Positions 1 to 64,000 of a stretch of 64,000 nucleotides of DNA are shown in pieces. Source of the DNA: Anaerolineae bacterium (GTDB taxonomy: Bacteria; Chloroflexota; Anaerolineae; Anaerolineales; Anaerolineaceae); assembly GCA_013178295.1 (NCBI GenBank), contig JABLWW010000003.1, positions 1 through 64,000 of the forward strand, read 5' to 3'. Each line of letters begins with the position of its first letter. The first letter of the stretch is position 1. The translations under genes were made by a program, and so were the position numbers. The notes beneath the pieces are model-generated. The model did not search any database. It had not been told where the DNA came from and saw only the letters and a list, made by a program, of their open reading frames with translations.

Positions 1-1474
1 TCCAGTCAGGTAGCTCTGTTTGAAGTGGTACTGGCATCTCCTGCAAGTCTGCCTCGGCTGGTTCTTCTATGGGTTGAGCAGCTTCCTCAGGTTGGAGCGC
101 AGCTAGCCAATCGGGCGTTTCGCCTGTCTCGGCGGGTTCTGAGGCGGGCAGGGCGGGTTCTTCTGTCTGAAGGGAAGCCAGCCAATCGGGCGTTTCGCCT
201 GTCTCGGCGGGTTCGGCGGCGGGCAGAGCGGGTTCTTCTGTCTGAAGGGAAGCCAGCCAATCGGGTGTCTCGCCCGTCTCGGCGGGTTCTGAGGCGGGCA
301 GAGCGGGTTCTTCTGTCTGAAGGGAAGCCAGCCATTCGGGCGTTTCGCCCGTCTCGGCGGGTTCGGCGGCGGGCAGAGCGGGTTCTTCTGTCTGAAGGGA
401 AGCCAGCCATTCGGGCGTTTCGCCCGTCTCGGCGGGTTCGGCGGCGGGCAGGGTGGCTTCTTCGGGTTGGAGCGAAGAGATCCATTCTGGCAGATTTGTC
501 TCTTCTGTGAAAGGGGTTATTTGCTCTTCAAAACCAGGTGTTTCTCCGAGCGATTCCTCGTAGAAAGGAGATGCTGTTTCAGGAGAGCTTGTATCTGTAT
601 CTGGTTTGGCGATCATCCAGTCTGGTATGTTGTCCTGTCCACCCTGCACGTTAACCCCAATGGTTTTTGCCCACTCTGGTTGCTGCCCGGTTTCTTGGGA
701 GGGCTTCCAATCAAGATGTTCCAGAGTAACCGCGTTTTCGGGCACTTGAGCCGGGCTGGGAGCTTTTTCAGATATAAAAGCGTAATACGGTTCCAGCGCG
801 TTGACAATGTCCTGGTGTCTTTTCGCGTTTTCAGACTGTTTTGCTTGGGAATAAATTTTGGCGAGGATTTCGTTTGCTTCAAAACAATATGGCAGTTTTT
901 CAAGAATTCTTTGGCAAACCTGTTCGGCAGATGTTTTTTGCCCGGCAAGAAAAAGCATGCGCGCCAGAAGAAGTTCAATATCAATGCGCTGGGGGTCTTC
1001 TGCCAGGGCGACTTTTGCTTCGGCAACTGCCTGTGTGTAGAGTTCCCCGCGGGCATACATGCGCACAAGGGCGGAGCGAGTGAGGCGGATTTTGGATGGT
1101 TCTACGCCATCCCGTCTGCCATAAAGACGCTTTAACTCTTCCTGGATAGCCTGGTTAGAGGGTTGTATCTCGAAAGCGCGTTCCATGTGGAAGATAGCGG
1201 CGTCCAGGTTACCTTCATCCTCGCGGATAATGCTCATCCCAATATGTGCGATGTAATCATCTGGAACAACAGCGAGGAGGCGGGTAAGAATATCTGTTGC
1301 CTCGGTATATCTGCGGTTTTCCAAATACGCTTTGCCCAGTGAGCGGTATGTTTCGATGTGCTTAGGGTATCTTTTTAGAATATATTTGCAATGGTCGATA
1401 GCCGCATCGATTTGACCGCGGTCAATAAGGGCATCAATTTCATGTATGTAAGCGCGTAATGAAATTTTTGCCAT
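1..1474 (-). CDS. TPR protein with acidic 25-residue tandem repeats (C-terminus cut by window edge)
   Basis: The frame is open from an ATG at 1474 to the left edge, so the C-terminus is missing. The ATG is preceded by AGAGGA about 7 nt upstream. The first ~250 residues (MAKISLRAYIHEIDAL...) read as TPR helices, including pairs such as AIDHCKYILKRYPKHIETYRSLGKAY. A low-complexity region follows, then at about residues 331-456 five near-identical 25-residue units of the form WLASLQTEEPALPA-EPAETGETP, rich in Glu, Pro and Ala. The last visible residues (...TELPDW) suggest that more units follow. TPRs are protein-interaction scaffolds, and the acidic repeats resemble a flexible linker or docking tail. 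There is no signal peptide, so it is probably cytoplasmic. The function is not known. Confidence 0.85.
   Translation of the reverse strand, partial: MAKISLRAYIHEIDALIDRGQIDAAIDHCKYILKRYPKHIETYRSLGKAYLENRRYTEATDILTRLLAVVPDDYIAHIGMSIIREDEGNLDAAIFHMERAFEIQPSNQAIQEELKRLYGRRDGVEPSKIRLTRSALVRMYARGELYTQAVAEAKVALAEDPQRIDIELLLARMLFLAGQKTSAEQVCQRILEKLPYCFEANEILAKIYSQAKQSENAKRHQDIVNALEPYYAFISEKAPSPAQVPENAVTLEHLDWKPSQETGQQPEWAKTIGVNVQGGQDNIPDWMIAKPDTDTSSPETASPFYEESLGETPGFEEQITPFTEETNLPEWISSLQPEEATLPAAEPAETGETPEWLASLQTEEPALPAAEPAETGETPEWLASLQTEEPALPASEPAETGETPDWLASLQTEEPALPAAEPAETGETPDWLASLQTEEPALPASEPAETGETPDWLAALQPEEAAQPIEEPAEADLQEMPVPLQTELPDW
106..480. repeat. 75-bp tandem repeat, five copies, coding
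   Basis: Units begin at 106, 181, 256, 331 and 406, an exact 75-base period, with a degenerate sixth edge near 481. Each unit encodes 25 residues of the TPR protein on the minus strand. Copies differ at a few positions only (for example gccaatcggg versus gccattcggg, encoding Asp or Glu before Trp). The period is a multiple of three, so copy-number change would keep the frame. Confidence 0.95.
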
Positions 1475-1496
1475 ATCATTTATCCTCTTCTTACCA

Positions 1497-1525
1497 AGTA
1501 TGCAATATCTTGATAGATATTGCAA
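1497..1525 (-). promoter_or_regulatory. Promoter of the TPR gene
   Basis: On the minus strand there is a -35 TTGCAA (1525-1520), a 17-nt spacer and a -10 CATACT (1502-1497). Transcription would start near 1490 and leave a short leader containing AAGAGGA before the ATG at 1474. Confidence 0.5.
1501..1524. promoter_or_regulatory. Perfect inverted repeat over the promoter (candidate operator)
   Basis: The arms TGCAATATCT and AGATATTGCA are perfect 10-base complements separated by TGAT. The repeat lies across the spacer and touches both promoter hexamers, the usual place for a repressor to block RNA polymerase. The cognate regulator is not identified. Confidence 0.5.
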
Positions 1526-1631
1526 GTACTTTTCCTCAGTAGTCTTCCGCGCGTTATTGCATAACGTGTTGACCACGCTTGCTGTTTGGGCAGGGCACGG
1601 CGCGGTTAAGAAGTCTGGATTGCAGGCACAC

Positions 1632-2849
1632 TCACTCGCCGAGATAATCGCGAAGTTTGCGCCGGATGGAGGGGTGGCGCAATCGGCTGAGTGCCTGAGC
1701 CTCGATTTGGCGGACGCGCTCGCGCGTAACGCCCATTTTGCGTCCAACCTCCTCCAGTGTGTATGCCTGACCGTCTAGTAGCCCATAGCGCAGTTGGAGG
1801 ATGCGGACTTCGCGGGGAGGAAGGTTATTAAGGACATCCTCGAGATGCTCTTTGAGAAGATTGTAGGTGGCGGTATCATCTGGCGGTGGAGCTTCATCGT
1901 CCTCAATGAAGTCACCGAGCACAGAGTCTTCTTCGTCATCGGTGGGTGTTTCCAGAGATAATGGTCTGCGGGCGACCTGTATCATATTTTCGACCTTTTT
2001 GGGGAGGACGTCTAAGGTCTCTGCAAGTTCTTCGACGGTCGGTTCACGCCCCAAGCGTTGGGTGAGCTGGTGCTGAATGCGAAGAAGCTTATTAATCTGA
2101 TCGCCCATGTGAACAGGCACACGTATCGTTCTACCTTGATCGGCAATGGCGCGGGTTACTGCCTGGCGTATCCACCATGTGGCGTATGTGCTAAACTTAT
2201 GACCTCGGCGATAGTCAAATTTCTTTGTAGCGCGGATCAGCCCGATGTTTCCTTCCTGGATGAGGTCAAGGAAAGGAACGCCTCTTCCCATATATTTTTT
2301 TGCAACGCTGATAACCAGCCGCGAGTTGGCAGTGATCAAGTGTTCGCGAGCGGCCCAACCATCTTCTATCAGATGACGCAAGTCAGCGCGGCGGCGATTG
2401 CTGACGTTCCCTCTTGCTAACTCTTCGCGCGCCATGCGCCCGCGCTCGATTCGCTGTGCCAGTTCTACTTCTTCTTCTGCGGTAAGCAATGGAACACGCG
2501 ACACCTCTTTGAGGTAAAGCCCAATGGTGTCGTCCGTATCAATGTTTGCCAGATCGTCCAGTACAAATTCGACAAGAGGTTCTTCGGCTTCTGGGCGAGT
2601 TTTGATGTCTGGCTCCAGTTCGTCTTCGCTGGGCTCCTCTTCGGGTACGTCCTCCAGATAGGGGATGCCAGCGCTCATTAAAGCAGAAAAAGCTTCCTCA
2701 AGTTGTTCGACGTCTTGCTCAGCTTCAGGGAAGAAGTGCAGGATGTCATCAATTGTTACATAAGATTTCTGACGTCCAAGCTCCAGCAATCTGGCAATAG
2801 CTGGATATTCTTCGTCTTCATCTACTACATTCAACAGTGCATTGTCCAT
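1632..2849 (-). CDS. rpoD: Primary RNA polymerase sigma factor (sigma-70 group 1)
   Basis: This is the housekeeping sigma factor that directs RNA polymerase to promoters. The product is about 405 aa. An N-terminal region 1.1-like segment (residues ~1-70) is followed by an acidic linker. Region 1.2 begins at [18 protein letters not shown], region 2 is at ~170-240 ([31 protein letters not shown]), and region 3 follows. Region 4 is at ~343-405 with the helix-turn-helix [20 protein letters not shown] and the group-1 ending [14 protein letters not shown] at 2870 would add seven residues. I prefer the ATG at 2849, because GAAGAGG lies upstream of it and nothing lies upstream of the TTG. Region 1.1 and the full region 1-4 layout argue against an alternative group-2 to group-4 sigma. 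Confidence 0.93.
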
Positions 2850-2925
2850 GAAACTAACTAACCTCTTCAAGCGATCAATAGTTTTTTGTCAGTGCTAAAT
2901 CGCTCTCTAAACATTTTGCTTACTC

Positions 2926-2954
2926 AGAATACACTTTTTTATGTATAAAAGCAA
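2926..2954 (-). promoter_or_regulatory. Candidate promoter of the sigma factor gene
   Basis: On the minus strand there is a TTGCTT at 2954-2949, a 17-nt spacer and a TATTCT at 2931-2926. The start point would be near 2919, giving a leader of about 70 nt. Each hexamer matches consensus at 3-4 of 6 positions. Confidence 0.4.
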
Positions 2955-2979
2955 TACCCTCGAAGTAAAAAAGCAGTGT

Positions 2980-3534
2980 TTAGGGCGTTAATGTTTTTGA
3001 AGTGATAAGCTCTTGTGTTAGGATGGTGATAATTTGATCTATATCGTATTTGTTAATTACCACTGGTGTTTGCAGGGTATCAAGTGCAACATAGTAACCA
3101 CTGCCAATAGGCGTGGTTTTTCCGACTCGAATCGTTCTCTGTTGACCTGAAAGATTGCGCAAGGTTATCTGAAAAGCAGCTGACTGTAAACCGAGCGCTT
3201 CCTGCGAGGTATCTGGGACAAAGGATAAGATATCCAAACTAATCATTTTTGAAATCAGTGTTTCAACAGCCGATTGATCTATGTCGTTTTTCTGACTGGA
3301 GGCAAGAACCCAGCCTTGACCAGGTTGGCGTAAAAGGGTGGTCGTTTGACCGCTCGAAATGATTTCAAGTTGTGCGATCTCCCCCGATGACCAATCTGGG
3401 ATTAATTTCTGATACGCTGTGGGGGTGGGCGTCCTGAGGTGAGCGGTTAATTGCGGTGATTTGTCCATTAACACCGCCAGTGCAAAGACAATAACGAAAG
3501 CCAATATTAGAATCAAGGTGGAGCGTTTGAACAT
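2980..3534 (-). CDS. DUF4340 membrane-anchored protein of the Gld-type ABC operon
   Basis: The product is 184 aa with one N-terminal membrane segment (residues ~5-22, TLILILAFVIVFALAVL). An external domain of DUF4340 type follows, with the pattern of short strands around WVLASSQKNDIDQSAVETLISKM and IRVGKTTPIGSGYYVALD. Family members sit at the end of GldA/GldF/GldG-like ABC operons, as here: it lies 10 bases after the GldG-like gene. Its role is unknown. It may present or receive the exported substrate at the membrane surface. At under 200 aa it is short for the family, which often has two or more repeats of the unit. Confidence 0.75.
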   Translation of the reverse strand: MFKRSTLILILAFVIVFALAVLMDKSPQLTAHLRTPTPTAYQKLIPDWSSGEIAQLEIISSGQTTTLLRQPGQGWVLASSQKNDIDQSAVETLISKMISLDILSFVPDTSQEALGLQSAAFQITLRNLSGQQRTIRVGKTTPIGSGYYVALDTLQTPVVINKYDIDQIITILTQELITSKTLTP

Positions 3535-3544
3535 TTTTTGGCTT

Positions 3545-5089
3545 TTATCCTTTGCTTTTGCGTTGTACCCAGGTCAAAACCCCAAACAGAACAGCCATGC
3601 CAGGCAGGATGAATACAACCACAAGGAGCAAAATCCCCATTGTCAGTTGCTTTGGGGGGATCACAGTGCGCGTTACAGGTTTTTTGGGGGTGAGGTTGAT
3701 GATGGTGTCCTGTTCGGCTGCCCAATCAATGGTGTTGATAATCATATCGCCATTTGCCAGAGAGTAAAAGTTCTGGTCGCTGGCAAAATCCGAATCACAA
3801 AATACGGCGAGGCGCGCATTGGTTTGCGTATTTTCCAAAGCTTGTGCAAATGTTACCGGGCCAGGAACATCTTGGTTCTGATCAAAAGTGACCCTATTGT
3901 TTTGAATACTGTCAAAATCGCTCTCTCCCCAAGCATTTGGCGAAGTCGCTGCTAAATTTGTCGTTTGTATTTTATCCGAAGGCTGTGTCAGGCTTATGCC
4001 GCATGCGCTGGGAAAAGCCGATGCATAGCGCTGTAGTTTCTCGGTGATGGGGTGGCTTCCATACGTATCTGCCATCGCAACCAGAGGGTTGATGCTGGTT
4101 GGGTCAATAATCAGATTATTTCCATATTGCACACCCCACTCTTGTGCCAAATATTTTGCCAGAGGGTCTGTTTTGGCGTCTATCTTTGTAAGACGGTTGG
4201 GTTCAGCCAGCAATACTAGAGATTTTCCTTTGTCCAGGAATTCTTTTAGCAAAAGGACTTCTTGTTCTTGCAAGGCAATTTGGGGACCTGCGATGACAAT
4301 CGCCAGAGCGTCTTCCGGAATTGTGGGAGAGGTGAGCAGATTTAACTTGTTGACGGTGTAGTTCTTTGTTTGCAGGGTTTGCTTTACCGTAAAGTAGGAA
4401 TTTTCACCACCAGCCACAATATCAAACTCACCGTGACCGGTCAGGAAATAGATGACCCTTTCACCAGGGTTTGCAAGCCTGATAAGCGCAGCAGTGATTT
4501 GTGATTCGTCGGCATAAGTAACTTGTTCCATCTGGCTGCCCAGTTTGAGCACAATGACGCCATCGCGGGTAACGTTTGCATTTTGGGCGGCGACAATGTC
4601 AGCTTCAGGGTCAATGAAGGTGTAATCAAAGTTGCCTTTACTGTTGAACTTGTAGCTCTCCAGCAGAGAGCGGGCAGTTTCAGAGGGTATTCTCTTTGTG
4701 AAGAATGCCTGTGCGAGGACGGGCTCGGGAAGGCTTTGCAAAGTCTGAATGGTTTCTCTGGTGAGAGAGTTGAGTCTGTCTTCCGTTAAGTCCCATCGCT
4801 GGTCATATTTATAGACCATATAGTTGATGACTGCCAGAATGCCCAAAACGGCAAGCAGCATAATGATAGCATTGTTGGCATAACGTGCCTGTCTGCCAGT
4901 GAAGATTTCCCGAACGCGTTGGGGGTCAAGGGCGATATACACGGCAATGCCCAGTGCAATGCAGCTGAGACTGATTTGCAGGCTTAAATCAAGTTTGCGC
5001 TGGACAATATACAACCCGGCAGAAACAAGGGTGGCGAGCAAGGCAAAGTATAAACCGTAGGGGGCGTACTTGCGCAAAGATGGCTTCAT
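3545..5089 (-). CDS. GldG-family ABC auxiliary membrane protein
   Basis: The product is about 514 aa. Two or three membrane helices lie near the N-terminus (residues ~10-65 and ~80-105). A large external domain starts at DQRWDLTEDRLNSLTRETIQTL, a hallmark opening of GldG-type proteins, and includes VIYFLTGHGEFDI. A last helix lies near the C-terminus (MGILLLVVVFILPGMAVLFGV). The start at 5089 shares one base with the permease stop (TAATG) and has AGGAGG 8 nt upstream; the GTG at 5098 has none. In Bacteroidetes GldA/F/G support gliding. Outside that phylum these operons are common in non-gliders, so the function here is best stated as an ABC system of unknown substrate. Confidence 0.82.
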   Translation of the reverse strand: MKPSLRKYAPYGLYFALLATLVSAGLYIVQRKLDLSLQISLSCIALGIAVYIALDPQRVREIFTGRQARYANNAIIMLLAVLGILAVINYMVYKYDQRWDLTEDRLNSLTRETIQTLQSLPEPVLAQAFFTKRIPSETARSLLESYKFNSKGNFDYTFIDPEADIVAAQNANVTRDGVIVLKLGSQMEQVTYADESQITAALIRLANPGERVIYFLTGHGEFDIVAGGENSYFTVKQTLQTKNYTVNKLNLLTSPTIPEDALAIVIAGPQIALQEQEVLLLKEFLDKGKSLVLLAEPNRLTKIDAKTDPLAKYLAQEWGVQYGNNLIIDPTSINPLVAMADTYGSHPITEKLQRYASAFPSACGISLTQPSDKIQTTNLAATSPNAWGESDFDSIQNNRVTFDQNQDVPGPVTFAQALENTQTNARLAVFCDSDFASDQNFYSLANGDMIINTIDWAAEQDTIINLTPKKPVTRTVIPPKQLTMGILLLVVVFILPGMAVLFGVLTWVQRKSKG

Positions 5090-5826
5090 TACCGCCACCT
5101 CCTGGTTTCGACTGACGTCGAGCCAAGCGCCAGAGCGAATATTGTCATGCTTACATAGAAAATGACATCCTGGGCTCTGATAATACCTCGCATGAAGCTG
5201 TCGTAAAAGTGATCTGGAAAGCCCAAATATCCTAGCACTTGGGTGAAAGTGCCGCCTGTAACCTGAGCAGGTGACCCAATGATCCAGAAGATAATCATCA
5301 TGCCCAGTGAAGCAAACATGGCGGCAACCGGATTGCTAAAGAAAGAAGAGACGCTCACGCCTACAGCACACATGGTTGAAATCAGAAGGATCAGGCCTGT
5401 ATAGGCCGATATAACAACCCCCCAGTCGATCCCGGGGTCAAGCTGGAAGTTTAGTATGAGCGGATACACCAATGTAACCAGTGTGGATGTGAGAAAGAAT
5501 AATAAACTTCCCAGCCATTTGCCGATGACCAATTCCCAGTCGTGGATGGGTGCTGTGAGCAGAAGCTCCAATGTTCCGGAGCGGTTTTCATCGGCGATTG
5601 TGCGCATGGTCAGGACTGGTATGCCCAGAAAAAGCATAGGAAAGATGTATAGCTGGATGGTGCGCTGGGCGCCAGGGACAAACTGCTGGGTGGTTACGGC
5701 AAAAAAGAGGTCGAGATAAAAGAATAACCCTAACAGGAGAAGGGTTACAAACAAAAATACGTAGGCGATCGGGCTGAAGAAAAAGAGTTTATATTCCCGC
5801 CGGGCAATTGTCCATATATTGCTCAT
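5089..5826 (-). CDS. ABC-2 type permease (GldF-like)
   Basis: The product is 245 aa with about six membrane helices. It begins MSNIWTIARREYKLFFFSPIAYVFL, the typical start of ABC-2 permeases whose N-terminus lies against the membrane. It contains TIADENRSGTLELLLTAPI, the conserved loop of this family. It pairs with the ATPase encoded immediately upstream (10-bp gap) and is coupled by TAATG overlap to the GldG-like gene. Together they should form a membrane ABC complex with unknown cargo. Confidence 0.85.
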   Translation of the reverse strand: MSNIWTIARREYKLFFFSPIAYVFLFVTLLLLGLFFYLDLFFAVTTQQFVPGAQRTIQLYIFPMLFLGIPVLTMRTIADENRSGTLELLLTAPIHDWELVIGKWLGSLLFFLTSTLVTLVYPLILNFQLDPGIDWGVVISAYTGLILLISTMCAVGVSVSSFFSNPVAAMFASLGMMIIFWIIGSPAQVTGGTFTQVLGYLGFPDHFYDSFMRGIIRAQDVIFYVSMTIFALALGSTSVETRRWR

Positions 5827-5836
5827 CAGTACACCT

Positions 5837-6790
5837 CTATTGTTCTGCCGGTTCGGATGTTGTCATAGGAACGGGAGCGTCTTCATGGGTAAGCTGAAGG
5901 AAGATTTCTTCCAAGCTTAAACTAACTGCGTGCAGCTCAAGTAGCTCGAAACCTGCCTCGATGGCTGCGCGTGCCACCTGAGGGCGGGCGTCTTCGGCAT
6001 GTGGGGTTTCAAATTCCAGCGTATCATCATTTTGTCTGGAAATTCTTAGGACACCAGGTGTGTGTTCAATAAGGGGGAGCAGCGGAGAAATTTCGCCGCG
6101 TACGCGCAGGATAACCCGCTGCGAACCCGCCAGGCGCGCTTGGAGATGCTCGGTGGTGTCCTCAGCGATAATGTTGCCCTTGTTAATAATCAAAACACGG
6201 TTGCAAACTTGTTGCGCTTCTGGCAGGATATGTGTGGAAAGCAGAACAGTGTGCTGCTTTCCAATTTGGCGGATGAGGTTACGCACTTCGATGATTTGTG
6301 CTGGGTCTAAGCCAATGGTCGGCTCATCCAGGATGAGCACTTCTGGCTGGTGGAGGATGGCTTGTGCCAAGCCAACGCGCTGTTTTAAACCTTTTGATAA
6401 CTTTGATATGTACCCGCTGGCACGTTCTTCGAGATGTAATTGCGCGAGCACCTCATTGACCCTTTGTTTTGCGTTTTTTATCTTGCGCAGGTCGGCCATA
6501 AATTTCAGATACTCATACACGGTCATGTCCTGGTGTAGAGGCACTGTTTCGGGCATATAGCCAATCAACCTGCGTGCTTGAATGGAGTGTTCCATGATAT
6601 CGTATCCCCCTATTTCCACTTTGCCACTTGAAGGAGGAAGGTAGCCTGTAAGAATGCGCATGGTAGTCGTTTTACCAGCGCCGTTAGGACCAAGAAAACC
6701 GACAATCTCGCCCTTTTCGACTTTGAACGATATCTCATTCACGGCGCGCCGATTGCCATACTCTTTGGTCAGGTTAGATACATGGATCAT
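5837..6790 (-). CDS. ABC transporter ATP-binding protein (GldA-like)
   Basis: The product is 317 aa and is the cytoplasmic motor of the operon. The Walker A is GPNGAGKTT near residue 35, the Q-loop region is RRLIGYMPETVPLHQDMTV, the signature is LSKGLKQRVGLAQAI, and the Walker B is VLILDEPTIGLDP, followed by an H-loop (LLSTHIL). A C-terminal regulatory domain of about 90 residues follows (VILRVRGEISPLLPLIEHTPGV), typical of DrrA/GldA-type exporters. It is the first gene of the leftward operon 6790-2980 and lies behind a strong promoter. Confidence 0.9.
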   Translation of the reverse strand: MIHVSNLTKEYGNRRAVNEISFKVEKGEIVGFLGPNGAGKTTTMRILTGYLPPSSGKVEIGGYDIMEHSIQARRLIGYMPETVPLHQDMTVYEYLKFMADLRKIKNAKQRVNEVLAQLHLEERASGYISKLSKGLKQRVGLAQAILHQPEVLILDEPTIGLDPAQIIEVRNLIRQIGKQHTVLLSTHILPEAQQVCNRVLIINKGNIIAEDTTEHLQARLAGSQRVILRVRGEISPLLPLIEHTPGVLRISRQNDDTLEFETPHAEDARPQVARAAIEAGFELLELHAVSLSLEEIFLQLTHEDAPVPMTTSEPAEQ

Positions 6791-6891
6791 GAAGCGTGCT
6801 CCATCACAAATGGTTTTAACGGAAAACCAGCGAGACCAGCCAATTCTCGCCGGGGGTGAGGGACAAACGGTTCAAATACACACCGCAAAAT

Positions 6892-6921
6892 ACTATACAG
6901 CAATTGATTGGCGCAAGTCAA
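6892..6921 (-). promoter_or_regulatory. Sigma-70 promoter of the Gld-like ABC operon
   Basis: On the minus strand, TTGACT (6921-6916), an 18-nt spacer and TATAGT (6897-6892) each match consensus at 5 of 6 positions. The start point would be near 6885, with about 95 nt of leader before the ATPase ATG at 6790. It is one of the best promoters in the window. Confidence 0.7.
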
Positions 6922-7041
6922 TAGGTTTGAGAACTTCTAATGAAACACTAATCTTTAGCGAACCCTATCAGTTTTTCAGGTGTTAGAGTAAAATAGTGCG
7001 GATTTTGCAATGCTAAAAATTTTATTTTCGAGGAGGAATCG

Positions 7042-9336
7042 ATGAACATCCTTGGACTTGCTCGGCATGGGTTGAATGATGTCGAGCAAATATTTGTAAT
7101 AGGCGTCTTGATCACTGCATTTATCAGTCTTTTGTATGCCTGGCTGTTGAGAGGCAATGTTCTCAACAAGGATAAGGGCACAGCAAAAATGCAGGAAGTC
7201 TGGAATGCCATTCGGGAGGGTGCAGATAGTTATCTGAAGAGCCAGTTGAAGACGATCCTGCCGGGAATTGCTTTGCTTACAATAGCTATGTTTTTAAGTG
7301 TTTATATTGTGCCGCCGAGCAAAGAGGCGCTGCATGAGTTTCCTAACAACACTTCTCTGATCATTGCTGTTGGGCGCACAATAGCCTTTATCATGGGTGC
7401 CAGTTTTTCGCTGTTGGTTGGTCAGCTGGGGATGCGGATGGCAATCCAGGCGAATGTGCGTGCGGCATCAGCAGCGAAGCGCAGCTTGAACGAATCATTG
7501 TCCATTGCATACTATGCTGGCACGATTACGGGCATGTTAACGGATGGGTTGGGGCTGTTTGGCGGCACGGTGATTTTTGTTGTGTTTGGAACGGCGGCGC
7601 CGGATGCCCTGCTAGGATTTGGCTTTGGCGGCACCCTGCTGGCGCTTTTCATGCGTGTAGGCGGTGGTATTTACACCAAAGCGGCAGACGTAGGCGCTGA
7701 CCTTGTGGGTAAGGTTGAGAAGGATATCCCTGAGGACGACCCGCGCAATGCAGCCGTGGTGGCTGATCTAGTAGGCGACAACGTAGGCGATTGTGCTGGT
7801 ATGGCTGCCGATATTTTTGAAAGCTATGAGGTTACCATTGTCTCCGGTTTGATCCTGGGGCTGGCATTGGTGAGCATTACCGGTGAATTGAAGTGGATTG
7901 TATACCCCTTGGTGATTCGTGCAATTGGTGTGATCAGTTCTATCCTGGGAACTTTCACAGTTCCAATTTGGGTCAGGTTTCCAATCAAGTTCTTACGGGC
8001 GCACGATGCTGAGGAAGCCATGTTCCGTTCGTATGAGGTTTCCAGCTTTAACACGATTTTGTGGGCTTTTGTTCTTGCCATTCTTTATGCGCATGAGTGG
8101 AAACTGGCGATGCTGACAACCATTGGCGTTGGTTTGGCAGTGGCTTTTAATCCATTGACATCGTACTTTACGGCTACAAAACGCCCACCGGTTCAGGATA
8201 TTGTTAAGTCAACCAAAACGGGACCAGCGACAACCATTTTGACCGGTTTGTCGGTAGGTATGGAGTCCAGCGTGTATGCTTTGCTGGTGATTGCAATTAC
8301 GTTTGTTTTTGCAGTCCTTCTGTACTACAACTCTCCCCCCGTTTATGTCCTGTACGCTGTGGCGATGATCGGTATTGGTATGCTCAGCCACACAGGAAAC
8401 AATGTGGCAATGGATTCGTATGGTCCCATTTCGGATAATGCCAATGGTATCGCGGAGATGAGCTGGCATGATATGGAAGATGATGAAACCAAAAAAGCGC
8501 GCCAAATTATGGCAGACCTTGATGCAGTTGGAAACACAACCAAAGCGATTACAAAGGGTGTGGCAATTGCATCAGCGGTGATTGCTGCTGTCAGCTTATT
8601 TGCCTCCTTCATCACGGATGTTGCGCGGGTTGAAATTCAGCTGGGTCTCCCGGTTATCGATTCGATTCGTGTTTCGGATACCAAAGTGTTTATCGGCTTA
8701 TTACTGGGAGGCGCATTGCCTTGGTTGTTTAGCTCGTTGTCTATTCGCGCTGTATCGCGTGCAGCCGGGCAGATCGTGGAAGAAGTCCGTAATCAGTTCC
8801 GTATTCCGGGCATTATGGAAGGGACAAAGAAACCAGATTACGCTCGTGTGGTGGCAATTTCCACACGTTCAGCACAGAAAGAACTGATCCCTCTGGCAAC
8901 CATTGCGGTTTTGCTACCGTTGATCGTTGGACTCGTCTTACGTGTGGAAGCCCTGGGAGGCTTTTTGGCGGGTGTTATTGTGAGCGGGCAGCTGTTGGCG
9001 GTATTTATGGCAAATGCTGGCGGCGCCTGGGATAATGCCAAGAAAGCGATCGAAGACGAACCGCGCGATCTTGCCGCCAATACGGGCAAAGGCTCTGAAC
9101 GGCACAAAGCTGGTGTAGTAGGTGACACGGTAGGTGATCCGCTCAAAGATACGGCTGGGCCTGCGCTTAACCCCATGATCAAGGTGGTTAACCTGGTCAG
9201 CCTGATCGCTGCTCCAGTGATTGTCAAATATGAAGGCAATTTAGGGGTTGTTGGCTGGATTGTTATCGTCATTTTGTTGGCTGGTGTTGTCTGGGCAATT
9301 CGCCAGAGCAACCGCACGGTGCCGGAACTGCAATAA
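7042..9336 (+). CDS. hppA: Membrane-bound proton-pumping pyrophosphatase (K+-independent type)
   Basis: The enzyme hydrolyses pyrophosphate and pumps protons across the membrane. At 764 aa with about 16 membrane helices it matches the family length. Substrate-binding motifs are visible: DVGADLVGKVEKDIPEDDPRN (residues ~215-235), VGDNVGDCAGMAADIFESY, and near the C-terminus a second acidic set (GAWDNAKK, GDTVGDPLKDTAGPALNP). The subtype-deciding motif reads GNTTKAITKG, with Lys501 and Thr504. In this family Lys there marks K+-independent pumps, and Ala marks K+-dependent ones. The start has GAGGAGG 5-6 nt upstream. It is a single-gene unit closed by a terminator. The 250 bases upstream hold no riboswitch that I recognise. 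Confidence 0.96.
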   Translation: MNILGLARHGLNDVEQIFVIGVLITAFISLLYAWLLRGNVLNKDKGTAKMQEVWNAIREGADSYLKSQLKTILPGIALLTIAMFLSVYIVPPSKEALHEFPNNTSLIIAVGRTIAFIMGASFSLLVGQLGMRMAIQANVRAASAAKRSLNESLSIAYYAGTITGMLTDGLGLFGGTVIFVVFGTAAPDALLGFGFGGTLLALFMRVGGGIYTKAADVGADLVGKVEKDIPEDDPRNAAVVADLVGDNVGDCAGMAADIFESYEVTIVSGLILGLALVSITGELKWIVYPLVIRAIGVISSILGTFTVPIWVRFPIKFLRAHDAEEAMFRSYEVSSFNTILWAFVLAILYAHEWKLAMLTTIGVGLAVAFNPLTSYFTATKRPPVQDIVKSTKTGPATTILTGLSVGMESSVYALLVIAITFVFAVLLYYNSPPVYVLYAVAMIGIGMLSHTGNNVAMDSYGPISDNANGIAEMSWHDMEDDETKKARQIMADLDAVGNTTKAITKGVAIASAVIAAVSLFASFITDVARVEIQLGLPVIDSIRVSDTKVFIGLLLGGALPWLFSSLSIRAVSRAAGQIVEEVRNQFRIPGIMEGTKKPDYARVVAISTRSAQKELIPLATIAVLLPLIVGLVLRVEALGGFLAGVIVSGQLLAVFMANAGGAWDNAKKAIEDEPRDLAANTGKGSERHKAGVVGDTVGDPLKDTAGPALNPMIKVVNLVSLIAAPVIVKYEGNLGVVGWIVIVILLAGVVWAIRQSNRTVPELQ

Positions 9337-9347
9337 ATAAGTATTGC

Positions 9348-9382
9348 AAAGCCCCTCTCGCTGTTGTGAGAGGGGCTTTTTT
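9348..9382 (+). terminator. Rho-independent terminator after hppA
   Basis: A stem AAAGCCCCTCTC / GAGAGGGGCTTT of 12 perfect pairs encloses an 8-nt loop and is followed by a T run (9377-9382). Confidence 0.93.
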
Positions 9383-9429
9383 ATTTCCTGGTGTAAAATT
9401 GCGGTATATGATGATAAAAGGAGGCTGAG

Positions 9430-9732
9430 ATGCACATCGTTATTGTTCATGTTCATGTGAAAGAGGAGAGTATATCTGACTTTATCGCTTTGACGCTGGA
9501 AAATGCCAGAAACAGCATTCGAGAAGCAGGCATCGTGCGTTTTGATTTTTTGCAGATGGCGGATGATCCGGCTAAGTTTGTGCTGTATGAGGTGTACCGT
9601 ACCCCTGACGATCAGCTTAAGCACCGGGAAACGAATCACTATCAGAAATGGAAAGCGGCAGTGGAAGAGATGATGGCAGAACCGCGCCTGGGTGTCAAAT
9701 ACAAGAACCTTTTTCCTGAAAACATGGAATAG
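9430..9732 (+). CDS. Antibiotic-biosynthesis-monooxygenase-fold small protein (LsrG-like)
   Basis: The product is 100 aa. It matches the dimeric ferredoxin-like ABM fold: an N-terminal strand [23 protein letters not shown], then [13 protein letters not shown]-type strand-helix elements ([20 protein letters not shown]), [16 protein letters not shown] and [13 protein letters not shown]. The Tyr/His pattern resembles LsrG and related quinol monooxygenases. An AGGAGG lies just before the ATG. It is followed after 8 bases by an iron-type alcohol dehydrogenase, so the two probably act in one small-molecule pathway. The substrate is not evident. Confidence 0.82.
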
Positions 9733-9740
9733 GAGCGGAT

Positions 9741-10895
9741 ATGGGCTTTGATTTTGCTGCGCCGAAGCGCATCATATTTGGGAATGGTACCGTAGCCGAA
9801 ATTGGCCCAATAGCATCTCAACTGGGAAGCAAAGCGTTTCTGGCTACCAGCGCGGGGAGGATAAACCAGAAAGTTATTGAACCGCTTTTGGAGAGGGAGG
9901 GGGTTGCATGGCACGTTTTTGTTGTAGATGGGGAGCCAACGATTGATCTGGTGCAGGAGGGTGTTGCGCAGGCAAAACGCAATGGCTGTGATTTTGTGAT
10001 TGGTTATGGAGGGGGGAGTGCTATTGATACAGGCAAGGCTGTTTCGGCGATGATGACGAACCCCGGCACGCTACTTGATTATCTGGAAGTGGTTGGTAAA
10101 AATCAACCGCTGGTTTTTCAGGCTGCTCCTTTCATTGCAGTGCCCACAACAGCTGGGACTGGGTCAGAGGTAACGCGCAATGCAGTATTATCGGTGCCGG
10201 AAAAACGGTTTAAAGTGAGTCTCAGAAGCCCGCTGATACTTGCCAGCGTTGCGATTGTTGATCCTGAACTGACGTATTCCATGCCCCCCAATGTTACTGC
10301 CAGCACAGGTTTGGATGCATTAACCCAGGTTATTGAACCGTATGTTTCATTGAAAGCTTCTCCAATGACAGATATGTTTTGTCGCGAGGGGATACAACGG
10401 ATTTCTCGTTCTGTGGTGAGAGCTTACCAGAATGGAAGCGATGTGCTGGCGCGTGAAGATATGGCATGGGGAAGCCTGTTGGGAGGATTGTCGCTGGCAA
10501 ATGCAGGATTAGGCGCGGTGCATGGTTTTGCGGCTCCAATTGGAGGGATGTTTACCGCACCGCATGGGGCAGTATGTGCCAGTCTGCTGCCAGGTGTAGT
10601 CAGGATGAATATTCGAGCTTTGCGGCAGAGGTTTCCAGACAGTAAGGCGCTCATACGTTATGATGAGATCGCACAAATCATGAGCCAGACAGAGAAAGCA
10701 AAGGGAGATGACGCTGTAAAGTTTCTTCAGGAATTGAATGCTGCGTTACATATCCCGCGTCTATCTGACTTTGGAATTACGCCAGCTGATGTTCCCCAAA
10801 TTGTAGAGAAAGCCGCTATAGCAAGCAGCATGAAAGCTAACCCCATTCAACTGACAGCGGAGGAACTCAGCGAGATATTGTTTGAAGCGCTATAA
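9741..10895 (+). CDS. Iron-type alcohol dehydrogenase family protein
   Basis: The product is 384 aa, of normal family length. It is an NAD(P)-dependent oxidoreductase with the N-terminal dinucleotide fold (GYGGGSAIDTGKA, about residues 92-104) and PTTAGTGSEVT. Metal ligands expected at the DxxxH motif and two later histidines read Asp192, Gln196, His261 (AVHGFAAPIGG) and His275 (APHGAVC). The first histidine is thus replaced by glutamine (DALTQ), so the metal site may be altered or may hold zinc. The gene is co-transcribed with the ABM-fold gene and runs tail to tail, 2 bases apart, into the DegV gene. It could be an alcohol dehydrogenase, a glycerol dehydrogenase-like enzyme or a maleylacetate reductase-like enzyme. 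Confidence 0.88.
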   Translation: MGFDFAAPKRIIFGNGTVAEIGPIASQLGSKAFLATSAGRINQKVIEPLLEREGVAWHVFVVDGEPTIDLVQEGVAQAKRNGCDFVIGYGGGSAIDTGKAVSAMMTNPGTLLDYLEVVGKNQPLVFQAAPFIAVPTTAGTGSEVTRNAVLSVPEKRFKVSLRSPLILASVAIVDPELTYSMPPNVTASTGLDALTQVIEPYVSLKASPMTDMFCREGIQRISRSVVRAYQNGSDVLAREDMAWGSLLGGLSLANAGLGAVHGFAAPIGGMFTAPHGAVCASLLPGVVRMNIRALRQRFPDSKALIRYDEIAQIMSQTEKAKGDDAVKFLQELNAALHIPRLSDFGITPADVPQIVEKAAIASSMKANPIQLTAEELSEILFEAL

Positions 10896-10897
10896 TG

Positions 10898-11740
10898 TTA
10901 TTGGCTCTTTGCAAAGAAAGCTGCTGCTAATACCCCAGGTCCTCCATGCACCAGGATAGCGGGGGGGACGAAGTAGATGGGGATTTCGCCAATGTTCAAG
11001 CTCTGAGAGAATTCGCTTGCCAGAGATTGCGCTTCTTCCAGATTGCCGCCGTGCATGATGCTGAGATGGCAGTCTCTTGAAGCACATTCATTGTGTACCA
11101 GCTCTTTAAGGCGGTTGACCGCTTTTAGTTTGGTGCGCTGGCTGTCGAAAGGCTCCACCACACCATTGTTCAGCGTGAGGATGGGTTTTACCTGCAAGAT
11201 CGTGCCAAGCAATGCTTTTGCGCCGCCGATTCTGCCGCCTTTGTGAAGATACTCCAGTGTATCCACCAGGAAGTATACTCGTGCCCGTGCCATCATATCC
11301 CGAATGCCTGTCAGGATTTCTTCAATGGTTTTTCCCTCTTTTGCCCATCGGTGCGCTTCAAGAACAATTGAGCCGAGATTGGCGCCGATGGTGCGGGTGT
11401 CAATGATATGAATATCCGCATTGGGGAAGTCCTGCGCGGCGACTTCGGCGCTGCGTAATGTTCCGCTCAACGAAGCTGAAGGACATATCACAAGGATCGT
11501 GTGCCCCTGATCGGATAATTGCTTGAAGATTGGTGTGTACAATGCTGGTGCTGGGGCAGCTGTTTTGGGCAGGGTGGGTGATGATTTTAATTTGCTAAGA
11601 AATGTTTCGCTGTCGATTTCAGAGTCATCCCGATATTCTTCCGAACCAAAGATGATAATTTGAGGCAAGTAGGAGATATCGAGGTCTCTGGCTGTTTCAA
11701 CAGAAAGACACGATAGGGTATCTGCTACTATTTTGATCAT
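10898..11740 (-). CDS. DegV family fatty-acid-binding protein (FakB-like)
   Basis: The product is 280 aa. It has the two-domain DegV fold. Signature stretches are MIKIVADTLSCLSVETARDL, VICPSASLSGTLRSAEVAA (the lipid head-group loop), IHIIDTRTIGANLGSIVLEA and VDTLEYLHKGGRIGGAKALLG. Members bind a fatty acid and, as FakB, deliver it to a FakA kinase; no fakA lies nearby. I chose the ATG at 11740 over the one at 11749, because AAAGGA then sits 8 nt upstream, while it abuts the earlier ATG. An extended -10 promoter lies about 85 bases upstream. Confidence 0.9.
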   Translation of the reverse strand: MIKIVADTLSCLSVETARDLDISYLPQIIIFGSEEYRDDSEIDSETFLSKLKSSPTLPKTAAPAPALYTPIFKQLSDQGHTILVICPSASLSGTLRSAEVAAQDFPNADIHIIDTRTIGANLGSIVLEAHRWAKEGKTIEEILTGIRDMMARARVYFLVDTLEYLHKGGRIGGAKALLGTILQVKPILTLNNGVVEPFDSQRTKLKAVNRLKELVHNECASRDCHLSIMHGGNLEEAQSLASEFSQSLNIGEIPIYFVPPAILVHGGPGVLAAAFFAKSQ

Positions 11741-11824
11741 GGCAGTCATCCTTTGTGATTTGTGTACTTTGATTTTAGTTGGGGCAATTGTTTATTTTTG
11801 CAACGCAGTGCAGGCATCAAATTA

Positions 11825-11833
11825 ATTATATCA
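11825..11833 (-). promoter_or_regulatory. Extended -10 promoter of the DegV gene
   Basis: The minus strand reads TGATATAAT (11833-11825), a perfect TGn + TATAAT, with no -35 visible. The start point would be near 11818, between the two leftward genes. Confidence 0.5.
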
Positions 11834-11857
11834 GCGAAATCACTAAAAAATGCTCAG

Positions 11858-12847
11858 TTAGAGATCGTTTATAGAAGGAATACCTCCTGCTGCACTGGCA
11901 TTGAAGATGGCATTGAGGATTGCTTGTGAAACAGCCTCGGCGGCAAATGCACCAATGGTGCTTACATCTGCTTTGCGTTGATTGGTGGCGAGGGCAAAAA
12001 CGGTATCCCCGTCCAGCATGGTGTGCGCGGGACGAATGGTGCGGGCAATGCCGTTATGTGCCATCTGAGCGACTTTGTTAACTTCTTCCTTCGTTAAACG
12101 AGCATTAGTCGCCACAACGCCTATGACTGTGTTGTGCTTGCTTGAAAAAGCCATGATATTGCGGCCTATGAATGATTTCATTGTCTGTAACGTGTCAATG
12201 AAATGCCCTGCTTTCCCAATACGAATTTTGCCAAACTGGACAGAACGCGCACCAGCAATAATCTGACCGTTTTGTGGGTTGATGACATCGCCAAAGGCGT
12301 TTACTGCCATTAGTGCCCCTACGTAAATGCCTTTGCCAATATATATACTTGCCGAACCGATACCGGCTTTCATTGCCCCGCGCATGCCCAGTATCTTTCC
12401 TATACTGGCTCCTGTACCGACGCCAACATTTCCCTGAACAACAGGGGAATTGGTGGCGTTCATGCAGGCATTGTACCCCATTGATGCGTCTGGGCGAACT
12501 TGCGGTTTGCCAAGAGCGAGATCGAAAATCACCGCCGAAGCAACAATCGGCACACGGGCAACACCTGTGTTAAAACCGATATTTTTTTGCTCTAAATAGC
12601 GCATAACGCCAGCAGCGGCATCAAGACCATAGGCTGATCCACCAGTAAGCAGAATGGCGTGTGCGCTATCTACCAGGTGCATTGGGCGGAGGGCATCGGT
12701 CTCGCGCGTCCCTGGCGCACCCCCGCGCTGATCTATTCCAGCGGTTGCCCCTTTTTCACAGATCACAACTGTGCAACCGGTAAGCGCTTCCATATCCTGC
12801 GCATGACCTACAAGTATACCGGAGACGTCTGTTATTGTGTTGTTCAT
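11858..12847 (-). CDS. P1 family (S58) aminopeptidase/esterase, DmpA-like
   Basis: The product is about 329 aa. It belongs to the self-processing N-terminal-nucleophile family of DmpA/BapA aminopeptidases, with typical stretches ITDVSGILVGHAQ, GGSAYGLDAAAGVMRYLE and MGYNACMNATNSPVVQGNVGVGTGA. The cleavage site expected before the nucleophile reads HN-TVIGVVATNA, so the catalytic residue would be a Thr (residue 240 counted from the chosen start) rather than the Ser of DmpA. The TTG at 12856 is possible, but the ATG at 12847 has a GGA 6 nt upstream. The gene is divergent from zwf. Peptide substrate unknown. Confidence 0.87.
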   Translation of the reverse strand: MNNTITDVSGILVGHAQDMEALTGCTVVICEKGATAGIDQRGGAPGTRETDALRPMHLVDSAHAILLTGGSAYGLDAAAGVMRYLEQKNIGFNTGVARVPIVASAVIFDLALGKPQVRPDASMGYNACMNATNSPVVQGNVGVGTGASIGKILGMRGAMKAGIGSASIYIGKGIYVGALMAVNAFGDVINPQNGQIIAGARSVQFGKIRIGKAGHFIDTLQTMKSFIGRNIMAFSSKHNTVIGVVATNARLTKEEVNKVAQMAHNGIARTIRPAHTMLDGDTVFALATNQRKADVSTIGAFAAEAVSQAILNAIFNASAAGGIPSINDL

Positions 12848-12865
12848 GTTTTCCAAGTTTCAGTA

Positions 12866-12874
12866 TGATACAAT
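12866..12874 (+). promoter_or_regulatory. Extended -10 promoter of zwf
   Basis: TGATACAAT at 12866-12874 has the form TGn + TACAAT. The start point would be near 12881, 31 bases before the zwf ATG. No -35 is recognisable. Confidence 0.45.
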
Positions 12875-12886
12875 ATTGCTAAAGTA

Positions 12887-12892
12887 ATTATA
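12887..12892 (-). promoter_or_regulatory. Possible -10 box of the P1 peptidase gene
   Basis: The minus strand has a perfect TATAAT at 12892-12887, about 40 bases before the peptidase ATG. It faces the zwf -10 box, so the two promoters would overlap. No convincing -35 was found. Confidence 0.35.
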
Positions 12893-12911
12893 CGCTTTTT
12901 GGCGGTGTGAA

Positions 12912-14417
12912 ATGAATACGTTTACGGGTGCGGGCGAACGCGTGACAAATGTCGCAATGGTTATTTTCGGCGTCACGGGTGATCTGACCAGACGCAAATT
13001 AATGCCAGCTTTGTATGAGCTTTGTAAGGCGGGGCAGCTGCCTGATTCTTTCTCGATTATCGGGTTTGCCCGGCGCGAGTGGAGCGACGAGGACTTAAAG
13101 AGTAATATGAGAGAGGCTTTGCGTTCACACAACCCGGAAGCAGAATTGGTGGAAAAACTTCTCAAAGATGCGCGCTTTGTACGTTCGACGTTTGATGACT
13201 TGCAGGGCTACCAGAACCTGAAACAGTTGCTGCAAGAGATTGGCGCAGTGAATGTTTTGTTGTATCTTGCCACGCCACCGGAGAATTACATTGACATTAT
13301 TTATAACCTCAAAGCGAGTCAACTGAATCTTTCTGAAAGAGGCTGGGTGCGTATTGTCATTGAGAAACCGTATGGCAGGGATATGGCTACCGCTCAGGTG
13401 TTGGAAGATGCGGTGCATGATGCCTTTGACGAAAAACAGGTTTATCGGATTGATCATTATCTTGGCAAAGAGACGGTGCAGAATATATTGATTTTCCGTT
13501 TTGCCAATGGCTTATTTGAACCTTTGTGGAACTACCGTTACGTAGATCATGTACAGATTACCGTTGCGGAGACAGAGGGGGTAGGGACGCGATCTGGGTA
13601 TTATGAAACAGCTGGTGTTATACGGGATGTTTTTCAGAATCACATGTTGCAGTTACTGTCTTTGACTGCAATGGAGGTGCCGGTTACGTTTAATGCTGAC
13701 GCGGTGCGTGATGAGAAAGTGAAAGTGTTGAAATCGTTGCGTCCACTAAAGGGCAGAGATGCTCTCGAAAACACATTTCGCGCTCAGTATGTTTCAGGCA
13801 TGATTAACGAAAAGAGAGTTCCAGGTTATAAGGACGAGAAAGGTGTCTCGCCAAAGTCTGTCACTGAAACATATCTGGCAGCCAGGGTATATGTGGATAA
13901 TTGGAGATGGGCTGGTGTGCCGTTCTACTTGCGGTCGGGGAAGTGCCTTCCCAGTCGTGTTACCGAGGTAGTCATTCAGTTTAAACAAGCGCCTTTATCC
14001 TTGTTTAACCTTCAGGATTTTGCCGGGGATGCCCCAAATATGCTGATTCTCAACCTTCAACCCAAAGAGCAAATCATCTTGAGGTTTGGGGCAAAGGTAC
14101 CCGGACCGGCAAACCGGATTGCCCCGGTGGCGATGGTCTTTAGCTATCAAGACCATTTTTGCCAACAAACACAGGATGCATACGAGCGTTTGATTCTAGA
14201 TAGTATTCTGGGGGATGCTACATTATTTACCAGGTCAGATGAGGTATATGCGCAATGGGCTTTTACGTGCGGCATATTGGACGCATGGCAGACAAACCCT
14301 GTGCAGTATTTGCCTGTGTATGAAGCTGGGACGTGGGGTCCACCTGGGGCAGACGAGTTTATCCAGCGAGATGGAAGGACGTGGCATACCATTGAAGTTG
14401 CTACTGGCTGCAGCTAG
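12912..14417 (+). CDS. zwf: Glucose-6-phosphate 1-dehydrogenase
   Basis: The enzyme oxidises glucose-6-phosphate to 6-phosphogluconolactone and makes NADPH at the entry of the oxidative pentose phosphate route. The product is 501 aa, of usual length. The nucleotide-binding start is [19 protein letters not shown] (residues ~17-35). The active-site signature is [13 protein letters not shown], with Asp181 and His182. The second catalytic region is [19 protein letters not shown]. No 6-phosphogluconolactonase or gnd lies next to it. It is read from its own promoter and is divergent from the P1 peptidase. Confidence 0.96.
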
Positions 14418-14446
14418 AAGGAATCGTCGTTGCTCTTGGAGTAGGG

Positions 14447-14452
14447 TATAAT
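14447..14452 (+). promoter_or_regulatory. Possible -10 box before the SH3 protein gene
   Basis: A perfect TATAAT lies 43 bases before the ATG at 14496. The -35 position (TCGTCG) does not match consensus, so support is limited to the -10. Confidence 0.35.
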
Positions 14453-14495
14453 GACGAGCATTGTTTTTGCTTTATGATAGCAGTCTGGAGTCTTG

Positions 14496-15119
14496 ATGCG
14501 TTGTCGCTGGTTGTTGATATTTTTTGTCGTTGTTAGTTTGATAGGTATATTGCTGGCACTGCGAAGTCTGCCTGTGGATGCTTCTGGTATGGCGCAACAG
14601 CCAACCGTAGAACTGCCTACTGTGACCAGCACTCCATCTGGTCCTGTGGTTACTGTTCGACGCGATCAGGAAGAATACATCAACGTACGTTCAGGTCCGG
14701 GGGTGTTTTTTCCAAAGGTTGGAGTATTGTTGCTTGGACAACAAGCTCCGGCAAAGGGACGTTCGGCAGGTGGTGATTGGATTCTGATTTCTTATCCGGG
14801 TGTGCCGGGGGGAGTAGCCTGGGTTTATGCTCCGTTTGTCAATGTATCTCCTGGTGCCCTGCCCATTGTAGAACCTCCGCCCACACCAACACCTTTGTTT
14901 ACACCCACAATTGATGCTACATTTGCTGCTCAGTTTATTATCACAATTGAGCCGACACGGCTGCCGACGTTCACGCCACCACCGCCGCTGGCGATTCCCA
15001 CATTTCCTGCCGATACTAATCAGGGGCGGCTGGCGGGTGTTCCGATGGGTTTTGTTATTCTTGGACTGCTGGCTTCGGGCATATTTTTAGGTTTGTTTTC
15101 TTTTACTCAGGGGCGCTAG
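14496..15119 (+). CDS. Secreted SH3-like protein with Pro/Thr-rich stalk and C-terminal membrane anchor
   Basis: The product is 207 aa. An N-terminal hydrophobic signal (residues ~5-25) leads into a bacterial SH3-like domain (residues ~50-115: EYINVRSGPGVFFPKVGVLL, WILISYPGVPGGVAWVYAPFV). A Pro/Thr-rich stretch (PPPTPTPLFTPT, TFTPPPPLAIPTF) follows, then a C-terminal helix (GFVILGLLASGIFLGLF). The layout is that of a surface protein held at the membrane, with the SH3 fold likely binding peptidoglycan. I chose the ATG after GGAG at 6 nt over the TTG at 14493. It converges with the small membrane gene, with no base between the stops. Confidence 0.75.
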   Translation: MRCRWLLIFFVVVSLIGILLALRSLPVDASGMAQQPTVELPTVTSTPSGPVVTVRRDQEEYINVRSGPGVFFPKVGVLLLGQQAPAKGRSAGGDWILISYPGVPGGVAWVYAPFVNVSPGALPIVEPPPTPTPLFTPTIDATFAAQFIITIEPTRLPTFTPPPPLAIPTFPADTNQGRLAGVPMGFVILGLLASGIFLGLFSFTQGR

Positions 15120-15347
15120 TTACGTTTTATGTGAAGTTTTGATGATCCAGTCTATGATCCAGAAAAGGATATAGATCAGGGCGATAGGCGCCAGACCCGC
15201 CAGCAGACAAATGATGCCCAAACCGGCTGCTCCCTGACCGTAGAACCAATAGATTAGTCCGATACCTACAGTAAATAGGAGTAATATTGCCCCTACGATG
15301 AGGCGGATATTAGTTTGACGCATATATTCACGAAGGTCGCGGGGCAT
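15120..15347 (-). CDS. Small membrane protein of unknown function
   Basis: The product is 75 aa. It has a charged N-terminus (MPRDLREYMRQTN) and two or three closely packed hydrophobic segments (IRLIVGAILLLFTVGIGLIYWF, LGIICLLAGLAPIALIYILFWIIDWII), ending KTSHKT. Base composition and frame are consistent with a real gene filling the gap between convergent genes. No family is recognised. Confidence 0.65.
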   Translation of the reverse strand: MPRDLREYMRQTNIRLIVGAILLLFTVGIGLIYWFYGQGAAGLGIICLLAGLAPIALIYILFWIIDWIIKTSHKT

Positions 15348-15406
15348 TGTGGTTGTAACCTTTTGGAAGAGTTTATCATGTTTTTGGGGCGAGAAGATGT
15401 TGATGT

Positions 15407-15437
15407 TTTACATGGCGGCTTGGTTATCGGTTAAAAT
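15407..15437 (+). promoter_or_regulatory. Promoter of smpB, probably leaderless
   Basis: TTTACA (15407-15412), a 19-nt spacer and TAAAAT (15432-15437). Only six bases separate the -10 from the smpB ATG, so the A of ATG would be at or next to the transcription start. Confidence 0.45.
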
Positions 15438-15443
15438 GGGGTC

Positions 15444-15899
15444 ATGGATGCAAAAGTAAAGGTTATCGCCACCAATCGAAAGGCGCACTTTGAATATTTT
15501 TTGCTTGAAAAGTATGAAGCCGGGATTGCACTGAAAGGGAGCGAAATTAAATCGTTGCGCAATGGCCAGATCAGCCTGGCAGAGTCTTATGTGGACATCA
15601 CCGGCAATGAGGCCTGGCTTGTCAACGCGCATATCGCGCCATACGAATCAGCCAATCGTTTTAACCATGATCCTAAGCGTAACCGCCGTTTGCTTTTGCA
15701 CCGGCGTGAGATCCGTGAGCTGTGGGATGCCGTCCGGCAAAAGGGGGTTACGGTTGTGCCTGTGCAGGTATATTTGCGCAACGGCAAAGCAAAGGTGGAA
15801 ATCGCTGTCGCGAAAGGGAAAAAGCTATATGACAAGCGTGCAGTGATTGCCAAGCGTGATATGGAGAGGGAAGCAGAACGTCATGGAAGGGTGCGGTAA
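15444..15899 (+). CDS. smpB: SsrA (tmRNA)-binding protein SmpB
   Basis: SmpB delivers tmRNA to stalled ribosomes for trans-translation. At 151 aa it matches the family. Typical stretches are ATNRKAHFEYFLLEKYEAGI, LKGSEIKSLRNGQISLAESY, AHIAPYE and the basic tail region KKLYDKRAVIAKRDMERE. No tmRNA gene is visible in the short flanking gaps, so ssrA must lie elsewhere. The gene lies directly behind a -10 box with no clear ribosome-binding site. Confidence 0.96.
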   Translation: MDAKVKVIATNRKAHFEYFLLEKYEAGIALKGSEIKSLRNGQISLAESYVDITGNEAWLVNAHIAPYESANRFNHDPKRNRRLLLHRREIRELWDAVRQKGVTVVPVQVYLRNGKAKVEIAVAKGKKLYDKRAVIAKRDMEREAERHGRVR

Positions 15900-15911
15900 G
15901 GAGGTCTTGAG

Positions 15912-16619
15912 ATGCTGAATAATAACTGGGTCGCTTTTGTCGTAACTTTGGCGCTTGCATTGTTGTGGCTGAGATTGAATGACTTTTTGGCACATCGGGG
16001 GCTTATCAGTGCTGCGCTGAGTCGAAAGATTATCCATATCGGGACTGGGCCAATTTATGTGCTGTGCTGGTTGTTGTTTAATCAATCCCCTTGGTCACGC
16101 TACATTGCCGCCTTGATACCTTTTGGCATTACCCTACAGTTTTTGCTGGTCGGAATTGGAGTTATTAAGGATCAGGCTGCGGTTGACGCTATGTCGAGAA
16201 GCGGAGACAGGCGCGAAATTCTTCGAGGACCGCTCTTTTATGGAATTGTGTTTGTTGTTTTAACATTGGTGTATTGGTTGGAAACGCCGATTGGGATCAT
16301 TGCGTTGATGCTGTTGTGCGGAGGAGATGGACTGGCAGATATTGTTGGCACTCGAATGTCGGGAGCTTCACTCCCCTGGTCGCGCAAGAAAACATGGTAC
16401 GGATCGCTGGCAATGTTTTTTGGCGGGTGGCTGTTGGCGCTGTTTGTGCTCGCGGTTTACTGGAAGGTAGGGGTTTTTGGCGGTGGTTTTGCGGATTATC
16501 TATTGCGGATAACCATCATTTCACTGGGCGCGTCAATTGTTGAGTCGCTACCGTTTCGCGATATTGATAACATCACTGTACCATTGGTGGCAGTGCTGCT
16601 AGGACATCTGTTATTTTGA
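15912..16619 (+). CDS. Phytol/dolichol-kinase-like (CTP-dependent) integral membrane protein
   Basis: The product is 235 aa with about six or seven membrane helices. Motifs of the polyprenol kinase / CDP-diglyceride synthase superfamily are present: SRKIIHIGTGP (residues ~36-46), CGGDGLADIVGTR (nucleotide/metal-binding acidic motif, ~138-150), RKKTWYGSLAMFFGGW, and ESLPFRDIDNITVP near the C-terminus. Family members phosphorylate isoprenoid alcohols such as phytol or farnesol. It follows smpB after 12 bases with a GGAGG before the ATG. The exact alcohol cannot be told from sequence. Confidence 0.78.
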   Translation: MLNNNWVAFVVTLALALLWLRLNDFLAHRGLISAALSRKIIHIGTGPIYVLCWLLFNQSPWSRYIAALIPFGITLQFLLVGIGVIKDQAAVDAMSRSGDRREILRGPLFYGIVFVVLTLVYWLETPIGIIALMLLCGGDGLADIVGTRMSGASLPWSRKKTWYGSLAMFFGGWLLALFVLAVYWKVGVFGGGFADYLLRITIISLGASIVESLPFRDIDNITVPLVAVLLGHLLF

Positions 16620-16626
16620 GACGATA

Positions 16627-16655
16627 TTGACTGAACACCAAAATTAGACTAAGCT
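16627..16655 (+). promoter_or_regulatory. Promoter of the L,D-transpeptidase gene, probably leaderless
   Basis: TTGACT (16627-16632), a 17-nt spacer and TAAGCT (16650-16655), with the ATG 8 bases further on. The gap to the ATG holds no ribosome-binding site. Confidence 0.45.
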
Positions 16656-16663
16656 TATCAGAT

Positions 16664-17755
16664 ATGTTATCGAAACCAATTTCTCGGCGTGATTTCTTAA
16701 AAACGGGGTTTCTTGGGGCAAGTGCATTGCTGATGCGTCCGTGGCTTGCTTGGGCTGAGATGCAAAGCCAATGGCCACAGGCAGAGCTTCTCGGACGCAA
16801 TTGTGTTGGCGGCATGATCAATCTGCGTGCCCGTCCTTCAGTGAATAGTCAGTCATTGGGGAATGTCTATGAGGATACGGTATTTGTCTGGCTGCGCGAG
16901 GTGGTGGGTGAGGCTCCAGCTGGCTTATATAGCCGCAGATGGGTTGAAACGCCTGAAGGGTATTTATATGCTCCAGTTGTTCAGCCGGTGCGTAACCTTC
17001 CTAACCAGCCGTTGTCTGTTTTGCCAGAGCGTGCTGGCGTTCGGGGGATGTGGGCGGAGGTTACGATACCGTATGTTGATCTGCGTCTGATTAACGAGGC
17101 GCCGCAATCCCCATGGTTTAAAGAAGTGCTCAAACCACGATTGTATTATAGCCAGGTGATATGGGTAGATGATATCCGCACAAATGAACAGGGTCAGATA
17201 TTTTATCGGGTCAACGAGCGCGCTGGTACCTACGGGGATGTGTTCTGGGCAGCAGCGGAAGCTTTCCGCCCCCTGACAGAAGAAGACCTGGAGCCTATTC
17301 ATCCGGAAGTGACAGAGAAGAAGATTGTGGTGGATTTGAATCATCAGACGCTTTCCTGTTATGAGGGGAACAATGAGGTGTATTTCTGTCGTGTATCTTC
17401 TGGGGCAAAATATGATTATCAGGGCAACCCGGTTGAAGAGTGGGCAACGCCGCTTGGGCCGCATCCGATATGGCGAAAACTGGTTAGCATTCACATGAGT
17501 GGAGGGGGTACGGGCGCTGGATGGGACACGCCTGGTGTGGCATGGACATCACTTTTTGTCGGCACTGGTGTGGCGATACATTCAACGTTCTGGCACAATG
17601 ACTTTGGTACTCCCCGATCCCATGGATGTGTGAATGTCACCCCCGAAGATGCGAAGTGGATTTTCCGATGGACGCTCCCTTACGTGCCTTATGAGCCTGG
17701 GGATGTTATGGTGGAAATGCCGGGTGGGACAATGGTTGAAGTTGTTGAGGGTTGA
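16664..17755 (+). CDS. Exported L,D-transpeptidase (YkuD) with SH3 domain
   Basis: The product is 363 aa. A twin-arginine signal (SRRDFLKTGFLGASALL, residues ~7-24) ends near AWA. An SH3-like segment follows (GMINLRARPSVNSQSLGNVY). The C-terminal YkuD domain starts at about KKIVVDLNHQTLSCYEGN and carries the catalytic motif HGCVN with Cys322, preceded by IHSTFWHNDFGTPRS. Such enzymes form 3-3 crosslinks or attach proteins in peptidoglycan. It overlaps the region before ccdA, suggesting one transcript. Tat export of an L,D-transpeptidase is less common than Sec export. Confidence 0.92.
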   Translation: MLSKPISRRDFLKTGFLGASALLMRPWLAWAEMQSQWPQAELLGRNCVGGMINLRARPSVNSQSLGNVYEDTVFVWLREVVGEAPAGLYSRRWVETPEGYLYAPVVQPVRNLPNQPLSVLPERAGVRGMWAEVTIPYVDLRLINEAPQSPWFKEVLKPRLYYSQVIWVDDIRTNEQGQIFYRVNERAGTYGDVFWAAAEAFRPLTEEDLEPIHPEVTEKKIVVDLNHQTLSCYEGNNEVYFCRVSSGAKYDYQGNPVEEWATPLGPHPIWRKLVSIHMSGGGTGAGWDTPGVAWTSLFVGTGVAIHSTFWHNDFGTPRSHGCVNVTPEDAKWIFRWTLPYVPYEPGDVMVEMPGGTMVEVVEG

Positions 17756-17763
17756 TAAAACGG

Positions 17764-18477
17764 ATGGAAGTTTCGATTGGTTTGGCGTTTCTTTCGGGGT
17801 TGGCGTCGTTTTTATCACCTTGCGTGCTCTCTCTACTTCCAGTTTATGTGGGCTATCTGGGTGGGCAGTCAATTGCAACGCCGCAAGCTCCCAAAGAAAG
17901 CAGGTGGCAAACCTTTGTGCATGGGGTGGGATTTGTCGCAGGCTTTAGTCTGATATTTATTCTGATGGGGGTTGGGGTTTCGGCAGTTGGGGCAATATTG
18001 GATGATCTGCGTTTTGTGCTGGTTAAGCTGGGCGGTGTGATTGTTGTTATCTTTGGTTTGCACATGACAGGCATAATTCGTATTCCTTTTCTCTACTATG
18101 ATTTCCGCTTGCGGGGGAGCTATGACCGCCGGGAGGGAATTTTCTCGTCTTTCTTGTTGGGGGTGTTTTTTTCTGCTGGCTGGTCGCCGTGTATTGGGCC
18201 AGTGCTGGGGGCTATTCTAACCTTAGCTTTGAACGGCGGTTCGGTGGTACGGGGAGCTTTGTTGTTATTTGTCTATTCCGTGGGACTGGCAGTGCCGTTT
18301 TTGCTTGCTGCGCTGGGGGTTGGCTGGCTGGTGGATGTGCTGAAACGTTATCGCAAAATTGCCCGTTTTGTTGAGGTGGTCATGGGGGGTGTCTTAATCG
18401 TGGTGGGTATTCTTTTATTTACGGGGGTATTTGAGCGATTTTTTGCGATGGGCGCTTTGATGGATTTGACTTTATAA
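17764..18477 (+). CDS. ccdA: Cytochrome c biogenesis / thiol-disulfide transport protein CcdA
   Basis: CcdA carries reducing power across the membrane from cytoplasmic thioredoxin. The product is 237 aa with six membrane helices. Both halves carry the conserved single-cysteine motifs: FLSPCVLSLLPVYVGY (residue ~22) and SAGWSPCIGPVLGAIL (~140). The ATG at 17764 fits the usual family start (MEVSIGLAFLSGLASFLSPC); the TTG at 17752 abuts the GAGGG and is less likely. The next gene is a glutaredoxin-like fusion that could be its redox partner. Confidence 0.93.
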   Translation: MEVSIGLAFLSGLASFLSPCVLSLLPVYVGYLGGQSIATPQAPKESRWQTFVHGVGFVAGFSLIFILMGVGVSAVGAILDDLRFVLVKLGGVIVVIFGLHMTGIIRIPFLYYDFRLRGSYDRREGIFSSFLLGVFFSAGWSPCIGPVLGAILTLALNGGSVVRGALLLFVYSVGLAVPFLLAALGVGWLVDVLKRYRKIARFVEVVMGGVLIVVGILLFTGVFERFFAMGALMDLTL

Positions 18478-18490
18478 TCTGGTGAGGTAA

Positions 18491-19525
18491 ATGGAAGAAA
18501 TTATTGTTACGATGTATACGAGTGCAGATTGCCCGGCTTGCGAACAGGTCGAAACGGATTTGGCTGCGTTGCAGGAGGCTATTCCTCACCGCTTGGTTTT
18601 GATAAATATTGATACTTCTAGTGACCTAAAAACAGTGTATGGCAATTTAGTGCCGGTGGTGGAAGTCGGTCCCTATCAACTACGGGGCGAGATAAACAAA
18701 CAGGATTTGCAGGTTTCTTTATCGGCGGCGCGCGATCGCAAACGCCAGTTGGAGCGGGTTGGAGATAAAGGATATTTGGATAGGGTGAGTAAGGGGCAGA
18801 GGTTTACGGGCACAGATCGGTTTTCTTATTGGTTCAGCAATTCTTATATGCACATTTTCAATCTGGCTGTGCTGATTTATGTTGGGCTTCCATTTTTAGC
18901 TGCTGTTCTGATGAAAACGGATTTTGTCCTGCCCGCAAGGGCAATATATGCAATGTATAGCCCTCTGTGCCACCAATTGGCTTTTCGCTCGTGGTTTATA
19001 TTTGGAGAGCAACCCTATTACCCGCGTGCTTTGGCGGAAATACCAAATGTGATTACATACGAGCAGATTGCTGGAGATGATGCACTGACTGATTTAACCC
19101 GTGCCAGAAGGTTCATCGGAAATGAGACGGTGGGCTATAAGGTGGCGTTGTGCCAGCGAGATGTAGCGATTTATGGGGCAATATTGGTTTTTGGGGTGGT
19201 TTTCTCGCTTACCGGCAGACGCCTCAAGTCTTTGCCATGGTACCTGTGGGTGGTGTTTGGCATCTTGCCAATAGGGTTAGATGGCGGTTCGCAATTGCCG
19301 GGTCTTGTCGGTGGGTTGCTGCCCGCATGGTTTCCTTTGCGCGAAAGCACTCCTTTATTGAGGACAATAACGGGCGCTTTGTTTGGGTTGACGACTGCCT
19401 GGTATTTGTATCCCATGATTGAGGAATCATTGGCGGATACACGTATGCTCTTGACGAGAAAGTTGGCAGTTGTGGCAAGCCTTGAGGAAAAGTCGAAAAT
19501 TGCGTTAGATAGAGAAGTGCAATAA
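18491..19525 (+). CDS. Glutaredoxin-like domain fused to DUF2085 membrane domain
   Basis: The product is 344 aa. The N-terminal ~85 residues form a thioredoxin/glutaredoxin-like fold with a CPAC redox motif (TMYTSADCPACEQVETDL) and the cis-proline region GNLVPVVEVGPYQLRG. The C-terminal part has about four membrane helices and the DUF2085 pattern: YSPLCHQLAFRSWF (CHQ), then VALCQRDVAIYGAILVFG (CQRD) and GLDGGSQLPGL. It lies 13 bases after ccdA and shares its last base with pgeF. Reading the context, CcdA could pass electrons to the CPAC domain. The cysteines of DUF2085 may be the final target; this is inference. Confidence 0.82.
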   Translation: MEEIIVTMYTSADCPACEQVETDLAALQEAIPHRLVLINIDTSSDLKTVYGNLVPVVEVGPYQLRGEINKQDLQVSLSAARDRKRQLERVGDKGYLDRVSKGQRFTGTDRFSYWFSNSYMHIFNLAVLIYVGLPFLAAVLMKTDFVLPARAIYAMYSPLCHQLAFRSWFIFGEQPYYPRALAEIPNVITYEQIAGDDALTDLTRARRFIGNETVGYKVALCQRDVAIYGAILVFGVVFSLTGRRLKSLPWYLWVVFGILPIGLDGGSQLPGLVGGLLPAWFPLRESTPLLRTITGALFGLTTAWYLYPMIEESLADTRMLLTRKLAVVASLEEKSKIALDREVQ

Positions 19526-20310
19526 TGCCTTTTGCATATCAGTCAGAGATTAAGTATTATCAATTCGACTCGTTTAAGCTACCAGGTGTTGTTCATGGAA
19601 TTTTCACCCGGCATGGGGGTGTCAGCCCAGCCCCTTGGGATTCGCTTAATGTGGGTGGGTTAATTGGTGATGCGCGTTCCAATGTGGTTGAAAACCGTCG
19701 TCGGATGTTTGCAGCGCTTGGCAGGCAAGTTGAAACACTGTTTGATGTCTGGCAAGTGCACAGCGCAGATGTTATCTGCACCAATGCCCCAAGAGGATTG
19801 GATCAGCCGCACATTAAGGCGGACGCGATACTTACTGATCGGGTGTCAATCACTCTATTTATGCGGTTTGCTGATTGTGTCCCTATTTTTTTGTATGATC
19901 CAGCGCGGAAAGTTGTTGGCATGGTGCATGCGGGCTGGCAGGGCACGGTGAAGAAAGTGGCTGGGGCAGCTGTTCGGAAGATGCAGGAGGTGTATGGATC
20001 ATCCCCTCAAGACATTCTGGCGGGCATAGGGCCCTCTATATCTTCTGATCATTATGAGGTGAAGGAAGATGTCATAGGGCAGGTCAAGGCTGTATTTGAA
20101 GCAGATGCGCCGCGCGTGCTGGTCAGTTATAATGGGAAAACAGCTTTTGATCTTAAACATGCCAACAGGCTTATTCTAGAGGAAAGTGGTGTGCATCAGA
20201 TAGAAATTTCTGACATCTGTACTGCTTGTCATACCGAAGACTGGTTCTCACATCGGGGAGATGGAGGCAAAACAGGGCGGTTTGGGGCGCTTTTGGCAAT
20301 AGATGGGTGA
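19525..20310 (+). CDS. pgeF: Peptidoglycan editing factor PgeF / YfiH-LACC1 family
   Basis: The product is 261 aa. Family members are Cu/Zn-type multifunctional enzymes (reported purine nucleoside phosphorylase/adenosine deaminase and peptidoglycan proofreading activity). The metal-site His-Cys-His set is visible: WQVHSADV, FADCVPIFLYDP and VVGMVHAGWQGTVKK. A C-terminal motif CTACHTEDWFSHRGDGGKTGR follows. It overlaps the preceding gene by one base and heads the common pgeF-yggS-yggT-yggU string found beside division genes. Confidence 0.92.
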   Translation: MPFAYQSEIKYYQFDSFKLPGVVHGIFTRHGGVSPAPWDSLNVGGLIGDARSNVVENRRRMFAALGRQVETLFDVWQVHSADVICTNAPRGLDQPHIKADAILTDRVSITLFMRFADCVPIFLYDPARKVVGMVHAGWQGTVKKVAGAAVRKMQEVYGSSPQDILAGIGPSISSDHYEVKEDVIGQVKAVFEADAPRVLVSYNGKTAFDLKHANRLILEESGVHQIEISDICTACHTEDWFSHRGDGGKTGRFGALLAIDG

Positions 20311-20316
20311 AGATTT

Positions 20317-21051
20317 ATGGACGAACTGGTGCAACGGATCAAAGAAAACCTGCAATATATTTATGGACGGATGGAACGGTCGTTGCAAGCCTCTGGGAGG
20401 CCGCCGGATGCAGCGCGCCTGGTTGTGGTTACTAAATCGCAGCCGCTTGATGTGGTGGAAGCAGCGATACTGGCAGGGGCTAGGCATTTGGGAGAGAACT
20501 ATCCGGAAGAGGCTTTGGGAAAAATACGTGCTTTGGAGCAGTATGCTGAGGTTTCCTGGCACATGATAGGACATGTTCAAAGCCGTAAAGCGCGCATTGT
20601 TGCAGAAAATTTTAGCGTTTTACATTCACTAGACAGTCTTCATCTTGCTGAAAAGCTGGAGAGGTGTTTGGCAGAAACGGATAAAAGCTTGCCGGTTTTG
20701 TTGGAATGTAATGTCAGCGGTGAGGAAAGCAAATTCGGTTTTGCTGCCTGGGATGAAACAAAATGGGAAGAATTAACAGAGATTGTTTCTGGGATATTGT
20801 CTCATCAACATCTTGAAATACGAGGTCTGATGACGATGCCTCCACTTTTTGAAGATCCCGAGAAGGCAAGACCATATTTCATCAAGCTGCGGCGGTTGCA
20901 GGAGTTTTTGGCAAAGAAATTCGCGGAAATTTGCTGGGATGAGTTGTCAATGGGCACAAGCATTGATTTTGAGATTGCCATCGCTGAAGGGGCAACGTTG
21001 GTGCGGGTTGGTCAGGCGATTTTAGGACCCCGTCCCGTTCATAAATTATAA
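20317..21051 (+). CDS. yggS: YggS/PLPBP family pyridoxal phosphate homeostasis protein
   Basis: The product is 244 aa, a PLP-binding TIM-barrel protein without a known catalytic reaction that maintains free PLP levels. Signature stretches are LVVVTKSQPLDVVEAAI (with the PLP lysine of the VTKSQ motif), GARHLGENYPEEALGK, WHMIGHVQSRKAR, VLLECNVSGEESKFGF, IRGLMTMPPLF and ELSMGTSIDFEIAIAEGATLVRVGQAILG. It begins 6 bases after pgeF. Confidence 0.94.
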   Translation: MDELVQRIKENLQYIYGRMERSLQASGRPPDAARLVVVTKSQPLDVVEAAILAGARHLGENYPEEALGKIRALEQYAEVSWHMIGHVQSRKARIVAENFSVLHSLDSLHLAEKLERCLAETDKSLPVLLECNVSGEESKFGFAAWDETKWEELTEIVSGILSHQHLEIRGLMTMPPLFEDPEKARPYFIKLRRLQEFLAKKFAEICWDELSMGTSIDFEIAIAEGATLVRVGQAILGPRPVHKL

Positions 21052-21074
21052 TAAAGGCAGAGGAGAGATTATTT

Positions 21075-21329
21075 ATGGTTCCCGTGAGCGTCGTATTGAT
21101 ACGCCTTATTGAGCGCTTTTTGTCTATTATGCTGATTATTTATGTGGTTATGCTGTATGTCAGTCCGCCGGATAATAAAATCCGCAGGATGCTGGGAGTG
21201 GTCTTTGAACCTGTTTTTGATGTGTTTCGGCGTTTTTTGCCGCCCATCAAGACCATTGACTTTTCCCCTCTGGTAGTGCTTTTATTGATACAAATTATAG
21301 CGACCGTACTTGTTAATATCATTTTATGA
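21075..21329 (+). CDS. yggT: YggT family membrane protein
   Basis: The product is 84 aa with two membrane helices separated by a loop (SPPDNKIRRMLGVVFEPVFDVFRRFLPP). The second part TIDFSPLVVLLLIQIIATVLVNIIL has the family's conserved DFSP motif. AGAGGAG lies upstream of the ATG. YggT proteins accompany yggS in division-linked clusters. The function is not settled; links to osmotic tolerance and division have been proposed. Confidence 0.88.
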   Translation: MVPVSVVLIRLIERFLSIMLIIYVVMLYVSPPDNKIRRMLGVVFEPVFDVFRRFLPPIKTIDFSPLVVLLLIQIIATVLVNIIL

Positions 21330-21347
21330 GACATGGGGCGATATATC

Positions 21348-21674
21348 ATGAAACCTAAGGCGATGATCCGTTTTCATGATGGGCAGCAAGGCGCGGCGGT
21401 TACGGTTACAGTGCGGGTCGTTCCCAGATCGCATCGGAATCAAATTGTGGATGTGATGAGCGATGGCACGCTTAAAGTGCGTTTGACCAAACCCCCGATT
21501 GAGGATCAGGCAAACCAGGAGTTGATCAAGTTTTTGGCAAAGGTGCTAGATGTGGCGCCTTCACAATTAGAGATTGTGGCGGGACATACCGGGCGCAATA
21601 AGTTAATCAGCATTCTTTCGCTTGAGCCTGGTGTGGCTGAGCAGCGGATACTGGAGCATATTGCACAAGGATAG
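21348..21674 (+). CDS. yggU: YggU/DUF167 family protein
   Basis: The product is about 108 aa with the DUF167 pattern: VTVTVRVVPRSHRNQIV, DGTLKVRLTKPPIEDQANQELIKFLAKVL, APSQLEIVAGHTGRNKLISI. Two ATGs are possible. The one at 21348 has GGGG nine bases upstream, while the one at 21333 has no site, so 21348 is preferred. The gene ends the rightward string and meets the NACHT gene tail to tail with one base between. Confidence 0.9.
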   Translation: MKPKAMIRFHDGQQGAAVTVTVRVVPRSHRNQIVDVMSDGTLKVRLTKPPIEDQANQELIKFLAKVLDVAPSQLEIVAGHTGRNKLISILSLEPGVAEQRILEHIAQG

Positions 21675-21675
21675 T

Positions 21676-24177
21676 TTAAGTCTCGGACGGCTCAGAACTG
21701 ATGCTTAGCAGCCACAAGGTGATATAAGCGGCGTTGGAAAGCTGTCTATCCTGGTGGTATGCGAGTTGGGTCAGTTCCACAAGATGCTGTTGCTGGTATA
21801 GCAGGGGGAGGAACTCCATGACGGCAAGTCTTTCTTCCAATGTGCCCTCCTGTAACACGCTTAGCAGAATTGCGCTTGCGGGGTCTGCAGGGGATATGCC
21901 AATGCCGCGCTTGCTGGCAAATGTGACTAGCCAGGGTGTTTCGGATGGGGTGGGGTAGTGTCGTGGAACGAAAGGGTTGGGCTGGCTGGCATGCTCAAGA
22001 ATCTGCGAAGCAGCGTTTCGGACAACCCACTGACCGTCCTGAATGGATATTTTTTGCAAGAGGTCTTTTGCCCACTCCTCCTTGATGTTTCCCAGCGCGA
22101 TGACTACCGCTCTGCGGGTGAGCAGGTCCTCGACTTCTGCTGATGATTTCAGAATCTCATGCCCGTCTGGGCGAACTGAAGCAAAAGTCTCTGCAGCAGC
22201 CAAACGTGCGTTTTCGTCAGCGTGCATTAGAATTTCCACCAGGGTTTGCCAGGTCTGGCTGGTTTGAATGGCACCCAGGGCGTAACAGGCAGCGCTTTGC
22301 ACATCGGGGTCGGGGTCGGCTACCAAGTTCACAAGCTCATTTACTGCTTTGGTTTCTTGAATTGCGCCACATGCCAGAGCGGCGAGCAGACGTATTTCCG
22401 GGCTTGCGTGATTGATGAGCTGTCTGAACAGCGCAGAGGTCGATTCATCGCTGGAGGCAATGAAAGCAGAGGTAGCGCGGGCTCGCGTTGAGAATGGTAA
22501 TTTTTCGTTGGTAACAAGAAGGAATAACTGACGGAAGACCTGAGAACGCCAATCCAGTTTTGATGGGGATTCCCGCAGCCATCTGCTGATTAAAAACAGC
22601 TGGTTATAAAGCGGTGGATCATCCAGATTGGGTATCTGTTGTTGTATCCAAGAAGTCATTTTTCCCTGGCACGCCAAAAAGCGGCAGGTAGTGTCTTTTA
22701 AGCACCACTCTATATCTGTCATGAGATCATCTGATGTAGGGACTGAGCTGGCGAGATATCCAGCGATAAGAGGGTTGCAAAAACGTATTATTGAGCTGGT
22801 GTGCTCAACCAACAAACCAGTTTCGGTTAAGTTGATAATAGCCTGTTCGCGGTCTGAAATCCTTTTTTCTTTGCTTTTTGCTGTAGGTGTAGGGAGTTCA
22901 GCGACTTGTTGCAAGACCTCTTCTGACTGAGGGGTTGTCTTTTGCTGTCCAGGTTTGACGGTTGCAATGATCTTTTCAGTTTCCTTGAAGCTCAGCCCCG
23001 CGCTATTTTGATTAACCATTTGGAAAGCAAGCTTTCCTAGCGCGCCTCGTAGAGCAATACCCTTTGATGAGCGAGAGATGAATGCCTCGAGTGAGTGGTG
23101 GATGGAAAACCCGCTGGCATCGCCAGCAAGCGCAGCCCACACAAGAAGGGTGCATTCTATGGGTAGCAGTGGTGCTTTATGGTGTAACAGCCAGCTGTTC
23201 AACAAGCGTTGATCAAGGGCATTTTGTTCGTATTGCTTGGGGAGGTTTTCAAGTATTTGTTCGTTCCATAATCTGCCCCACTTTTCAATCAATGCTAATT
23301 GGTTGTGAGTATCCCATAATGACATGCTAAGAGGGATAAACCCAAGAAAGGTGAGCCCGTCCAGGTAATAGGGCGTGGCGGTAGTGATCAATTGCATCCC
23401 CTTGTGCTGCTCTGTCAGCATGGAGATGAACTTAACCGCCCGATCAAATTGCTGGCGTGGCAACTCATCTATCCCGTCAAGAAACAAAATAATTTTTTGC
23501 TGTTCGGCGAAATTGGCAATAAATTTTGCCAGTTTTTCTTCCAGCAATGGTGAGAACTGCTTGAGGATGGCGTTGATGACGTTGTTAAATGGATTGGCAG
23601 GGTCAATTGTATCGAGTTCAAGATCGAGAATATGAAGGTATATGGGCAGGTGGTTGAGTAGATTTTTGGCCGATGGCTCGCAGCGGGCAAGCTGAGACAC
23701 TGCATCTGCAATGCACACGGTTTTTCCGCTGCCTGGCTGCCCGATAATAACAATATTGGCTTTGTTTTGCATTGCCTCAACAAGAGTGATTTTCTGAACC
23801 GGATAACGGGCAGAGAGTTCAGGGAAGTCCAGCAGATAGGGGATAACATGATTGGCATTTGGCATTGGCGGCGGCGCAGCCAGTGGGTTGATGGGTGGGG
23901 GCGGTGCGATCAATTGGGGCGGGACGAGAATTTCGTCAAGTGAAAAAAGCGCTTTTGCCAGATGAAGATGCTGCGCTGTTTTTAATGTTTCGATCCGGTA
24001 ATGACTCTCAAGCCCGCTCTGGCGTTTTTCTTGAAGCTTTTTGAATTGTGTCTGGATATTACTTTTGACGCGGGAGGGAAGCCCTTTTGCTTTGCTGATG
24101 AGCCACCAGAATAGTGTTGCGGCAAGAAACCCTGCCCCAAACGAGAACAAGTCAATTTTTGGGAATTGTCTGAACAT
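21676..24177 (-). CDS. Membrane-anchored NACHT-type ATPase with HEAT repeats
   Basis: The product is 833 aa. A single N-terminal membrane helix (FSFGAGFLAATLFWWLISKAKG) is followed by a basic segment and a Pro-rich linker (LIAPPPPINPLAAPPPMP). A NACHT NTPase follows: Walker A GQPGSGKT at residues ~146-153 and Walker B LFLDGIDELPRQ at ~228-239, the last with the D-G-x-D-E signature of NACHT proteins. The C-terminal third (~590-760) carries HEAT-type repeats (LLAALACGAIQETKAVNELVNLVADPDPDVQSAACYALGAI). STAND ATPases act as ligand-triggered switches in signalling, cell death or phage defence. No effector domain is recognisable, so its role is open. It follows the zinc-ribbon gene by 6 bases. Confidence 0.85.
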   Translation of the reverse strand: MFRQFPKIDLFSFGAGFLAATLFWWLISKAKGLPSRVKSNIQTQFKKLQEKRQSGLESHYRIETLKTAQHLHLAKALFSLDEILVPPQLIAPPPPINPLAAPPPMPNANHVIPYLLDFPELSARYPVQKITLVEAMQNKANIVIIGQPGSGKTVCIADAVSQLARCEPSAKNLLNHLPIYLHILDLELDTIDPANPFNNVINAILKQFSPLLEEKLAKFIANFAEQQKIILFLDGIDELPRQQFDRAVKFISMLTEQHKGMQLITTATPYYLDGLTFLGFIPLSMSLWDTHNQLALIEKWGRLWNEQILENLPKQYEQNALDQRLLNSWLLHHKAPLLPIECTLLVWAALAGDASGFSIHHSLEAFISRSSKGIALRGALGKLAFQMVNQNSAGLSFKETEKIIATVKPGQQKTTPQSEEVLQQVAELPTPTAKSKEKRISDREQAIINLTETGLLVEHTSSIIRFCNPLIAGYLASSVPTSDDLMTDIEWCLKDTTCRFLACQGKMTSWIQQQIPNLDDPPLYNQLFLISRWLRESPSKLDWRSQVFRQLFLLVTNEKLPFSTRARATSAFIASSDESTSALFRQLINHASPEIRLLAALACGAIQETKAVNELVNLVADPDPDVQSAACYALGAIQTSQTWQTLVEILMHADENARLAAAETFASVRPDGHEILKSSAEVEDLLTRRAVVIALGNIKEEWAKDLLQKISIQDGQWVVRNAASQILEHASQPNPFVPRHYPTPSETPWLVTFASKRGIGISPADPASAILLSVLQEGTLEERLAVMEFLPLLYQQQHLVELTQLAYHQDRQLSNAAYITLWLLSISSEPSET

Positions 24178-24183
24178 AAATGA

Positions 24184-24885
24184 TTACCCGGAGTACAGTA
24201 TTCTCCCACATGATGAGCAACAGACGATTTGGTTAGGAGAACGAGATGCCTGAATCTCTTCGGGTCTGAGCTCAGCACCACAAACACTGCAAGCCCCATC
24301 TTCGTTGGAGGCAATCGCTATTCCCCGTTTTTGTTTTCTGAGCATGGTATAGTTTTCCATCATGTCATTGGGAATGGCGGAGACAAGGGTAGCTCTTTCA
24401 GCTTCCAGATTCTCTTTTTGCTTTTGTAGTTGTTTTTGTTCCCCCAGCAAAGATGCCATGCTTTCCGCAAAAGCTGCTTCAGCCTGAAGCACAAGTTTTT
24501 CTGCCGTTTGATAAGTGTGTTCTGCCTGCTCCGATTTTTCCATTGCATCCAAGATCTGGTCTTCGAGGAGACTGATTCGTTTTTTCAGGGATTCGATTTC
24601 ATCTTGCAGGCTTTTTAACTCTTTGGGGTTTTGTATTTTTCCGCCATACAGGGAAGATTCATCTGTCTCTTTTTTGACCTGTAATGATTTTAATTCCTCT
24701 TCAAGCGAGCGCAGTGTGCGGTGTGATTGTTCAACAAGCATTCGGGCAGTGTGTTGGGCATTCTTTGCGTCCTGGACGCTCTGATCGCTTTCCAGAATTT
24801 GGGTTATTTGCTTGCTGCGTGCGATAATGGCATCAATTTGCAGGTCAATTTTTTGCAGTCGGTGGAGATTAAAGACAAGGTTCAT
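24184..24885 (-). CDS. Coiled-coil protein with C-terminal C4 zinc ribbon (DUF164/CT398-like)
   Basis: The product is 233 aa. Residues ~1-180 form a long antiparallel coiled coil (MNLVFNLHRLQKIDLQIDAII..., KELKSLQDEIESLKKRISLLEDQILDAMEKSE). The C-terminus carries a zinc ribbon with two CxxC pairs, CSVCGAEL and CSSCGRIL. Family members are widespread and poorly characterised, with suggested nucleic-acid or secretion-linked roles. The promoter places the -10 box 6 bases before the ATG, implying a leaderless message. The NACHT gene follows directly and is probably co-expressed. Confidence 0.85.
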   Translation of the reverse strand: MNLVFNLHRLQKIDLQIDAIIARSKQITQILESDQSVQDAKNAQHTARMLVEQSHRTLRSLEEELKSLQVKKETDESSLYGGKIQNPKELKSLQDEIESLKKRISLLEDQILDAMEKSEQAEHTYQTAEKLVLQAEAAFAESMASLLGEQKQLQKQKENLEAERATLVSAIPNDMMENYTMLRKQKRGIAIASNEDGACSVCGAELRPEEIQASRSPNQIVCCSSCGRILYSG

Positions 24886-24891
24886 GTCCAG

Positions 24892-24920
24892 ATTATAGAA
24901 GGCGATGAAAGTTATGGCAA
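24892..24920 (-). promoter_or_regulatory. Strong promoter of the zinc-ribbon/NACHT operon, leaderless
   Basis: The minus strand reads TTGCCA (24920-24915), a 17-nt spacer and TATAAT (24897-24892), then CTGGAC and the ATG at 24885. This is 11 of 12 consensus positions with ideal spacing, so the start codon would sit at the transcription start. Confidence 0.65.
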
Positions 24921-24928
24921 GTGAAGAA

Positions 24929-25672
24929 TTATCTGCATTTGCAATACAGCGAAAGTCCGATTGGTGGAGGGAAGACCTTCTCTATTGACTTGATCACTGG
25001 AACAAGTATATCAAAAGCCCTTCCCTCATTTCCAGACACAGATTGCGATCTCTTTAGTATTTTTCCAACTACGAACCAGGGAAGTATACCGACAAAATTT
25101 TGATATCCTATTTTTTCAATTTGGTAACCGGTTTGCAACAGCTTTGTTTTTAGGGATTGCATGGAATATCTGCGGTAATGCCCAATTGCCCGGTCGTTTT
25201 CTCCATAAAGAAATGGTAAGGCGGGAACCTTGATGCACAGACAACCCTCTCCGGTGTTCTGAAGTAACGTTTTGATGTTCTTGAGCACTTGCTCGTCCTG
25301 CTCGATGTGTTCAAGAACATCGAGACACAGGATGAAATCAAATGCAAAGGCGTACAAGGCTTCCAGTTGCTGCTGATTTAAGAGGTCTATCTGGAGGGCA
25401 ACGCTGTCAGGCAGGTCAGTAATGAGCGATTTGATCGTTTCAACATATTGTGGGCTATAATCAGTGGCAACATATCTGGCAGGGCGGTAAGCTGTGAGAG
25501 CTTGCAGGTAGAGACCGGGACCACAACCCAGATCGAGAATGCACTTACCTCTTTCAATAGAGAACAGCTCTAAATTCCAACGGAAATAGCGATTGGTCTT
25601 TCCCATCAGACTGGCAGCGTTCTTTGACATTGCGTCTTCCGAGAGTGTTTTGTCAAACTTTGCTACGGACAT
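24929..25672 (-). CDS. Class I SAM-dependent methyltransferase
   Basis: The product is about 247 aa. SAM-binding motif I is CILDLGCGPGLYLQAL (residues ~45-60). The acidic end of strand 2 is at YVATDYSPQYVE, and motif IV is FDFILCLDVLEHIEQDEQVLKN. The late strand region is FLYGENDRAIGHYRRYSMQSL, seen in ubiquinone/phospholipid-type and sugar-O-methyltransferase-like families. The ATG at 25672 has GAGG 12 bases upstream; a GTG at 25690 is an alternative. The substrate is not inferable. It stands alone between the zinc-ribbon operon and the divergent mreB. Confidence 0.83.
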   Translation of the reverse strand: MSVAKFDKTLSEDAMSKNAASLMGKTNRYFRWNLELFSIERGKCILDLGCGPGLYLQALTAYRPARYVATDYSPQYVETIKSLITDLPDSVALQIDLLNQQQLEALYAFAFDFILCLDVLEHIEQDEQVLKNIKTLLQNTGEGCLCIKVPALPFLYGENDRAIGHYRRYSMQSLKTKLLQTGYQIEKIGYQNFVGILPWFVVGKILKRSQSVSGNEGRAFDILVPVIKSIEKVFPPPIGLSLYCKCR

Positions 25673-25826
25673 TGAAGTATTTTTCCTCACTTTTTTATGA
25701 TTATCTGGTAAGAGGGGCGGGTTCTGCGCTGTCTAATGGAGGGCTATGCAACGACAAACAGAATCAAAGCTTCAAGTATATGTTATCATGTGGTATTGAT
25801 TTTGTGTGTAACGAAGGGCAAAACAT

Positions 25827-25856
25827 TTCGCACAGCAAAAGCTGGTATAGTATAAT
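25827..25856 (+). promoter_or_regulatory. Promoter of the mreB cluster
   Basis: TTCGCA (25827-25832), an 18-nt spacer and a perfect TATAAT (25851-25856). The start point would be near 25863 with a leader of about 58 nt that ends in AGGAGA before the TTG start. Confidence 0.5.
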
Positions 25857-25920
25857 TTTATTTTGGTTTGTTCTTATAGAATGGACATTACACAATTTGT
25901 CAGATTCATAGGAGAGCGTA

Positions 25921-26985
25921 TTGGCACTTAATCCATTCAACTGGCTGATGGGGTTGTTTTCCCTGGATATTGGGATTGATCTAGGAACGGCCAATACGCT
26001 TGTTAATGTGAGGGGGAAGGGAATAGTTATCAATGAACCCTCATGGGTAGCCATTGATAAACGCACGCGAAAGCCGCTGGCGATTGGGGCGCAGGCGAAG
26101 GAAATGGTAGGCAGAACGCCTAATAATGTCATTGCGGTGCGTCCTTTACGCGATGGGGTCATTTCCGAATTCGAGATTACCCAGGCGATGCTGGGCTATT
26201 TTATCGGTAAGGCGCATCAGCAGTCAATTGTGCCTATGCCGCGCCCACGCGTGGTGATTGGCATACCCTCTGGTGCGACGGAGGTGGAAAAGCGGGCGGT
26301 CTATGATGCCTCTATGGCGGCGGGAGCGCGAGAAACATTCTTGATTGAAGAACCAAGGGCGGCTGCGCTGGGGGCAGGGCTTCCAATTGCCGAGGTGCGC
26401 GGGAACATGATTGTAGATATTGGCGGCGGCACAACAGAGGTGGCAGTTATGTCTATGGGGGGAATTGTTGTCTCGCGTTCATTGCGTGTGGCAGGGGATG
26501 AGTTAGATCAGGATGTGGCGCAATTTATCCGTAATAAATACAATTTGTTTATTGGTGAGCGAATGGCAGAGGCAGTGAAGATAACCATCGGTTCTGCGTA
26601 CCCATTACCTACGGAGAAAACAATGTTGGTCAGAGGGCGCAATCTTGTTACTGGTTTGCCAGAAGCTATTGATGTATCATCGGTAGAAATTCGAGAGGCA
26701 ATTAGTGGTTCTGTGCGGGTGATTATTGATACTATTAAAGATGCAATTGATGAGTCGCCGCCTGAAATTCTATCGGACTTGATTGACATGGGGGTTTGTC
26801 TTTCAGGAGGGGGCGCGTTATTACAGGGTCTTGCAGAGCGTCTCTCGGATGAACTCAGGATACGGGTTTGGGTTGCCGAAGACCCAATGACTTGCGTTGC
26901 ACGTGGAGCTGGGCTTGTGCTTGAGTCGTTGGAACAGTTCAGCCAGTTTCTCACCCCACTGGAGCGCAGTGGTGTACCAAGATAA
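25921..26985 (+). CDS. mreB: Rod-shape-determining actin-like protein MreB
   Basis: MreB polymerises under the membrane and positions the wall-elongation machinery. The product is 354 aa. Actin-fold motifs are visible: phosphate 1 at DIGIDLGTANTLVNVRGKGI, connect 1 / adenosine regions at VRPLRDGVISEFEITQAML and EEPRAAALGAGLP, phosphate 2 at MIVDIGGGTTEVAVMSMGG, and GVCLSGGGALLQGLAERL. The start is TTG: an AGGAGA sits 6 bases before it, and the next ATG would remove the N-terminal membrane-binding segment. It heads mreB-mreC-mreD-pbp2-minC-minD-minE-rodA. Confidence 0.96.
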   Translation: MALNPFNWLMGLFSLDIGIDLGTANTLVNVRGKGIVINEPSWVAIDKRTRKPLAIGAQAKEMVGRTPNNVIAVRPLRDGVISEFEITQAMLGYFIGKAHQQSIVPMPRPRVVIGIPSGATEVEKRAVYDASMAAGARETFLIEEPRAAALGAGLPIAEVRGNMIVDIGGGTTEVAVMSMGGIVVSRSLRVAGDELDQDVAQFIRNKYNLFIGERMAEAVKITIGSAYPLPTEKTMLVRGRNLVTGLPEAIDVSSVEIREAISGSVRVIIDTIKDAIDESPPEILSDLIDMGVCLSGGGALLQGLAERLSDELRIRVWVAEDPMTCVARGAGLVLESLEQFSQFLTPLERSGVPR

Positions 26986-27020
26986 CCAGGATAGGCATTT
27001 TCTGGTATATTTGTTGTAGG

Positions 27021-27860
27021 ATGTCTTCAGCTTTTTCAAGATATTTGCAGGCTGCGGTTGTACTGCTTGTCTTGGTCGGTGTACTGGCGCTGGCTTTAAG
27101 TGGTTACTTGAATACAGTGATCAAGGTGGCGCTTGACCCTCTGGTTGGCGCGCAGCGATGGTTTTCCAGCCGTTATATGTCATTTTATGAATTCCTGACT
27201 GTTCCCAGGGATGTGGCTACCCTGCGACAGCGGAATCAGGAATTGGAGGGAGAGATTTCCCGACTGCAAACCAGAGTGATTGAGCTGGAGCAGCAGCTAC
27301 GCGAGGCGCAGGTTTTATATGCGCTTCTGAATTTTGCGCGTACAAGACCTGAAAGTACATATATTGCTGCCTCTGTTATTGGCAGAGACCCCAGCCCGTT
27401 TTTGCAGTATGTGATTATTGATCATGGCTCGGATGATGGTTTGAGACGGGGTATGCCGGTTGTTACTGAGCAGGGTCTGGTTGGAAGGGTCGATGCCGTG
27501 ATTGCTGGCGCGGCGCGGGTGCAACTGATTAGTGATGCGGCTTCCGTTGTCAATGTGCGCTTGCAATCGGCGCAGGTTGATGCAGTTCTATCAGGTTCTG
27601 TGACCGGCGACCTGACGATTGAAATGATACCTCAAGAAGTTGTGATACAGCCGGGTGACTTGGTGTTGACTTCTGGTTTGGGGGGAAGCTACCCTCTAGA
27701 TATTGTTGTGGGGCGGGTTACAAGTGTGCGCAAGTTTGAAACCGATCTATTTCAGACCGCCTCAGTTCAGCCTGCTGTTGACTTTACTAGCCTGAGAGCA
27801 GTTTTGGTAATTGTCAACTTTCGTCCAGTGGATGTTGCTCCGTTGCAACCTTCCAGATAA
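27021..27860 (+). CDS. mreC: Rod-shape-determining protein MreC
   Basis: The product is 279 aa. A single N-terminal membrane helix (residues ~10-30) is followed by a coiled coil (TLRQRNQELEGEISRLQTRVIELEQQLREAQ) and two beta domains with the family motif region VIGRDPSPFLQYVIIDHGSDDGLRRGMPVVTEQGLVGRV. MreC links MreB to the penicillin-binding protein outside the membrane. The gene begins 35 bases after mreB. Confidence 0.93.
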   Translation: MSSAFSRYLQAAVVLLVLVGVLALALSGYLNTVIKVALDPLVGAQRWFSSRYMSFYEFLTVPRDVATLRQRNQELEGEISRLQTRVIELEQQLREAQVLYALLNFARTRPESTYIAASVIGRDPSPFLQYVIIDHGSDDGLRRGMPVVTEQGLVGRVDAVIAGAARVQLISDAASVVNVRLQSAQVDAVLSGSVTGDLTIEMIPQEVVIQPGDLVLTSGLGGSYPLDIVVGRVTSVRKFETDLFQTASVQPAVDFTSLRAVLVIVNFRPVDVAPLQPSR

Positions 27861-27863
27861 ACA

Positions 27864-28361
27864 ATGGTTGTGCTTTTGTCTGTCCCTGTTTTGCTTGGTT
27901 TGTTGATGTTACAAACAGTAGTTTTCCGTAACGTTTTACTGCTCAGCGGAACGGCGGATATTGTGTTGTTGGTGTTGGTTGCATGGGCGCTGCATGAGCG
28001 GACAAGGGGAGTCTGGCAGGTTGCTCTGATTGCCGGTTTTATGGTTGGGCTTGTCTCGGCATTACCCTTTTATATTCCAATGGTTGCCTATTTGTTAATT
28101 GTTGTGGCTGCCAGGAGGCTACAGGCGCATATCTGGCAAACGCCTGTTTTGGCAATGTTTTTTATCACTGTGGTGGGTTCGTTTGGTTATAATGCTTTGT
28201 CTTTAATTGCTCTTCAGCTTTCGGGGACGTGGTTGGGATGGGATGAGGGATTAGCGCAAGTTATTTTGCCTGCCGCATTACTCAACCTGCTCTTGTCTTT
28301 ACCTGTTTATGCCCTGGTTTTTGACTTTGCAAATTGGGTATTTCCTGTGGAGGCAGATTAG
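27864..28361 (+). CDS. mreD: Rod-shape-determining membrane protein MreD
   Basis: The product is 165 aa and almost entirely membrane-embedded, with about five or six helices (LLSVPVLLGLLMLQTVVF, IVLLVLVAWALHERTRG, ALIAGFMVGLVSALPFYIP). Sequence similarity in this family is weak, but size, topology and position between mreC and the class-B PBP identify it. It starts 3 bases after mreC and its stop abuts the PBP start. Confidence 0.85.
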   Translation: MVVLLSVPVLLGLLMLQTVVFRNVLLLSGTADIVLLVLVAWALHERTRGVWQVALIAGFMVGLVSALPFYIPMVAYLLIVVAARRLQAHIWQTPVLAMFFITVVGSFGYNALSLIALQLSGTWLGWDEGLAQVILPAALLNLLLSLPVYALVFDFANWVFPVEAD

Positions 28362-30593
28362 ATGGAAGACGTTTCGCCCACTGCCAATATGATTAAGTTT
28401 TGGCGTATTGGTGTGTTTTACTTTCTTATCATAGTGGTTTTTGGGTTTTATGCTGTGCGGTTGTTTGTGCTGCAGGTCGTTGAGGGGAAAGAATATTTGT
28501 CTCAGGCGGAGGAAAATCGGACCACAAATATCAGTGTGCAAACGCAGCGTGGAATTATTATGGACCGAAATGGTTATGTTCTGGCAAGAAATATTTCTTC
28601 TTTCAATGTTGTCATTACACCAGCCTATTTACCGGCAGACGAGGGTGCTGTTCAGGAAGTATATCGTCAGCTTTCTGCGCTCATTGATGTTCCGGTGAAC
28701 AAAGGGAAAACGGATGATGAAACGGTGCGTTTGTTCAAGCCTTGTGAATCTGATTTGGGGATTGCGCAGATTGTGTATATAGGAGATACCAATGCGCCGT
28801 ACGATCCGGTGCCTGTTAAATGTGATATTGATCAAAAAACGGCCATGATTGTCATGGAAAAAAGGAGCGACTGGCCAGGAGTTGGTATTGAGGTGCTGCC
28901 TGTTCGAGACTATCCTACTGGCTGGCTGACCTCCGAGATTGTGGGTTTTTTGGGACCTATACCAGCTGCATTGGAAAAGGAGTATCGTGATAAGGGTTTT
29001 GTTCCCGGGCGCGATAAAGTGGGATATGCGGGCGTTGAAGCAACGATGCAAGAAATATTGGGAGGGAGGAATGGGCTGCGGACAGTTGAGGTTGACGTTG
29101 CTGGTAAAGAAATACGGGATTTGAAACCGCCGTTAGAGCCACAGCCAGGATACAATGTCAAATTGACCATTGATACTCGCCTCCAGATGGCAGCAAAAGA
29201 GGCGCTGATTGGAGAGATTACAGGCTGGAATCGGTATTTCAACTATATACGTTCTGCAAACGGTGTGGCAATTGCAATCAACCCCAAAACAGGTGAAATC
29301 CTTGCTATGGTTTCATATCCCACGTTTGAAAACAATCGCATGGCGCGCTTTATCCCTGCTTATTATTATGAGCAATTGCGCAGAGACCCAAACCGCCCTT
29401 TGTTTAATCATGCAATCTCTGCGGAACATCCACCGGGTTCAGTATATAAGATGGCGACTGCGATTGGCGTCATTAACGAAGGTATCATGAGACCAGAAGA
29501 CACCATTGAAGATCCTGGAAAGATTACGATTACCCAAAAGTTCTCCCCAAATGATCCTGGCACGCCACGCGATTATGTTTGTTGGACAGAAACAGGGCAT
29601 GGAATCGTTGATTTTATTCATGCGATTGCCTGGTCGTGTGATGTATATTTTTATAAAGTCAGCGGCGGCTATCAGAACGAGGTTCCAAAAGGGCTGGGTG
29701 TATGGCTGATGAAAGAATATGCGCGGGCGCTTGGCTATGGTGAGCTTACGGGAATAGAATTACCGGGCGAGGCAAAGGGCTTGGTGCCTGACCCAACCTG
29801 GAAGCGTCTCAACGTAGGAGAGAATTGGGCGACCGGGGATACATATATTGCTGCAATGGGGCAAGGGTTTGTGCTTTCGACGCCTTTGCAGGTGTTGGTT
29901 TCGTTTGCAGTTTTGGCAAATGATGGGAAGTATATGAAACCGACAGTGATCAAGGAAATCACTGATGCCGAGGGGAATCTTGTCCAGATTGACGAAAACA
30001 GTGTGGAAATCCGCGAATATCAGGATGAAAGAGGAAATTTGGTCAGAGAGGGGAAAGACAAAAATGGCGCGCCGGTTCGGGAAATTATTGACCCATTGGG
30101 CAATCGGCGGGTGGAATTGCTGGATGTTAATGGCGAGGTGCTTGCTGGATACGGTCCTGTGTTAAAATGGGACATCACAAAGGATCCACGCATCACCATC
30201 TATGACGAGAAATTGTTTGATACAGGGAAAAAGAAGGTTGTAGAACCATGGGTAATTGCCAAAGCAAAGGAGGGAATGCGTTTGGTGACGCAACCGGGGG
30301 GGACAGCTGCCCGACAGTTTGTTGACATGAAAATTCCCTCGGCAGGGAAGACAGGCACAGCCGAGTATTGTGATAACGTGGCGCAGTCAAAGAACCTTTG
30401 TATTCCCGGCAGCTGGCCGACGCACTCCTGGTATGTGGGGTACGCCCCTTTTGATGATCCGGAAATCGCCGTGGTGGCTTTTGTGTATAATGGCGGCGAA
30501 GGCGCCAGCGTGGCTGCTCCGATTGTTCGTAAGATCTTGGATTCGTATTTTGAATTAAAGGCGATTGACTCCTCGGGCGGCTTTACAGAGTAA
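28362..30593 (+). CDS. mrdA: Penicillin-binding protein 2 (class B transpeptidase, elongation)
   Basis: It crosslinks peptidoglycan during side-wall growth together with RodA. The product is 743 aa. One N-terminal membrane helix is followed by the dimerisation domain (TQRGIIMDRNGYVLARN) and the transpeptidase domain. The latter carries the SxxK motif HPPGSVYK with Ser360/Lys363, an SxD in place of SxN (Ser425-Cys-Asp427) and KTGT at 663-666. At about 100 residues longer than E. coli PBP2 it carries extra sequence between SxN and KTG (EYQDERGNLVREGKDKNGAP...), which looks like a repetitive charged loop. It is directly fused to the reading of mreD by adjacency. Confidence 0.94.
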   Translation: MEDVSPTANMIKFWRIGVFYFLIIVVFGFYAVRLFVLQVVEGKEYLSQAEENRTTNISVQTQRGIIMDRNGYVLARNISSFNVVITPAYLPADEGAVQEVYRQLSALIDVPVNKGKTDDETVRLFKPCESDLGIAQIVYIGDTNAPYDPVPVKCDIDQKTAMIVMEKRSDWPGVGIEVLPVRDYPTGWLTSEIVGFLGPIPAALEKEYRDKGFVPGRDKVGYAGVEATMQEILGGRNGLRTVEVDVAGKEIRDLKPPLEPQPGYNVKLTIDTRLQMAAKEALIGEITGWNRYFNYIRSANGVAIAINPKTGEILAMVSYPTFENNRMARFIPAYYYEQLRRDPNRPLFNHAISAEHPPGSVYKMATAIGVINEGIMRPEDTIEDPGKITITQKFSPNDPGTPRDYVCWTETGHGIVDFIHAIAWSCDVYFYKVSGGYQNEVPKGLGVWLMKEYARALGYGELTGIELPGEAKGLVPDPTWKRLNVGENWATGDTYIAAMGQGFVLSTPLQVLVSFAVLANDGKYMKPTVIKEITDAEGNLVQIDENSVEIREYQDERGNLVREGKDKNGAPVREIIDPLGNRRVELLDVNGEVLAGYGPVLKWDITKDPRITIYDEKLFDTGKKKVVEPWVIAKAKEGMRLVTQPGGTAARQFVDMKIPSAGKTGTAEYCDNVAQSKNLCIPGSWPTHSWYVGYAPFDDPEIAVVAFVYNGGEGASVAAPIVRKILDSYFELKAIDSSGGFTE

Positions 30594-30610
30594 TGGGTTT
30601 TTGCTTCCTT

Positions 30611-30619
30611 TGATATAAT
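30611..30619 (+). promoter_or_regulatory. Extended -10 promoter before minC
   Basis: TGATATAAT is a perfect TGn + TATAAT with no -35. Its start point would fall near 30626, one or two bases before an ATG at 30628. That raises the possibility of a leaderless minC message independent of the mre genes. Confidence 0.5.
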
Positions 30620-30654
30620 AGTACATCATGACTGATCAACTGGGAAATGGGATA

Positions 30655-31332
30655 ATGGATAATAACTCTCCGCTGTTTCAGATCAAGGGTGTAAAAGAAG
30701 GTCTTTTGATCTCTTTAGGAGAAGGGGATTGGCCGATGGTGCAAGGTGCGCTGTTGGCGCATATCGAGTCCAATACGTCGTTTTTTCAGGGCGCCAGGAT
30801 TGCGCTTGATGTGAGCAATCGGGTATTCCATGCCGCGGAACTAGGCTTATTGAGAGATGAACTTTCGGAGCGCGGGGTTTCCCTATGGGCTATTATCAGT
30901 AATTCGCCGACCACTGAAGAGACAGCCCGGTTATTGGGGCTTGCTACGAGATTGTCTGTACCCAAGCCTGACCGGATCGTCAAGTCCATGGATACTGCGT
31001 TAGGTGGAGAAGAAGCCATTTTTGTCAATCGCACATTGCGTTCGGGCTTTCGCATTGAGTATGCCGGGCACGTGGTTGTGATTGGCGACGTTAACCCAGG
31101 TGCGGAGATTGTTGCAGGGGGAAGTGTGATGGTGTGGGGACGGTTGAGGGGTGTGGTGCATGCCGGAGCCGAAGGGGATGAGAGTGCAGTGGTTTGCGCT
31201 TTGAGCCTGGAACCTACACAATTGCGCATTGCTACGTTGATTGCGGTGGATACGAAGCAAAAGGGGAAGCATCACCCTGAAATCGCTTTGATTAAAAATG
31301 GTCGGGTTGTGGCGGAGCAGTGGAATTATTGA
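30655..31332 (+). CDS. minC: Septum-site-determining protein MinC
   Basis: MinC blocks FtsZ polymerisation away from midcell. The product is 225 aa. The N-terminal domain runs from LFQIKGVKEGLLISLGEGDW, and the C-terminal beta-helix domain has LRSGFRIEYAGHVVVIGDVNPGAEIVAGGSVMVWGRLRGVVHAGAEG, the classic MinC signature. The ATG at 30655 is preceded by GGGA and matches usual family starts. The ATG at 30628 would add nine residues and would be leaderless from the nearby -10 box. MinC, MinD and MinE follow in order. Confidence 0.93.
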   Translation: MDNNSPLFQIKGVKEGLLISLGEGDWPMVQGALLAHIESNTSFFQGARIALDVSNRVFHAAELGLLRDELSERGVSLWAIISNSPTTEETARLLGLATRLSVPKPDRIVKSMDTALGGEEAIFVNRTLRSGFRIEYAGHVVVIGDVNPGAEIVAGGSVMVWGRLRGVVHAGAEGDESAVVCALSLEPTQLRIATLIAVDTKQKGKHHPEIALIKNGRVVAEQWNY

Positions 31333-31343
31333 GAGGAGCGTGG

Positions 31344-32144
31344 ATGGCAGCGACAGTTATTACCATTACATCGGGAAAAGGCGGGGTTGGGAAGACAACC
31401 ACGACAGCAAACCTGGCGGTTGCCCTGGCTGCTGGCGGGCAAAAGGTGGTGTGCATTGATGCTGATATTGGCTTGCGTAACCTTGATGTAGTTCTGGGGC
31501 TCGAAAACCGCATTGTGTATGATATCGTGGATATTGTTGAGGGGCGCTGTCGCCTGCGTCAGGCGATGATACGCGATAAGCGTCTGGCGGAGCTGTATTT
31601 GATACCGGCGGCGCAGACAAGGGACAAGTCTTCTGTATCACCCAGCGACATGGTGCGGGTTTGTGATGATCTGCGCGAGGAATTTGATTGGATCATGATT
31701 GATTCTCCGGCAGGGATTGAGAGAGGGTTTCGTAATGCAATTGCTCCTGCAGATATCGTGCTGGTGGTTACAAACCCGGAAGTTTCGGCTGTTCGCGATG
31801 CAGACCGAATTATTGGTTTGATTGAGGCGGAGGAAAAGGGACCCGCGCAACTCATCCTTAATCGGGTGAACCCAGAAATGGTGCGGCGTGGAGATATGCT
31901 TGCGCCCGAGGACGTTTTGGAGCTTCTGGCAATTAACCTGATTGGCATCATACCAGAGGATGAGGCAGTTATGGTGGCGACCAATCGCGGGCAGCCTGTA
32001 GCGTTGGATGGCAAATCCAGAGCGGGAAAGGCTTTTCAAAACATTGCACGCCGTTTGAAGGGGGAGGAAGTGGCAATGGATGAACTGGAAGAAAAGCCTG
32101 ACCTGCTCCATCGCTTAAGCCGCGTGTTCCGCTCGGGAGGTTAA
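31344..32144 (+). CDS. minD: Septum-site-determining ATPase MinD
   Basis: The product is 266 aa. The deviant Walker A is TSGKGGVGKTTTTANLA at the N-terminus, followed by VCIDADIGLRNLDVVLGLENR, WIMIDSPAGIERGFRNAI and the C-terminal amphipathic membrane-targeting helix (LLHRLSRVFRS). I chose the ATG at 31344, which has AGGAG 6 bases upstream; the in-frame GTG at 31320 overlaps minC. It ends 1 base before minE. Confidence 0.97.
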   Translation: MAATVITITSGKGGVGKTTTTANLAVALAAGGQKVVCIDADIGLRNLDVVLGLENRIVYDIVDIVEGRCRLRQAMIRDKRLAELYLIPAAQTRDKSSVSPSDMVRVCDDLREEFDWIMIDSPAGIERGFRNAIAPADIVLVVTNPEVSAVRDADRIIGLIEAEEKGPAQLILNRVNPEMVRRGDMLAPEDVLELLAINLIGIIPEDEAVMVATNRGQPVALDGKSRAGKAFQNIARRLKGEEVAMDELEEKPDLLHRLSRVFRSGG

Positions 32145-32145
32145 C

Positions 32146-32412
32146 ATGTCCTGGATAGAACGGCTGACCGTGGGCAAAGAAGCAAGTGCAGTCAGGGCGA
32201 AGGAGCGGCTCAAGCTGGTATTGATACATGACCGCACAGACCTTTCGCCGGAAACCATTGAATCGATCAAAAACGATTTGCTGGAAGTTATCTCGCGCTA
32301 CGTTGAGATTGACGCCGGAGAGATTAAAATCCGCATGAATCAGGAAGGCAGAGAACAACGCTTGGTGGCGGACATTCCATTGAAAAGCAGCGCCAGGAGA
32401 CGGGTGCGTTAG
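32146..32412 (+). CDS. minE: Cell division topological specificity factor MinE
   Basis: The product is 88 aa. The anti-MinCD segment is ERLKLVLIHDRTDLSPETIESIKNDLLEVISRYVEID, followed by the dimerisation strand IKIRMNQEGREQRLVADIPL. It stimulates MinD ATPase and confines MinCD to the poles. It lies one base after minD, so the two are likely translated together. Confidence 0.95.
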   Translation: MSWIERLTVGKEASAVRAKERLKLVLIHDRTDLSPETIESIKNDLLEVISRYVEIDAGEIKIRMNQEGREQRLVADIPLKSSARRRVR

Positions 32413-32448
32413 CATGAGTCTGGGCGGTTAGGTTCTGGTGATTGCTTG

Positions 32449-33540
32449 ATGCAAAGGAGTGTGTGGCGAAGGTTTGATTATTTATTATTTGGGGCGGTTA
32501 TTTTCTTATCGATATTTGGAATATTGATGATCCAATCTGCCATTGCTGGGAACGTGGTGTTGGCAGAATTGATCCCGCGCCAGATAATCTTTGTGGCTGT
32601 CTCGCCATTTGTCATTATTATTACCGCGTTGATCAATTATCAGTATTGGTCATCTCTTGCGCGCTTGATGTATATTAGCGCAGTGGGGTTTCTGGTTGTG
32701 ATTTTCATTGTTGGGGAAGCCAGGTTTGGTTCTGCGCGCTGGCTGGATACGGGGGTCATTTTGATACAACCTTCTGAGATTGCGAAAATTGTTCTTATTA
32801 TTGTGCTGGCGGATTTCTTTGCGCGCCGCGTTGGGCAGCCGCACGATTTACGCTGGGTGGTTCAAAGTTTTCTGTTGACCTTTGGTATTGTCATATGGAT
32901 ACTTTTGCAACCCAATCTCAGCACTTCGATTGTGATGTTTGTTATCTGGTTTGCGCTGTTGTGGGTTAGCGGCTTGCCTTTGAAATATTTGTGGATTTTT
33001 GCTATTGTGGGTGTTATCGCTGGGGTGATTTTTTTTCTGTTTTTTATGGAGGACTATCAGCGGATCAGGATTGTCAACTTTCTTTTTCCTGACCCCAATG
33101 CACGGCATGGGGATACTTATAATGTGGATCAAGCTTTGATTACGATTGGGTCAGGGGGATTATTTGGGCAGGGGTATGGGCATGGCACGCAGGTGCAACT
33201 GCGCTTTTTGAAAGTACGTCATACAGATTTTATTTTTTCGGCGATGGCAGAAGAATTTGGTTTTGTGGGGACCAGTTTGGTAACGGGTTTAATCGTATTT
33301 GTTATTGTGCGTTGTTTGCGTATAGCCAGAGCATCCTCAGACGCATTTGGGGCGCTGATCGCTTATGGGTTTGCAACGCTGATTTTTTTTCAGACAGCGG
33401 TAAACATTGGTGTCAATCTAAATATCATTCCGGTGACGGGGCTTACCTTGCCTTTTATTAGCTACGGAGGGAGTTCGTTGCTTTCTTTGGCGCTGGGGAT
33501 TGGACTGGTAGAGAGTGTGGCAATTCACCGAAAAACCTGA
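32449..33540 (+). CDS. rodA: RodA/FtsW family SEDS glycosyltransferase
   Basis: The product is 363 aa with about ten membrane helices. SEDS motifs are visible: GSARWLDTGVILIQPSEIAKI (residues ~84-104), QPNLSTSIVMFVIW, IGSGGLFGQGYGHGTQVQLRFLKVRHTDFIFSAMAEEFGFVG and LPFISYGGSSLLS near the C-terminus. It polymerises glycan strands and pairs with a class-B PBP. Position in a cluster with mreBCD and PBP2 favours RodA over FtsW. Confidence 0.94.
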   Translation: MQRSVWRRFDYLLFGAVIFLSIFGILMIQSAIAGNVVLAELIPRQIIFVAVSPFVIIITALINYQYWSSLARLMYISAVGFLVVIFIVGEARFGSARWLDTGVILIQPSEIAKIVLIIVLADFFARRVGQPHDLRWVVQSFLLTFGIVIWILLQPNLSTSIVMFVIWFALLWVSGLPLKYLWIFAIVGVIAGVIFFLFFMEDYQRIRIVNFLFPDPNARHGDTYNVDQALITIGSGGLFGQGYGHGTQVQLRFLKVRHTDFIFSAMAEEFGFVGTSLVTGLIVFVIVRCLRIARASSDAFGALIAYGFATLIFFQTAVNIGVNLNIIPVTGLTLPFISYGGSSLLSLALGIGLVESVAIHRKT

Positions 33541-33557
33541 ATTTTCAAGGAGACAAA

Positions 33558-35051
33558 ATGATGTCTGAGCAAAAACCTGTACGTGTGCGCTTCGCGCCTT
33601 CCCCGACCGGGCATTTGCATTTGGGAGGCGCCCGTACGGCTTTATATGATTTTCTTTTGGCGCGCCAAACAGGTGGACAGTTTATCTTGCGAATAGAAGA
33701 TACCGATCGCAAACGGTACGTTGCTGGGGCGGAGGAGGAAATTTGTGCTGGTTTGAGGTGGCTGGGGCTGGAGTACGATGAAGGACCAGATGTGGGAGGT
33801 CCATGTGGTCCTTACCGCCAATCTGAACGCAAAGAGATACACCAAGAGTATGCACAGCGTTTGGTGAAAGAGGGACATGCATATTATTGCTTTTGCTCGC
33901 CAGAACGGTTAAGCAAAGTGCGCGAAGAGCAACAACGGCAAAAACTCAACCCACGATATGATGGTACTTGCCGCAACCTTGCGCCCTCTGAAGCGCTTCG
34001 GCGTGTTAACGAGGGAGAACCGTATACAGTTCGCTTTAGAACACCCAAAGATGGGGTTACCCGTACCACTGATCTACTACGCGGGGAAATTGCTGTTGAT
34101 AATTCTTCGCTGGACGATATTATTTTGGTTAAGTCAGATGGTTATGCAGTATATCATCTGGCAGCTACTGTAGATGATCATTTGATGCAGATAACGCACG
34201 TCATTCGCGGGTCGGAGTGGTTATCCACGTTGCCTGTGCATGCCTTGATCCATCGGGCATTTGGTTGGGATGAGCCTGTCTGGGTGCATCTTTCCGTTTT
34301 TCTCAAGCCAAGCGGGAAGGGAAAAATGAGCAAGCGTGAGGCGGCAGACCTGGCTAAGGATGGGTATTCAATTTTCATCAAGGATTTTGAAGCCCTGGGA
34401 TATCTACCCGAAGCGGTGAACAACTGGATTGCGCTGATGGGCTGGAGCTATGATGACCGTACAGAGTTTTTCTCCATGTATGACCTTATCGAAAAGTTTA
34501 ACCTGGAAAAATTGACACCCTCACCAGCCGCGATCAATTTCACCAAGCTGGATCACTTTAATGGGCTTCATATTCGTGCTCTTCAACCAGGAGACCTTGC
34601 CCGCCGCATCAAACCCTATTACCAGAGAGAGGGATATGTTACAGACGACGACACATTGTTGAAAATAGCCCCCATTGTGCAGGAGCATATTGTAACGCTT
34701 GATGAGGTCGTCGAGAAAGCGGGTTTCTTTTTTAAGGATTCTGTTGTGCCAGTCGCCGAAGATTTGGTTGCCAAAGGATTGACTGCACGGCAGTCGGCAG
34801 AGATTGCCCGAAAAGCATATCACTTGTTGTCGCAATTTTCAGAGATGAAAGCTGACGTTATCGAGCCGCCAATGCGCAAGCTGGTTGAGGAGCTTGGTTT
34901 GACTGCCGGGCAGGTTTTTGGAATTCTGCGCGTTGCGGTAACCGGGCAAAAGGTAAGCCCTCCGTTGTTTGAATCAATGGAAATTGTGGGAAGGGAACGT
35001 GTCCTGGCAAGGATACAACGGGCGATTAACCTGCTGGAAGCGATGGGGTAA
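33558..35051 (+). CDS. gltX: Glutamyl-tRNA synthetase
   Basis: The product is 497 aa, class I. The HIGH-type motif is PSPTGHLHLGGARTALYDF near the N-terminus and the KMSKS-type motif is KMSKR at residues 256-260. The anticodon-binding helical domain follows (residues ~330-497). A typical GluRS insertion FRTPKDGVTRTTDLLRGEI is present. AAGGAGA precedes the ATG. A weak hairpin downstream (35070-35088, GCTAAA / TTTAGC) may end it and the converging gene. Confidence 0.96.
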   Translation: MMSEQKPVRVRFAPSPTGHLHLGGARTALYDFLLARQTGGQFILRIEDTDRKRYVAGAEEEICAGLRWLGLEYDEGPDVGGPCGPYRQSERKEIHQEYAQRLVKEGHAYYCFCSPERLSKVREEQQRQKLNPRYDGTCRNLAPSEALRRVNEGEPYTVRFRTPKDGVTRTTDLLRGEIAVDNSSLDDIILVKSDGYAVYHLAATVDDHLMQITHVIRGSEWLSTLPVHALIHRAFGWDEPVWVHLSVFLKPSGKGKMSKREAADLAKDGYSIFIKDFEALGYLPEAVNNWIALMGWSYDDRTEFFSMYDLIEKFNLEKLTPSPAAINFTKLDHFNGLHIRALQPGDLARRIKPYYQREGYVTDDDTLLKIAPIVQEHIVTLDEVVEKAGFFFKDSVVPVAEDLVAKGLTARQSAEIARKAYHLLSQFSEMKADVIEPPMRKLVEELGLTAGQVFGILRVAVTGQKVSPPLFESMEIVGRERVLARIQRAINLLEAMG

Positions 35052-35096
35052 GAGTGAGGAACAGGGCGGGCTAAAGCGCTTTTTTAGCATGTTGCA

Positions 35097-36221
35097 CTAC
35101 TCTGACCTGGATATTTTTAGGGGAAGCTGTCGGCGGTTCCATTGCCAGGGGTAAACGACAGGAATAATGGCAGCGACGCCAGCGCATAATGCCAGGAAGA
35201 GCAAAATGATGCCAATAATCCCGATAGGCGGAACCAGCGGGGTGATCAGCATGGTAAGAGCGCCGAGAATTGCAAGCAGTAGAGCAGTGCCAAACGCTAT
35301 TCCTGCCAGCTGCCAACCTTTTCGCTGAGAAGCCAGGCGTACCCCGCCCACTTTTCCGTTCTGCCCGTTGATAAAAATTTGCTGGCGTTGTCCGTTGTCA
35401 GCTGTGTAGTAGGTGATGTACACTGGCAGAAGAAGTTGTGTCCAGTTTGGAGAGCGATACTCGGCAGTAAGGCTGAAACTGCGCTGGTATTGGGCGCCAG
35501 CTGCTTGCTGACATTCCTGAGCCGCTTTCTTATCCAGAGTTGACTGGGCGGCGTACCAGGAATTTTGATCTGATTCGTCAGGGATACGAATAATGGCGGC
35601 ATTGAGCCACTTTGGTTCAAATGGTTGTGCGGTATCTAGCGCGTAGGCTCCAATCTGGCGGATTAATTCGGGATAATCTTGGGTTGCGGGAACCGGAACA
35701 TTTTCATAACAGCGTGAGATTTGACCAGTTCGCTTTTCCCAACGAACGCGTTCTTCGATTTCTTCGCGGGTTTGCCATTGCCCATGACTGAAGAACTCTT
35801 GTGAGCTTTTGACGTGATATGTGAAACCGGCTTCAGCTTCCCAGATGCCATAAATATTGCAGTCTATCAGCCACATAGGAAAGAAAACGGGTTGGATTCG
35901 CTGAACGAGTATATCTGTGTTGCAATCGTCTGGGCGCAACCAGACTTCATTGACAAATTTTTCCAGAGTTATTCTGATGTTTTCTGCTTTTAAGTTAAAG
36001 GGGATGATCAATTCTGGGGGTTCGCGGCGCAAATATGCAGGTTGAGCAACCAGGTTGGCAACACAGCAATTTGGACACAGGACAGCTGTATCGGGTGAGG
36101 CTTTTACCAGATAGGCTTTCTGACAATTGGCGCACCCGGCGGCTCGAAAGCCTAATGTGCCCCAAAAGTTGTCCTCGGTTTCGATGGGTTTTTCGCTTGG
36201 GAAGGCGGCGTCCTGTGTCAT
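35097..36221 (-). CDS. Zinc-ribbon membrane protein, paralogue 2 of a tandem pair
   Basis: The product is 374 aa from the ATG at 36221, whose first bases overlap the stop of the upstream paralogue (ATGA); reading frames above that point belong to the neighbour. One zinc ribbon lies near the N-terminus (CANCQKAYLVKASPDTAVLCPNCC). A large soluble middle follows, with a conserved Trp/Tyr-rich pattern (FFPMWLIDCNIYGIWEAEAGFTYHVK). The motif INGQNGKVGGVR precedes about three C-terminal membrane helices. The upstream protein has the same order. No known function is recognised. Confidence 0.75.
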   Translation of the reverse strand: MTQDAAFPSEKPIETEDNFWGTLGFRAAGCANCQKAYLVKASPDTAVLCPNCCVANLVAQPAYLRREPPELIIPFNLKAENIRITLEKFVNEVWLRPDDCNTDILVQRIQPVFFPMWLIDCNIYGIWEAEAGFTYHVKSSQEFFSHGQWQTREEIEERVRWEKRTGQISRCYENVPVPATQDYPELIRQIGAYALDTAQPFEPKWLNAAIIRIPDESDQNSWYAAQSTLDKKAAQECQQAAGAQYQRSFSLTAEYRSPNWTQLLLPVYITYYTADNGQRQQIFINGQNGKVGGVRLASQRKGWQLAGIAFGTALLLAILGALTMLITPLVPPIGIIGIILLFLALCAGVAAIIPVVYPWQWNRRQLPLKISRSE

Positions 36222-37504
36222 GCAGCCTCCGAGTCTAGTGCTTTTTGGTATAGCCAAATAGAAAAGAAGAGAGCAGCAAATACGAGCACCAGGGCAATTC
36301 CCAGGGGGATGATACCAATTCCGCCGAATATCAGGAGCAGTAAGCCTATCAACCCAAGAAGGATACCTGGGGCGAACATGGCGGCAATAGCGGTCCAGAT
36401 TTTCCACCAGGCGACCGGTTTTTGACCGGCGATGACCCCATTTTGCCCATTGACCATTACCTGGAAGGTTTTTCCTTCGTAGCGGTAGGTAGATAGATAT
36501 ATGGGCAGCAGGATATACCTCCAGGATTCATTGGAAAAGTCGGCGTTCATGCTAAAGTTGCGTACATGAGGAGAATCGATGCTGTGGTAACAAGAAGTTT
36601 TTGCCTTTTCGCGCATCATGGCTTTTCCGCGTTCCCATGCGGTTGGCAGGTCAATGTCGTAGGCAAGCGCTTGCCATCCAGCAAGGTAGTCGGGAGCATA
36701 GGCAACCAGTTGATCGAGATCAAAGGGCAAAATTTTTTCAGCGATTCGGTGGCTGATGTGAGAGGTGCCTGTTATCAACAGGCTGTTGATATCTAAATGA
36801 ACCTGTCCAGTTTTCCATACCCAATCAATTTCAGTGCGTGTTCTCCACCCTTTGCTGCCATGGTCGTAATATCTTACCTGACGCTCGTAACCTACCTCTG
36901 CTTTCCAGTTCGCCTGGATTTGGGCATCAAATGTCCAGAAGGGCAGGTAGATGCCAACAAACTGGTCTGTTGAAGCCAGGCTGGTCAGGTTTTCGGGGTG
37001 AAACCAGCCCTTGCTCAACCAGGCGCGCAGACGGCTCGCATTTTCTTGTGGCTGAATTTTGAAGGGTATTAGAAAGCCAGGGCGCGTGCTGGAAGTGGTG
37101 TCGCTACGCAGGTTAACTTCGTTAGAAGCACAAAAGGGGCAAGTTATTGAAAGGGCTCCCTCTGGCATAGAAATATCCCCCCCGCAGCTGTTGCAGTGCA
37201 TTACACGCCGTTGTGTTCCCCATCCTTGTGCGAAACGCGATAGCGCCTCAAGAGTAAATTCGGATGTCTTTGCTTGCAAACCGATAACCTGCGAAGCGGT
37301 CTGAGCCTGATAACTGCAGTGCTCACAAGCCACGCCGCCGGCGCTCACGTCAAACCTTGTAGCAGCACCGCAATTGGGGCACTTAAATTCGACTCGCTCG
37401 GGTTGTGGGGGTGTTTCGGGGCGCGGTGCAAAGACGGTGATCCCCTCAATTTGAGATGCCACGTTTTCGAAATTGGGCGGAGGAGTAAAACCAGGAAGGG
37501 ACAA
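36218..37504 (-). CDS. Zinc-ribbon membrane protein, paralogue 1 of a tandem pair
   Basis: The product is 428 aa. Two zinc ribbons are visible: CPNCGAATRFDVSAGGVACEHC (residues ~40-62) and CNSCGGDISMPEGALSITCPFC. The middle domain contains PFWTFDAQIQANWKAEVGYERQ. Near the C-terminus VNGQNGVIAGQKPVAWWK leads into two or three membrane helices. The start is TTG at 37504, because AAGGAG lies 5 bases before it; a TTG at 37534 lacks a site. It overlaps paralogue 2 by ATGA, so the two are translationally coupled and may form a complex in the membrane. The function is unknown. Confidence 0.75.
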   Translation of the reverse strand: MSLPGFTPPPNFENVASQIEGITVFAPRPETPPQPERVEFKCPNCGAATRFDVSAGGVACEHCSYQAQTASQVIGLQAKTSEFTLEALSRFAQGWGTQRRVMHCNSCGGDISMPEGALSITCPFCASNEVNLRSDTTSSTRPGFLIPFKIQPQENASRLRAWLSKGWFHPENLTSLASTDQFVGIYLPFWTFDAQIQANWKAEVGYERQVRYYDHGSKGWRTRTEIDWVWKTGQVHLDINSLLITGTSHISHRIAEKILPFDLDQLVAYAPDYLAGWQALAYDIDLPTAWERGKAMMREKAKTSCYHSIDSPHVRNFSMNADFSNESWRYILLPIYLSTYRYEGKTFQVMVNGQNGVIAGQKPVAWWKIWTAIAAMFAPGILLGLIGLLLLIFGGIGIIPLGIALVLVFAALFFSIWLYQKALDSEAA

Positions 37505-37598
37505 GATATCTCCTTTGTTGTTATATACGTGCAAAAGGATTTTTTGTAGTATAATCGAAAATGTAACAATTCTGGACGTCCAAGAAGAAATATAGTAA

Positions 37599-39794
<2,196 letters not shown>

Positions 39795-39810
39795 TCTTTG
39801 GGCTTTTCAT

Positions 39811-40995
39811 GTGAAAACAATCCGTTTGAAGCCGGGCAGAGAAAAATCCCTGCAACACAAGCACCCATGGGTGTTTGCTGGCGCGGTGGAAAGTGTATCG
39901 GGCATGCCCTCTGCTGGGGAGACAGTGGATGTGCTTTCGGCTTCTGGGGATTGGCTGGGCAGAGCGTCGTATAGCCCATTGTCACAAATCCGCGCGCGTG
40001 TGTGGACGTGGAACCCTGACGAAGTAGTGGATGCTACGTTCTTTGCCCGGCGGATCGCGGGGGCTGTTGATATGCGCCGCGCTCTTGGATTGGAGGCAGA
40101 GACAAATGCTATGCGTCTGGTGTATGGCGAGTCGGATGGACTCCCTGGTGTGATTGTGGATCGCTACGCGGATGTTCTGGTGCTACAATGTTTGACGGCG
40201 GGTGCAGAACGCTGGCGCGACGAGATAGTATCTGCTTTGATAGAGATCACCGGGATAGAAAATGTGTATGAACGCTCCGATGTTGATGTGCGCCATTTGG
40301 AAGGCTTGCCCAAGCGTTGCGGGTTGATCAGGGGAAAATTGCCTCCGGAGATTGTTATTCATGAGGGGGACCTGGCATTTCGCGTTGATGTGTGTATTGG
40401 ACAGAAGACGGGTTTCTACATGGATCAACGCCGCAATCGGCAGTGGGTGCGAACAATGGTTAATTCCCGGCGGGTGTTGGATTGCTTTGCTTATACCGGT
40501 GGATTTACCGTATATGCTTTGGCGGGCGGCGCGGCGGAGGTGGTTTCGGTAGATAGCTCCCAACAGGCGTTGCGCCTGGCGGCAGAAAATGTGCAGCGCA
40601 ATCATTTTTCGCCAGACAGGGTGCAGTGGCGGGAGGGAAATGTATTTTCGGTGTTGCGGGAGATGCGCGATCGCGGACAGCGTTTTGATGTTGTTATCCT
40701 TGACCCACCAAAGTTTGCTCCTACAGCTGCTCAGGCACACAAAGCAACGCGCGCGTACAAAGATGTCAATTTGCTGGCACTTAAGATGCTCTCTACTGGC
40801 GGTTTGCTATTTACCTTTTCATGTTCAGGTGGCGTAAGCGCTGAACTTTTTCAGAGGGTTGTGGCAGGTGCGGCGCAGGACGCTAAGGTTGAAGTGCAAG
40901 TGGTGGCGTATCTCTCGCAGGCTTCGGACCATCCTGTATTGCTCAATTTCCCTGAGGGGGCGTATCTTAAGGGGCTGGTTTGCCGCAAGATGTGA
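39811..40995 (+). CDS. Class I rRNA methyltransferase, RlmI/RlmK-like (PUA + methyltransferase)
   Basis: The product is 394 aa from a GTG start. The PUA domain is N-terminal (KTIRLKPGREKSLQHKHPWVFAGAV). A middle domain has LVYGESDGLPGVIVDRYADVLVLQ, and the Rossmann methyltransferase carries VLDCFAYTGGFTVYALAGGA (motif I), FDVVILDPPKFAPT (motif IV, DPPxF) and LLFTFSCSGGV. The architecture matches m5C1962 23S rRNA methyltransferases. A GTG at 39781 would overlap ligA by 14 bases; the 39811 start matches family proteins. Confidence 0.92.
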   Translation: MKTIRLKPGREKSLQHKHPWVFAGAVESVSGMPSAGETVDVLSASGDWLGRASYSPLSQIRARVWTWNPDEVVDATFFARRIAGAVDMRRALGLEAETNAMRLVYGESDGLPGVIVDRYADVLVLQCLTAGAERWRDEIVSALIEITGIENVYERSDVDVRHLEGLPKRCGLIRGKLPPEIVIHEGDLAFRVDVCIGQKTGFYMDQRRNRQWVRTMVNSRRVLDCFAYTGGFTVYALAGGAAEVVSVDSSQQALRLAAENVQRNHFSPDRVQWREGNVFSVLREMRDRGQRFDVVILDPPKFAPTAAQAHKATRAYKDVNLLALKMLSTGGLLFTFSCSGGVSAELFQRVVAGAAQDAKVEVQVVAYLSQASDHPVLLNFPEGAYLKGLVCRKM

Positions 40996-41094
40996 GATAG
41001 AGATAACACAGTAGGGGGGATAAACTTTTTTGCCAATTTTGCGCGGATAAAATCCAGATTAGTACGTATATTGAAATGGGACTGGTGGTTGGCT

Positions 41095-41104
41095 TAACCG
41101 GTTA
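41095..41104. repeat. 10-bp perfect palindrome upstream of the ABC-cNBD gene
   Basis: TAACCGGTTA lies about 28 bases before the -10 box of the next gene, in the -35 area. It could be a regulator site; a palindrome this short can also occur by chance. Confidence 0.25.
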
Positions 41105-41128
41105 TTAACGTCATTGGATGACTGTGTA

Positions 41129-41137
41129 TGATAAAAT
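41129..41137 (+). promoter_or_regulatory. Extended -10 promoter of the ABC-cNBD operon
   Basis: TGATAAAAT (TGn + TAAAAT) ends 12 bases before the ATG at 41150. There is no -35 of note. Confidence 0.45.
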
Positions 41138-41149
41138 CGAGAAAAAAGT

Positions 41150-42334
41150 ATGAGCGTGTCAGATATGATGCTGTCAAAACTATTTAAATCACAAGTTAGA
41201 GAAGAAGAATCCGGTAATGGAAACGGATTTCACGTCAATGGCAATGGTCCATTCATTCAGCTTAATCAAGTTGTCAAAACCTTTAAGAATGCCGCGGGGG
41301 AATTTACGGTGCTTAAGGGAATTGATCTGGATTTTTATCGTGGCGAATTTGTAGGCGTCATTGGGAAATCGGGTAGTGGAAAGTCAACGCTGATTAATAT
41401 GATTACCGGCATTGACCGTCCAACCTCGGGGGAAGTTTTTGTGGGCGGTGTTGCTGTGCATAAGCTGACCGAGAATCAGATGGCAATCTGGCGGGGGCGC
41501 AATTTGGGTATTGTGTTTCAGTTTTTTCAGCTCTTGCCAACTTTGTCCCTATTAGAAAATGTCATGCTGCCGATGGACTTTTGCAATATGTACACCCCAT
41601 CTGAGCGTAAAGAACGGGCAATGATGCTGTTAGAAATGGTCGAGATGCAGGATCATGCCAACAAACTGCCAACCGCTATTTCGGGAGGGCAGCAACAGAG
41701 GGTGGCAATTGCGCGCGCGCTGGCAAATGACCCGCCAATCCTGATTGCGGACGAGCCGACCGGCAATCTGGATTCCAAGACGGCAGATGCTGTTTTTGTG
41801 ATGTTTGAGAACCTGGCGCGGCAGGGGAAAACGATTGTTATGGTAACCCACGATAGCGCTTTAGCAAAGCGCGTCACGCGCACGGTGCTCATTGCAGATG
41901 GTGAGATTGTTAATGAATGGGTGGCGAAGGCGCTTCCGACACTTACCCACCAGCAGATGCTCAAAGTAACACACCAAATAGAACCGTTGAGTTTTGACCC
42001 CGGGCAAACCATTATCCAGGAGGGTGAAGCTGGGACGCAGTTTTATATCATCACTAAGGGTGTGGTAGAAGTGGTGCTCAAGCGTCCGGGTGGTAATGAT
42101 GTAGTTGTGGCGCAGATGGGGCCTGGGCAGTATGTAGGTGAAGTCGAAACGTTTCGCAGTATCAAGGCAATCGCTTCGGTGCGCGCTGGGCATGCTCCGG
42201 TAGAAGCCATTGCTTTAGAGCCCGAAGAGTTTCAACAGTTGATTACCGAATCTCAGACAACCCGCGAAGTTATGCAAGACATTGTTGAACAAAGAGAGCA
42301 GGAAAATATTGATCATCGTAAGGAGAAGGAATGA
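41150..42334 (+). CDS. ABC exporter ATPase (LolD/MacB type) fused to a cyclic-nucleotide-binding-like domain
   Basis: The product is 394 aa. After a low-complexity start the ATPase occupies residues ~35-265: Walker [11 protein letters not shown]-loop [11 protein letters not shown], signature [15 protein letters not shown], Walker [13 protein letters not shown] and the H-loop VTHDS. Residues ~275-375 fold like a cNMP-binding domain ([39 protein letters not shown]). The phosphate-cassette Gly-Glu is kept, but the usual Arg is replaced (AIASVRA), so true cAMP binding is doubtful. The C-terminus is charged. It overlaps the permease gene by 4 bases (ATGA), so the pair forms one exporter. Confidence 0.9.
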
Positions 42335-44730
42335 TTGCTGCTCCACGGTGGCGTAAGGTTTTATCTGACCTTTTGGGAAACAAAGTACGTACCCTGCTGG
42401 TAATTCTTTCGATTGCGGTGGGAGTTTTTGCGGTTGGTTCGGTAACCGGGACGTTTATTATTTTGTTGGGGGATATGGATGCAGACTATCAGACTTCCAA
42501 ACCGCACAGCGGAATTATCTTTTGTGATTTGTTTGATGATGATCTGGTCTCTACTATTGAGAAGTTACCAGAGGTGGGCGCTGCTGAGGGGAGGAGTGCA
42601 ATTAATGCCCGCGTGATTGCGGGCCCTAACAAGTATATCCCAATTGGTATTACGGCGATACCGGATTTTGAAAACATCAAGGTGGATTTGATCCGTCCTC
42701 CAAAGGGTAGCTCTACGCTTTCCCTGGGTGATCATGAAATTCTTATTGACGAATCAGCTTTAAGTGGAATGCCGCTGAAAGCGGGCGAAACAATCAAACT
42801 AGAATTGGGGGACGGCCGTGTCAGAGAAATCAGACTGGCGGGGTTGGTGCATGATGTCAATGGACCGCCGTATGTTTTCACCAATCAGTTCAGCGGCTAT
42901 GTTACACCCAAAACGCTTGAATGGCTTGGTGGAACAAAACTGTATAACTCGTTATATTTCATGGTCAAAAGCGATTTTACCAACGAGGAACATGTCCGCA
43001 ATGTGGCAAAGCTCGTTGGGGATAGGGTGGAAAAAAGCGGGAAGCGGGTCTATTACACTCTTGTGATGTCTCCGGGCAAGCATTGGGGGAGTGATATTAC
43101 TAAGGCGCTGGGTTATCTGATGGGGTTTATGGGGATACTTTCGGTTCTGTTGAGCGTTTTTTTGGTTGTTAACACCATTAATGCTTTGGTTAGTCAGCAA
43201 ATTCGCCAGATTGGTATGATGAAAGCAGTTGGTGCCAGAAGGCGGCAACTGGTAGTGATGTATCTTGCGCTTGTGCTGTGTTTTGGTATTTTGGCGTTTT
43301 TGCTTGCTGCTCCCCTGGCAGGTATTGTGGGATATGGCGTTTCTGTTTTTGTCAGCAACTTCCTAAATTTTCATCTCAAGGGTTTTCGAATTCCGGCTGT
43401 GGTTTTGGTGCTGGAGGGCGCTGTGGCACTGCTTATTCCACTGGCGGCTACGCTGGTGCCCGTTCTGAATGGTACACGTGTTACCATTCGAGAGGCGATT
43501 TCGGATTATGGGCTTGGCGGGGCGGTGTTTGGGAAGAGCGCCATTGACCGCATGATTGAGCGTATTCGCTTTCTGTCCCGCCCGCTGCTACTTTCTTTGC
43601 GCAACATGTTTCGGCGCAAAACCCGATTATTTTTGACTCTTTCAACGTTGACGCTGGGCGGCAGTATATTTATCGCGGTTTTCAATCTCAATGCCGCTTT
43701 TGCGAGTGAGATTGATGCTACACTGGGATATTTTTTGAGTGATGTGAATGTGGCTTTCAATCGCCCGTATCGTTTTCAAAAGATAGAGCCTGTTGTCAAG
43801 CGTGTTCCGAATGTGGTTGCTGTGGAGGGGTGGGGTTTTAGTGCTGGGCAGCTGCTGTCGCGTGATGAAGTTACGGCTTCGGGTATTAACATTTTTGCCC
43901 CTGCCCCGGGGTCTAAGTTGATCCAGCCTTTACTCAAAGCAGGACGCTGGCTTTTGCCAGAAGATCAAAATGCTATGGTGATTGGAAATCATTTGATCAA
44001 GAAACGCCCCGATTTACAGGTGGGAGATGAGGTCAAGGTTACCATCAACAATAAGAAGACAACCTGGAAGATTGTAGGGATTTACCAGATGGCAGGGAAT
44101 ATAGATACGCCTATTGTTTATGTGAACAACGATTATTTGGCGAAACTGACCAATACGTATGATCAGACGATGCAGATACGGATAGTTACCGAGCCGCATG
44201 ATGCTGCCACGCAGAATCAGGTGCGCAAGGAACTGGAAGCTTTGTTTAAAACAGAGGGTCTGGATGTTGGAGCCATTCAGACTGGGGCGGAAATTCGTCA
44301 GCAAAACATTGCCACAACTAGCGTTCTGGTATATTTTTTGTTGTTTATGGCCATGTTGATCGCTATTGTCGGCGGATTAGGAATGACGCAGACAATGGGA
44401 ATGAACGTGATGGAACGGACACGGGAAATTGGGGTCATGCGGGCGATTGGAGCGCGCGATCGCACCATTCTGCAGCTTGTGCTGGTTGAAGGGATAATGG
44501 TTGGTGTGGTCAGCTGGATCATTGGTGCGCTGTTGTCTATTCCAATTTCGTTAGTGTTGAACTATGCTGTTGGCGTGTCTATCATGAATTCGCCAATGGG
44601 GTTCAAGTTCTCATTTGGCGGTTTTATCGCCTGGCTGATTGGTATGTCTATCATTGCCGTGTTGGCGTGTATTATCCCTGCGCGAAATGCGAGCCGGGTA
44701 ACCGTGCGCGAAGCTTTGGCGTATGAATAG
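42331..44730 (+). CDS. FtsX/MacB-type ABC permease with two FtsX domains
   Basis: The product is 799 aa. It has a membrane helix near the N-terminus ([24 protein letters not shown]), an external domain, then a first block of three helices (residues ~255-390, [24 protein letters not shown]). A second N-terminal-type helix lies at ~430-450, followed by a second external domain and a last three-helix block ([27 protein letters not shown]). The conserved GxxxAIGA loops are FtsX hallmarks. Two FtsX units in one chain is typical of large lipid- or peptide-handling permeases. It pairs with the cNBD-fused ATPase. The substrate is unknown. Confidence 0.9.
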
Positions 44731-44734
44731 ATAG

Positions 44735-44743
44735 TGATACAAT
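44735..44743 (+). promoter_or_regulatory. Extended -10 promoter of the DevBCA-like operon
   Basis: TGATACAAT lies 5 bases after the permease stop and 41 bases before the adaptor ATG. Confidence 0.4.
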
Positions 44744-44783
44744 CAGCAAGAGCTTTTGGATTCTCGGGTTGAGGATTGTACAA

Positions 44784-45983
44784 ATGAAATCATTTTCCCT
44801 CAAGGTCATCTTATGGTGTGTTATCAGCTTTCTGGTGATTGGTGTGGCGGGCTGTCAGGGACCGGATGCGGTGAGTTTGGTTGCCACACAACAACCAACG
44901 TCAATGCCGCCAGTTAGAGCCCTGGGTGGCGCGGTGGCAGAGGCTGCTGTTGTGCCGTTGCGGCATGTGGCTTTGAGTTTTGTTACTAGCGGGGTGGTTG
45001 AGGAACTTTTGGTGGCAGAAGGAGATCGCGTGGCGGAAGGGGAGGTGATTGCACGTTTACGCGGTCGTGAGCGTCAACAGGCAGCTATTGCTGCTGCGGA
45101 AGCGCAATTAATTTCTGCCCAGCAGGCATTAGATGATCTTTATGAAAATCACCCCAAAGTCAAAGCGGAGGCGGAATTGCGTTTGGCAACTGCCCAAAAA
45201 AGCCTGGACGATGCTTTTAAGAACCTGGAAAACAAAAAATTGCGGCGCGGGACGCGCGAACAGATACGCATGGCGCAGGCGGAGTATATTTTAGCCAAGG
45301 ACAGGGTGGAGCGGGCAGAAGAAACCTACGCCGGATTAGGAAATCGAGCCGAAAATGATCTCGATCGGGCTTTTGCGTTGACTGTTCTTTCTGATGCGCA
45401 AAAAGTGCTGGATTATGCAGAGGCAAAGCTGAATAACTTGCAGGAGAAACCTTCTGCTTATGAGCTTGGTGTTGCTCAAGCACAGTACGATATGGCGAAG
45501 CAGGAGCTTGAAGCGGCGCAACGTGACCTGGACAAGGTGAAAGATGGCCCGGATGCGGAGTCCGTTCGGCTTGCTAAAGCGCAGATTGCAAATGCAGAGG
45601 CGCAGTTAGAAGCGGCAAAAGCAGGTCTGGCTGATTTGGAATTGATCGCCCCCTTTGCAGCTGAAGTGGTAAGCTGTGATTTGAAAGTCGGACAGCAGGC
45701 TGTTGCTGGAGTTTCGCAGGTCATTCTGGCAGATTTTTCGGAATGGGAAATAGAAACAACAGATTTGACGGAGTTGAATGTTGTCAATGTCAAAGAGGGG
45801 GATGTGGTTACTGTCAACTTTGATGCCTTGCCTTCTGTAGAAGTCAAAGGCAAAGTCAAGCGTGTGCAACCATTGGGCAAGAATGTACAGGGTGATATTA
45901 CTTACAAGGTGATTGTGTCGCTTGACCAAAAAGTGGAGGGGGTGCGCTGGAATATGACCGCTACGGTTGTGTTTGCAGACTAA
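44784..45983 (+). CDS. Lipoprotein HlyD/DevB-type adaptor of an ABC exporter
   Basis: The product is 399 aa. A signal peptide ends in the lipobox V-A-G-C with Cys24. It is followed by a biotinyl-lipoyl-like segment (VEELLVAEGDRVAEGEVIARLRG), a very long coiled-coil hairpin (~residues 75-275), the second lipoyl half (DLELIAPFAAEVVSCDLKVGQQAVAG) and a beta-barrel (VVTVNFDALPSVEVKGKVKRVQP). In a cell without an outer membrane the adaptor would sit on the outer face of the membrane. The ATG at 44784 has GAGG 10 nt upstream; a TTG at 44769 is an alternative. The permease and ATPase follow. Confidence 0.9.
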   Translation: MKSFSLKVILWCVISFLVIGVAGCQGPDAVSLVATQQPTSMPPVRALGGAVAEAAVVPLRHVALSFVTSGVVEELLVAEGDRVAEGEVIARLRGRERQQAAIAAAEAQLISAQQALDDLYENHPKVKAEAELRLATAQKSLDDAFKNLENKKLRRGTREQIRMAQAEYILAKDRVERAEETYAGLGNRAENDLDRAFALTVLSDAQKVLDYAEAKLNNLQEKPSAYELGVAQAQYDMAKQELEAAQRDLDKVKDGPDAESVRLAKAQIANAEAQLEAAKAGLADLELIAPFAAEVVSCDLKVGQQAVAGVSQVILADFSEWEIETTDLTELNVVNVKEGDVVTVNFDALPSVEVKGKVKRVQPLGKNVQGDITYKVIVSLDQKVEGVRWNMTATVVFAD

Positions 45984-46023
45984 ACTTTTTTGAAGAGAAG
46001 AAACAGGGGGGTAAGTGTGAGAG

Positions 46024-46032
46024 TGTTATAAT
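46024..46032 (+). promoter_or_regulatory. Extended -10 promoter before the DevC-like permease
   Basis: TGTTATAAT (TGn + TATAAT) lies 35 bases before the ATG at 46068, so the permease and ATPase may also be transcribed apart from the adaptor. Confidence 0.4.
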
Positions 46033-46067
46033 TCTTATGAAATTTTAAGAGAATTTGCGAGGTTCTT

Positions 46068-47225
46068 ATGGCAGTGTTTTTGGCGTTTAAAGAGGTGTGG
46101 CGTAACCGCGGACGATTTTTCCTCTTTAGCCTGGTGATCGCGTTGATTACTTTGCTGGTGCTTTTTATTGCCGCGCTTGCTGAGGGGCTGGCGAATGCAA
46201 ATAAAGAATTTCTGGTTAAGCTGGACGCGCAATTGCTGGTTTTACAAAAAAATGTCGATCTTTCAACTTCAGCAAGCAGACTTGACCGTTCACTGCTGAA
46301 TAATATCCGTCGTATTGAAGGAGTGGAAGATGTTGGTACACTGGGCTTTAGCTCTGCAAAAGTTTTAATAGGCAACAGCAACAAAACCCTAGATGTTGCG
46401 GTCGTCGGGATTGAACCTGGACGACCGGGTTCCCCGCCTATTTTGCAGGGCAGTCCTCTGTTGTCCAATAGTACCCGTGAGGCGGTTATTGATGCAAAAG
46501 TTGCCCAAGAAACCGGGCTGAAGCCGGGAGATGAATTAATGCTCAGGACAATTAAGGGAACAGAGGAGAAAATCTTTACTTTGCGGGTGATTGGGCTTAC
46601 TGACAGCCGTGAGTATCTGTATCAGCCCACGGTGTTTTTGCCGTTTGTTACCTGGGACATTATTCGAGCGCAAGCAGATATGGGTGAGCGTTCAATGATG
46701 ACATTTATTACCAATGTGATTGCGGTGCGTCTGACTGACCCGACACAGGCGGCGTTTGTAGCGCAGCGTATCCTTAAGGACGTAAAAAACGTAGAGGTAA
46801 CAACTATCAAAGCCGCGTATGAGGCTTCGCCGGGTTACTCGGCGCAGCAAAACACTTTGAATACCCAGCGAGGGTTTACGCTCTTGATAGGCATCCTTGT
46901 CATTGGCGGGTTTTTCCAGATTCAAATGTTACAGAAGATACCGCAAATTGGTGTGCTGAAAGCTATTGGTGTATCAAATGCTACTGTGGCGGGCGCAGTG
47001 GTGATGCAAATTGTCCTGGTGACGACTTTTGGGGTTGTTCTGGGCAGTGTGGTCACTTTGCTGGCGGCGCTTGTATTGCCAGCAACTGTGCCAATTGTGT
47101 TCAACGGCACATCTGTTTTGTACGCTATTATCTCGTTGTTATTAATTGGCCCAGCGGGCGGGTTGGTAACAGTGCGCCTGGCTGTGCGTGTGGAACCGCT
47201 GATTGCTCTGGGGTTGTCATCGTAG
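46068..47225 (+). CDS. FtsX-like ABC permease, DevC type
   Basis: The product is 385 aa, the usual DevC length. The N-terminal helix (FFLFSLVIALITLLVLFIAALAEG) is followed by an external domain, then three C-terminal helices (GFTLLIGILVIGGFFQIQMLQKIPQIGVLKAIGVSNATVAGAVVMQIVLV, VTLLAALVLPATVPIVFN). The IGVLKAIG loop is the FtsX signature. It stands between the adaptor and the ATPase, which is the DevB-DevC-DevA order of exporters that move glycolipids or similar compounds. Confidence 0.88.
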   Translation: MAVFLAFKEVWRNRGRFFLFSLVIALITLLVLFIAALAEGLANANKEFLVKLDAQLLVLQKNVDLSTSASRLDRSLLNNIRRIEGVEDVGTLGFSSAKVLIGNSNKTLDVAVVGIEPGRPGSPPILQGSPLLSNSTREAVIDAKVAQETGLKPGDELMLRTIKGTEEKIFTLRVIGLTDSREYLYQPTVFLPFVTWDIIRAQADMGERSMMTFITNVIAVRLTDPTQAAFVAQRILKDVKNVEVTTIKAAYEASPGYSAQQNTLNTQRGFTLLIGILVIGGFFQIQMLQKIPQIGVLKAIGVSNATVAGAVVMQIVLVTTFGVVLGSVVTLLAALVLPATVPIVFNGTSVLYAIISLLLIGPAGGLVTVRLAVRVEPLIALGLSS

Positions 47226-47233
47226 GAGGGAAT

Positions 47234-47953
47234 ATGGAAAACATCATTGTGGCAGAAGCGGTTAGCAAGGTGTATCGCACTGGGAGTATGGTTGTTAAGG
47301 CAGTTGATCAGTTTTCTTTTGATGTCAAGGCGGGGGAGTTTGTAGCCTTGGTTGGTCCGAGCGGATCCGGAAAGACAACCATGCTGGCGATGCTGGCGGC
47401 GCTACTGAGGCCAACTGAAGGGCGTGTATTGATTGATGGCAATGACCTTGGCACAATGAAAGAAAATGAACGGGTGCGTTTTCGGCGTGAGCGGATTGGT
47501 TTCACGTTTCAATCAAATAATTTGGTGCCATATTTGACGGTGCAGGAAAATGTGGAGCTGATGCTGCGGATGAATGGACGTCTGGACAAAGCCGGACGGG
47601 AATGGACAAAGGAGCTTTTGACTCGACTGGGTTTGGGGGAGCGTCTGCGCAACCTCCCGAATCAGCTTTCGGGAGGGCAAAGGCAGCGTGTAGCCATAGC
47701 ACGTTCGCTGATACATAATCCCAGTGTAGTCCTTGCAGATGAGCCAACGGCGAATCTTGACTCGGAACGGGCTTATCAGGTGGTGAAGATTTTTTCAGAT
47801 TTGATCCATGAACAAAACAAAGCGGGTATCATGGTAACGCATGATTTACGCCTGTGCATTTATGTGGATAAGGTCATCCAGATGATGGATGGTAAAATCG
47901 AACGCCTGATGACCGACCGCAGGGAAATTGACGACTTTATCGCATGTGCTTAA
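47234..47953 (+). CDS. ABC exporter ATPase, DevA/LolD type
   Basis: The product is 239 aa. Walker A is GPSGSGKTT, the Q-loop is FTFQSNNLVPYLTVQEN, the signature is LSGGQRQRVAIARSL, Walker B is VVLADEPTANLDS and the H-loop is MVTHDLRL. It follows the DevC-like permease by 8 bases and ends just before a terminator hairpin. Confidence 0.93.
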   Translation: MENIIVAEAVSKVYRTGSMVVKAVDQFSFDVKAGEFVALVGPSGSGKTTMLAMLAALLRPTEGRVLIDGNDLGTMKENERVRFRRERIGFTFQSNNLVPYLTVQENVELMLRMNGRLDKAGREWTKELLTRLGLGERLRNLPNQLSGGQRQRVAIARSLIHNPSVVLADEPTANLDSERAYQVVKIFSDLIHEQNKAGIMVTHDLRLCIYVDKVIQMMDGKIERLMTDRREIDDFIACA

Positions 47954-47960
47954 CTGATAA

Positions 47961-47998
47961 AATTACCCCAAAGGCGCTTTTTTGCCTTTGGGATAATT
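47961..47998. terminator. Bidirectional terminator hairpin between convergent genes
   Basis: CCCAAAGGC (47967-47975) and GCCTTTGGG (47984-47992) pair perfectly; the stem extends through ATTA/TAAT after one mismatch. The loop is GCTTTTTT. The minus strand has TTTTATC after the stem, so it best fits the leftward direction of nothing upstream and also closes the rightward ATPase gene. Confidence 0.7.
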
Positions 47999-48023
47999 GA
48001 TTGGTCTACTACCAGATACTTTT

Positions 48024-48950
48024 TTATCCGCCGAGCGCGTAGGCGGGGAGTATTAGAATCTGTCCGGGGTAGATAATGTATGGCGGGGCAATCTGGTTTA
48101 ACCAAGCGATGTCCACCCAGTTGACACCATAACGCAGCCCAATGATATAAAGGTATTCGCCTGGTTGAACGACATGCGTGCGGCCGCCGCTGGATACTGG
48201 GGCGGTTGACCCGCCATATAACAATATAGGCTGCCCAACGTAGATGATGTAGGGAGGAGGTATTTTGTTGATGGCAGCCAAGTCGAGCCAGTTCAACCCG
48301 TACTTTTGAGCAATCGAACTTAGGGTTTCCCCTGCTTGAACAATATGATAACTGCTGGGTGGCGTGGACGACTGGCTGACGTTACTGACGGCGCTGATAC
48401 AGAGCACCTGACCGGGATAAATCCAATGGGGATTGACAAGGTTGTTGATGATGGCAAGGTACGTCCATGGTACTCCAAAGCGCGCCCCAATCGAAGATAG
48501 TGTATCTCCAGGTAGCACAGTGTACCAGCTACACTGTGGTAGCGGAGGTGGTGATGGCGGGGTATAGTTGGGGATGGTAAGCACCTGCCCAATGAAGATG
48601 TTATACGGGCTGGTGATTCCATTGGCTGCCGCCAGGTCTTCCCAGCGGATGCCAAACCTTTGTGCAATGGTATCCAAAGCGTCGCCTGGCGCGACCACAT
48701 AATAGGCAACCCGTGCAGGCGGGGAAGAAGAGAGATAAAGCACCTGCCCTATATAAATATTATAAGGTGCTTGAATATTGTTGATGGCAGCCAAGTCTTG
48801 CCAGCGCATACCAAATTTCTGTGCGATGGTGTCGAGTGAGTCACCGGGCTGAACGATATAGGTGCCTGTTCCATCGGCTAATACGCTGCCCGCGGTGAAA
48901 CACAGCAGAATAGACAGAGCAACAACGGTAAACAAAAATTTGCGTTTCAT
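48024..48950 (-). CDS. Secreted protein with five LysM domains
   Basis: The product is 308 aa. A signal peptide (residues 1-25, FTVVALSILLCFTAGSVLA) precedes five LysM units of about 45 residues, each opening like YIVQPGDSLDTIAQKFGMRW and ending like YNIYIGQVLYL. Short Ser/Pro-rich linkers separate them. LysM binds the glycan of peptidoglycan. With no catalytic domain it may act as a wall-binding scaffold or coat. It has its own promoter upstream (48998-49026) and lies apart from the efflux operon. Confidence 0.93.
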   Translation of the reverse strand: MKRKFLFTVVALSILLCFTAGSVLADGTGTYIVQPGDSLDTIAQKFGMRWQDLAAINNIQAPYNIYIGQVLYLSSSPPARVAYYVVAPGDALDTIAQRFGIRWEDLAAANGITSPYNIFIGQVLTIPNYTPPSPPPLPQCSWYTVLPGDTLSSIGARFGVPWTYLAIINNLVNPHWIYPGQVLCISAVSNVSQSSTPPSSYHIVQAGETLSSIAQKYGLNWLDLAAINKIPPPYIIYVGQPILLYGGSTAPVSSGGRTHVVQPGEYLYIIGLRYGVNWVDIAWLNQIAPPYIIYPGQILILPAYALGG

Positions 48951-48997
48951 GCTTTGCTTGATCTCCTTCCCATGATGTGTATGCGTGGAATATATTC

Positions 48998-49026
48998 AGT
49001 ATATATAAAAAAGATATTAAATGCAA
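48998..49026 (-). promoter_or_regulatory. Promoter of the LysM gene
   Basis: The minus strand reads TTGCAT (49026-49021), a 17-nt spacer and TATACT (49003-48998). The leader of about 40 nt ends with GGGAAGGAG about 12 bases before the ATG at 48950. Confidence 0.45.
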
Positions 49027-49076
49027 TCATATTCTGCAAAAAGGGCGCAGAGTGAGGAGAATGGTTTGTGGAAATG

Positions 49077-50006
49077 TCAGTTATTGCCTGCCAGAGTCAG
49101 AAAAACATCTTCCAGGCTTGGCTCAGCCTCTTCTATTTGCACACATTTGCTGTTGCCCTGTTCGATGATGTGCTCTAAGGACTTTTTGTCCATATCTTTG
49201 GCGGTGATAACGCTGAGGTGATCGCTTGCCAGTCTGACCAGTAAGATATTTGGGTGTTTTTCTAATCGGGTGAGGGTTGGGAGCAGAGGGGTTGCATGGA
49301 TGTCCCATATTGTTGTGGACGCCATGCTCTTTTTCAATCCTTGAGGGGTGTCCAACGCCAGCAGCCTACCGCTCTGCATAATGCCAACGCGGGTGCAATA
49401 TTCCGCTTCGTCCATATAATGTGTGGTTACCAGTGCAGTAACGCCTTGTTCTACCTGTTGGTAGATGAGATCCCAGAAAGCGCGCCTGGCGGCAGGGTCA
49501 ACACCCCCAGTTGGTTCATCCAGGAACAATAGGGGTGGTTGATGGATAATTGATGTTGCCAGCGCCAACCTTTGCCGCCAGCCTGTGGAAAGATTTTGCA
49601 CCAGTGACCTTTTTACCTCTGTCAGCCCGATTTCTTCTAAAACGGCGTTGATTCTCTGACGATTGACAATACCATATACGCCCGCGTAAAAAGCAAGGTT
49701 TTCCTCCACCGTCATGTCGTGATACAGGGAGAATTTCTGTGACATATATCCCACTTGCTGGCGGACGGGTTCGGGGTTTTGCTGAACATTTATCCCTAAG
49801 ACCTCTATGCTGCCTGCGCTGGGTGTCAAAAGTCCCAACAACATGCGAATGGTGGTGGTTTTTCCAGAGCCATTTGGTCCAAGATAGCCCAATATTTCTC
49901 CCTTTTGTACAGAGAATGACACCGAATTGACAGCAGTGAAATCGCCAAAACGTTTGGTCAGGTTTTCGGCTTTGATAACAATTTCCATGGCGGTTTCGAA
50001 TGACAT
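49077..50006 (-). CDS. ABC-2 type exporter ATPase (second of two)
   Basis: The product is 309 aa. Walker A is GPNGSGKTT, the Q-loop is QVGYMSQKFSLYHDM, the signature is LSTGWRQRLALATSI, Walker B is LLFLDEPTGGVDP and the H-loop is VTTHYMDEAE. A C-terminal domain follows. It corresponds to the second half of the two-domain YbhF ATPase. The ATG at 50006 begins one base after the stop of the first ATPase gene; an ATG at 49988 is an alternative. It ends the leftward operon started by tetR. Confidence 0.9.
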   Translation of the reverse strand: MSFETAMEIVIKAENLTKRFGDFTAVNSVSFSVQKGEILGYLGPNGSGKTTTIRMLLGLLTPSAGSIEVLGINVQQNPEPVRQQVGYMSQKFSLYHDMTVEENLAFYAGVYGIVNRQRINAVLEEIGLTEVKRSLVQNLSTGWRQRLALATSIIHQPPLLFLDEPTGGVDPAARRAFWDLIYQQVEQGVTALVTTHYMDEAEYCTRVGIMQSGRLLALDTPQGLKKSMASTTIWDIHATPLLPTLTRLEKHPNILLVRLASDHLSVITAKDMDKKSLEHIIEQGNSKCVQIEEAEPSLEDVFLTLAGNN

Positions 50007-50007
50007 G

Positions 50008-50934
50008 CTATTTCTCAACCAGTGCGATGAAAACATCTTCGAGTTGAGGGTCTATTGGCTTCAGATGATCAACGATTGCACCCGCGCTGCGAATTTCACT
50101 CTTTAATCTGCCAAGCGTTTTTGCCTGTCCTCTTTTGATGCGCAGGTGCAACCGTCCGCCAAACATTTGCACATTTTCGACGGCAGCGTGTTTTGCGGCA
50201 ATTTGGCGCAATAGCTGGAGCGGGCGTCCTTGCAGTTCGTAGATTTGTTGTGTCAATTTTGCGCACAGGTCTCTGGGTTTGCCTTCGAGAAAAATTTTGC
50301 CCTGCCGCATAAAACCAAGACGCATACAACGTGAAGCCTCGTCCATATAAGGAGTGCTGATAAGAACAGTGACATTTTCCTGTGCCACAACCCGAATGAT
50401 CAGTTGCCAGAAACCCTGACGCGTTACAGGATCTACCCCAGTGGTTGGTTCGTCCAGCAGGAGGATACGCGGGCGATGTACCAGGGCGGATGCCAGACCA
50501 AGTTTCTGTTTCATGCCCCCCGAAAGTTGTCCTGCCCGACGCCCGGCGAACTCTTCCAGACCGACAAATTCCAGGATTTCTTTGCCCCGCTGCACCCACT
50601 CCTTTGATGGCAGACCGCGCACCTCGGCAAAAAATTGCAGATTTTCCCATACGGTCAGTTCTTCATACATAGCAAAGCGCTGGGCAAGGTAACCAATTTG
50701 CTGACGAGCGTGCTCAGCCTGATTCGTGATATCGTAGCCCGCAATAGTAGCTTTCCCGTTATCCATGTGGAGCGCTCCGCAAAGCAGGCGCATTAATGTG
50801 GTTTTGCCAGCCCCATCGGGCCCTACGAGCCCGTAGATCTCCCCGCTATGGATGGAGAGATTGACATTGTCAACCGCGCGGGTTTTCCCAAAGGATTTGG
50901 ATAAGTTCTCGGTTTGGATGACTAATTCGAGCAT
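50008..50934 (-). CDS. ABC-2 type exporter ATPase (first of two)
   Basis: The product is 308 aa. Walker A is GPDGAGKTT (Asp in place of the usual Asn), the Q-loop is QIGYLAQRFAMYEEL, the signature is LSGGMKQKLGLASAL, Walker B is LLLDEPTTGVDP, and the switch region is ISTPYMDEAS, where the usual His of the H-loop is replaced by Pro or Tyr. The missing switch histidine suggests that this subunit hydrolyses ATP poorly and that its partner, which keeps it, does the work. It lies between the adaptor gene (10 bp) and the second ATPase. Confidence 0.9.
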   Translation of the reverse strand: MLELVIQTENLSKSFGKTRAVDNVNLSIHSGEIYGLVGPDGAGKTTLMRLLCGALHMDNGKATIAGYDITNQAEHARQQIGYLAQRFAMYEELTVWENLQFFAEVRGLPSKEWVQRGKEILEFVGLEEFAGRRAGQLSGGMKQKLGLASALVHRPRILLLDEPTTGVDPVTRQGFWQLIIRVVAQENVTVLISTPYMDEASRCMRLGFMRQGKIFLEGKPRDLCAKLTQQIYELQGRPLQLLRQIAAKHAAVENVQMFGGRLHLRIKRGQAKTLGRLKSEIRSAGAIVDHLKPIDPQLEDVFIALVEK

Positions 50935-50944
50935 AGACAGTTTT

Positions 50945-51631
50945 TTAGTGGTTGGGTTGAAACGTAACGTCTGCTGGCATTCCTGGCTTGAGTTTTCTAT
51001 TTGATGGATCTAGATCAAGACGGATCGCAAACACTGTTGACTTTCTGCTATCCACTGTTTGCACGTTGCGCGGGGTAAATTCTGCACGATTGGCAATGTA
51101 GCTGACTTTGCCCAGGAAAGTTTCTCCGGGGAATGAATCGACCCGCACGTTGCAGATTTGTCCCAACATGATCTTTCCGTAACGGTCTTCAGGAACATAG
51201 ACGGTCAGGGTCAATTGATCCAGATTAGCAACGGTGAGCAGTGTGCCGCCTGGCATAACAATTTCGCCTGGTTCTGCAATACGTTCAAGTACCACGCCGT
51301 CAATTGGTGAACGCACTCGTTCCCCGCGCACAACAGCCACGATTTGACCACTTGAAACGCTGTCTCCTTCCTGTACCTCAATAATGTCTATACGGCCTCC
51401 CTTTTCGCTTCCCAGGTGGTACTCTGTGGCTTCGATCGTGCCGGAATAGGTGAAAGCGGCATTACCCTGCAGCAGAGAGCGCAGTGCAAAAGTGCCTGCT
51501 ATGATGAGTGCTATCAAGGCGAGAAGAATGAGTGGGACAAAGACCTTTGACTGTCTCACGTCGGACAGCCCCAGTTTGTTACCAATCCTAGAATTTATTA
51601 TAAAAGCGGGAAGGTGTGGTTTAGGACTCAC
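50945..51631 (-). CDS. HlyD/YbhG-type efflux adaptor, compact form
   Basis: The product is 228 aa from a GTG with AGGAGG 9 bases upstream. An N-terminal membrane helix (FVPLILLALIALIIAGTFAL) is followed by a split lipoyl domain (IDIIEVQEGDSVSSGQIVAVVRG directly joined to RVRSPIDGVVLERIAEPGEIVMPG) and a beta-barrel. Unlike YbhG it has no coiled-coil hairpin between the lipoyl halves. That fits a single-membrane cell, where no bridge to an outer-membrane pore is needed. Confidence 0.85.
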   Translation of the reverse strand: MSPKPHLPAFIINSRIGNKLGLSDVRQSKVFVPLILLALIALIIAGTFALRSLLQGNAAFTYSGTIEATEYHLGSEKGGRIDIIEVQEGDSVSSGQIVAVVRGERVRSPIDGVVLERIAEPGEIVMPGGTLLTVANLDQLTLTVYVPEDRYGKIMLGQICNVRVDSFPGETFLGKVSYIANRAEFTPRNVQTVDSRKSTVFAIRLDLDPSNRKLKPGMPADVTFQPNH

Positions 51632-51660
51632 TGCTGTGAACCTCCTTGTTGTTCACAAGA

Positions 51661-52791
51661 TTAATCAAGACTTTTGCGGAAACGGAGTGAGGCGGCACTC
51701 ATAACCGCAATGGCAAAGATGAGAAGGGCTATCACCTCACCCCATAGTGAACTGAGACCTACCCCTTTTAGGATAATGCCGCGCGAGATAATGAGAAAGT
51801 AACGCAGTGGGATGGCGTAACTGATCAGACGCAGCCAGGTCGGCATTGCTGCCAGTGGAAAGAAGAAACCGGAGAGGAATATAGTTGGCAGGATGGTGAA
51901 CATGGTGGTCAGCATAGCTTCTTGCTGGGTATTGGCAATGGTGGATATCAGCAACCCAATTCCAAGTGTAGTGATCAAGAAAAGCCCAGACAGAACGAGA
52001 AGCAAGATCAGGTTGCCGTTGATAGGCACTCTAAACAATAGCACTCCGGCGGCGAGCACTTCCAGGGTATCCAGGAAAGAAATCAGGACGTATGGCGTTA
52101 GTTTTCCTACCACCAGTTCCCAGGGCTTTAGGGGTGTAACAATAAGCTGTTCGATGGTGCCTCGCTCGCGTTCACGCACGATTGAGGTGGCGGTCAACAT
52201 AGTGGCTAAAAATTGCAATATCTGCCCAATCAATGCCGGGATCATATAATAGGCGCTCACCAAGCCAGGGTTGTAGAGCACTTGTGTCCTCACATCAATT
52301 GGCAAGAGCATCATGTTGCTCAAACCTTGCTTTTTCACTCGTTCGCTGGTTATTTGGGTAGCGTGTGCTTGCCCGATGAGGACGGCAGCTGCCAGGGCGG
52401 TGCTGGCAACAGTGGGGTCTGACCCATCCAGGATAAAAGCCACCTGCGCCGTTTTTCCTGCTGCAATGGTTTTTCCATACCCGGGGGGAATGATGATACC
52501 GGCGCGCGCAGTATTATTATCAATCCTTGCGCGCAGTTCTTTTTCGGAAAACACAACACCGGAGAGTTTGAAGTAGTCGGCATTGAGGTATGCCTGGATC
52601 AACCTGCGGGAAGAGGGGGATTGATCCTGATCCATGACGACCAGACCGATGTTACGCACGTCGTTGGTTGCTGCGTATCCCAACAGAAAGAGCATCATGA
52701 CGGGCATGATAAAGGTCAGTGCCAGTGTGCGTGGATCGCGTATGATCTGGATGAATTCTTTACGTATGAGGCTGATTAGTCGGTTGTACAT
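51661..52791 (-). CDS. ABC-2 type efflux permease (YbhR/YhhJ type)
   Basis: The product is 376 aa. The N-terminus (LISLIRKEFIQIIRDPRTLALTFIMPVMMLFLLGYA) is characteristic of YbhR/YbhS/YhhJ permeases. A large external loop (SPSSRRLIQAYLNADYF, IIIPPGYGK) is followed by five membrane helices and the conserved cytoplasmic ERERGTIEQLIVTPLKPWELVVGK. It is the only permease in the operon, while E. coli YbhFSR has two; a homodimer is the likely arrangement. It lies four bases after tetR. Confidence 0.92.
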   Translation of the reverse strand: MYNRLISLIRKEFIQIIRDPRTLALTFIMPVMMLFLLGYAATNDVRNIGLVVMDQDQSPSSRRLIQAYLNADYFKLSGVVFSEKELRARIDNNTARAGIIIPPGYGKTIAAGKTAQVAFILDGSDPTVASTALAAAVLIGQAHATQITSERVKKQGLSNMMLLPIDVRTQVLYNPGLVSAYYMIPALIGQILQFLATMLTATSIVRERERGTIEQLIVTPLKPWELVVGKLTPYVLISFLDTLEVLAAGVLLFRVPINGNLILLLVLSGLFLITTLGIGLLISTIANTQQEAMLTTMFTILPTIFLSGFFFPLAAMPTWLRLISYAIPLRYFLIISRGIILKGVGLSSLWGEVIALLIFAIAVMSAASLRFRKSLD

Positions 52792-52795
52792 GGCT

Positions 52796-53407
52796 TTATT
52801 CTGTTACAAGGATGCCATGAAGGTAGATATCCACAAAGTAATCAAAGGCATTGCGCTCTAGCGCTGCCAGAGTTTCTGGGGCGGAACGGATCACCACTCC
52901 AGTAACGAAATAGGAAAAAAACAAACTAAAGAAAGATCGGATGAGAATAAAAGGGGGGATGGGACGGAGCCTGGAATTATCCACTTGGCTTATCCGCTGG
53001 TAGACATCAATGAACTGGTGAAGGTTCTTCTCCAAAATGGAGCGGGTATATTTATTTTGAAATTCTACGAAGTCAATGAACACGAGATTCAAGAACTCTG
53101 GAGAGTTGTTGAGGATTTCGACCATACGGCTGGCAAGGTTGCGCACAAATACTTCAACGGTATCGCCGCTTGTTTGCTGAATGGCAGGGATAAGTTGTTG
53201 GTAAGGGTGATATGTGTAGAAAATGGCTTCAAAAAGGTTTTCTTTGGTATCAAAGTGGTTGTAAATGCTTCCCAGGGCAATTTTGGCTTCTCTGGCAATT
53301 TGCCGCATGGAGGTGCCGTGATAACCCTGTCGAATGAACAGGGCATACGCTGTTGTTATGATTTGTTGGCGGGTCTTTTCTGTTTTGGTTACAGGATTTG
53401 GGCTCAT
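52796..53407 (-). CDS. TetR/AcrR family transcriptional regulator
   Basis: The product is 203 aa. The N-terminal helix-turn-helix is at residues ~12-58 (ITTAYALFIRQGYHGTSMRQIAREAKIALGSIYNHFDTKENLF). The C-terminal ligand-binding part is helical. It heads the efflux operon. It should bind the 14-bp palindrome at 53440-53453, which covers its own transcription start, and so repress itself and the exporter until a ligand binds. Its position and the order that follows match the CecR-YbhGFSR scheme. Confidence 0.93.
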   Translation of the reverse strand: MSPNPVTKTEKTRQQIITTAYALFIRQGYHGTSMRQIAREAKIALGSIYNHFDTKENLFEAIFYTYHPYQQLIPAIQQTSGDTVEVFVRNLASRMVEILNNSPEFLNLVFIDFVEFQNKYTRSILEKNLHQFIDVYQRISQVDNSRLRPIPPFILIRSFFSLFFSYFVTGVVIRSAPETLAALERNAFDYFVDIYLHGILVTE

Positions 53408-53439
53408 GTTCTCTTAGTGGCAAAGTCGTCGAAAATAAA

Positions 53440-53453
53440 AACGAACGTTCGTT
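53440..53453. promoter_or_regulatory. TetR-type operator
   Basis: AACGAACGTTCGTT is a 14-bp perfect palindrome of the usual TetR-family GAACGTTC type. It lies just downstream of the -10 box and over the predicted start point of the tetR operon. Confidence 0.75.
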
Positions 53454-53461
53454 CATTATCT

Positions 53462-53490
53462 ATATTACATAATTACGGCCTTGTTGTCAA
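53462..53490 (-). promoter_or_regulatory. Promoter of the tetR-efflux operon
   Basis: The minus strand has a perfect TTGACA (53490-53485), a 17-nt spacer and TAATAT (53467-53462). The start point near 53455 lies at the edge of the operator. The -35 is formed from the edge of the RHS remnant. Confidence 0.65.
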
Positions 53491-53631
53491 GCGCTGGACG
53501 ACCATCTGGATTCGACCAGCGTCACAGCCAATGAGGATAGCGCGTGGAACGCAGAGAGCACATTCACAGCCTATGGTGAGGTGCGCTGGAAGAACGGGCT
53601 GATGCCAAGCAGCTGTCGCCACACTACATAG
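53485..53631 (+). pseudogene. Remnant of an RHS-repeat protein gene
   Basis: One frame on the plus strand reads LDDHLDSTSVTANEDSAWNA and then ESTFTAYGEVRWKNGLMPSS before a TAG at 53629. This resembles the RHS core (DHLGSTSVT...YGEVRW..G.LPT). The DHLG glycine has become Asp and the expected YTFTGQ continuation is lost. There is no start codon or upstream coding sequence; it is cut off at the tetR promoter. It is a decayed scrap of a large RHS/YD-repeat gene. It is too short to rule out chance entirely, but the spacing of conserved residues is right. Confidence 0.6.
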
Positions 53632-53656
53632 GAGGATGCTTGCTGTCAGCGCTGTT

Positions 53657-56600
53657 TTAGTGTCGTTTGCGCTTCTTCTTGGGCGCAGAGGCGCTTTGTG
53701 TTTGGCTGGAGGGTGACGATGCTGCGACAGCATCTGCGGCAGGCGACGGGACTGCAGTTTGCCCTTCGCCACTTTCACGCAGAATACTGCTTGCTCGCAT
53801 GGTCTGATATGTGAATAGGCGCGATACAATCCCCGTGCGAATATCGTTGAGCAGGTTTTTAAACATATCTGTTGCCTGGCTTTTGTATTGCACCAGCGGG
53901 TCGCGCTGGGCATAGGCTTCCATGCCGATAGATACACGCAACGCCTCAACGCGTGTCAGGTAATCTACCCATTGGTCAGAGATAATCCTCAAAAACAGTT
54001 CGCGATGCACCTGGTTCTGCTGCCACCATCCCAGCGTTTTTTGTATTTGTGCGCGGATTTCTTGGTTGGTAATGTCAGTCAGCGGCAGCGTGGCGATGTG
54101 ACCGTATGTGTCTTCGCCAATTTCGACTTTGATATGTGCTTGCAGATGCTGGTCAAGCTGGCTCAAGGTGGTTTCGGTCTGCGCCAGACGATTCCATTCG
54201 AATGCCCCGCGTGCTTGCTGTAGGACTTTGAGACCTGTTTCGAGATGCTGAAGAACGCGCTCGGTTACCTCTTCGGCAGAGCACTGGCTTAACCATTTTG
54301 CAGCCAGGTAAATGTAGTTAAGACGCATCACGCGCTGCATCACCTTGCGATGGGTGCGCTGGTCAAATGCCATGCGTGTCCCGTAGGTCATTAGGATCAG
54401 CCACTGGTTGATTTGCGATGGGGTGTACATATCCCCGCTTGTGCGGGCGATTGCGCTGTTGAGTTCGCTGGTTATCTGCCCCTGCTCGCCAAGCAGCCGT
54501 TCCATTCGCCGCTCAAAGACTGTGTCCACTATTGTAAGGATATGTTTTGAAAGCTCGTCTATGTCAAGCGTTGCCAGCTGGGCGGGTTTGATGTCGAGGC
54601 TTTCTTCCAGACGGCGTTCTATGGCTGCGATTAACCTGCGAAAGTGGATTGCTTTGAGATGGGTTTCAATTTGACTATTTAGCGCATCGCGCGTTGATTG
54701 ATCGCCTTGCATAAGCAGTCTCATCTGCTCCATGTTCAGCCGCAGGGGGATGCGTAGCTCTTCAGAAAGCTGCATGAGCATGTCCTGTGGGCGCAGTGAG
54801 GGGATGTTTTCGTCTTGCTCGCCTACGCTTTCGACAAAAGTGTCCAGAGTTTCCGCTCTTTCGCGTATTTGCATCTCAAGCGCGTCCACAGTCTTTTCGA
54901 GCAGGTTCTCTATGCTTTGAAGGAGGTGCTCCTTTTCGGAAAGCAGAGCCTGCTGCGCCAGATCAAGCAGAGCCTGGCTGAGATTTTTGGGGGATTTCCC
55001 CTCGCGGTTTAATATTTGCAATACTTCTTCCTGCATCATCGCAAGAGGAAATGAGGGGTGATCAAAGGCTTCATATAGAATGGGGGGTTGAATTTCGTTG
55101 AGATATGCCAGCAGCTTCCAGGGGCCCTCTTTATCTTTCAATGCCTCGGGGATGCGGCGTTGAAGGTCTGTGCGCAGCATGTCCAGGATGTCTTCGGTAA
55201 GGTCTTCCTTTGTGAATGCGCGGTCTCTCTGTTCGTAGATGCGTTTGCGCTGTGCGTTCAACACATCATCATATTCCAGCAAATGTTTACGCACGTCAAA
55301 GTTATAGCCTTCAACCCGTTCCTGCGATTGCTCCACCAGTCTCCCAAGCAGATTCATTTCCAGAGGCAGGCTATCGTCAAAGAAGACGCGTTTCCACAAA
55401 GCTTCTACCTGCGGACCACCAAAGAGACGCATCAGGTCATCTTCGAGCGATAGATAAAAACGTGACGAGCCGGGGTCTCCCTGACGTGCGGCACGGCCAC
55501 GCAGCTGATTATCAATACGGCGCGCTTCGTGACGTTCAGAGCCGATGACATGCAACCCACCCAACTCGCGAACGCGTTTCATTTCATCCACGTATTGCAA
55601 AAATCTGTTGACTGATTCCTCGTAAATGCCATATTCTTCCTTGGGTATCCCTTGCAAAATTTGCAAACGCTCTTCGTTGCGCATGTCGTAGGGGTCATAA
55701 CCGGCGCGTGCAATGACGCGGTTAATGTCATTCAGTAACTCTTCAGGCAATTCGCCACCCAGCTTAATATCCACACCGCGCCCAGCCATGTTGGTGGCAA
55801 TGGTCACTGCTCCAAATGCGCCAGCTTTGGCGATGATCATTGATTCTTCGTCGTGCTTTTTAGCGTTTAATACCTGATGCGGTATACCACCCTGGAGGGC
55901 TTTGAGCAGACGAGGCTTATCGCCGCGGCTCAGATTGAGAATGCGCAGCAATCGTTCCAGATTTTCCTCGTCTTCCGGGTTGAGGCTTATCCCCAAGCTG
56001 CGCGCCACCGGGCGTAGCGTGCCGGTGTCCAGTTCTGGCAGGGGAGCGTTGAGTGGCTGTAGTTCGGGAACGGGACGTTCAAGCAATTCCTGCCCGCTTT
56101 TTTCCAACCAGGCTTGCCGTATCAGCAATACCTGTGCCAGCCGCCGTATAGGCTCTGCGCTCAGACGTTGTGAGAGACGTTCAGAATGTTCTACGGATGT
56201 TGTGCCGACTAACTGCGGGCGTCCCATCACATGGTAACGCAATATCTCCTGGGTGATGGCACGCAGCTTGGCTTCCTCGCCACGATAGACAACGTCGGTG
56301 TAATCTTTGCGTTTCCAGAAGACTGGCTTTTGCTCAGGATCGTCGCGGCGGGCGTAGTAGGTGTAGCGATAACCTTGTTCATCTTTGTCGTCAATGGCAA
56401 CCAGTTCGGCATTGGGTTTGGAAGCAATGAACTCTAGATTGGTGGGGATAGTAACCACGTCCAGTTTATAGATTTTGTGAAATTCTTCTGCTTCTGTGGC
56501 TGCTGTGCCGGTCATACCAGCCAGCTTTTGGTACATGCGATAATAGTTTTGCAGGGTAATGGTGGCGTAAGTGACATTCTCTGGTTCGACTTTAACGTTC

Positions 56601-57745
56601 TCTTTAGCTTCAATTGCTTGATGCAGACCTTCAGACCAGCGTCTTCCGGGCATCAGCCTGCCAGTAAATTCGTCAACGATAACCACTTTGCCTGCCTGAA
56701 CCAGATAGTCTTTGTTGCGTTTGTAGAGAAATTGGGCGCGCAATGCTTGTTCGAGGTAGCCTAAAATGCGAGCTTGTTCGGGAGTAATATCTTCTGGGCG
56801 TTCAGGGTCGCGCAGCTGCATCCCCAGCAATTCTTCAACATGCGCTTCGCCAAGTTCAGTCAGGGCTACGCTGCGCTCTTTTTCCATGATTTCGTAGTCC
56901 TCTGGCTTTAACTGACGGATGATCTGCGCCATGCGGATATACCATTCGGATTCGTCTGCCGCAGGGCCTGAAATGATTAGAGGTGTACGCGCTTCGTCAA
57001 TAAGAATATTGTCAACTTCGTCCACGATGGCGTAGTAATGTCCGCGCTGTACGCGTTCCTCGAGAGACATGGTGAGGTTGTCGCGCAGATAATCGAACCC
57101 GAATTCGCTGTTGGTGCCGTAGGTGATGTCGGCGGCGTAAGCTTCTTTACGCGGGACCAGGCGAAGCTGGTGCTGGTCTTCATGGGGCGAGGTACGTGTT
57201 GGATCAACAAGAAACGCCATTTTGCCGTTGTCTGTTCGGGCTGCCATTTGAAGAACGCCTACACTCATTCCCAACGCCATGTAAATGGGTGCCATCCAGC
57301 GCGCATCGCGTCTTGCCAGGTAATCGTTAACGGTTACCAGGTGGACGCCATCTCCGGAGATCGCATTCAGATAAAGCGGCAGGGTTGCAACGAGCGTTTT
57401 ACCTTCGCCGGTGCGCATTTCCGCAATTTTGCCTTCATGCAGCACAGCACCGCCGATGAGCTGGACGTCGTAGTGACGCAGACCGATAGTGCGTTTGCTG
57501 GCTTCGCGTACTGCGGCAAACGCATCGGGCAGCAGTTCATCCAGTGCCTCCTGTTTTTTGATTCCAGATTCGAGCATTTCGCGGTAGCGTGTGCGCAACT
57601 CTTCGGTTTTGGCGTATAGAGCATCATCACTTAACGCTTCAAAGCTTTTTTCTAATGCGTTGATTTGCTCAACTTTCTCGGATAGTCGTTCGATTTCACG
57701 CTTTTGAGGATCGCCCCCCAGTACCCGTATGATTTTTTGAAACAT
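53657..57745 (-). CDS. secA: Preprotein translocase ATPase SecA, unusually long
   Basis: SecA drives Sec-dependent export. The product is 1362 aa from the ATG at 57745 (AAGG 8 nt upstream); an in-frame extension upstream to 57904 has no supporting site. NBD1 has MRTGEGKTL (~residue 110) and [15 protein letters not shown] (~238). NBD2 has [27 protein letters not shown] and [26 protein letters not shown]. Two insertions stand out: about 95 residues in NBD2 (~525-620), and about 400 mostly helical residues (~845-1245) in the helical scaffold/wing region. The conserved sequence resumes at [27 protein letters not shown]. The C-terminus ends in a Lys/Arg-rich tail with no zinc motif. Usual SecA length is 800-1000 aa. 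Confidence 0.95.
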
Positions 57746-57815
57746 ATTGACACCTTCTGTTTTTTCGTCGTCTTCATCTGACGGAGAGTTTTTATGATGT
57801 GTAGCCTGTCGGGAG

Positions 57816-57824
57816 ATTATAGCA
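57816..57824 (-). promoter_or_regulatory. Extended -10 promoter of secA
   Basis: The minus strand reads TGCTATAAT (57824-57816), a TGn + perfect TATAAT. The start point would be near 57809, giving a leader of about 64 nt. Confidence 0.5.
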
Positions 57825-57876
57825 TAAGGTGCATTTGATATCTTGTGTGTTGCGGGTTGGTTTGTGACACAAGACG

Positions 57877-57912
57877 AAAACACGCCTGGCGAAGTGACGC
57901 GCACCAGGCGTG
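57877..57912 (-). terminator. Rho-independent terminator after lpdA
   Basis: On the minus strand CACGCCTGG pairs with CCAGGCGTG (9 bp, 57912-57904 and 57889-57881) and is followed by TTTTCGTCTT. It separates lpdA from secA. Confidence 0.7.
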
Positions 57913-57949
57913 GACAAGCTTATTGAAACCATCAGAGGGGCGATCTCAG

Positions 57950-59344
57950 TTAGATATGAATTGGATGACCTTCAATACCGTGAGCAGCTTCCATGACTAC
58001 TTCGCTGAGAGTTGGATGTGCATGCACATTGCGGCTGATTTCTGCTGCAGTCAACTCCATACGCTGGGCAATGGTCAGCTCAGGCAGAAGCTCAGAGGCA
58101 TCCGGCCCTACCAGAACTGCTCCCAGAATCTCTCCATATTTTGCGTCGCTGATAATTTTTGCAAAACCGGCATAATCGCCCAAACCAAGCGCTTTTCCGT
58201 TTGCCAGGAAGGGGAACTTGCTCACTTTGACCTCATATCCTTGTTCCTTTGCCTGTGCTTCTGTCAATCCAAATGAGGCAACCTGCGGCTGAGAGTATAC
58301 GGCGCGCGGCATCATGCGATAGTCGAGAGTGGTTGTTTCAACCCCTGCAATTTGTTCGGCGCAGATAATGCCCATTGCAGATGCAACATGCGCCAGAAGC
58401 AGTTTGCCGGTCACGTCGCCAATTGCCCAAATACCATTGACGCTGGTCGCCATACGCGCATCAATTTCAACAAAACCACGCTGGTCTCGTTTTACGCCCA
58501 GCTCTTCAAGCCCCAGCCCAGACGAATTGGGACGGAAGCCAATAGCTATCAATGCCTGTTCTGCCTCCAGAGTTTTTGTTCCTTCGCTGGTGGAGACCTT
58601 AACTTTAACACCTTTCTCGGTGGATTCGACAGTTTCTACTTTTGTGCTGGTGAGAATTTCCACGCCGCGTTTGGCATAGATTTTTGTCAGTTCGCCTGCG
58701 GCTTCTTCATCCTCAGCTGGGAGGATATGAGACAGCATCTCGACCAGGGTCACCTTTGTCCCGTACCCATTCCAGATGGTGGCAAACTCGACGCCAATCG
58801 CGCCTCCACCGATAATCACTACCGATTCAGGACGGTGGGGCTGTAGAATGGCTTCGACATAGGTCAAAATACGTTTGCCATCTGCCTGGACACCGGGGAT
58901 TGGCATGGAGTGGGCGCCGGTGGCAAGCACAATATGTTTGCTGGCAAGTTCTTGGTTCTTTCCTTGATCGTCTGTCACAACGATTTTATTGTTGCTGATC
59001 AGTCTGGCAGCACCAAGGTGGACATCAATTTTGTTTTTCTTCATCAACGAATTGACCCCCATCGTTAAGCGTTTGGCAACCTGTCGGCTGCGCTCTACGG
59101 CTTTTGCATAATCGAGTTGCAGATTTTCAAACGAGATGCCGAATTCTGTCGCGCGTTCGCGCAGCGTATGTGCCAGTTCTGCGTTCTTCAGGAGCGCTTT
59201 GGAAGGTATGCAGCCCACGTTTAGACATACGCCACCGAGCCATTGTTTTTCGACGATGGCGGTTTTGAGACCTAACTGAGCAGCCCGAATGGCGCATACA
59301 TATCCGCCTGGGCCAGCGCCTATGACAATAACGTCGTATTCCAT
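57950..59344 (-). CDS. lpdA: Dihydrolipoyl dehydrogenase
   Basis: This flavoenzyme reoxidises lipoyl groups of 2-oxoacid dehydrogenase or glycine cleavage complexes. The product is 464 aa. FAD binding is at VIVIGAGPGGYVCAIRAAQLG, the redox disulfide at GGVCLNVGCIPSKALL (two Cys, residues ~39-44) and NAD binding at VVIIGGGAIGVEFATIWNGYG. The second FAD motif is at GIWAIGDVTGKLLLAHVA, and the C-terminal catalytic His-Glu at HAHPTLSEVVMEAAHG. A GGAGGTAACA lies before the ATG. No E1 or E2 genes are nearby; it is a single-gene unit. Confidence 0.95.
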   Translation of the reverse strand: MEYDVIVIGAGPGGYVCAIRAAQLGLKTAIVEKQWLGGVCLNVGCIPSKALLKNAELAHTLRERATEFGISFENLQLDYAKAVERSRQVAKRLTMGVNSLMKKNKIDVHLGAARLISNNKIVVTDDQGKNQELASKHIVLATGAHSMPIPGVQADGKRILTYVEAILQPHRPESVVIIGGGAIGVEFATIWNGYGTKVTLVEMLSHILPAEDEEAAGELTKIYAKRGVEILTSTKVETVESTEKGVKVKVSTSEGTKTLEAEQALIAIGFRPNSSGLGLEELGVKRDQRGFVEIDARMATSVNGIWAIGDVTGKLLLAHVASAMGIICAEQIAGVETTTLDYRMMPRAVYSQPQVASFGLTEAQAKEQGYEVKVSKFPFLANGKALGLGDYAGFAKIISDAKYGEILGAVLVGPDASELLPELTIAQRMELTAAEISRNVHAHPTLSEVVMEAAHGIEGHPIHI

Positions 59345-59372
59345 GATTGTTACCTCCTGTATTTTGTCAGGT

Positions 59373-59402
59373 ATGTTATCTTATTGTGAAGGCTTCTGTC
59401 AA
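59373..59402 (-). promoter_or_regulatory. Promoter of lpdA
   Basis: The minus strand reads a perfect TTGACA (59402-59397), an 18-nt spacer and TAACAT (59378-59373). The start point would be near 59366, 22 bases before the ATG. Confidence 0.55.
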
Positions 59403-59473
59403 TGGTGAATGAGCATTTGAATTGATTGGTTTTGTTATGAATTTTTTATAAAATTGTCGAGAAAAATTCCCCC

Positions 59474-59501
59474 TTTGCATTTTCCATAATAAGAGTATAA
59501 T
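59474..59501 (+). promoter_or_regulatory. Promoter of the FmdB-type gene
   Basis: TTTGCA (59474-59479), a 16-nt spacer and a perfect TATAAT (59496-59501). The leader of about 30 nt carries GGAAGTTGAGGTG before the ATG. Confidence 0.5.
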
Positions 59502-59538
59502 AGTCAGATGTGGATTTGCAAGGAAGTTGAGGTGATTT

Positions 59539-59865
59539 ATGCCAACTTATACCTATCGCTGTGAGAATTGCGGTTTGCAGTTTGACAAAGTCCAAAAATT
59601 TACAGAACAGCCGCTGGTGCGATGCCCGGAGTGTGGCAAAAAATCGCTTCATAAGGTGTATACCCCGGTTGGGATTGTGTTCAAGGGTTCGGGTTTTTAT
59701 GCCACTGATCATCGCTCCCCGTCCGGGATGTCTTATACTTCCAGCGGGCATACCGAGGAAAAGGCTTCCGAAAGCAAGGGCGAAGCGCCTGCTGTAAGTA
59801 AGCCAGACACTAAATCGGACAGCAAACCCGAGGTCAAAACGGAAAGCGCCAGCAGTAAGGGATAA
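59539..59865 (+). CDS. FmdB family zinc-ribbon protein
   Basis: The product is 108 aa. The N-terminal 45 residues hold the FmdB zinc ribbon, MPTYTYRCENCGLQFDKVQ with a second pair at RCPECGKKS, followed by LHKVYTPVGIVFKGSGFY, typical of the family. The remaining ~60 residues are low-complexity, rich in Lys, Ser and Glu (EEKASESKGEAPAVSKPDTK). FmdB was first linked to regulation of an amidase-type gene, but the general role is unknown. A 37-aa membrane protein gene begins 3 bases later. Confidence 0.9.
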   Translation: MPTYTYRCENCGLQFDKVQKFTEQPLVRCPECGKKSLHKVYTPVGIVFKGSGFYATDHRSPSGMSYTSSGHTEEKASESKGEAPAVSKPDTKSDSKPEVKTESASSKG

Positions 59866-59868
59866 TCT

Positions 59869-59982
59869 ATGCGGCGTCTGTCACCAGAACAGCGGCGTCT
59901 GCGCACCCAGCGGATCATCTTTGCGATTCTAGCTGTGTTGATTATCTTATCGTGGGTGCTATCTTTGGTTGTTGCCTGGTAA
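59869..59982 (+). CDS. 37-residue single-pass membrane protein
   Basis: ATG at 59869 to TAA at 59982. The N-terminus is basic (MRRLSPEQRRLRTQR) and the rest is one hydrophobic helix (IIFAILAVLIILSWVLSLVVAW) ending at the stop. AAGGG lies 8 bases before the ATG. It directly follows the FmdB-type gene and precedes a terminator, so it is very likely the last gene of this short operon. No family is recognised. Confidence 0.65.
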   Translation: MRRLSPEQRRLRTQRIIFAILAVLIILSWVLSLVVAW

Positions 59983-60021
59983 ACTTTTTGAACTGAGGGC
60001 TTATTTGTGTTGTCCGTTGAG

Positions 60022-60041
60022 CGCTCTTTTTAGGGCGTTTT
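60022..60041 (+). terminator. Terminator after the small membrane gene
   Basis: CGCTCT pairs with AGGGCG (one G-T pair) around TTTT and is followed by TTTTGTGG. It lies 39 bases after the TAA and just before the convergent lipoprotein gene. Confidence 0.55.
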
Positions 60042-60046
60042 GTGGT

Positions 60047-61498
60047 TTAAGGCATCAGGCTTGTCCAAAGAGGAGGCATCTGAATCATATAGGTCTCTAC
60101 TTCCTCGCTGCCAGACCTGCCCCAGTTGCTGGTGAAGAGGATGCGAGACATATCCTGACTGGCTGAAGCCTGTGGCTCTGCCCAGTAGTCTTTTTCGATA
60201 TTCTCGCTGTAGATGGATCGGGTGTGTGCCAGACGCACAATGCGCCCAGCAGTTTCAAGCTCAAGCGCAAAGACCGAATTGTCCATCCAGGTAAATGGTT
60301 CGGGGTGTCCGCCGTTATATGTTGAGACGATTGCCCAGCCCGGGCTCTGAAAACCGCGCCCGGAGAAATGAAAGCCCAGTGCGGTATGACTGAAATCAAT
60401 GGGAAGCAGATCATCAACCCTGCCGCTTTGCAGGTCGAGCACTGCGATATGATCTGTGTCAATGTTTTGGAATACCAGCACCTCTTTGCCGGAGCGGTTT
60501 AGTGCGGTGTCGGAATGACCAATGATGCGCAACATACCGCGAGCTTCCGTTAGCGCCTGGTTATATACCATCAATCCACAGGGCTTGTCCAGCGTTCCAA
60601 GCTGCCCATATTCGCAATAGTTTTCATAGTATGCCAGCAGGTAGTTGCCCAGCGGGCTGATGGTAACGGAATCGATCGAGGGTTTCTGAGGCAGATTGAG
60701 GCGGGAGATTACGCGATTCTCTTGAAGATCAAAAACCAGCAGTGCAATCGTTTCCCACTGCGGGTTTTGTGCCATTAATCCCCAATAGCGGCTGTCAATT
60801 GATGGGCTGCCCTCGTAACGTGTCCATACAGCGGCAAGGTTGCTCCCGGGAAAATCGCTGGCAAACTCATGCAGCAGGGTTTGTTGCCCGGTGAGGATAT
60901 TGAAGGACATTAAACGTGTCTCGCTGATGTAATACAGCGTATTGGGGTCTTTTGCATCCCAGCGCGGCTCTATGTCAATTGGCAGTTTGTATAGAGGGCG
61001 CAGCGTGGTTGGGTCGTACAGATACCAGGTTGCATCAATGCCGCGGATGACCAGCAGGCTGCCGTCGGCGTTGAAGGATTGCACACGCGAATATTCGTTC
61101 TTTAAGCCTCTGGACGTATCGTCGGCAGCGATATCTTTGCTGCGGTCGGTAACGCGCACAATACAGGTGCCGAAAACTGGATCGTAGAAAGGGACACCTC
61201 GGGCAGGCTCTTGTAGGGGAGGTGCCGGGTATGGATCAAGGTCTGTGATGGACGGAAGCCGAACTTCGCATGAGGGGGATGAAGGAGGAGGGGTACCTCT
61301 GGCTTCGGTGGGCTGGCGCGCGTAATCGTAGTTGAAGGGCGGGAGGGTGAGTGTTTCGGTGGCGGTGGGGGGCAGAATTTCTGTGTCTTCTTCTACTGTG
61401 GGTGGTGTGGGGGTGAGCGGCAGGGCGCAAGCGATGACGGTCATAACCAGAGCGAAGCCCAGGAGAGTTTTCTGTGCCGCTTCTTTGCTTGAGGGCAT
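60047..61498 (-). CDS. Lipoprotein with WD40/TolB-like beta-propeller
   Basis: The product is 483 aa. The signal peptide ends in the lipobox V-I-A-C with Cys24. A Pro/Thr-rich linker follows, then blocks of about 50 residues with propeller-like repeats (YSRVQSFNADGSLLVIRGID, DSVTISPLGNYLLAYYENY, SQDMSRILFTSNWGRSG). The pattern is that of a TolB-type six- or seven-bladed propeller displayed outside the membrane. A GGAG sits 5 bases before the ATG. Its ligand or role is unknown. It lies 15 bases after the HAD gene and is probably in the same leftward operon. Confidence 0.75.
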   Translation of the reverse strand: MPSSKEAAQKTLLGFALVMTVIACALPLTPTPPTVEEDTEILPPTATETLTLPPFNYDYARQPTEARGTPPPSSPSCEVRLPSITDLDPYPAPPLQEPARGVPFYDPVFGTCIVRVTDRSKDIAADDTSRGLKNEYSRVQSFNADGSLLVIRGIDATWYLYDPTTLRPLYKLPIDIEPRWDAKDPNTLYYISETRLMSFNILTGQQTLLHEFASDFPGSNLAAVWTRYEGSPSIDSRYWGLMAQNPQWETIALLVFDLQENRVISRLNLPQKPSIDSVTISPLGNYLLAYYENYCEYGQLGTLDKPCGLMVYNQALTEARGMLRIIGHSDTALNRSGKEVLVFQNIDTDHIAVLDLQSGRVDDLLPIDFSHTALGFHFSGRGFQSPGWAIVSTYNGGHPEPFTWMDNSVFALELETAGRIVRLAHTRSIYSENIEKDYWAEPQASASQDMSRILFTSNWGRSGSEEVETYMIQMPPLWTSLMP

Positions 61499-61513
61499 TA
61501 TGACTCCTTTTCT

Positions 61514-62200
61514 CTATGAGTGGGGGAGCAATATATCCAATACCTGCGCGGTGCTGGCGAGAATGGTATCTGCACCGCTTCGGAGCAGTTCGTCTTCCTG
61601 CCCAAAGCCGCACAGGACGCCGACAGTCTGCGCTCCAGCAGCCTTGCCTGCCAGGATGTCCACAGTTGTATCCCCAATCATCAGACATTGCGAAGGGTGC
61701 ACACCCAGCTGTTGGGCAGCCCAGATGACGGGATCAGGGAAGGGCTTAGTGTAACGGCAGGTCTGCGAAGTAGCGATGGCGTCAAAGTGAGAGATTAAAT
61801 TATACTGTTCAAGAAAGGCATAAGTGCTGGTTTGATCGCGGGCGCTGACCACTGCCATGGGATATTGGGTACGCAACTTTGCCAGCATGGTTTCGACACC
61901 CGGAATGACCCAGAAGTGTGCAGGCTTGTGATTCTTTTTGTGTTGGGCGAGAAAATTAAACAGGTGCGCCAGTTCGTCGTCAATATTGAGGCGGTCAAAG
62001 AAGGTATATAGCATATTGGCAGGTGTTTCTGATGCCATCACCAGCCAGCGCGCCAGAGCTTGCGGGTTGCAGCGGGGGAACACTCGCTTGAATGGCGCCA
62101 GCGCCTGGCTGAGATGATGTACCCAGCGGTCATCGGTGTCGCTGAGGGTGCCATCCACATCAAAACACAGGGCACGGATGCGGGTTGTGTCAAGTGCCAT
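61514..62200 (-). CDS. HAD-superfamily hydrolase (subfamily IA)
   Basis: The product is 228 aa. Motif I is FDVDGTLSDTDD (nucleophile Asp and acid/base Asp), motif II is AVVSARD, the motif III Lys lies near YTKPFPDP, and motif IV is CLMIGDTTVDILAGKAAG. A helical cap follows motif I. It resembles phosphoglycolate phosphatase or beta-phosphoglucomutase-like enzymes. The substrate cannot be assigned. Confidence 0.9.
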   Translation of the reverse strand: MALDTTRIRALCFDVDGTLSDTDDRWVHHLSQALAPFKRVFPRCNPQALARWLVMASETPANMLYTFFDRLNIDDELAHLFNFLAQHKKNHKPAHFWVIPGVETMLAKLRTQYPMAVVSARDQTSTYAFLEQYNLISHFDAIATSQTCRYTKPFPDPVIWAAQQLGVHPSQCLMIGDTTVDILAGKAAGAQTVGVLCGFGQEDELLRSGADTILASTAQVLDILLPHS

Positions 62201-62216
62201 CTGAGCATTGTCTCCG

Positions 62217-63596
62217 TTATTCCATTGCTGCTAGGACGAGGTCAGCGGTTGTCTGATCGGGCGCTATGATCCATCGGGTTTCCATAGTGTTGATCGAAAT
62301 GGAAACATACCCTTGTGATGTGTCTTGCCATGCTGCCAGCTGATCGTTCTTAACAATAGGCGCCGTTTCCCAGCGGTCGGAACCGTATTTTACAAGGGCT
62401 TCCCAAAATTCGTGGGCATCATTAGGAGTCTGCCAGATAGAGCGCAGCACGAAAATGACCTTGCCAGTCTCGCTGTTGTGTAAGAGGGTGTACGTATCCC
62501 CCTCCCAGCCTGCAGCGGCTTTGCGGGCCGCACCTAATGGCATACGGGCTTGCTCGCGCCATCCATAAGCCAGCACTAAGTAAGTGTACCACTCACCGAG
62601 TGCGTTTTGTTCGACGACGCGCCATTTTTTGCCAAGAACTGTGTCCAGTCGCGGGGAAGCAATGTCATCTGGAGTGTCGTCAGGGTACTGGTATGGGTGG
62701 AGTATTTGCTCTGTAGATACAGGCGGGCGAGAAAATGCCTGGTCAATGGCGGCTTGTCCTTGTTGGTCAAACAGGGTCGCGGCGAACTCCATTCCCTCGC
62801 GGTAGGGAAACAACAAATCTTTTTGCAAGAACAGGGGCGCAGAATCGAAAACTGGACTGTTAAATTCGCTCATAAAGTCCTGTACCTCTTGCCTGTCGGT
62901 TCTACTGCCATAACGTGAGAACCAGGATTGGGCGGTTAGAACGGCGTCTCCCTCAATCAGGGCAGTTACTGCGGCACAGTATTCGCCGGCTTTTTCGCAG
63001 TCATTGGCGTTGAGCTTGAGACCTTTTTCCAGGTCGTAATACTGGTCCTGCAGGGCATGGGTGAATTCGTGGGCATAGGTCATGCGTTCCATGCCGCCAA
63101 AAGATTCGCCCTGTACCACATACATTTTCTTAGTTTGCGTATCGTAATAACCGGCTACCTGCTCACTGTATAGCTCAAGTAGCAGATTGTACAGGTCATA
63201 ATCCAGAGGCAAAAGCCCGAGCGTGCTGAGCAGGATGGCGTCGTCGCGGGCTTTCTCATGTGGGTAATCGGCGAAAAAATCTTCCTCAACTTTTTTTCTA
63301 AGCTCTGTGGATGTCAGGACGTTGCGCGGAACGTGGGTTAGTGGCGTCAAGCCGCGAATTTGAATCACCTGCGTTTGGATTGTGTCCATTTGTGCGGCAA
63401 TGTGGGCGGGGAGATTCTCGGGTTCGGCAGGTGTGGGAAGTTGCGAAGGGGGGATAATGGTTGAAGTCGGTTCTGGCGGCGAGGCATGCAAGCGGTTGGC
63501 CGCCAAGAGCAGACTGCCCAGACTGGTGATACAAATCAGCACCAGGCATGCGACAACCGCCAGAGTAAGAAGTGTCAGCAGAACCCTTTTTGTCAT
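62217..63596 (-). CDS. Membrane-anchored protein with HExxH metalloprotease-like motif
   Basis: The product is 459 aa. An N-terminal membrane segment (LLTLLTLAVVACLVLICITSLGSLLLA) and a Pro/Thr linker lead to an external domain. The domain carries YAHEFTHALQDQ (His176, Glu177, His180) and, 35 residues on, ALIEGDAVL with Glu215 as a likely third zinc ligand. This spacing is typical of gluzincin-like peptidases. The rest is unassigned. It begins one base after the TPR gene stop, so the two are probably expressed together. Confidence 0.75.
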   Translation of the reverse strand: MTKRVLLTLLTLAVVACLVLICITSLGSLLLAANRLHASPPEPTSTIIPPSQLPTPAEPENLPAHIAAQMDTIQTQVIQIRGLTPLTHVPRNVLTSTELRKKVEEDFFADYPHEKARDDAILLSTLGLLPLDYDLYNLLLELYSEQVAGYYDTQTKKMYVVQGESFGGMERMTYAHEFTHALQDQYYDLEKGLKLNANDCEKAGEYCAAVTALIEGDAVLTAQSWFSRYGSRTDRQEVQDFMSEFNSPVFDSAPLFLQKDLLFPYREGMEFAATLFDQQGQAAIDQAFSRPPVSTEQILHPYQYPDDTPDDIASPRLDTVLGKKWRVVEQNALGEWYTYLVLAYGWREQARMPLGAARKAAAGWEGDTYTLLHNSETGKVIFVLRSIWQTPNDAHEFWEALVKYGSDRWETAPIVKNDQLAAWQDTSQGYVSISINTMETRWIIAPDQTTADLVLAAME

Positions 63597-63597
63597 T

Positions 63598-64000
63598 TCA
63601 GTTTGCCTGGATGAATTGTACCGCGTTCAGGGCGTCAATGTAATCTGGAGATACCTCAAGGGCTTTTTGCAAATTTGCCAGTGCCTCGTCCTTTTTGCCA
63701 GCACGGTAAAGCGCCCAGGCGCGCCAGAGCAACGCTTCTTCGGAGTTGGGGGTGATTTTGAGCGCGTATTCGGTCAAGCTGAGCAGGTCTTCGTTGCGCC
63801 CGCTGTGAAAATATGCCATGAATGGGGCAAAGCGGTAACGCAGTATCCGCTGTGGCAATCCGTTTTGACGTGCCTGGTCAAATGCGCTTGCGGCTTCGCC
63901 GTAGCGCTGAAAATATGTCAACGCACTGCCAAGATTGAACCAGGCGATGGCGTCATTCGGATTGATGTTTATCTCACGGCGAGCGCGCTGCATGGCGTTG
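63598..64000 (-). CDS. TPR protein (N-terminus cut by window edge)
   Basis: The frame is open at the right edge, so the first visible residues (NAMQRARREININPNDAIAWFNLG) are internal. About 134 residues are seen, made of three or four TPR units (AIAWFNLGSALTYFQRYGEAASAFDQARQNG, ALLWRAWALYRAGKKDEALANLQKALEVSPDY). It precedes the HExxH gene and may act with it. Confidence 0.8.
   Translation of the reverse strand, partial: NAMQRARREININPNDAIAWFNLGSALTYFQRYGEAASAFDQARQNGLPQRILRYRFAPFMAYFHSGRNEDLLSLTEYALKITPNSEEALLWRAWALYRAGKKDEALANLQKALEVSPDYIDALNAVQFIQAN

Follow-up and report, generated by a model that had tools for sequence, protein, structure and literature searches.

In the window, by which we mean the whole 64,000-nucleotide stretch of Anaerolineae DNA that was analysed, a decaying shard of an RHS core very probably abuts an older, self-contained tetR promoter, supplies no element of that promoter and is ordinary debris. 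The shard, of about 138 bases and apparently derived from a paralogue of the RHS genes found in the same genome, sits in the spacer between secA and tetR. This spacer is 249 bases long (53408-53656), and the shard and the promoter nearly fill it. On one side lies a gene for a TetR-family regulator with a TetR_N domain (52796-53407, minus strand, start at 53407), which is followed by genes for an ABC-2 permease, an HlyD-like protein and two ABC ATPases; a similar gene order after tetR was read by eye in the relative G002. On the other side lies secA, with four Pfam SecA domains (53657-57904, minus strand; this is the longest frame, and the true start may be inside it). The basic tail of secA stops immediately short of the shard.

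The plus-strand frame at 53485-53631 reads CQALDDHLDSTSVTANEDSAWNAESTFTAYGEVRWKNGLMPSSCRHTT followed by a TAG stop, and it contains no start codon. Within it, the RHS-core fragment occupies 53491-53628 on the plus strand, as delimited by protein and DNA homology and a shuffle test, and consists of 46 codons without an internal stop. The TAG that ends the frame stands at 53629-53631, and the paralogue alignment showed that homology fades from here. We searched the fragment against its own genome (3.95 Mb, 21 contigs), and the best protein matches were a frame on contig C13 (E 9e-19) and a frame on contig C17 (E 5e-18). The fragment shares 73% amino-acid and 84% DNA identity with the C13 copy (C13:250), where it corresponds to residues 84-128, and 71% and 83% with the C17 copy (C17:246572). 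The BLAST DNA match to these copies covers 132 bases (53493-53624). In the shuffle control against the C13 copy, the real sequence scored 74.3 bits, compared with 23.1 bits for the best of 200 shuffled versions, 151 of which gave any match. The best match outside the own genome was a 2360-residue RHS frame of G012, which belongs to another genus of the family (57%, E 3.5e-11). Across 61 genomes (the own genome, counted here, and 60 relatives), the fragment query found a match in 9 at E 1e-3 or better, and a 112-residue core query found matches in 20 at E 1e-8. These comparisons indicate that 53491-53628 is derived from an RHS core, with a resemblance far beyond chance. The earlier note had described the frame as RHS-like and without a start, and had proposed tblastn against RHS proteins as a check; both descriptions held, and the check returned significant RHS matches in the own genome and in relatives.

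A Pfam and NCBIfam search with the 48-residue frame at E 0.1 returned no family, TIGR03696 and the RHS/YD models included; the fragment is short and spans only the start of the model. The shard overlaps the beginning of the TIGR03696 domain but ends before most of it, and the two longer copies in the own genome matched this model with 60.9 and 68.9 bits over residues 108-188. The fragment does not have the start codon, YD-repeat body, complete core and variable tip of a functional RHS gene.

The codon comparisons indicate that the fragment is now decaying as non-coding DNA. Changes were non-synonymous in 12 of 19 changed codons against the C13 copy (NG86 dN 0.127, dS 0.455) and in 13 of 19 against the C17 copy (NG86 dN 0.145, dS 0.487), compared with 1 of 7 between the C13 and C17 copies themselves (NG86 dN 0.010, dS 0.227). 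With so few codons, this non-synonymous excess (12:7 vs 1:6) fell short of significance (Fisher p 0.073). The dN/dS of the fragment against its paralogues was about 0.28-0.30, below 1, indicating that much of its divergence arose under constraint. Over the first 44 positions, 8 of the 30 residues common to the C13, C17 and G012 sequences are altered in the fragment; the DHLGST glycine and the two tyrosines of the SYRYT stretch are among the eight. Another of the eight, S21A, is also present in the shard at C13:3268, so it need not be damage. With no start, altered core residues and a stop, the shard would make no protein.

The edges of the homology were located by DNA alignment. In 53491-53496, the first six bases of the shard, 5 of 6 are identical to both paralogues; in 53485-53490, none of the six matches either paralogue, and the six bases to the left of these match at 1 of 6. 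The homology therefore starts at 53491-53493 on the left, and on the right the paralogue match fades at the TAG, by 53628. These alignments indicate that the TTGACA box adjoins the RHS piece and is not part of the RHS homology. Two protein searches ran past these edges. The C17 copy in tblastn crossed the stop and overran the right edge as far as 53700, and the G012 RHS protein in a gapped tblastn overran the left edge to 53398 through the promoter, crossing a stop and an 11-residue gap. When each flank was searched alone, the left flank (best E 0.31) and the right flank 53629-53720 (RHS matches, best E 0.53) gave chance-level matches only, none in the register concerned. The basic tail of secA was found in all 23 tails inspected in relatives (23 of 29 loci) and ended in RH in 22 of them, and its recurrence suggests that the secA end beside the shard is most likely ancestral. 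RHS DNA beyond the shard edges was rejected on these two grounds, the chance-level flanks and the recurrent secA tail.

The predicted tetR promoter lies on the minus strand. Its -35 box, TTGACA (53485-53490), was identified by consensus scan, relatives and paralogue alignment and stands just outside the RHS homology; its -10 box, TAATAT (53462-53467), was identified by consensus scan and relatives, follows after 17 bases and matches the consensus at 4 of 6 positions. A palindrome, ACGAACGTTCGT (53441-53452, minus strand), is a probable TetR operator, and similar sequences stand upstream of tetR homologues. We infer promoter activity here from the consensus only.

We compared this layout with 21 tetR loci of relatives, whose TetR proteins need not be orthologues (19 at 31-55% identity and 2 at 45-48%). 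TetR matches were found in 23 genomes, own included, and loci were used from 20 of these, own included, with the 3 weakest left out; from a second TetR search only the best 2 of 22 loci were used (L034 and L035), the other 20 being partial at E 3e-13 or weaker. In 15 of the 21 loci, a box with 5 or more of the 6 bases of TTGACA stood ahead of a GAACG/CGTTC operator, exact in 12, and this -35 box stands 28-40 bases ahead of an operator similar to ACGAACGTTCGT. In each of the 15 loci, no more than 1.7% of 300 shuffles (0.017) did as well as the -35/-10 pair, and the own locus gave 1.7%. The operator itself was present with at least 10 of 12 bases in 19 of 21 loci. The -35 box was poorer or the operator not found in the remaining six (L013, L014, L017, L023, L024 and L025), with shuffle fractions from 0.003 (L017) to 0.603; a free scan of L024 gave TTGACA and TAGAAT at 17 bases.

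We also searched 50 relatives' loci (21 tetR and 29 secA) by tblastn with the RHS core and the fragment. Two weak matches were obtained, one at E 0.057 in L025, which is not upstream of tetR, and one at E 0.70 in a secA locus (L098); none lay upstream of tetR in the 21 relatives' loci. The spacer DNA gave no match at E 1 in the same 50 loci. Since the layout is usual among tetR homologues and no RHS match stands there, the tetR promoter of the window needs no RHS debris. The comparison across relatives indicates that the promoter layout is older than the shard. Transcription of tetR would most likely start from this older module, in which TTGACA, 17 bases and TAATAT stand next to the GAACG/CGTTC operator, and the module is probably autorepressed by the TetR protein. 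As in autoregulated TetR promoters, a -35/-10 pair lies beside a palindromic operator and recurs in homologues, with repression itself being predicted. The TetR_N domain and a palindromic operator beside a sigma-70-type promoter are shared with the AcrR/MtrR type, to which we presume the promoter-operator of the window to be akin, but none of the best 25 of 26 NCBIfam models reached its cut-off for the TetR of the window. In 53350-53750, no terminator-like site was found on the minus strand between secA and tetR, so secA read-through into tetR is possible. By eye, a hairpin-like sequence after secA seems present in several relatives.

An imperfect direct repeat flanks the shard. The left copy, CTTGTTGTCAAGCGCTG (53480-53496, plus strand), overlaps the -35 box and the first six bases of the shard; the right copy, CTTGCTGTCAGCGCTG (53639-53654, plus strand), lies next to the secA stop and ends 26 bases past the last codon of the shard. 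The two copies, of 17 and 16 bases, came out of a repeat comparison and differ by one mismatch and one gap. The repeat was noticed after looking, and its gap kept it off the list of the ungapped repeat finder. Its pair score was reached in 6 of 5000 shuffles and in 30 of 6319 real placements along the window, and for wider stretches in 7 of 2000 shuffles and 20 of 2104 real placements. The repeat hints at an insertion with duplication, which is suggestive only, and the offsets at both shard ends make its fit as a target duplication inexact. If the repeat did arise as an insertion duplication, the left copy would have kept the -35 box. A dispersed genomic motif was not supported. The repeat had 8 matches in the genome at up to 2 mismatches, compared with 1 for the reversed control; only the right copy in the window was exact, and the other 7 carried 2 mismatches. 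At up to 3 mismatches, the window held 3 matches against 1.08 expected.

Other RHS copies and shards were found in the own genome. The C13 copy is an open frame of 394 residues with which contig C13 starts, and the C17 copy is a frame of 405 residues at the end of contig C17; both longer copies break off where their contigs do, and at the same position within the gene. The core frame at C13:1-1185 ends in a Pfam Ntox44 toxin domain and is followed directly by another frame and, downstream, by core shards. At least four other RHS shards were present, at C12:355676-355765 (minus strand, carrying a frame shift, in the spacer that separates two convergent tRNA-Arg genes), at C13:1931-1980 and C13:3268-3359 (near the longer C13 copy) and at C17:245008-245200 (near the longer C17 copy). 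Besides the two longer copies, the search with the fragment matched two shorter shards. A weak match to the fragment at C16:306113-306220 (39%, E 0.107, two internal stops) is either an older RHS trace or chance. RHS searches on C12 and C15 gave no match besides the shard itself. At the C12 shard, the best flank match scored 14, compared with 22 at the shard of the window, and the direct repeats in its spacer (11-12 bases) were none as strong as the pair in the window. When 2019 residues of the G012 RHS protein were searched against the own genome, only the last 70 were matched, at the two contig ends. The YD-repeat family TIGR01643 had no match in the own genome at E 0.001, in a search whose control was positive in 1 of 14 genomes. 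The remainder of the parent RHS gene is thus either absent from the assembly or lost, and its long body is perhaps a repeat that did not assemble.

Four accounts of the shard were weighed against this evidence. The earlier note had correctly placed the TTGACA of the tetR promoter on the other strand, and had gone on to propose that the left edge of the RHS fragment supplies it, a possible case of promoter birth from debris. It is highly improbable that RHS debris gave the -35 box and that the tetR promoter was created or replaced in this way. TTGACA does directly abut the RHS homology, the gapped G012 alignment continues through the promoter region, although without support of its own, and if the right repeat copy, which reads CTGACA on the minus strand, is the older, TTGACA would have arisen by a small change at the edge of the shard. 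Against this, the box matches the RHS paralogues at none of its six bases, the left part alone gives chance-level RHS matches, and box, spacing and operator recur at tetR homologues of other genera where no RHS match is found. No promoter element lies inside debris-derived DNA. Two separate tests, the edge of the DNA homology and the relatives, speak against a supply of the box by the fragment, and the birth of a promoter from debris is not upheld. We give as little chance to the idea that the shard has been put to use, for instance as the 3' untranslated region of secA, as an insulating spacer for tetR, or in the form of a small RNA or peptide. With no terminator-like site on the minus strand, secA read-through could carry the shard in antisense, and the dN/dS below 1 would fit some use; but Rfam at gathering threshold gave no match in 53300-53800, core residues are altered and the frame has no start codon.

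More weight, though still well short of an even chance, goes to the loss in place of a complete RHS gene between secA and tetR, deleted from both sides so that a core piece was left. Such a history fits 46 codons kept in frame without an internal stop, and the idea that deletions leave relics of rhs genes is in print (PMC2935791). However, no further RHS piece turned up in the 64-kb window with three RHS proteins at E 0.05, the shard is confined by the -35 box at one end and, within 28 bases of the other end, by the secA stop, and further shards occur elsewhere in the genome, one of them between two tRNA genes. A single piece in the window, a nearly filled spacer and shards elsewhere make a displaced shard at least as likely as loss in place. 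We infer that a small piece, displaced or copied, reached this site, possibly by an insertion that left a 16-17-base duplication, and that the shard is not the last remnant of a complete gene. A more specific version, which we regard as improbable, holds that RHS-core shards spread in this genome as short patches into intergenic spacers, perhaps as filler DNA where staggered breaks leave a 16-17-base duplication; at secA-tetR the -35 region would have been duplicated and the promoter thereby kept intact.

The synteny comparison suggested in the earlier note could be made across genera only, as none of the 60 relatives shares the genus of the window. The adjacency of secA and tetR was not found in any relatives' locus examined. 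By tblastn, no TetR was found in 29 secA loci, taken from 29 of the 60 relatives, and no secA in the 21 tetR loci and two longer stretches, within a reach of about 1.5 kb for most loci and of less than 500 bases beyond the match in 3 of the 29 secA loci.

In the Enterobacteriaceae, dissociated rhs fragments termed orphan tips, which combine core repeat and C-terminal tip, lie downstream of rhs genes (PMC2935791). They are described as degenerating partial pieces of the core that vary in length and mostly have no start site (PMC2935791). The C13 and C17 pieces close to an RHS frame resemble orphan tips as described there (PMC2935791). The shard of the window differs from that description: it is core only, has no tip, lies on another contig and stands between secA and tetR. 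The combination of partial core and C-terminal tip downstream of an rhs gene is not seen; homology fades by 53628, and the secA stop comes next, at 53657. A literature search on RHS in Chloroflexi/Anaerolineae found no papers. The case argues against a promoter birth from debris that looked plausible, and it offers a way to test such cases, which is to locate the end of the homology and inspect the same promoter in relatives. Otherwise it is ordinary genome decay; the finding of RHS-core shards scattered over one genome offers a small lead to the way in which RHS pieces move. In the relative G014, seven RHS core matches in open frames stand in a row over about 15.4 kb (G014:C110:1201-16588), and this row looks like a displaced-tip array in this lineage.
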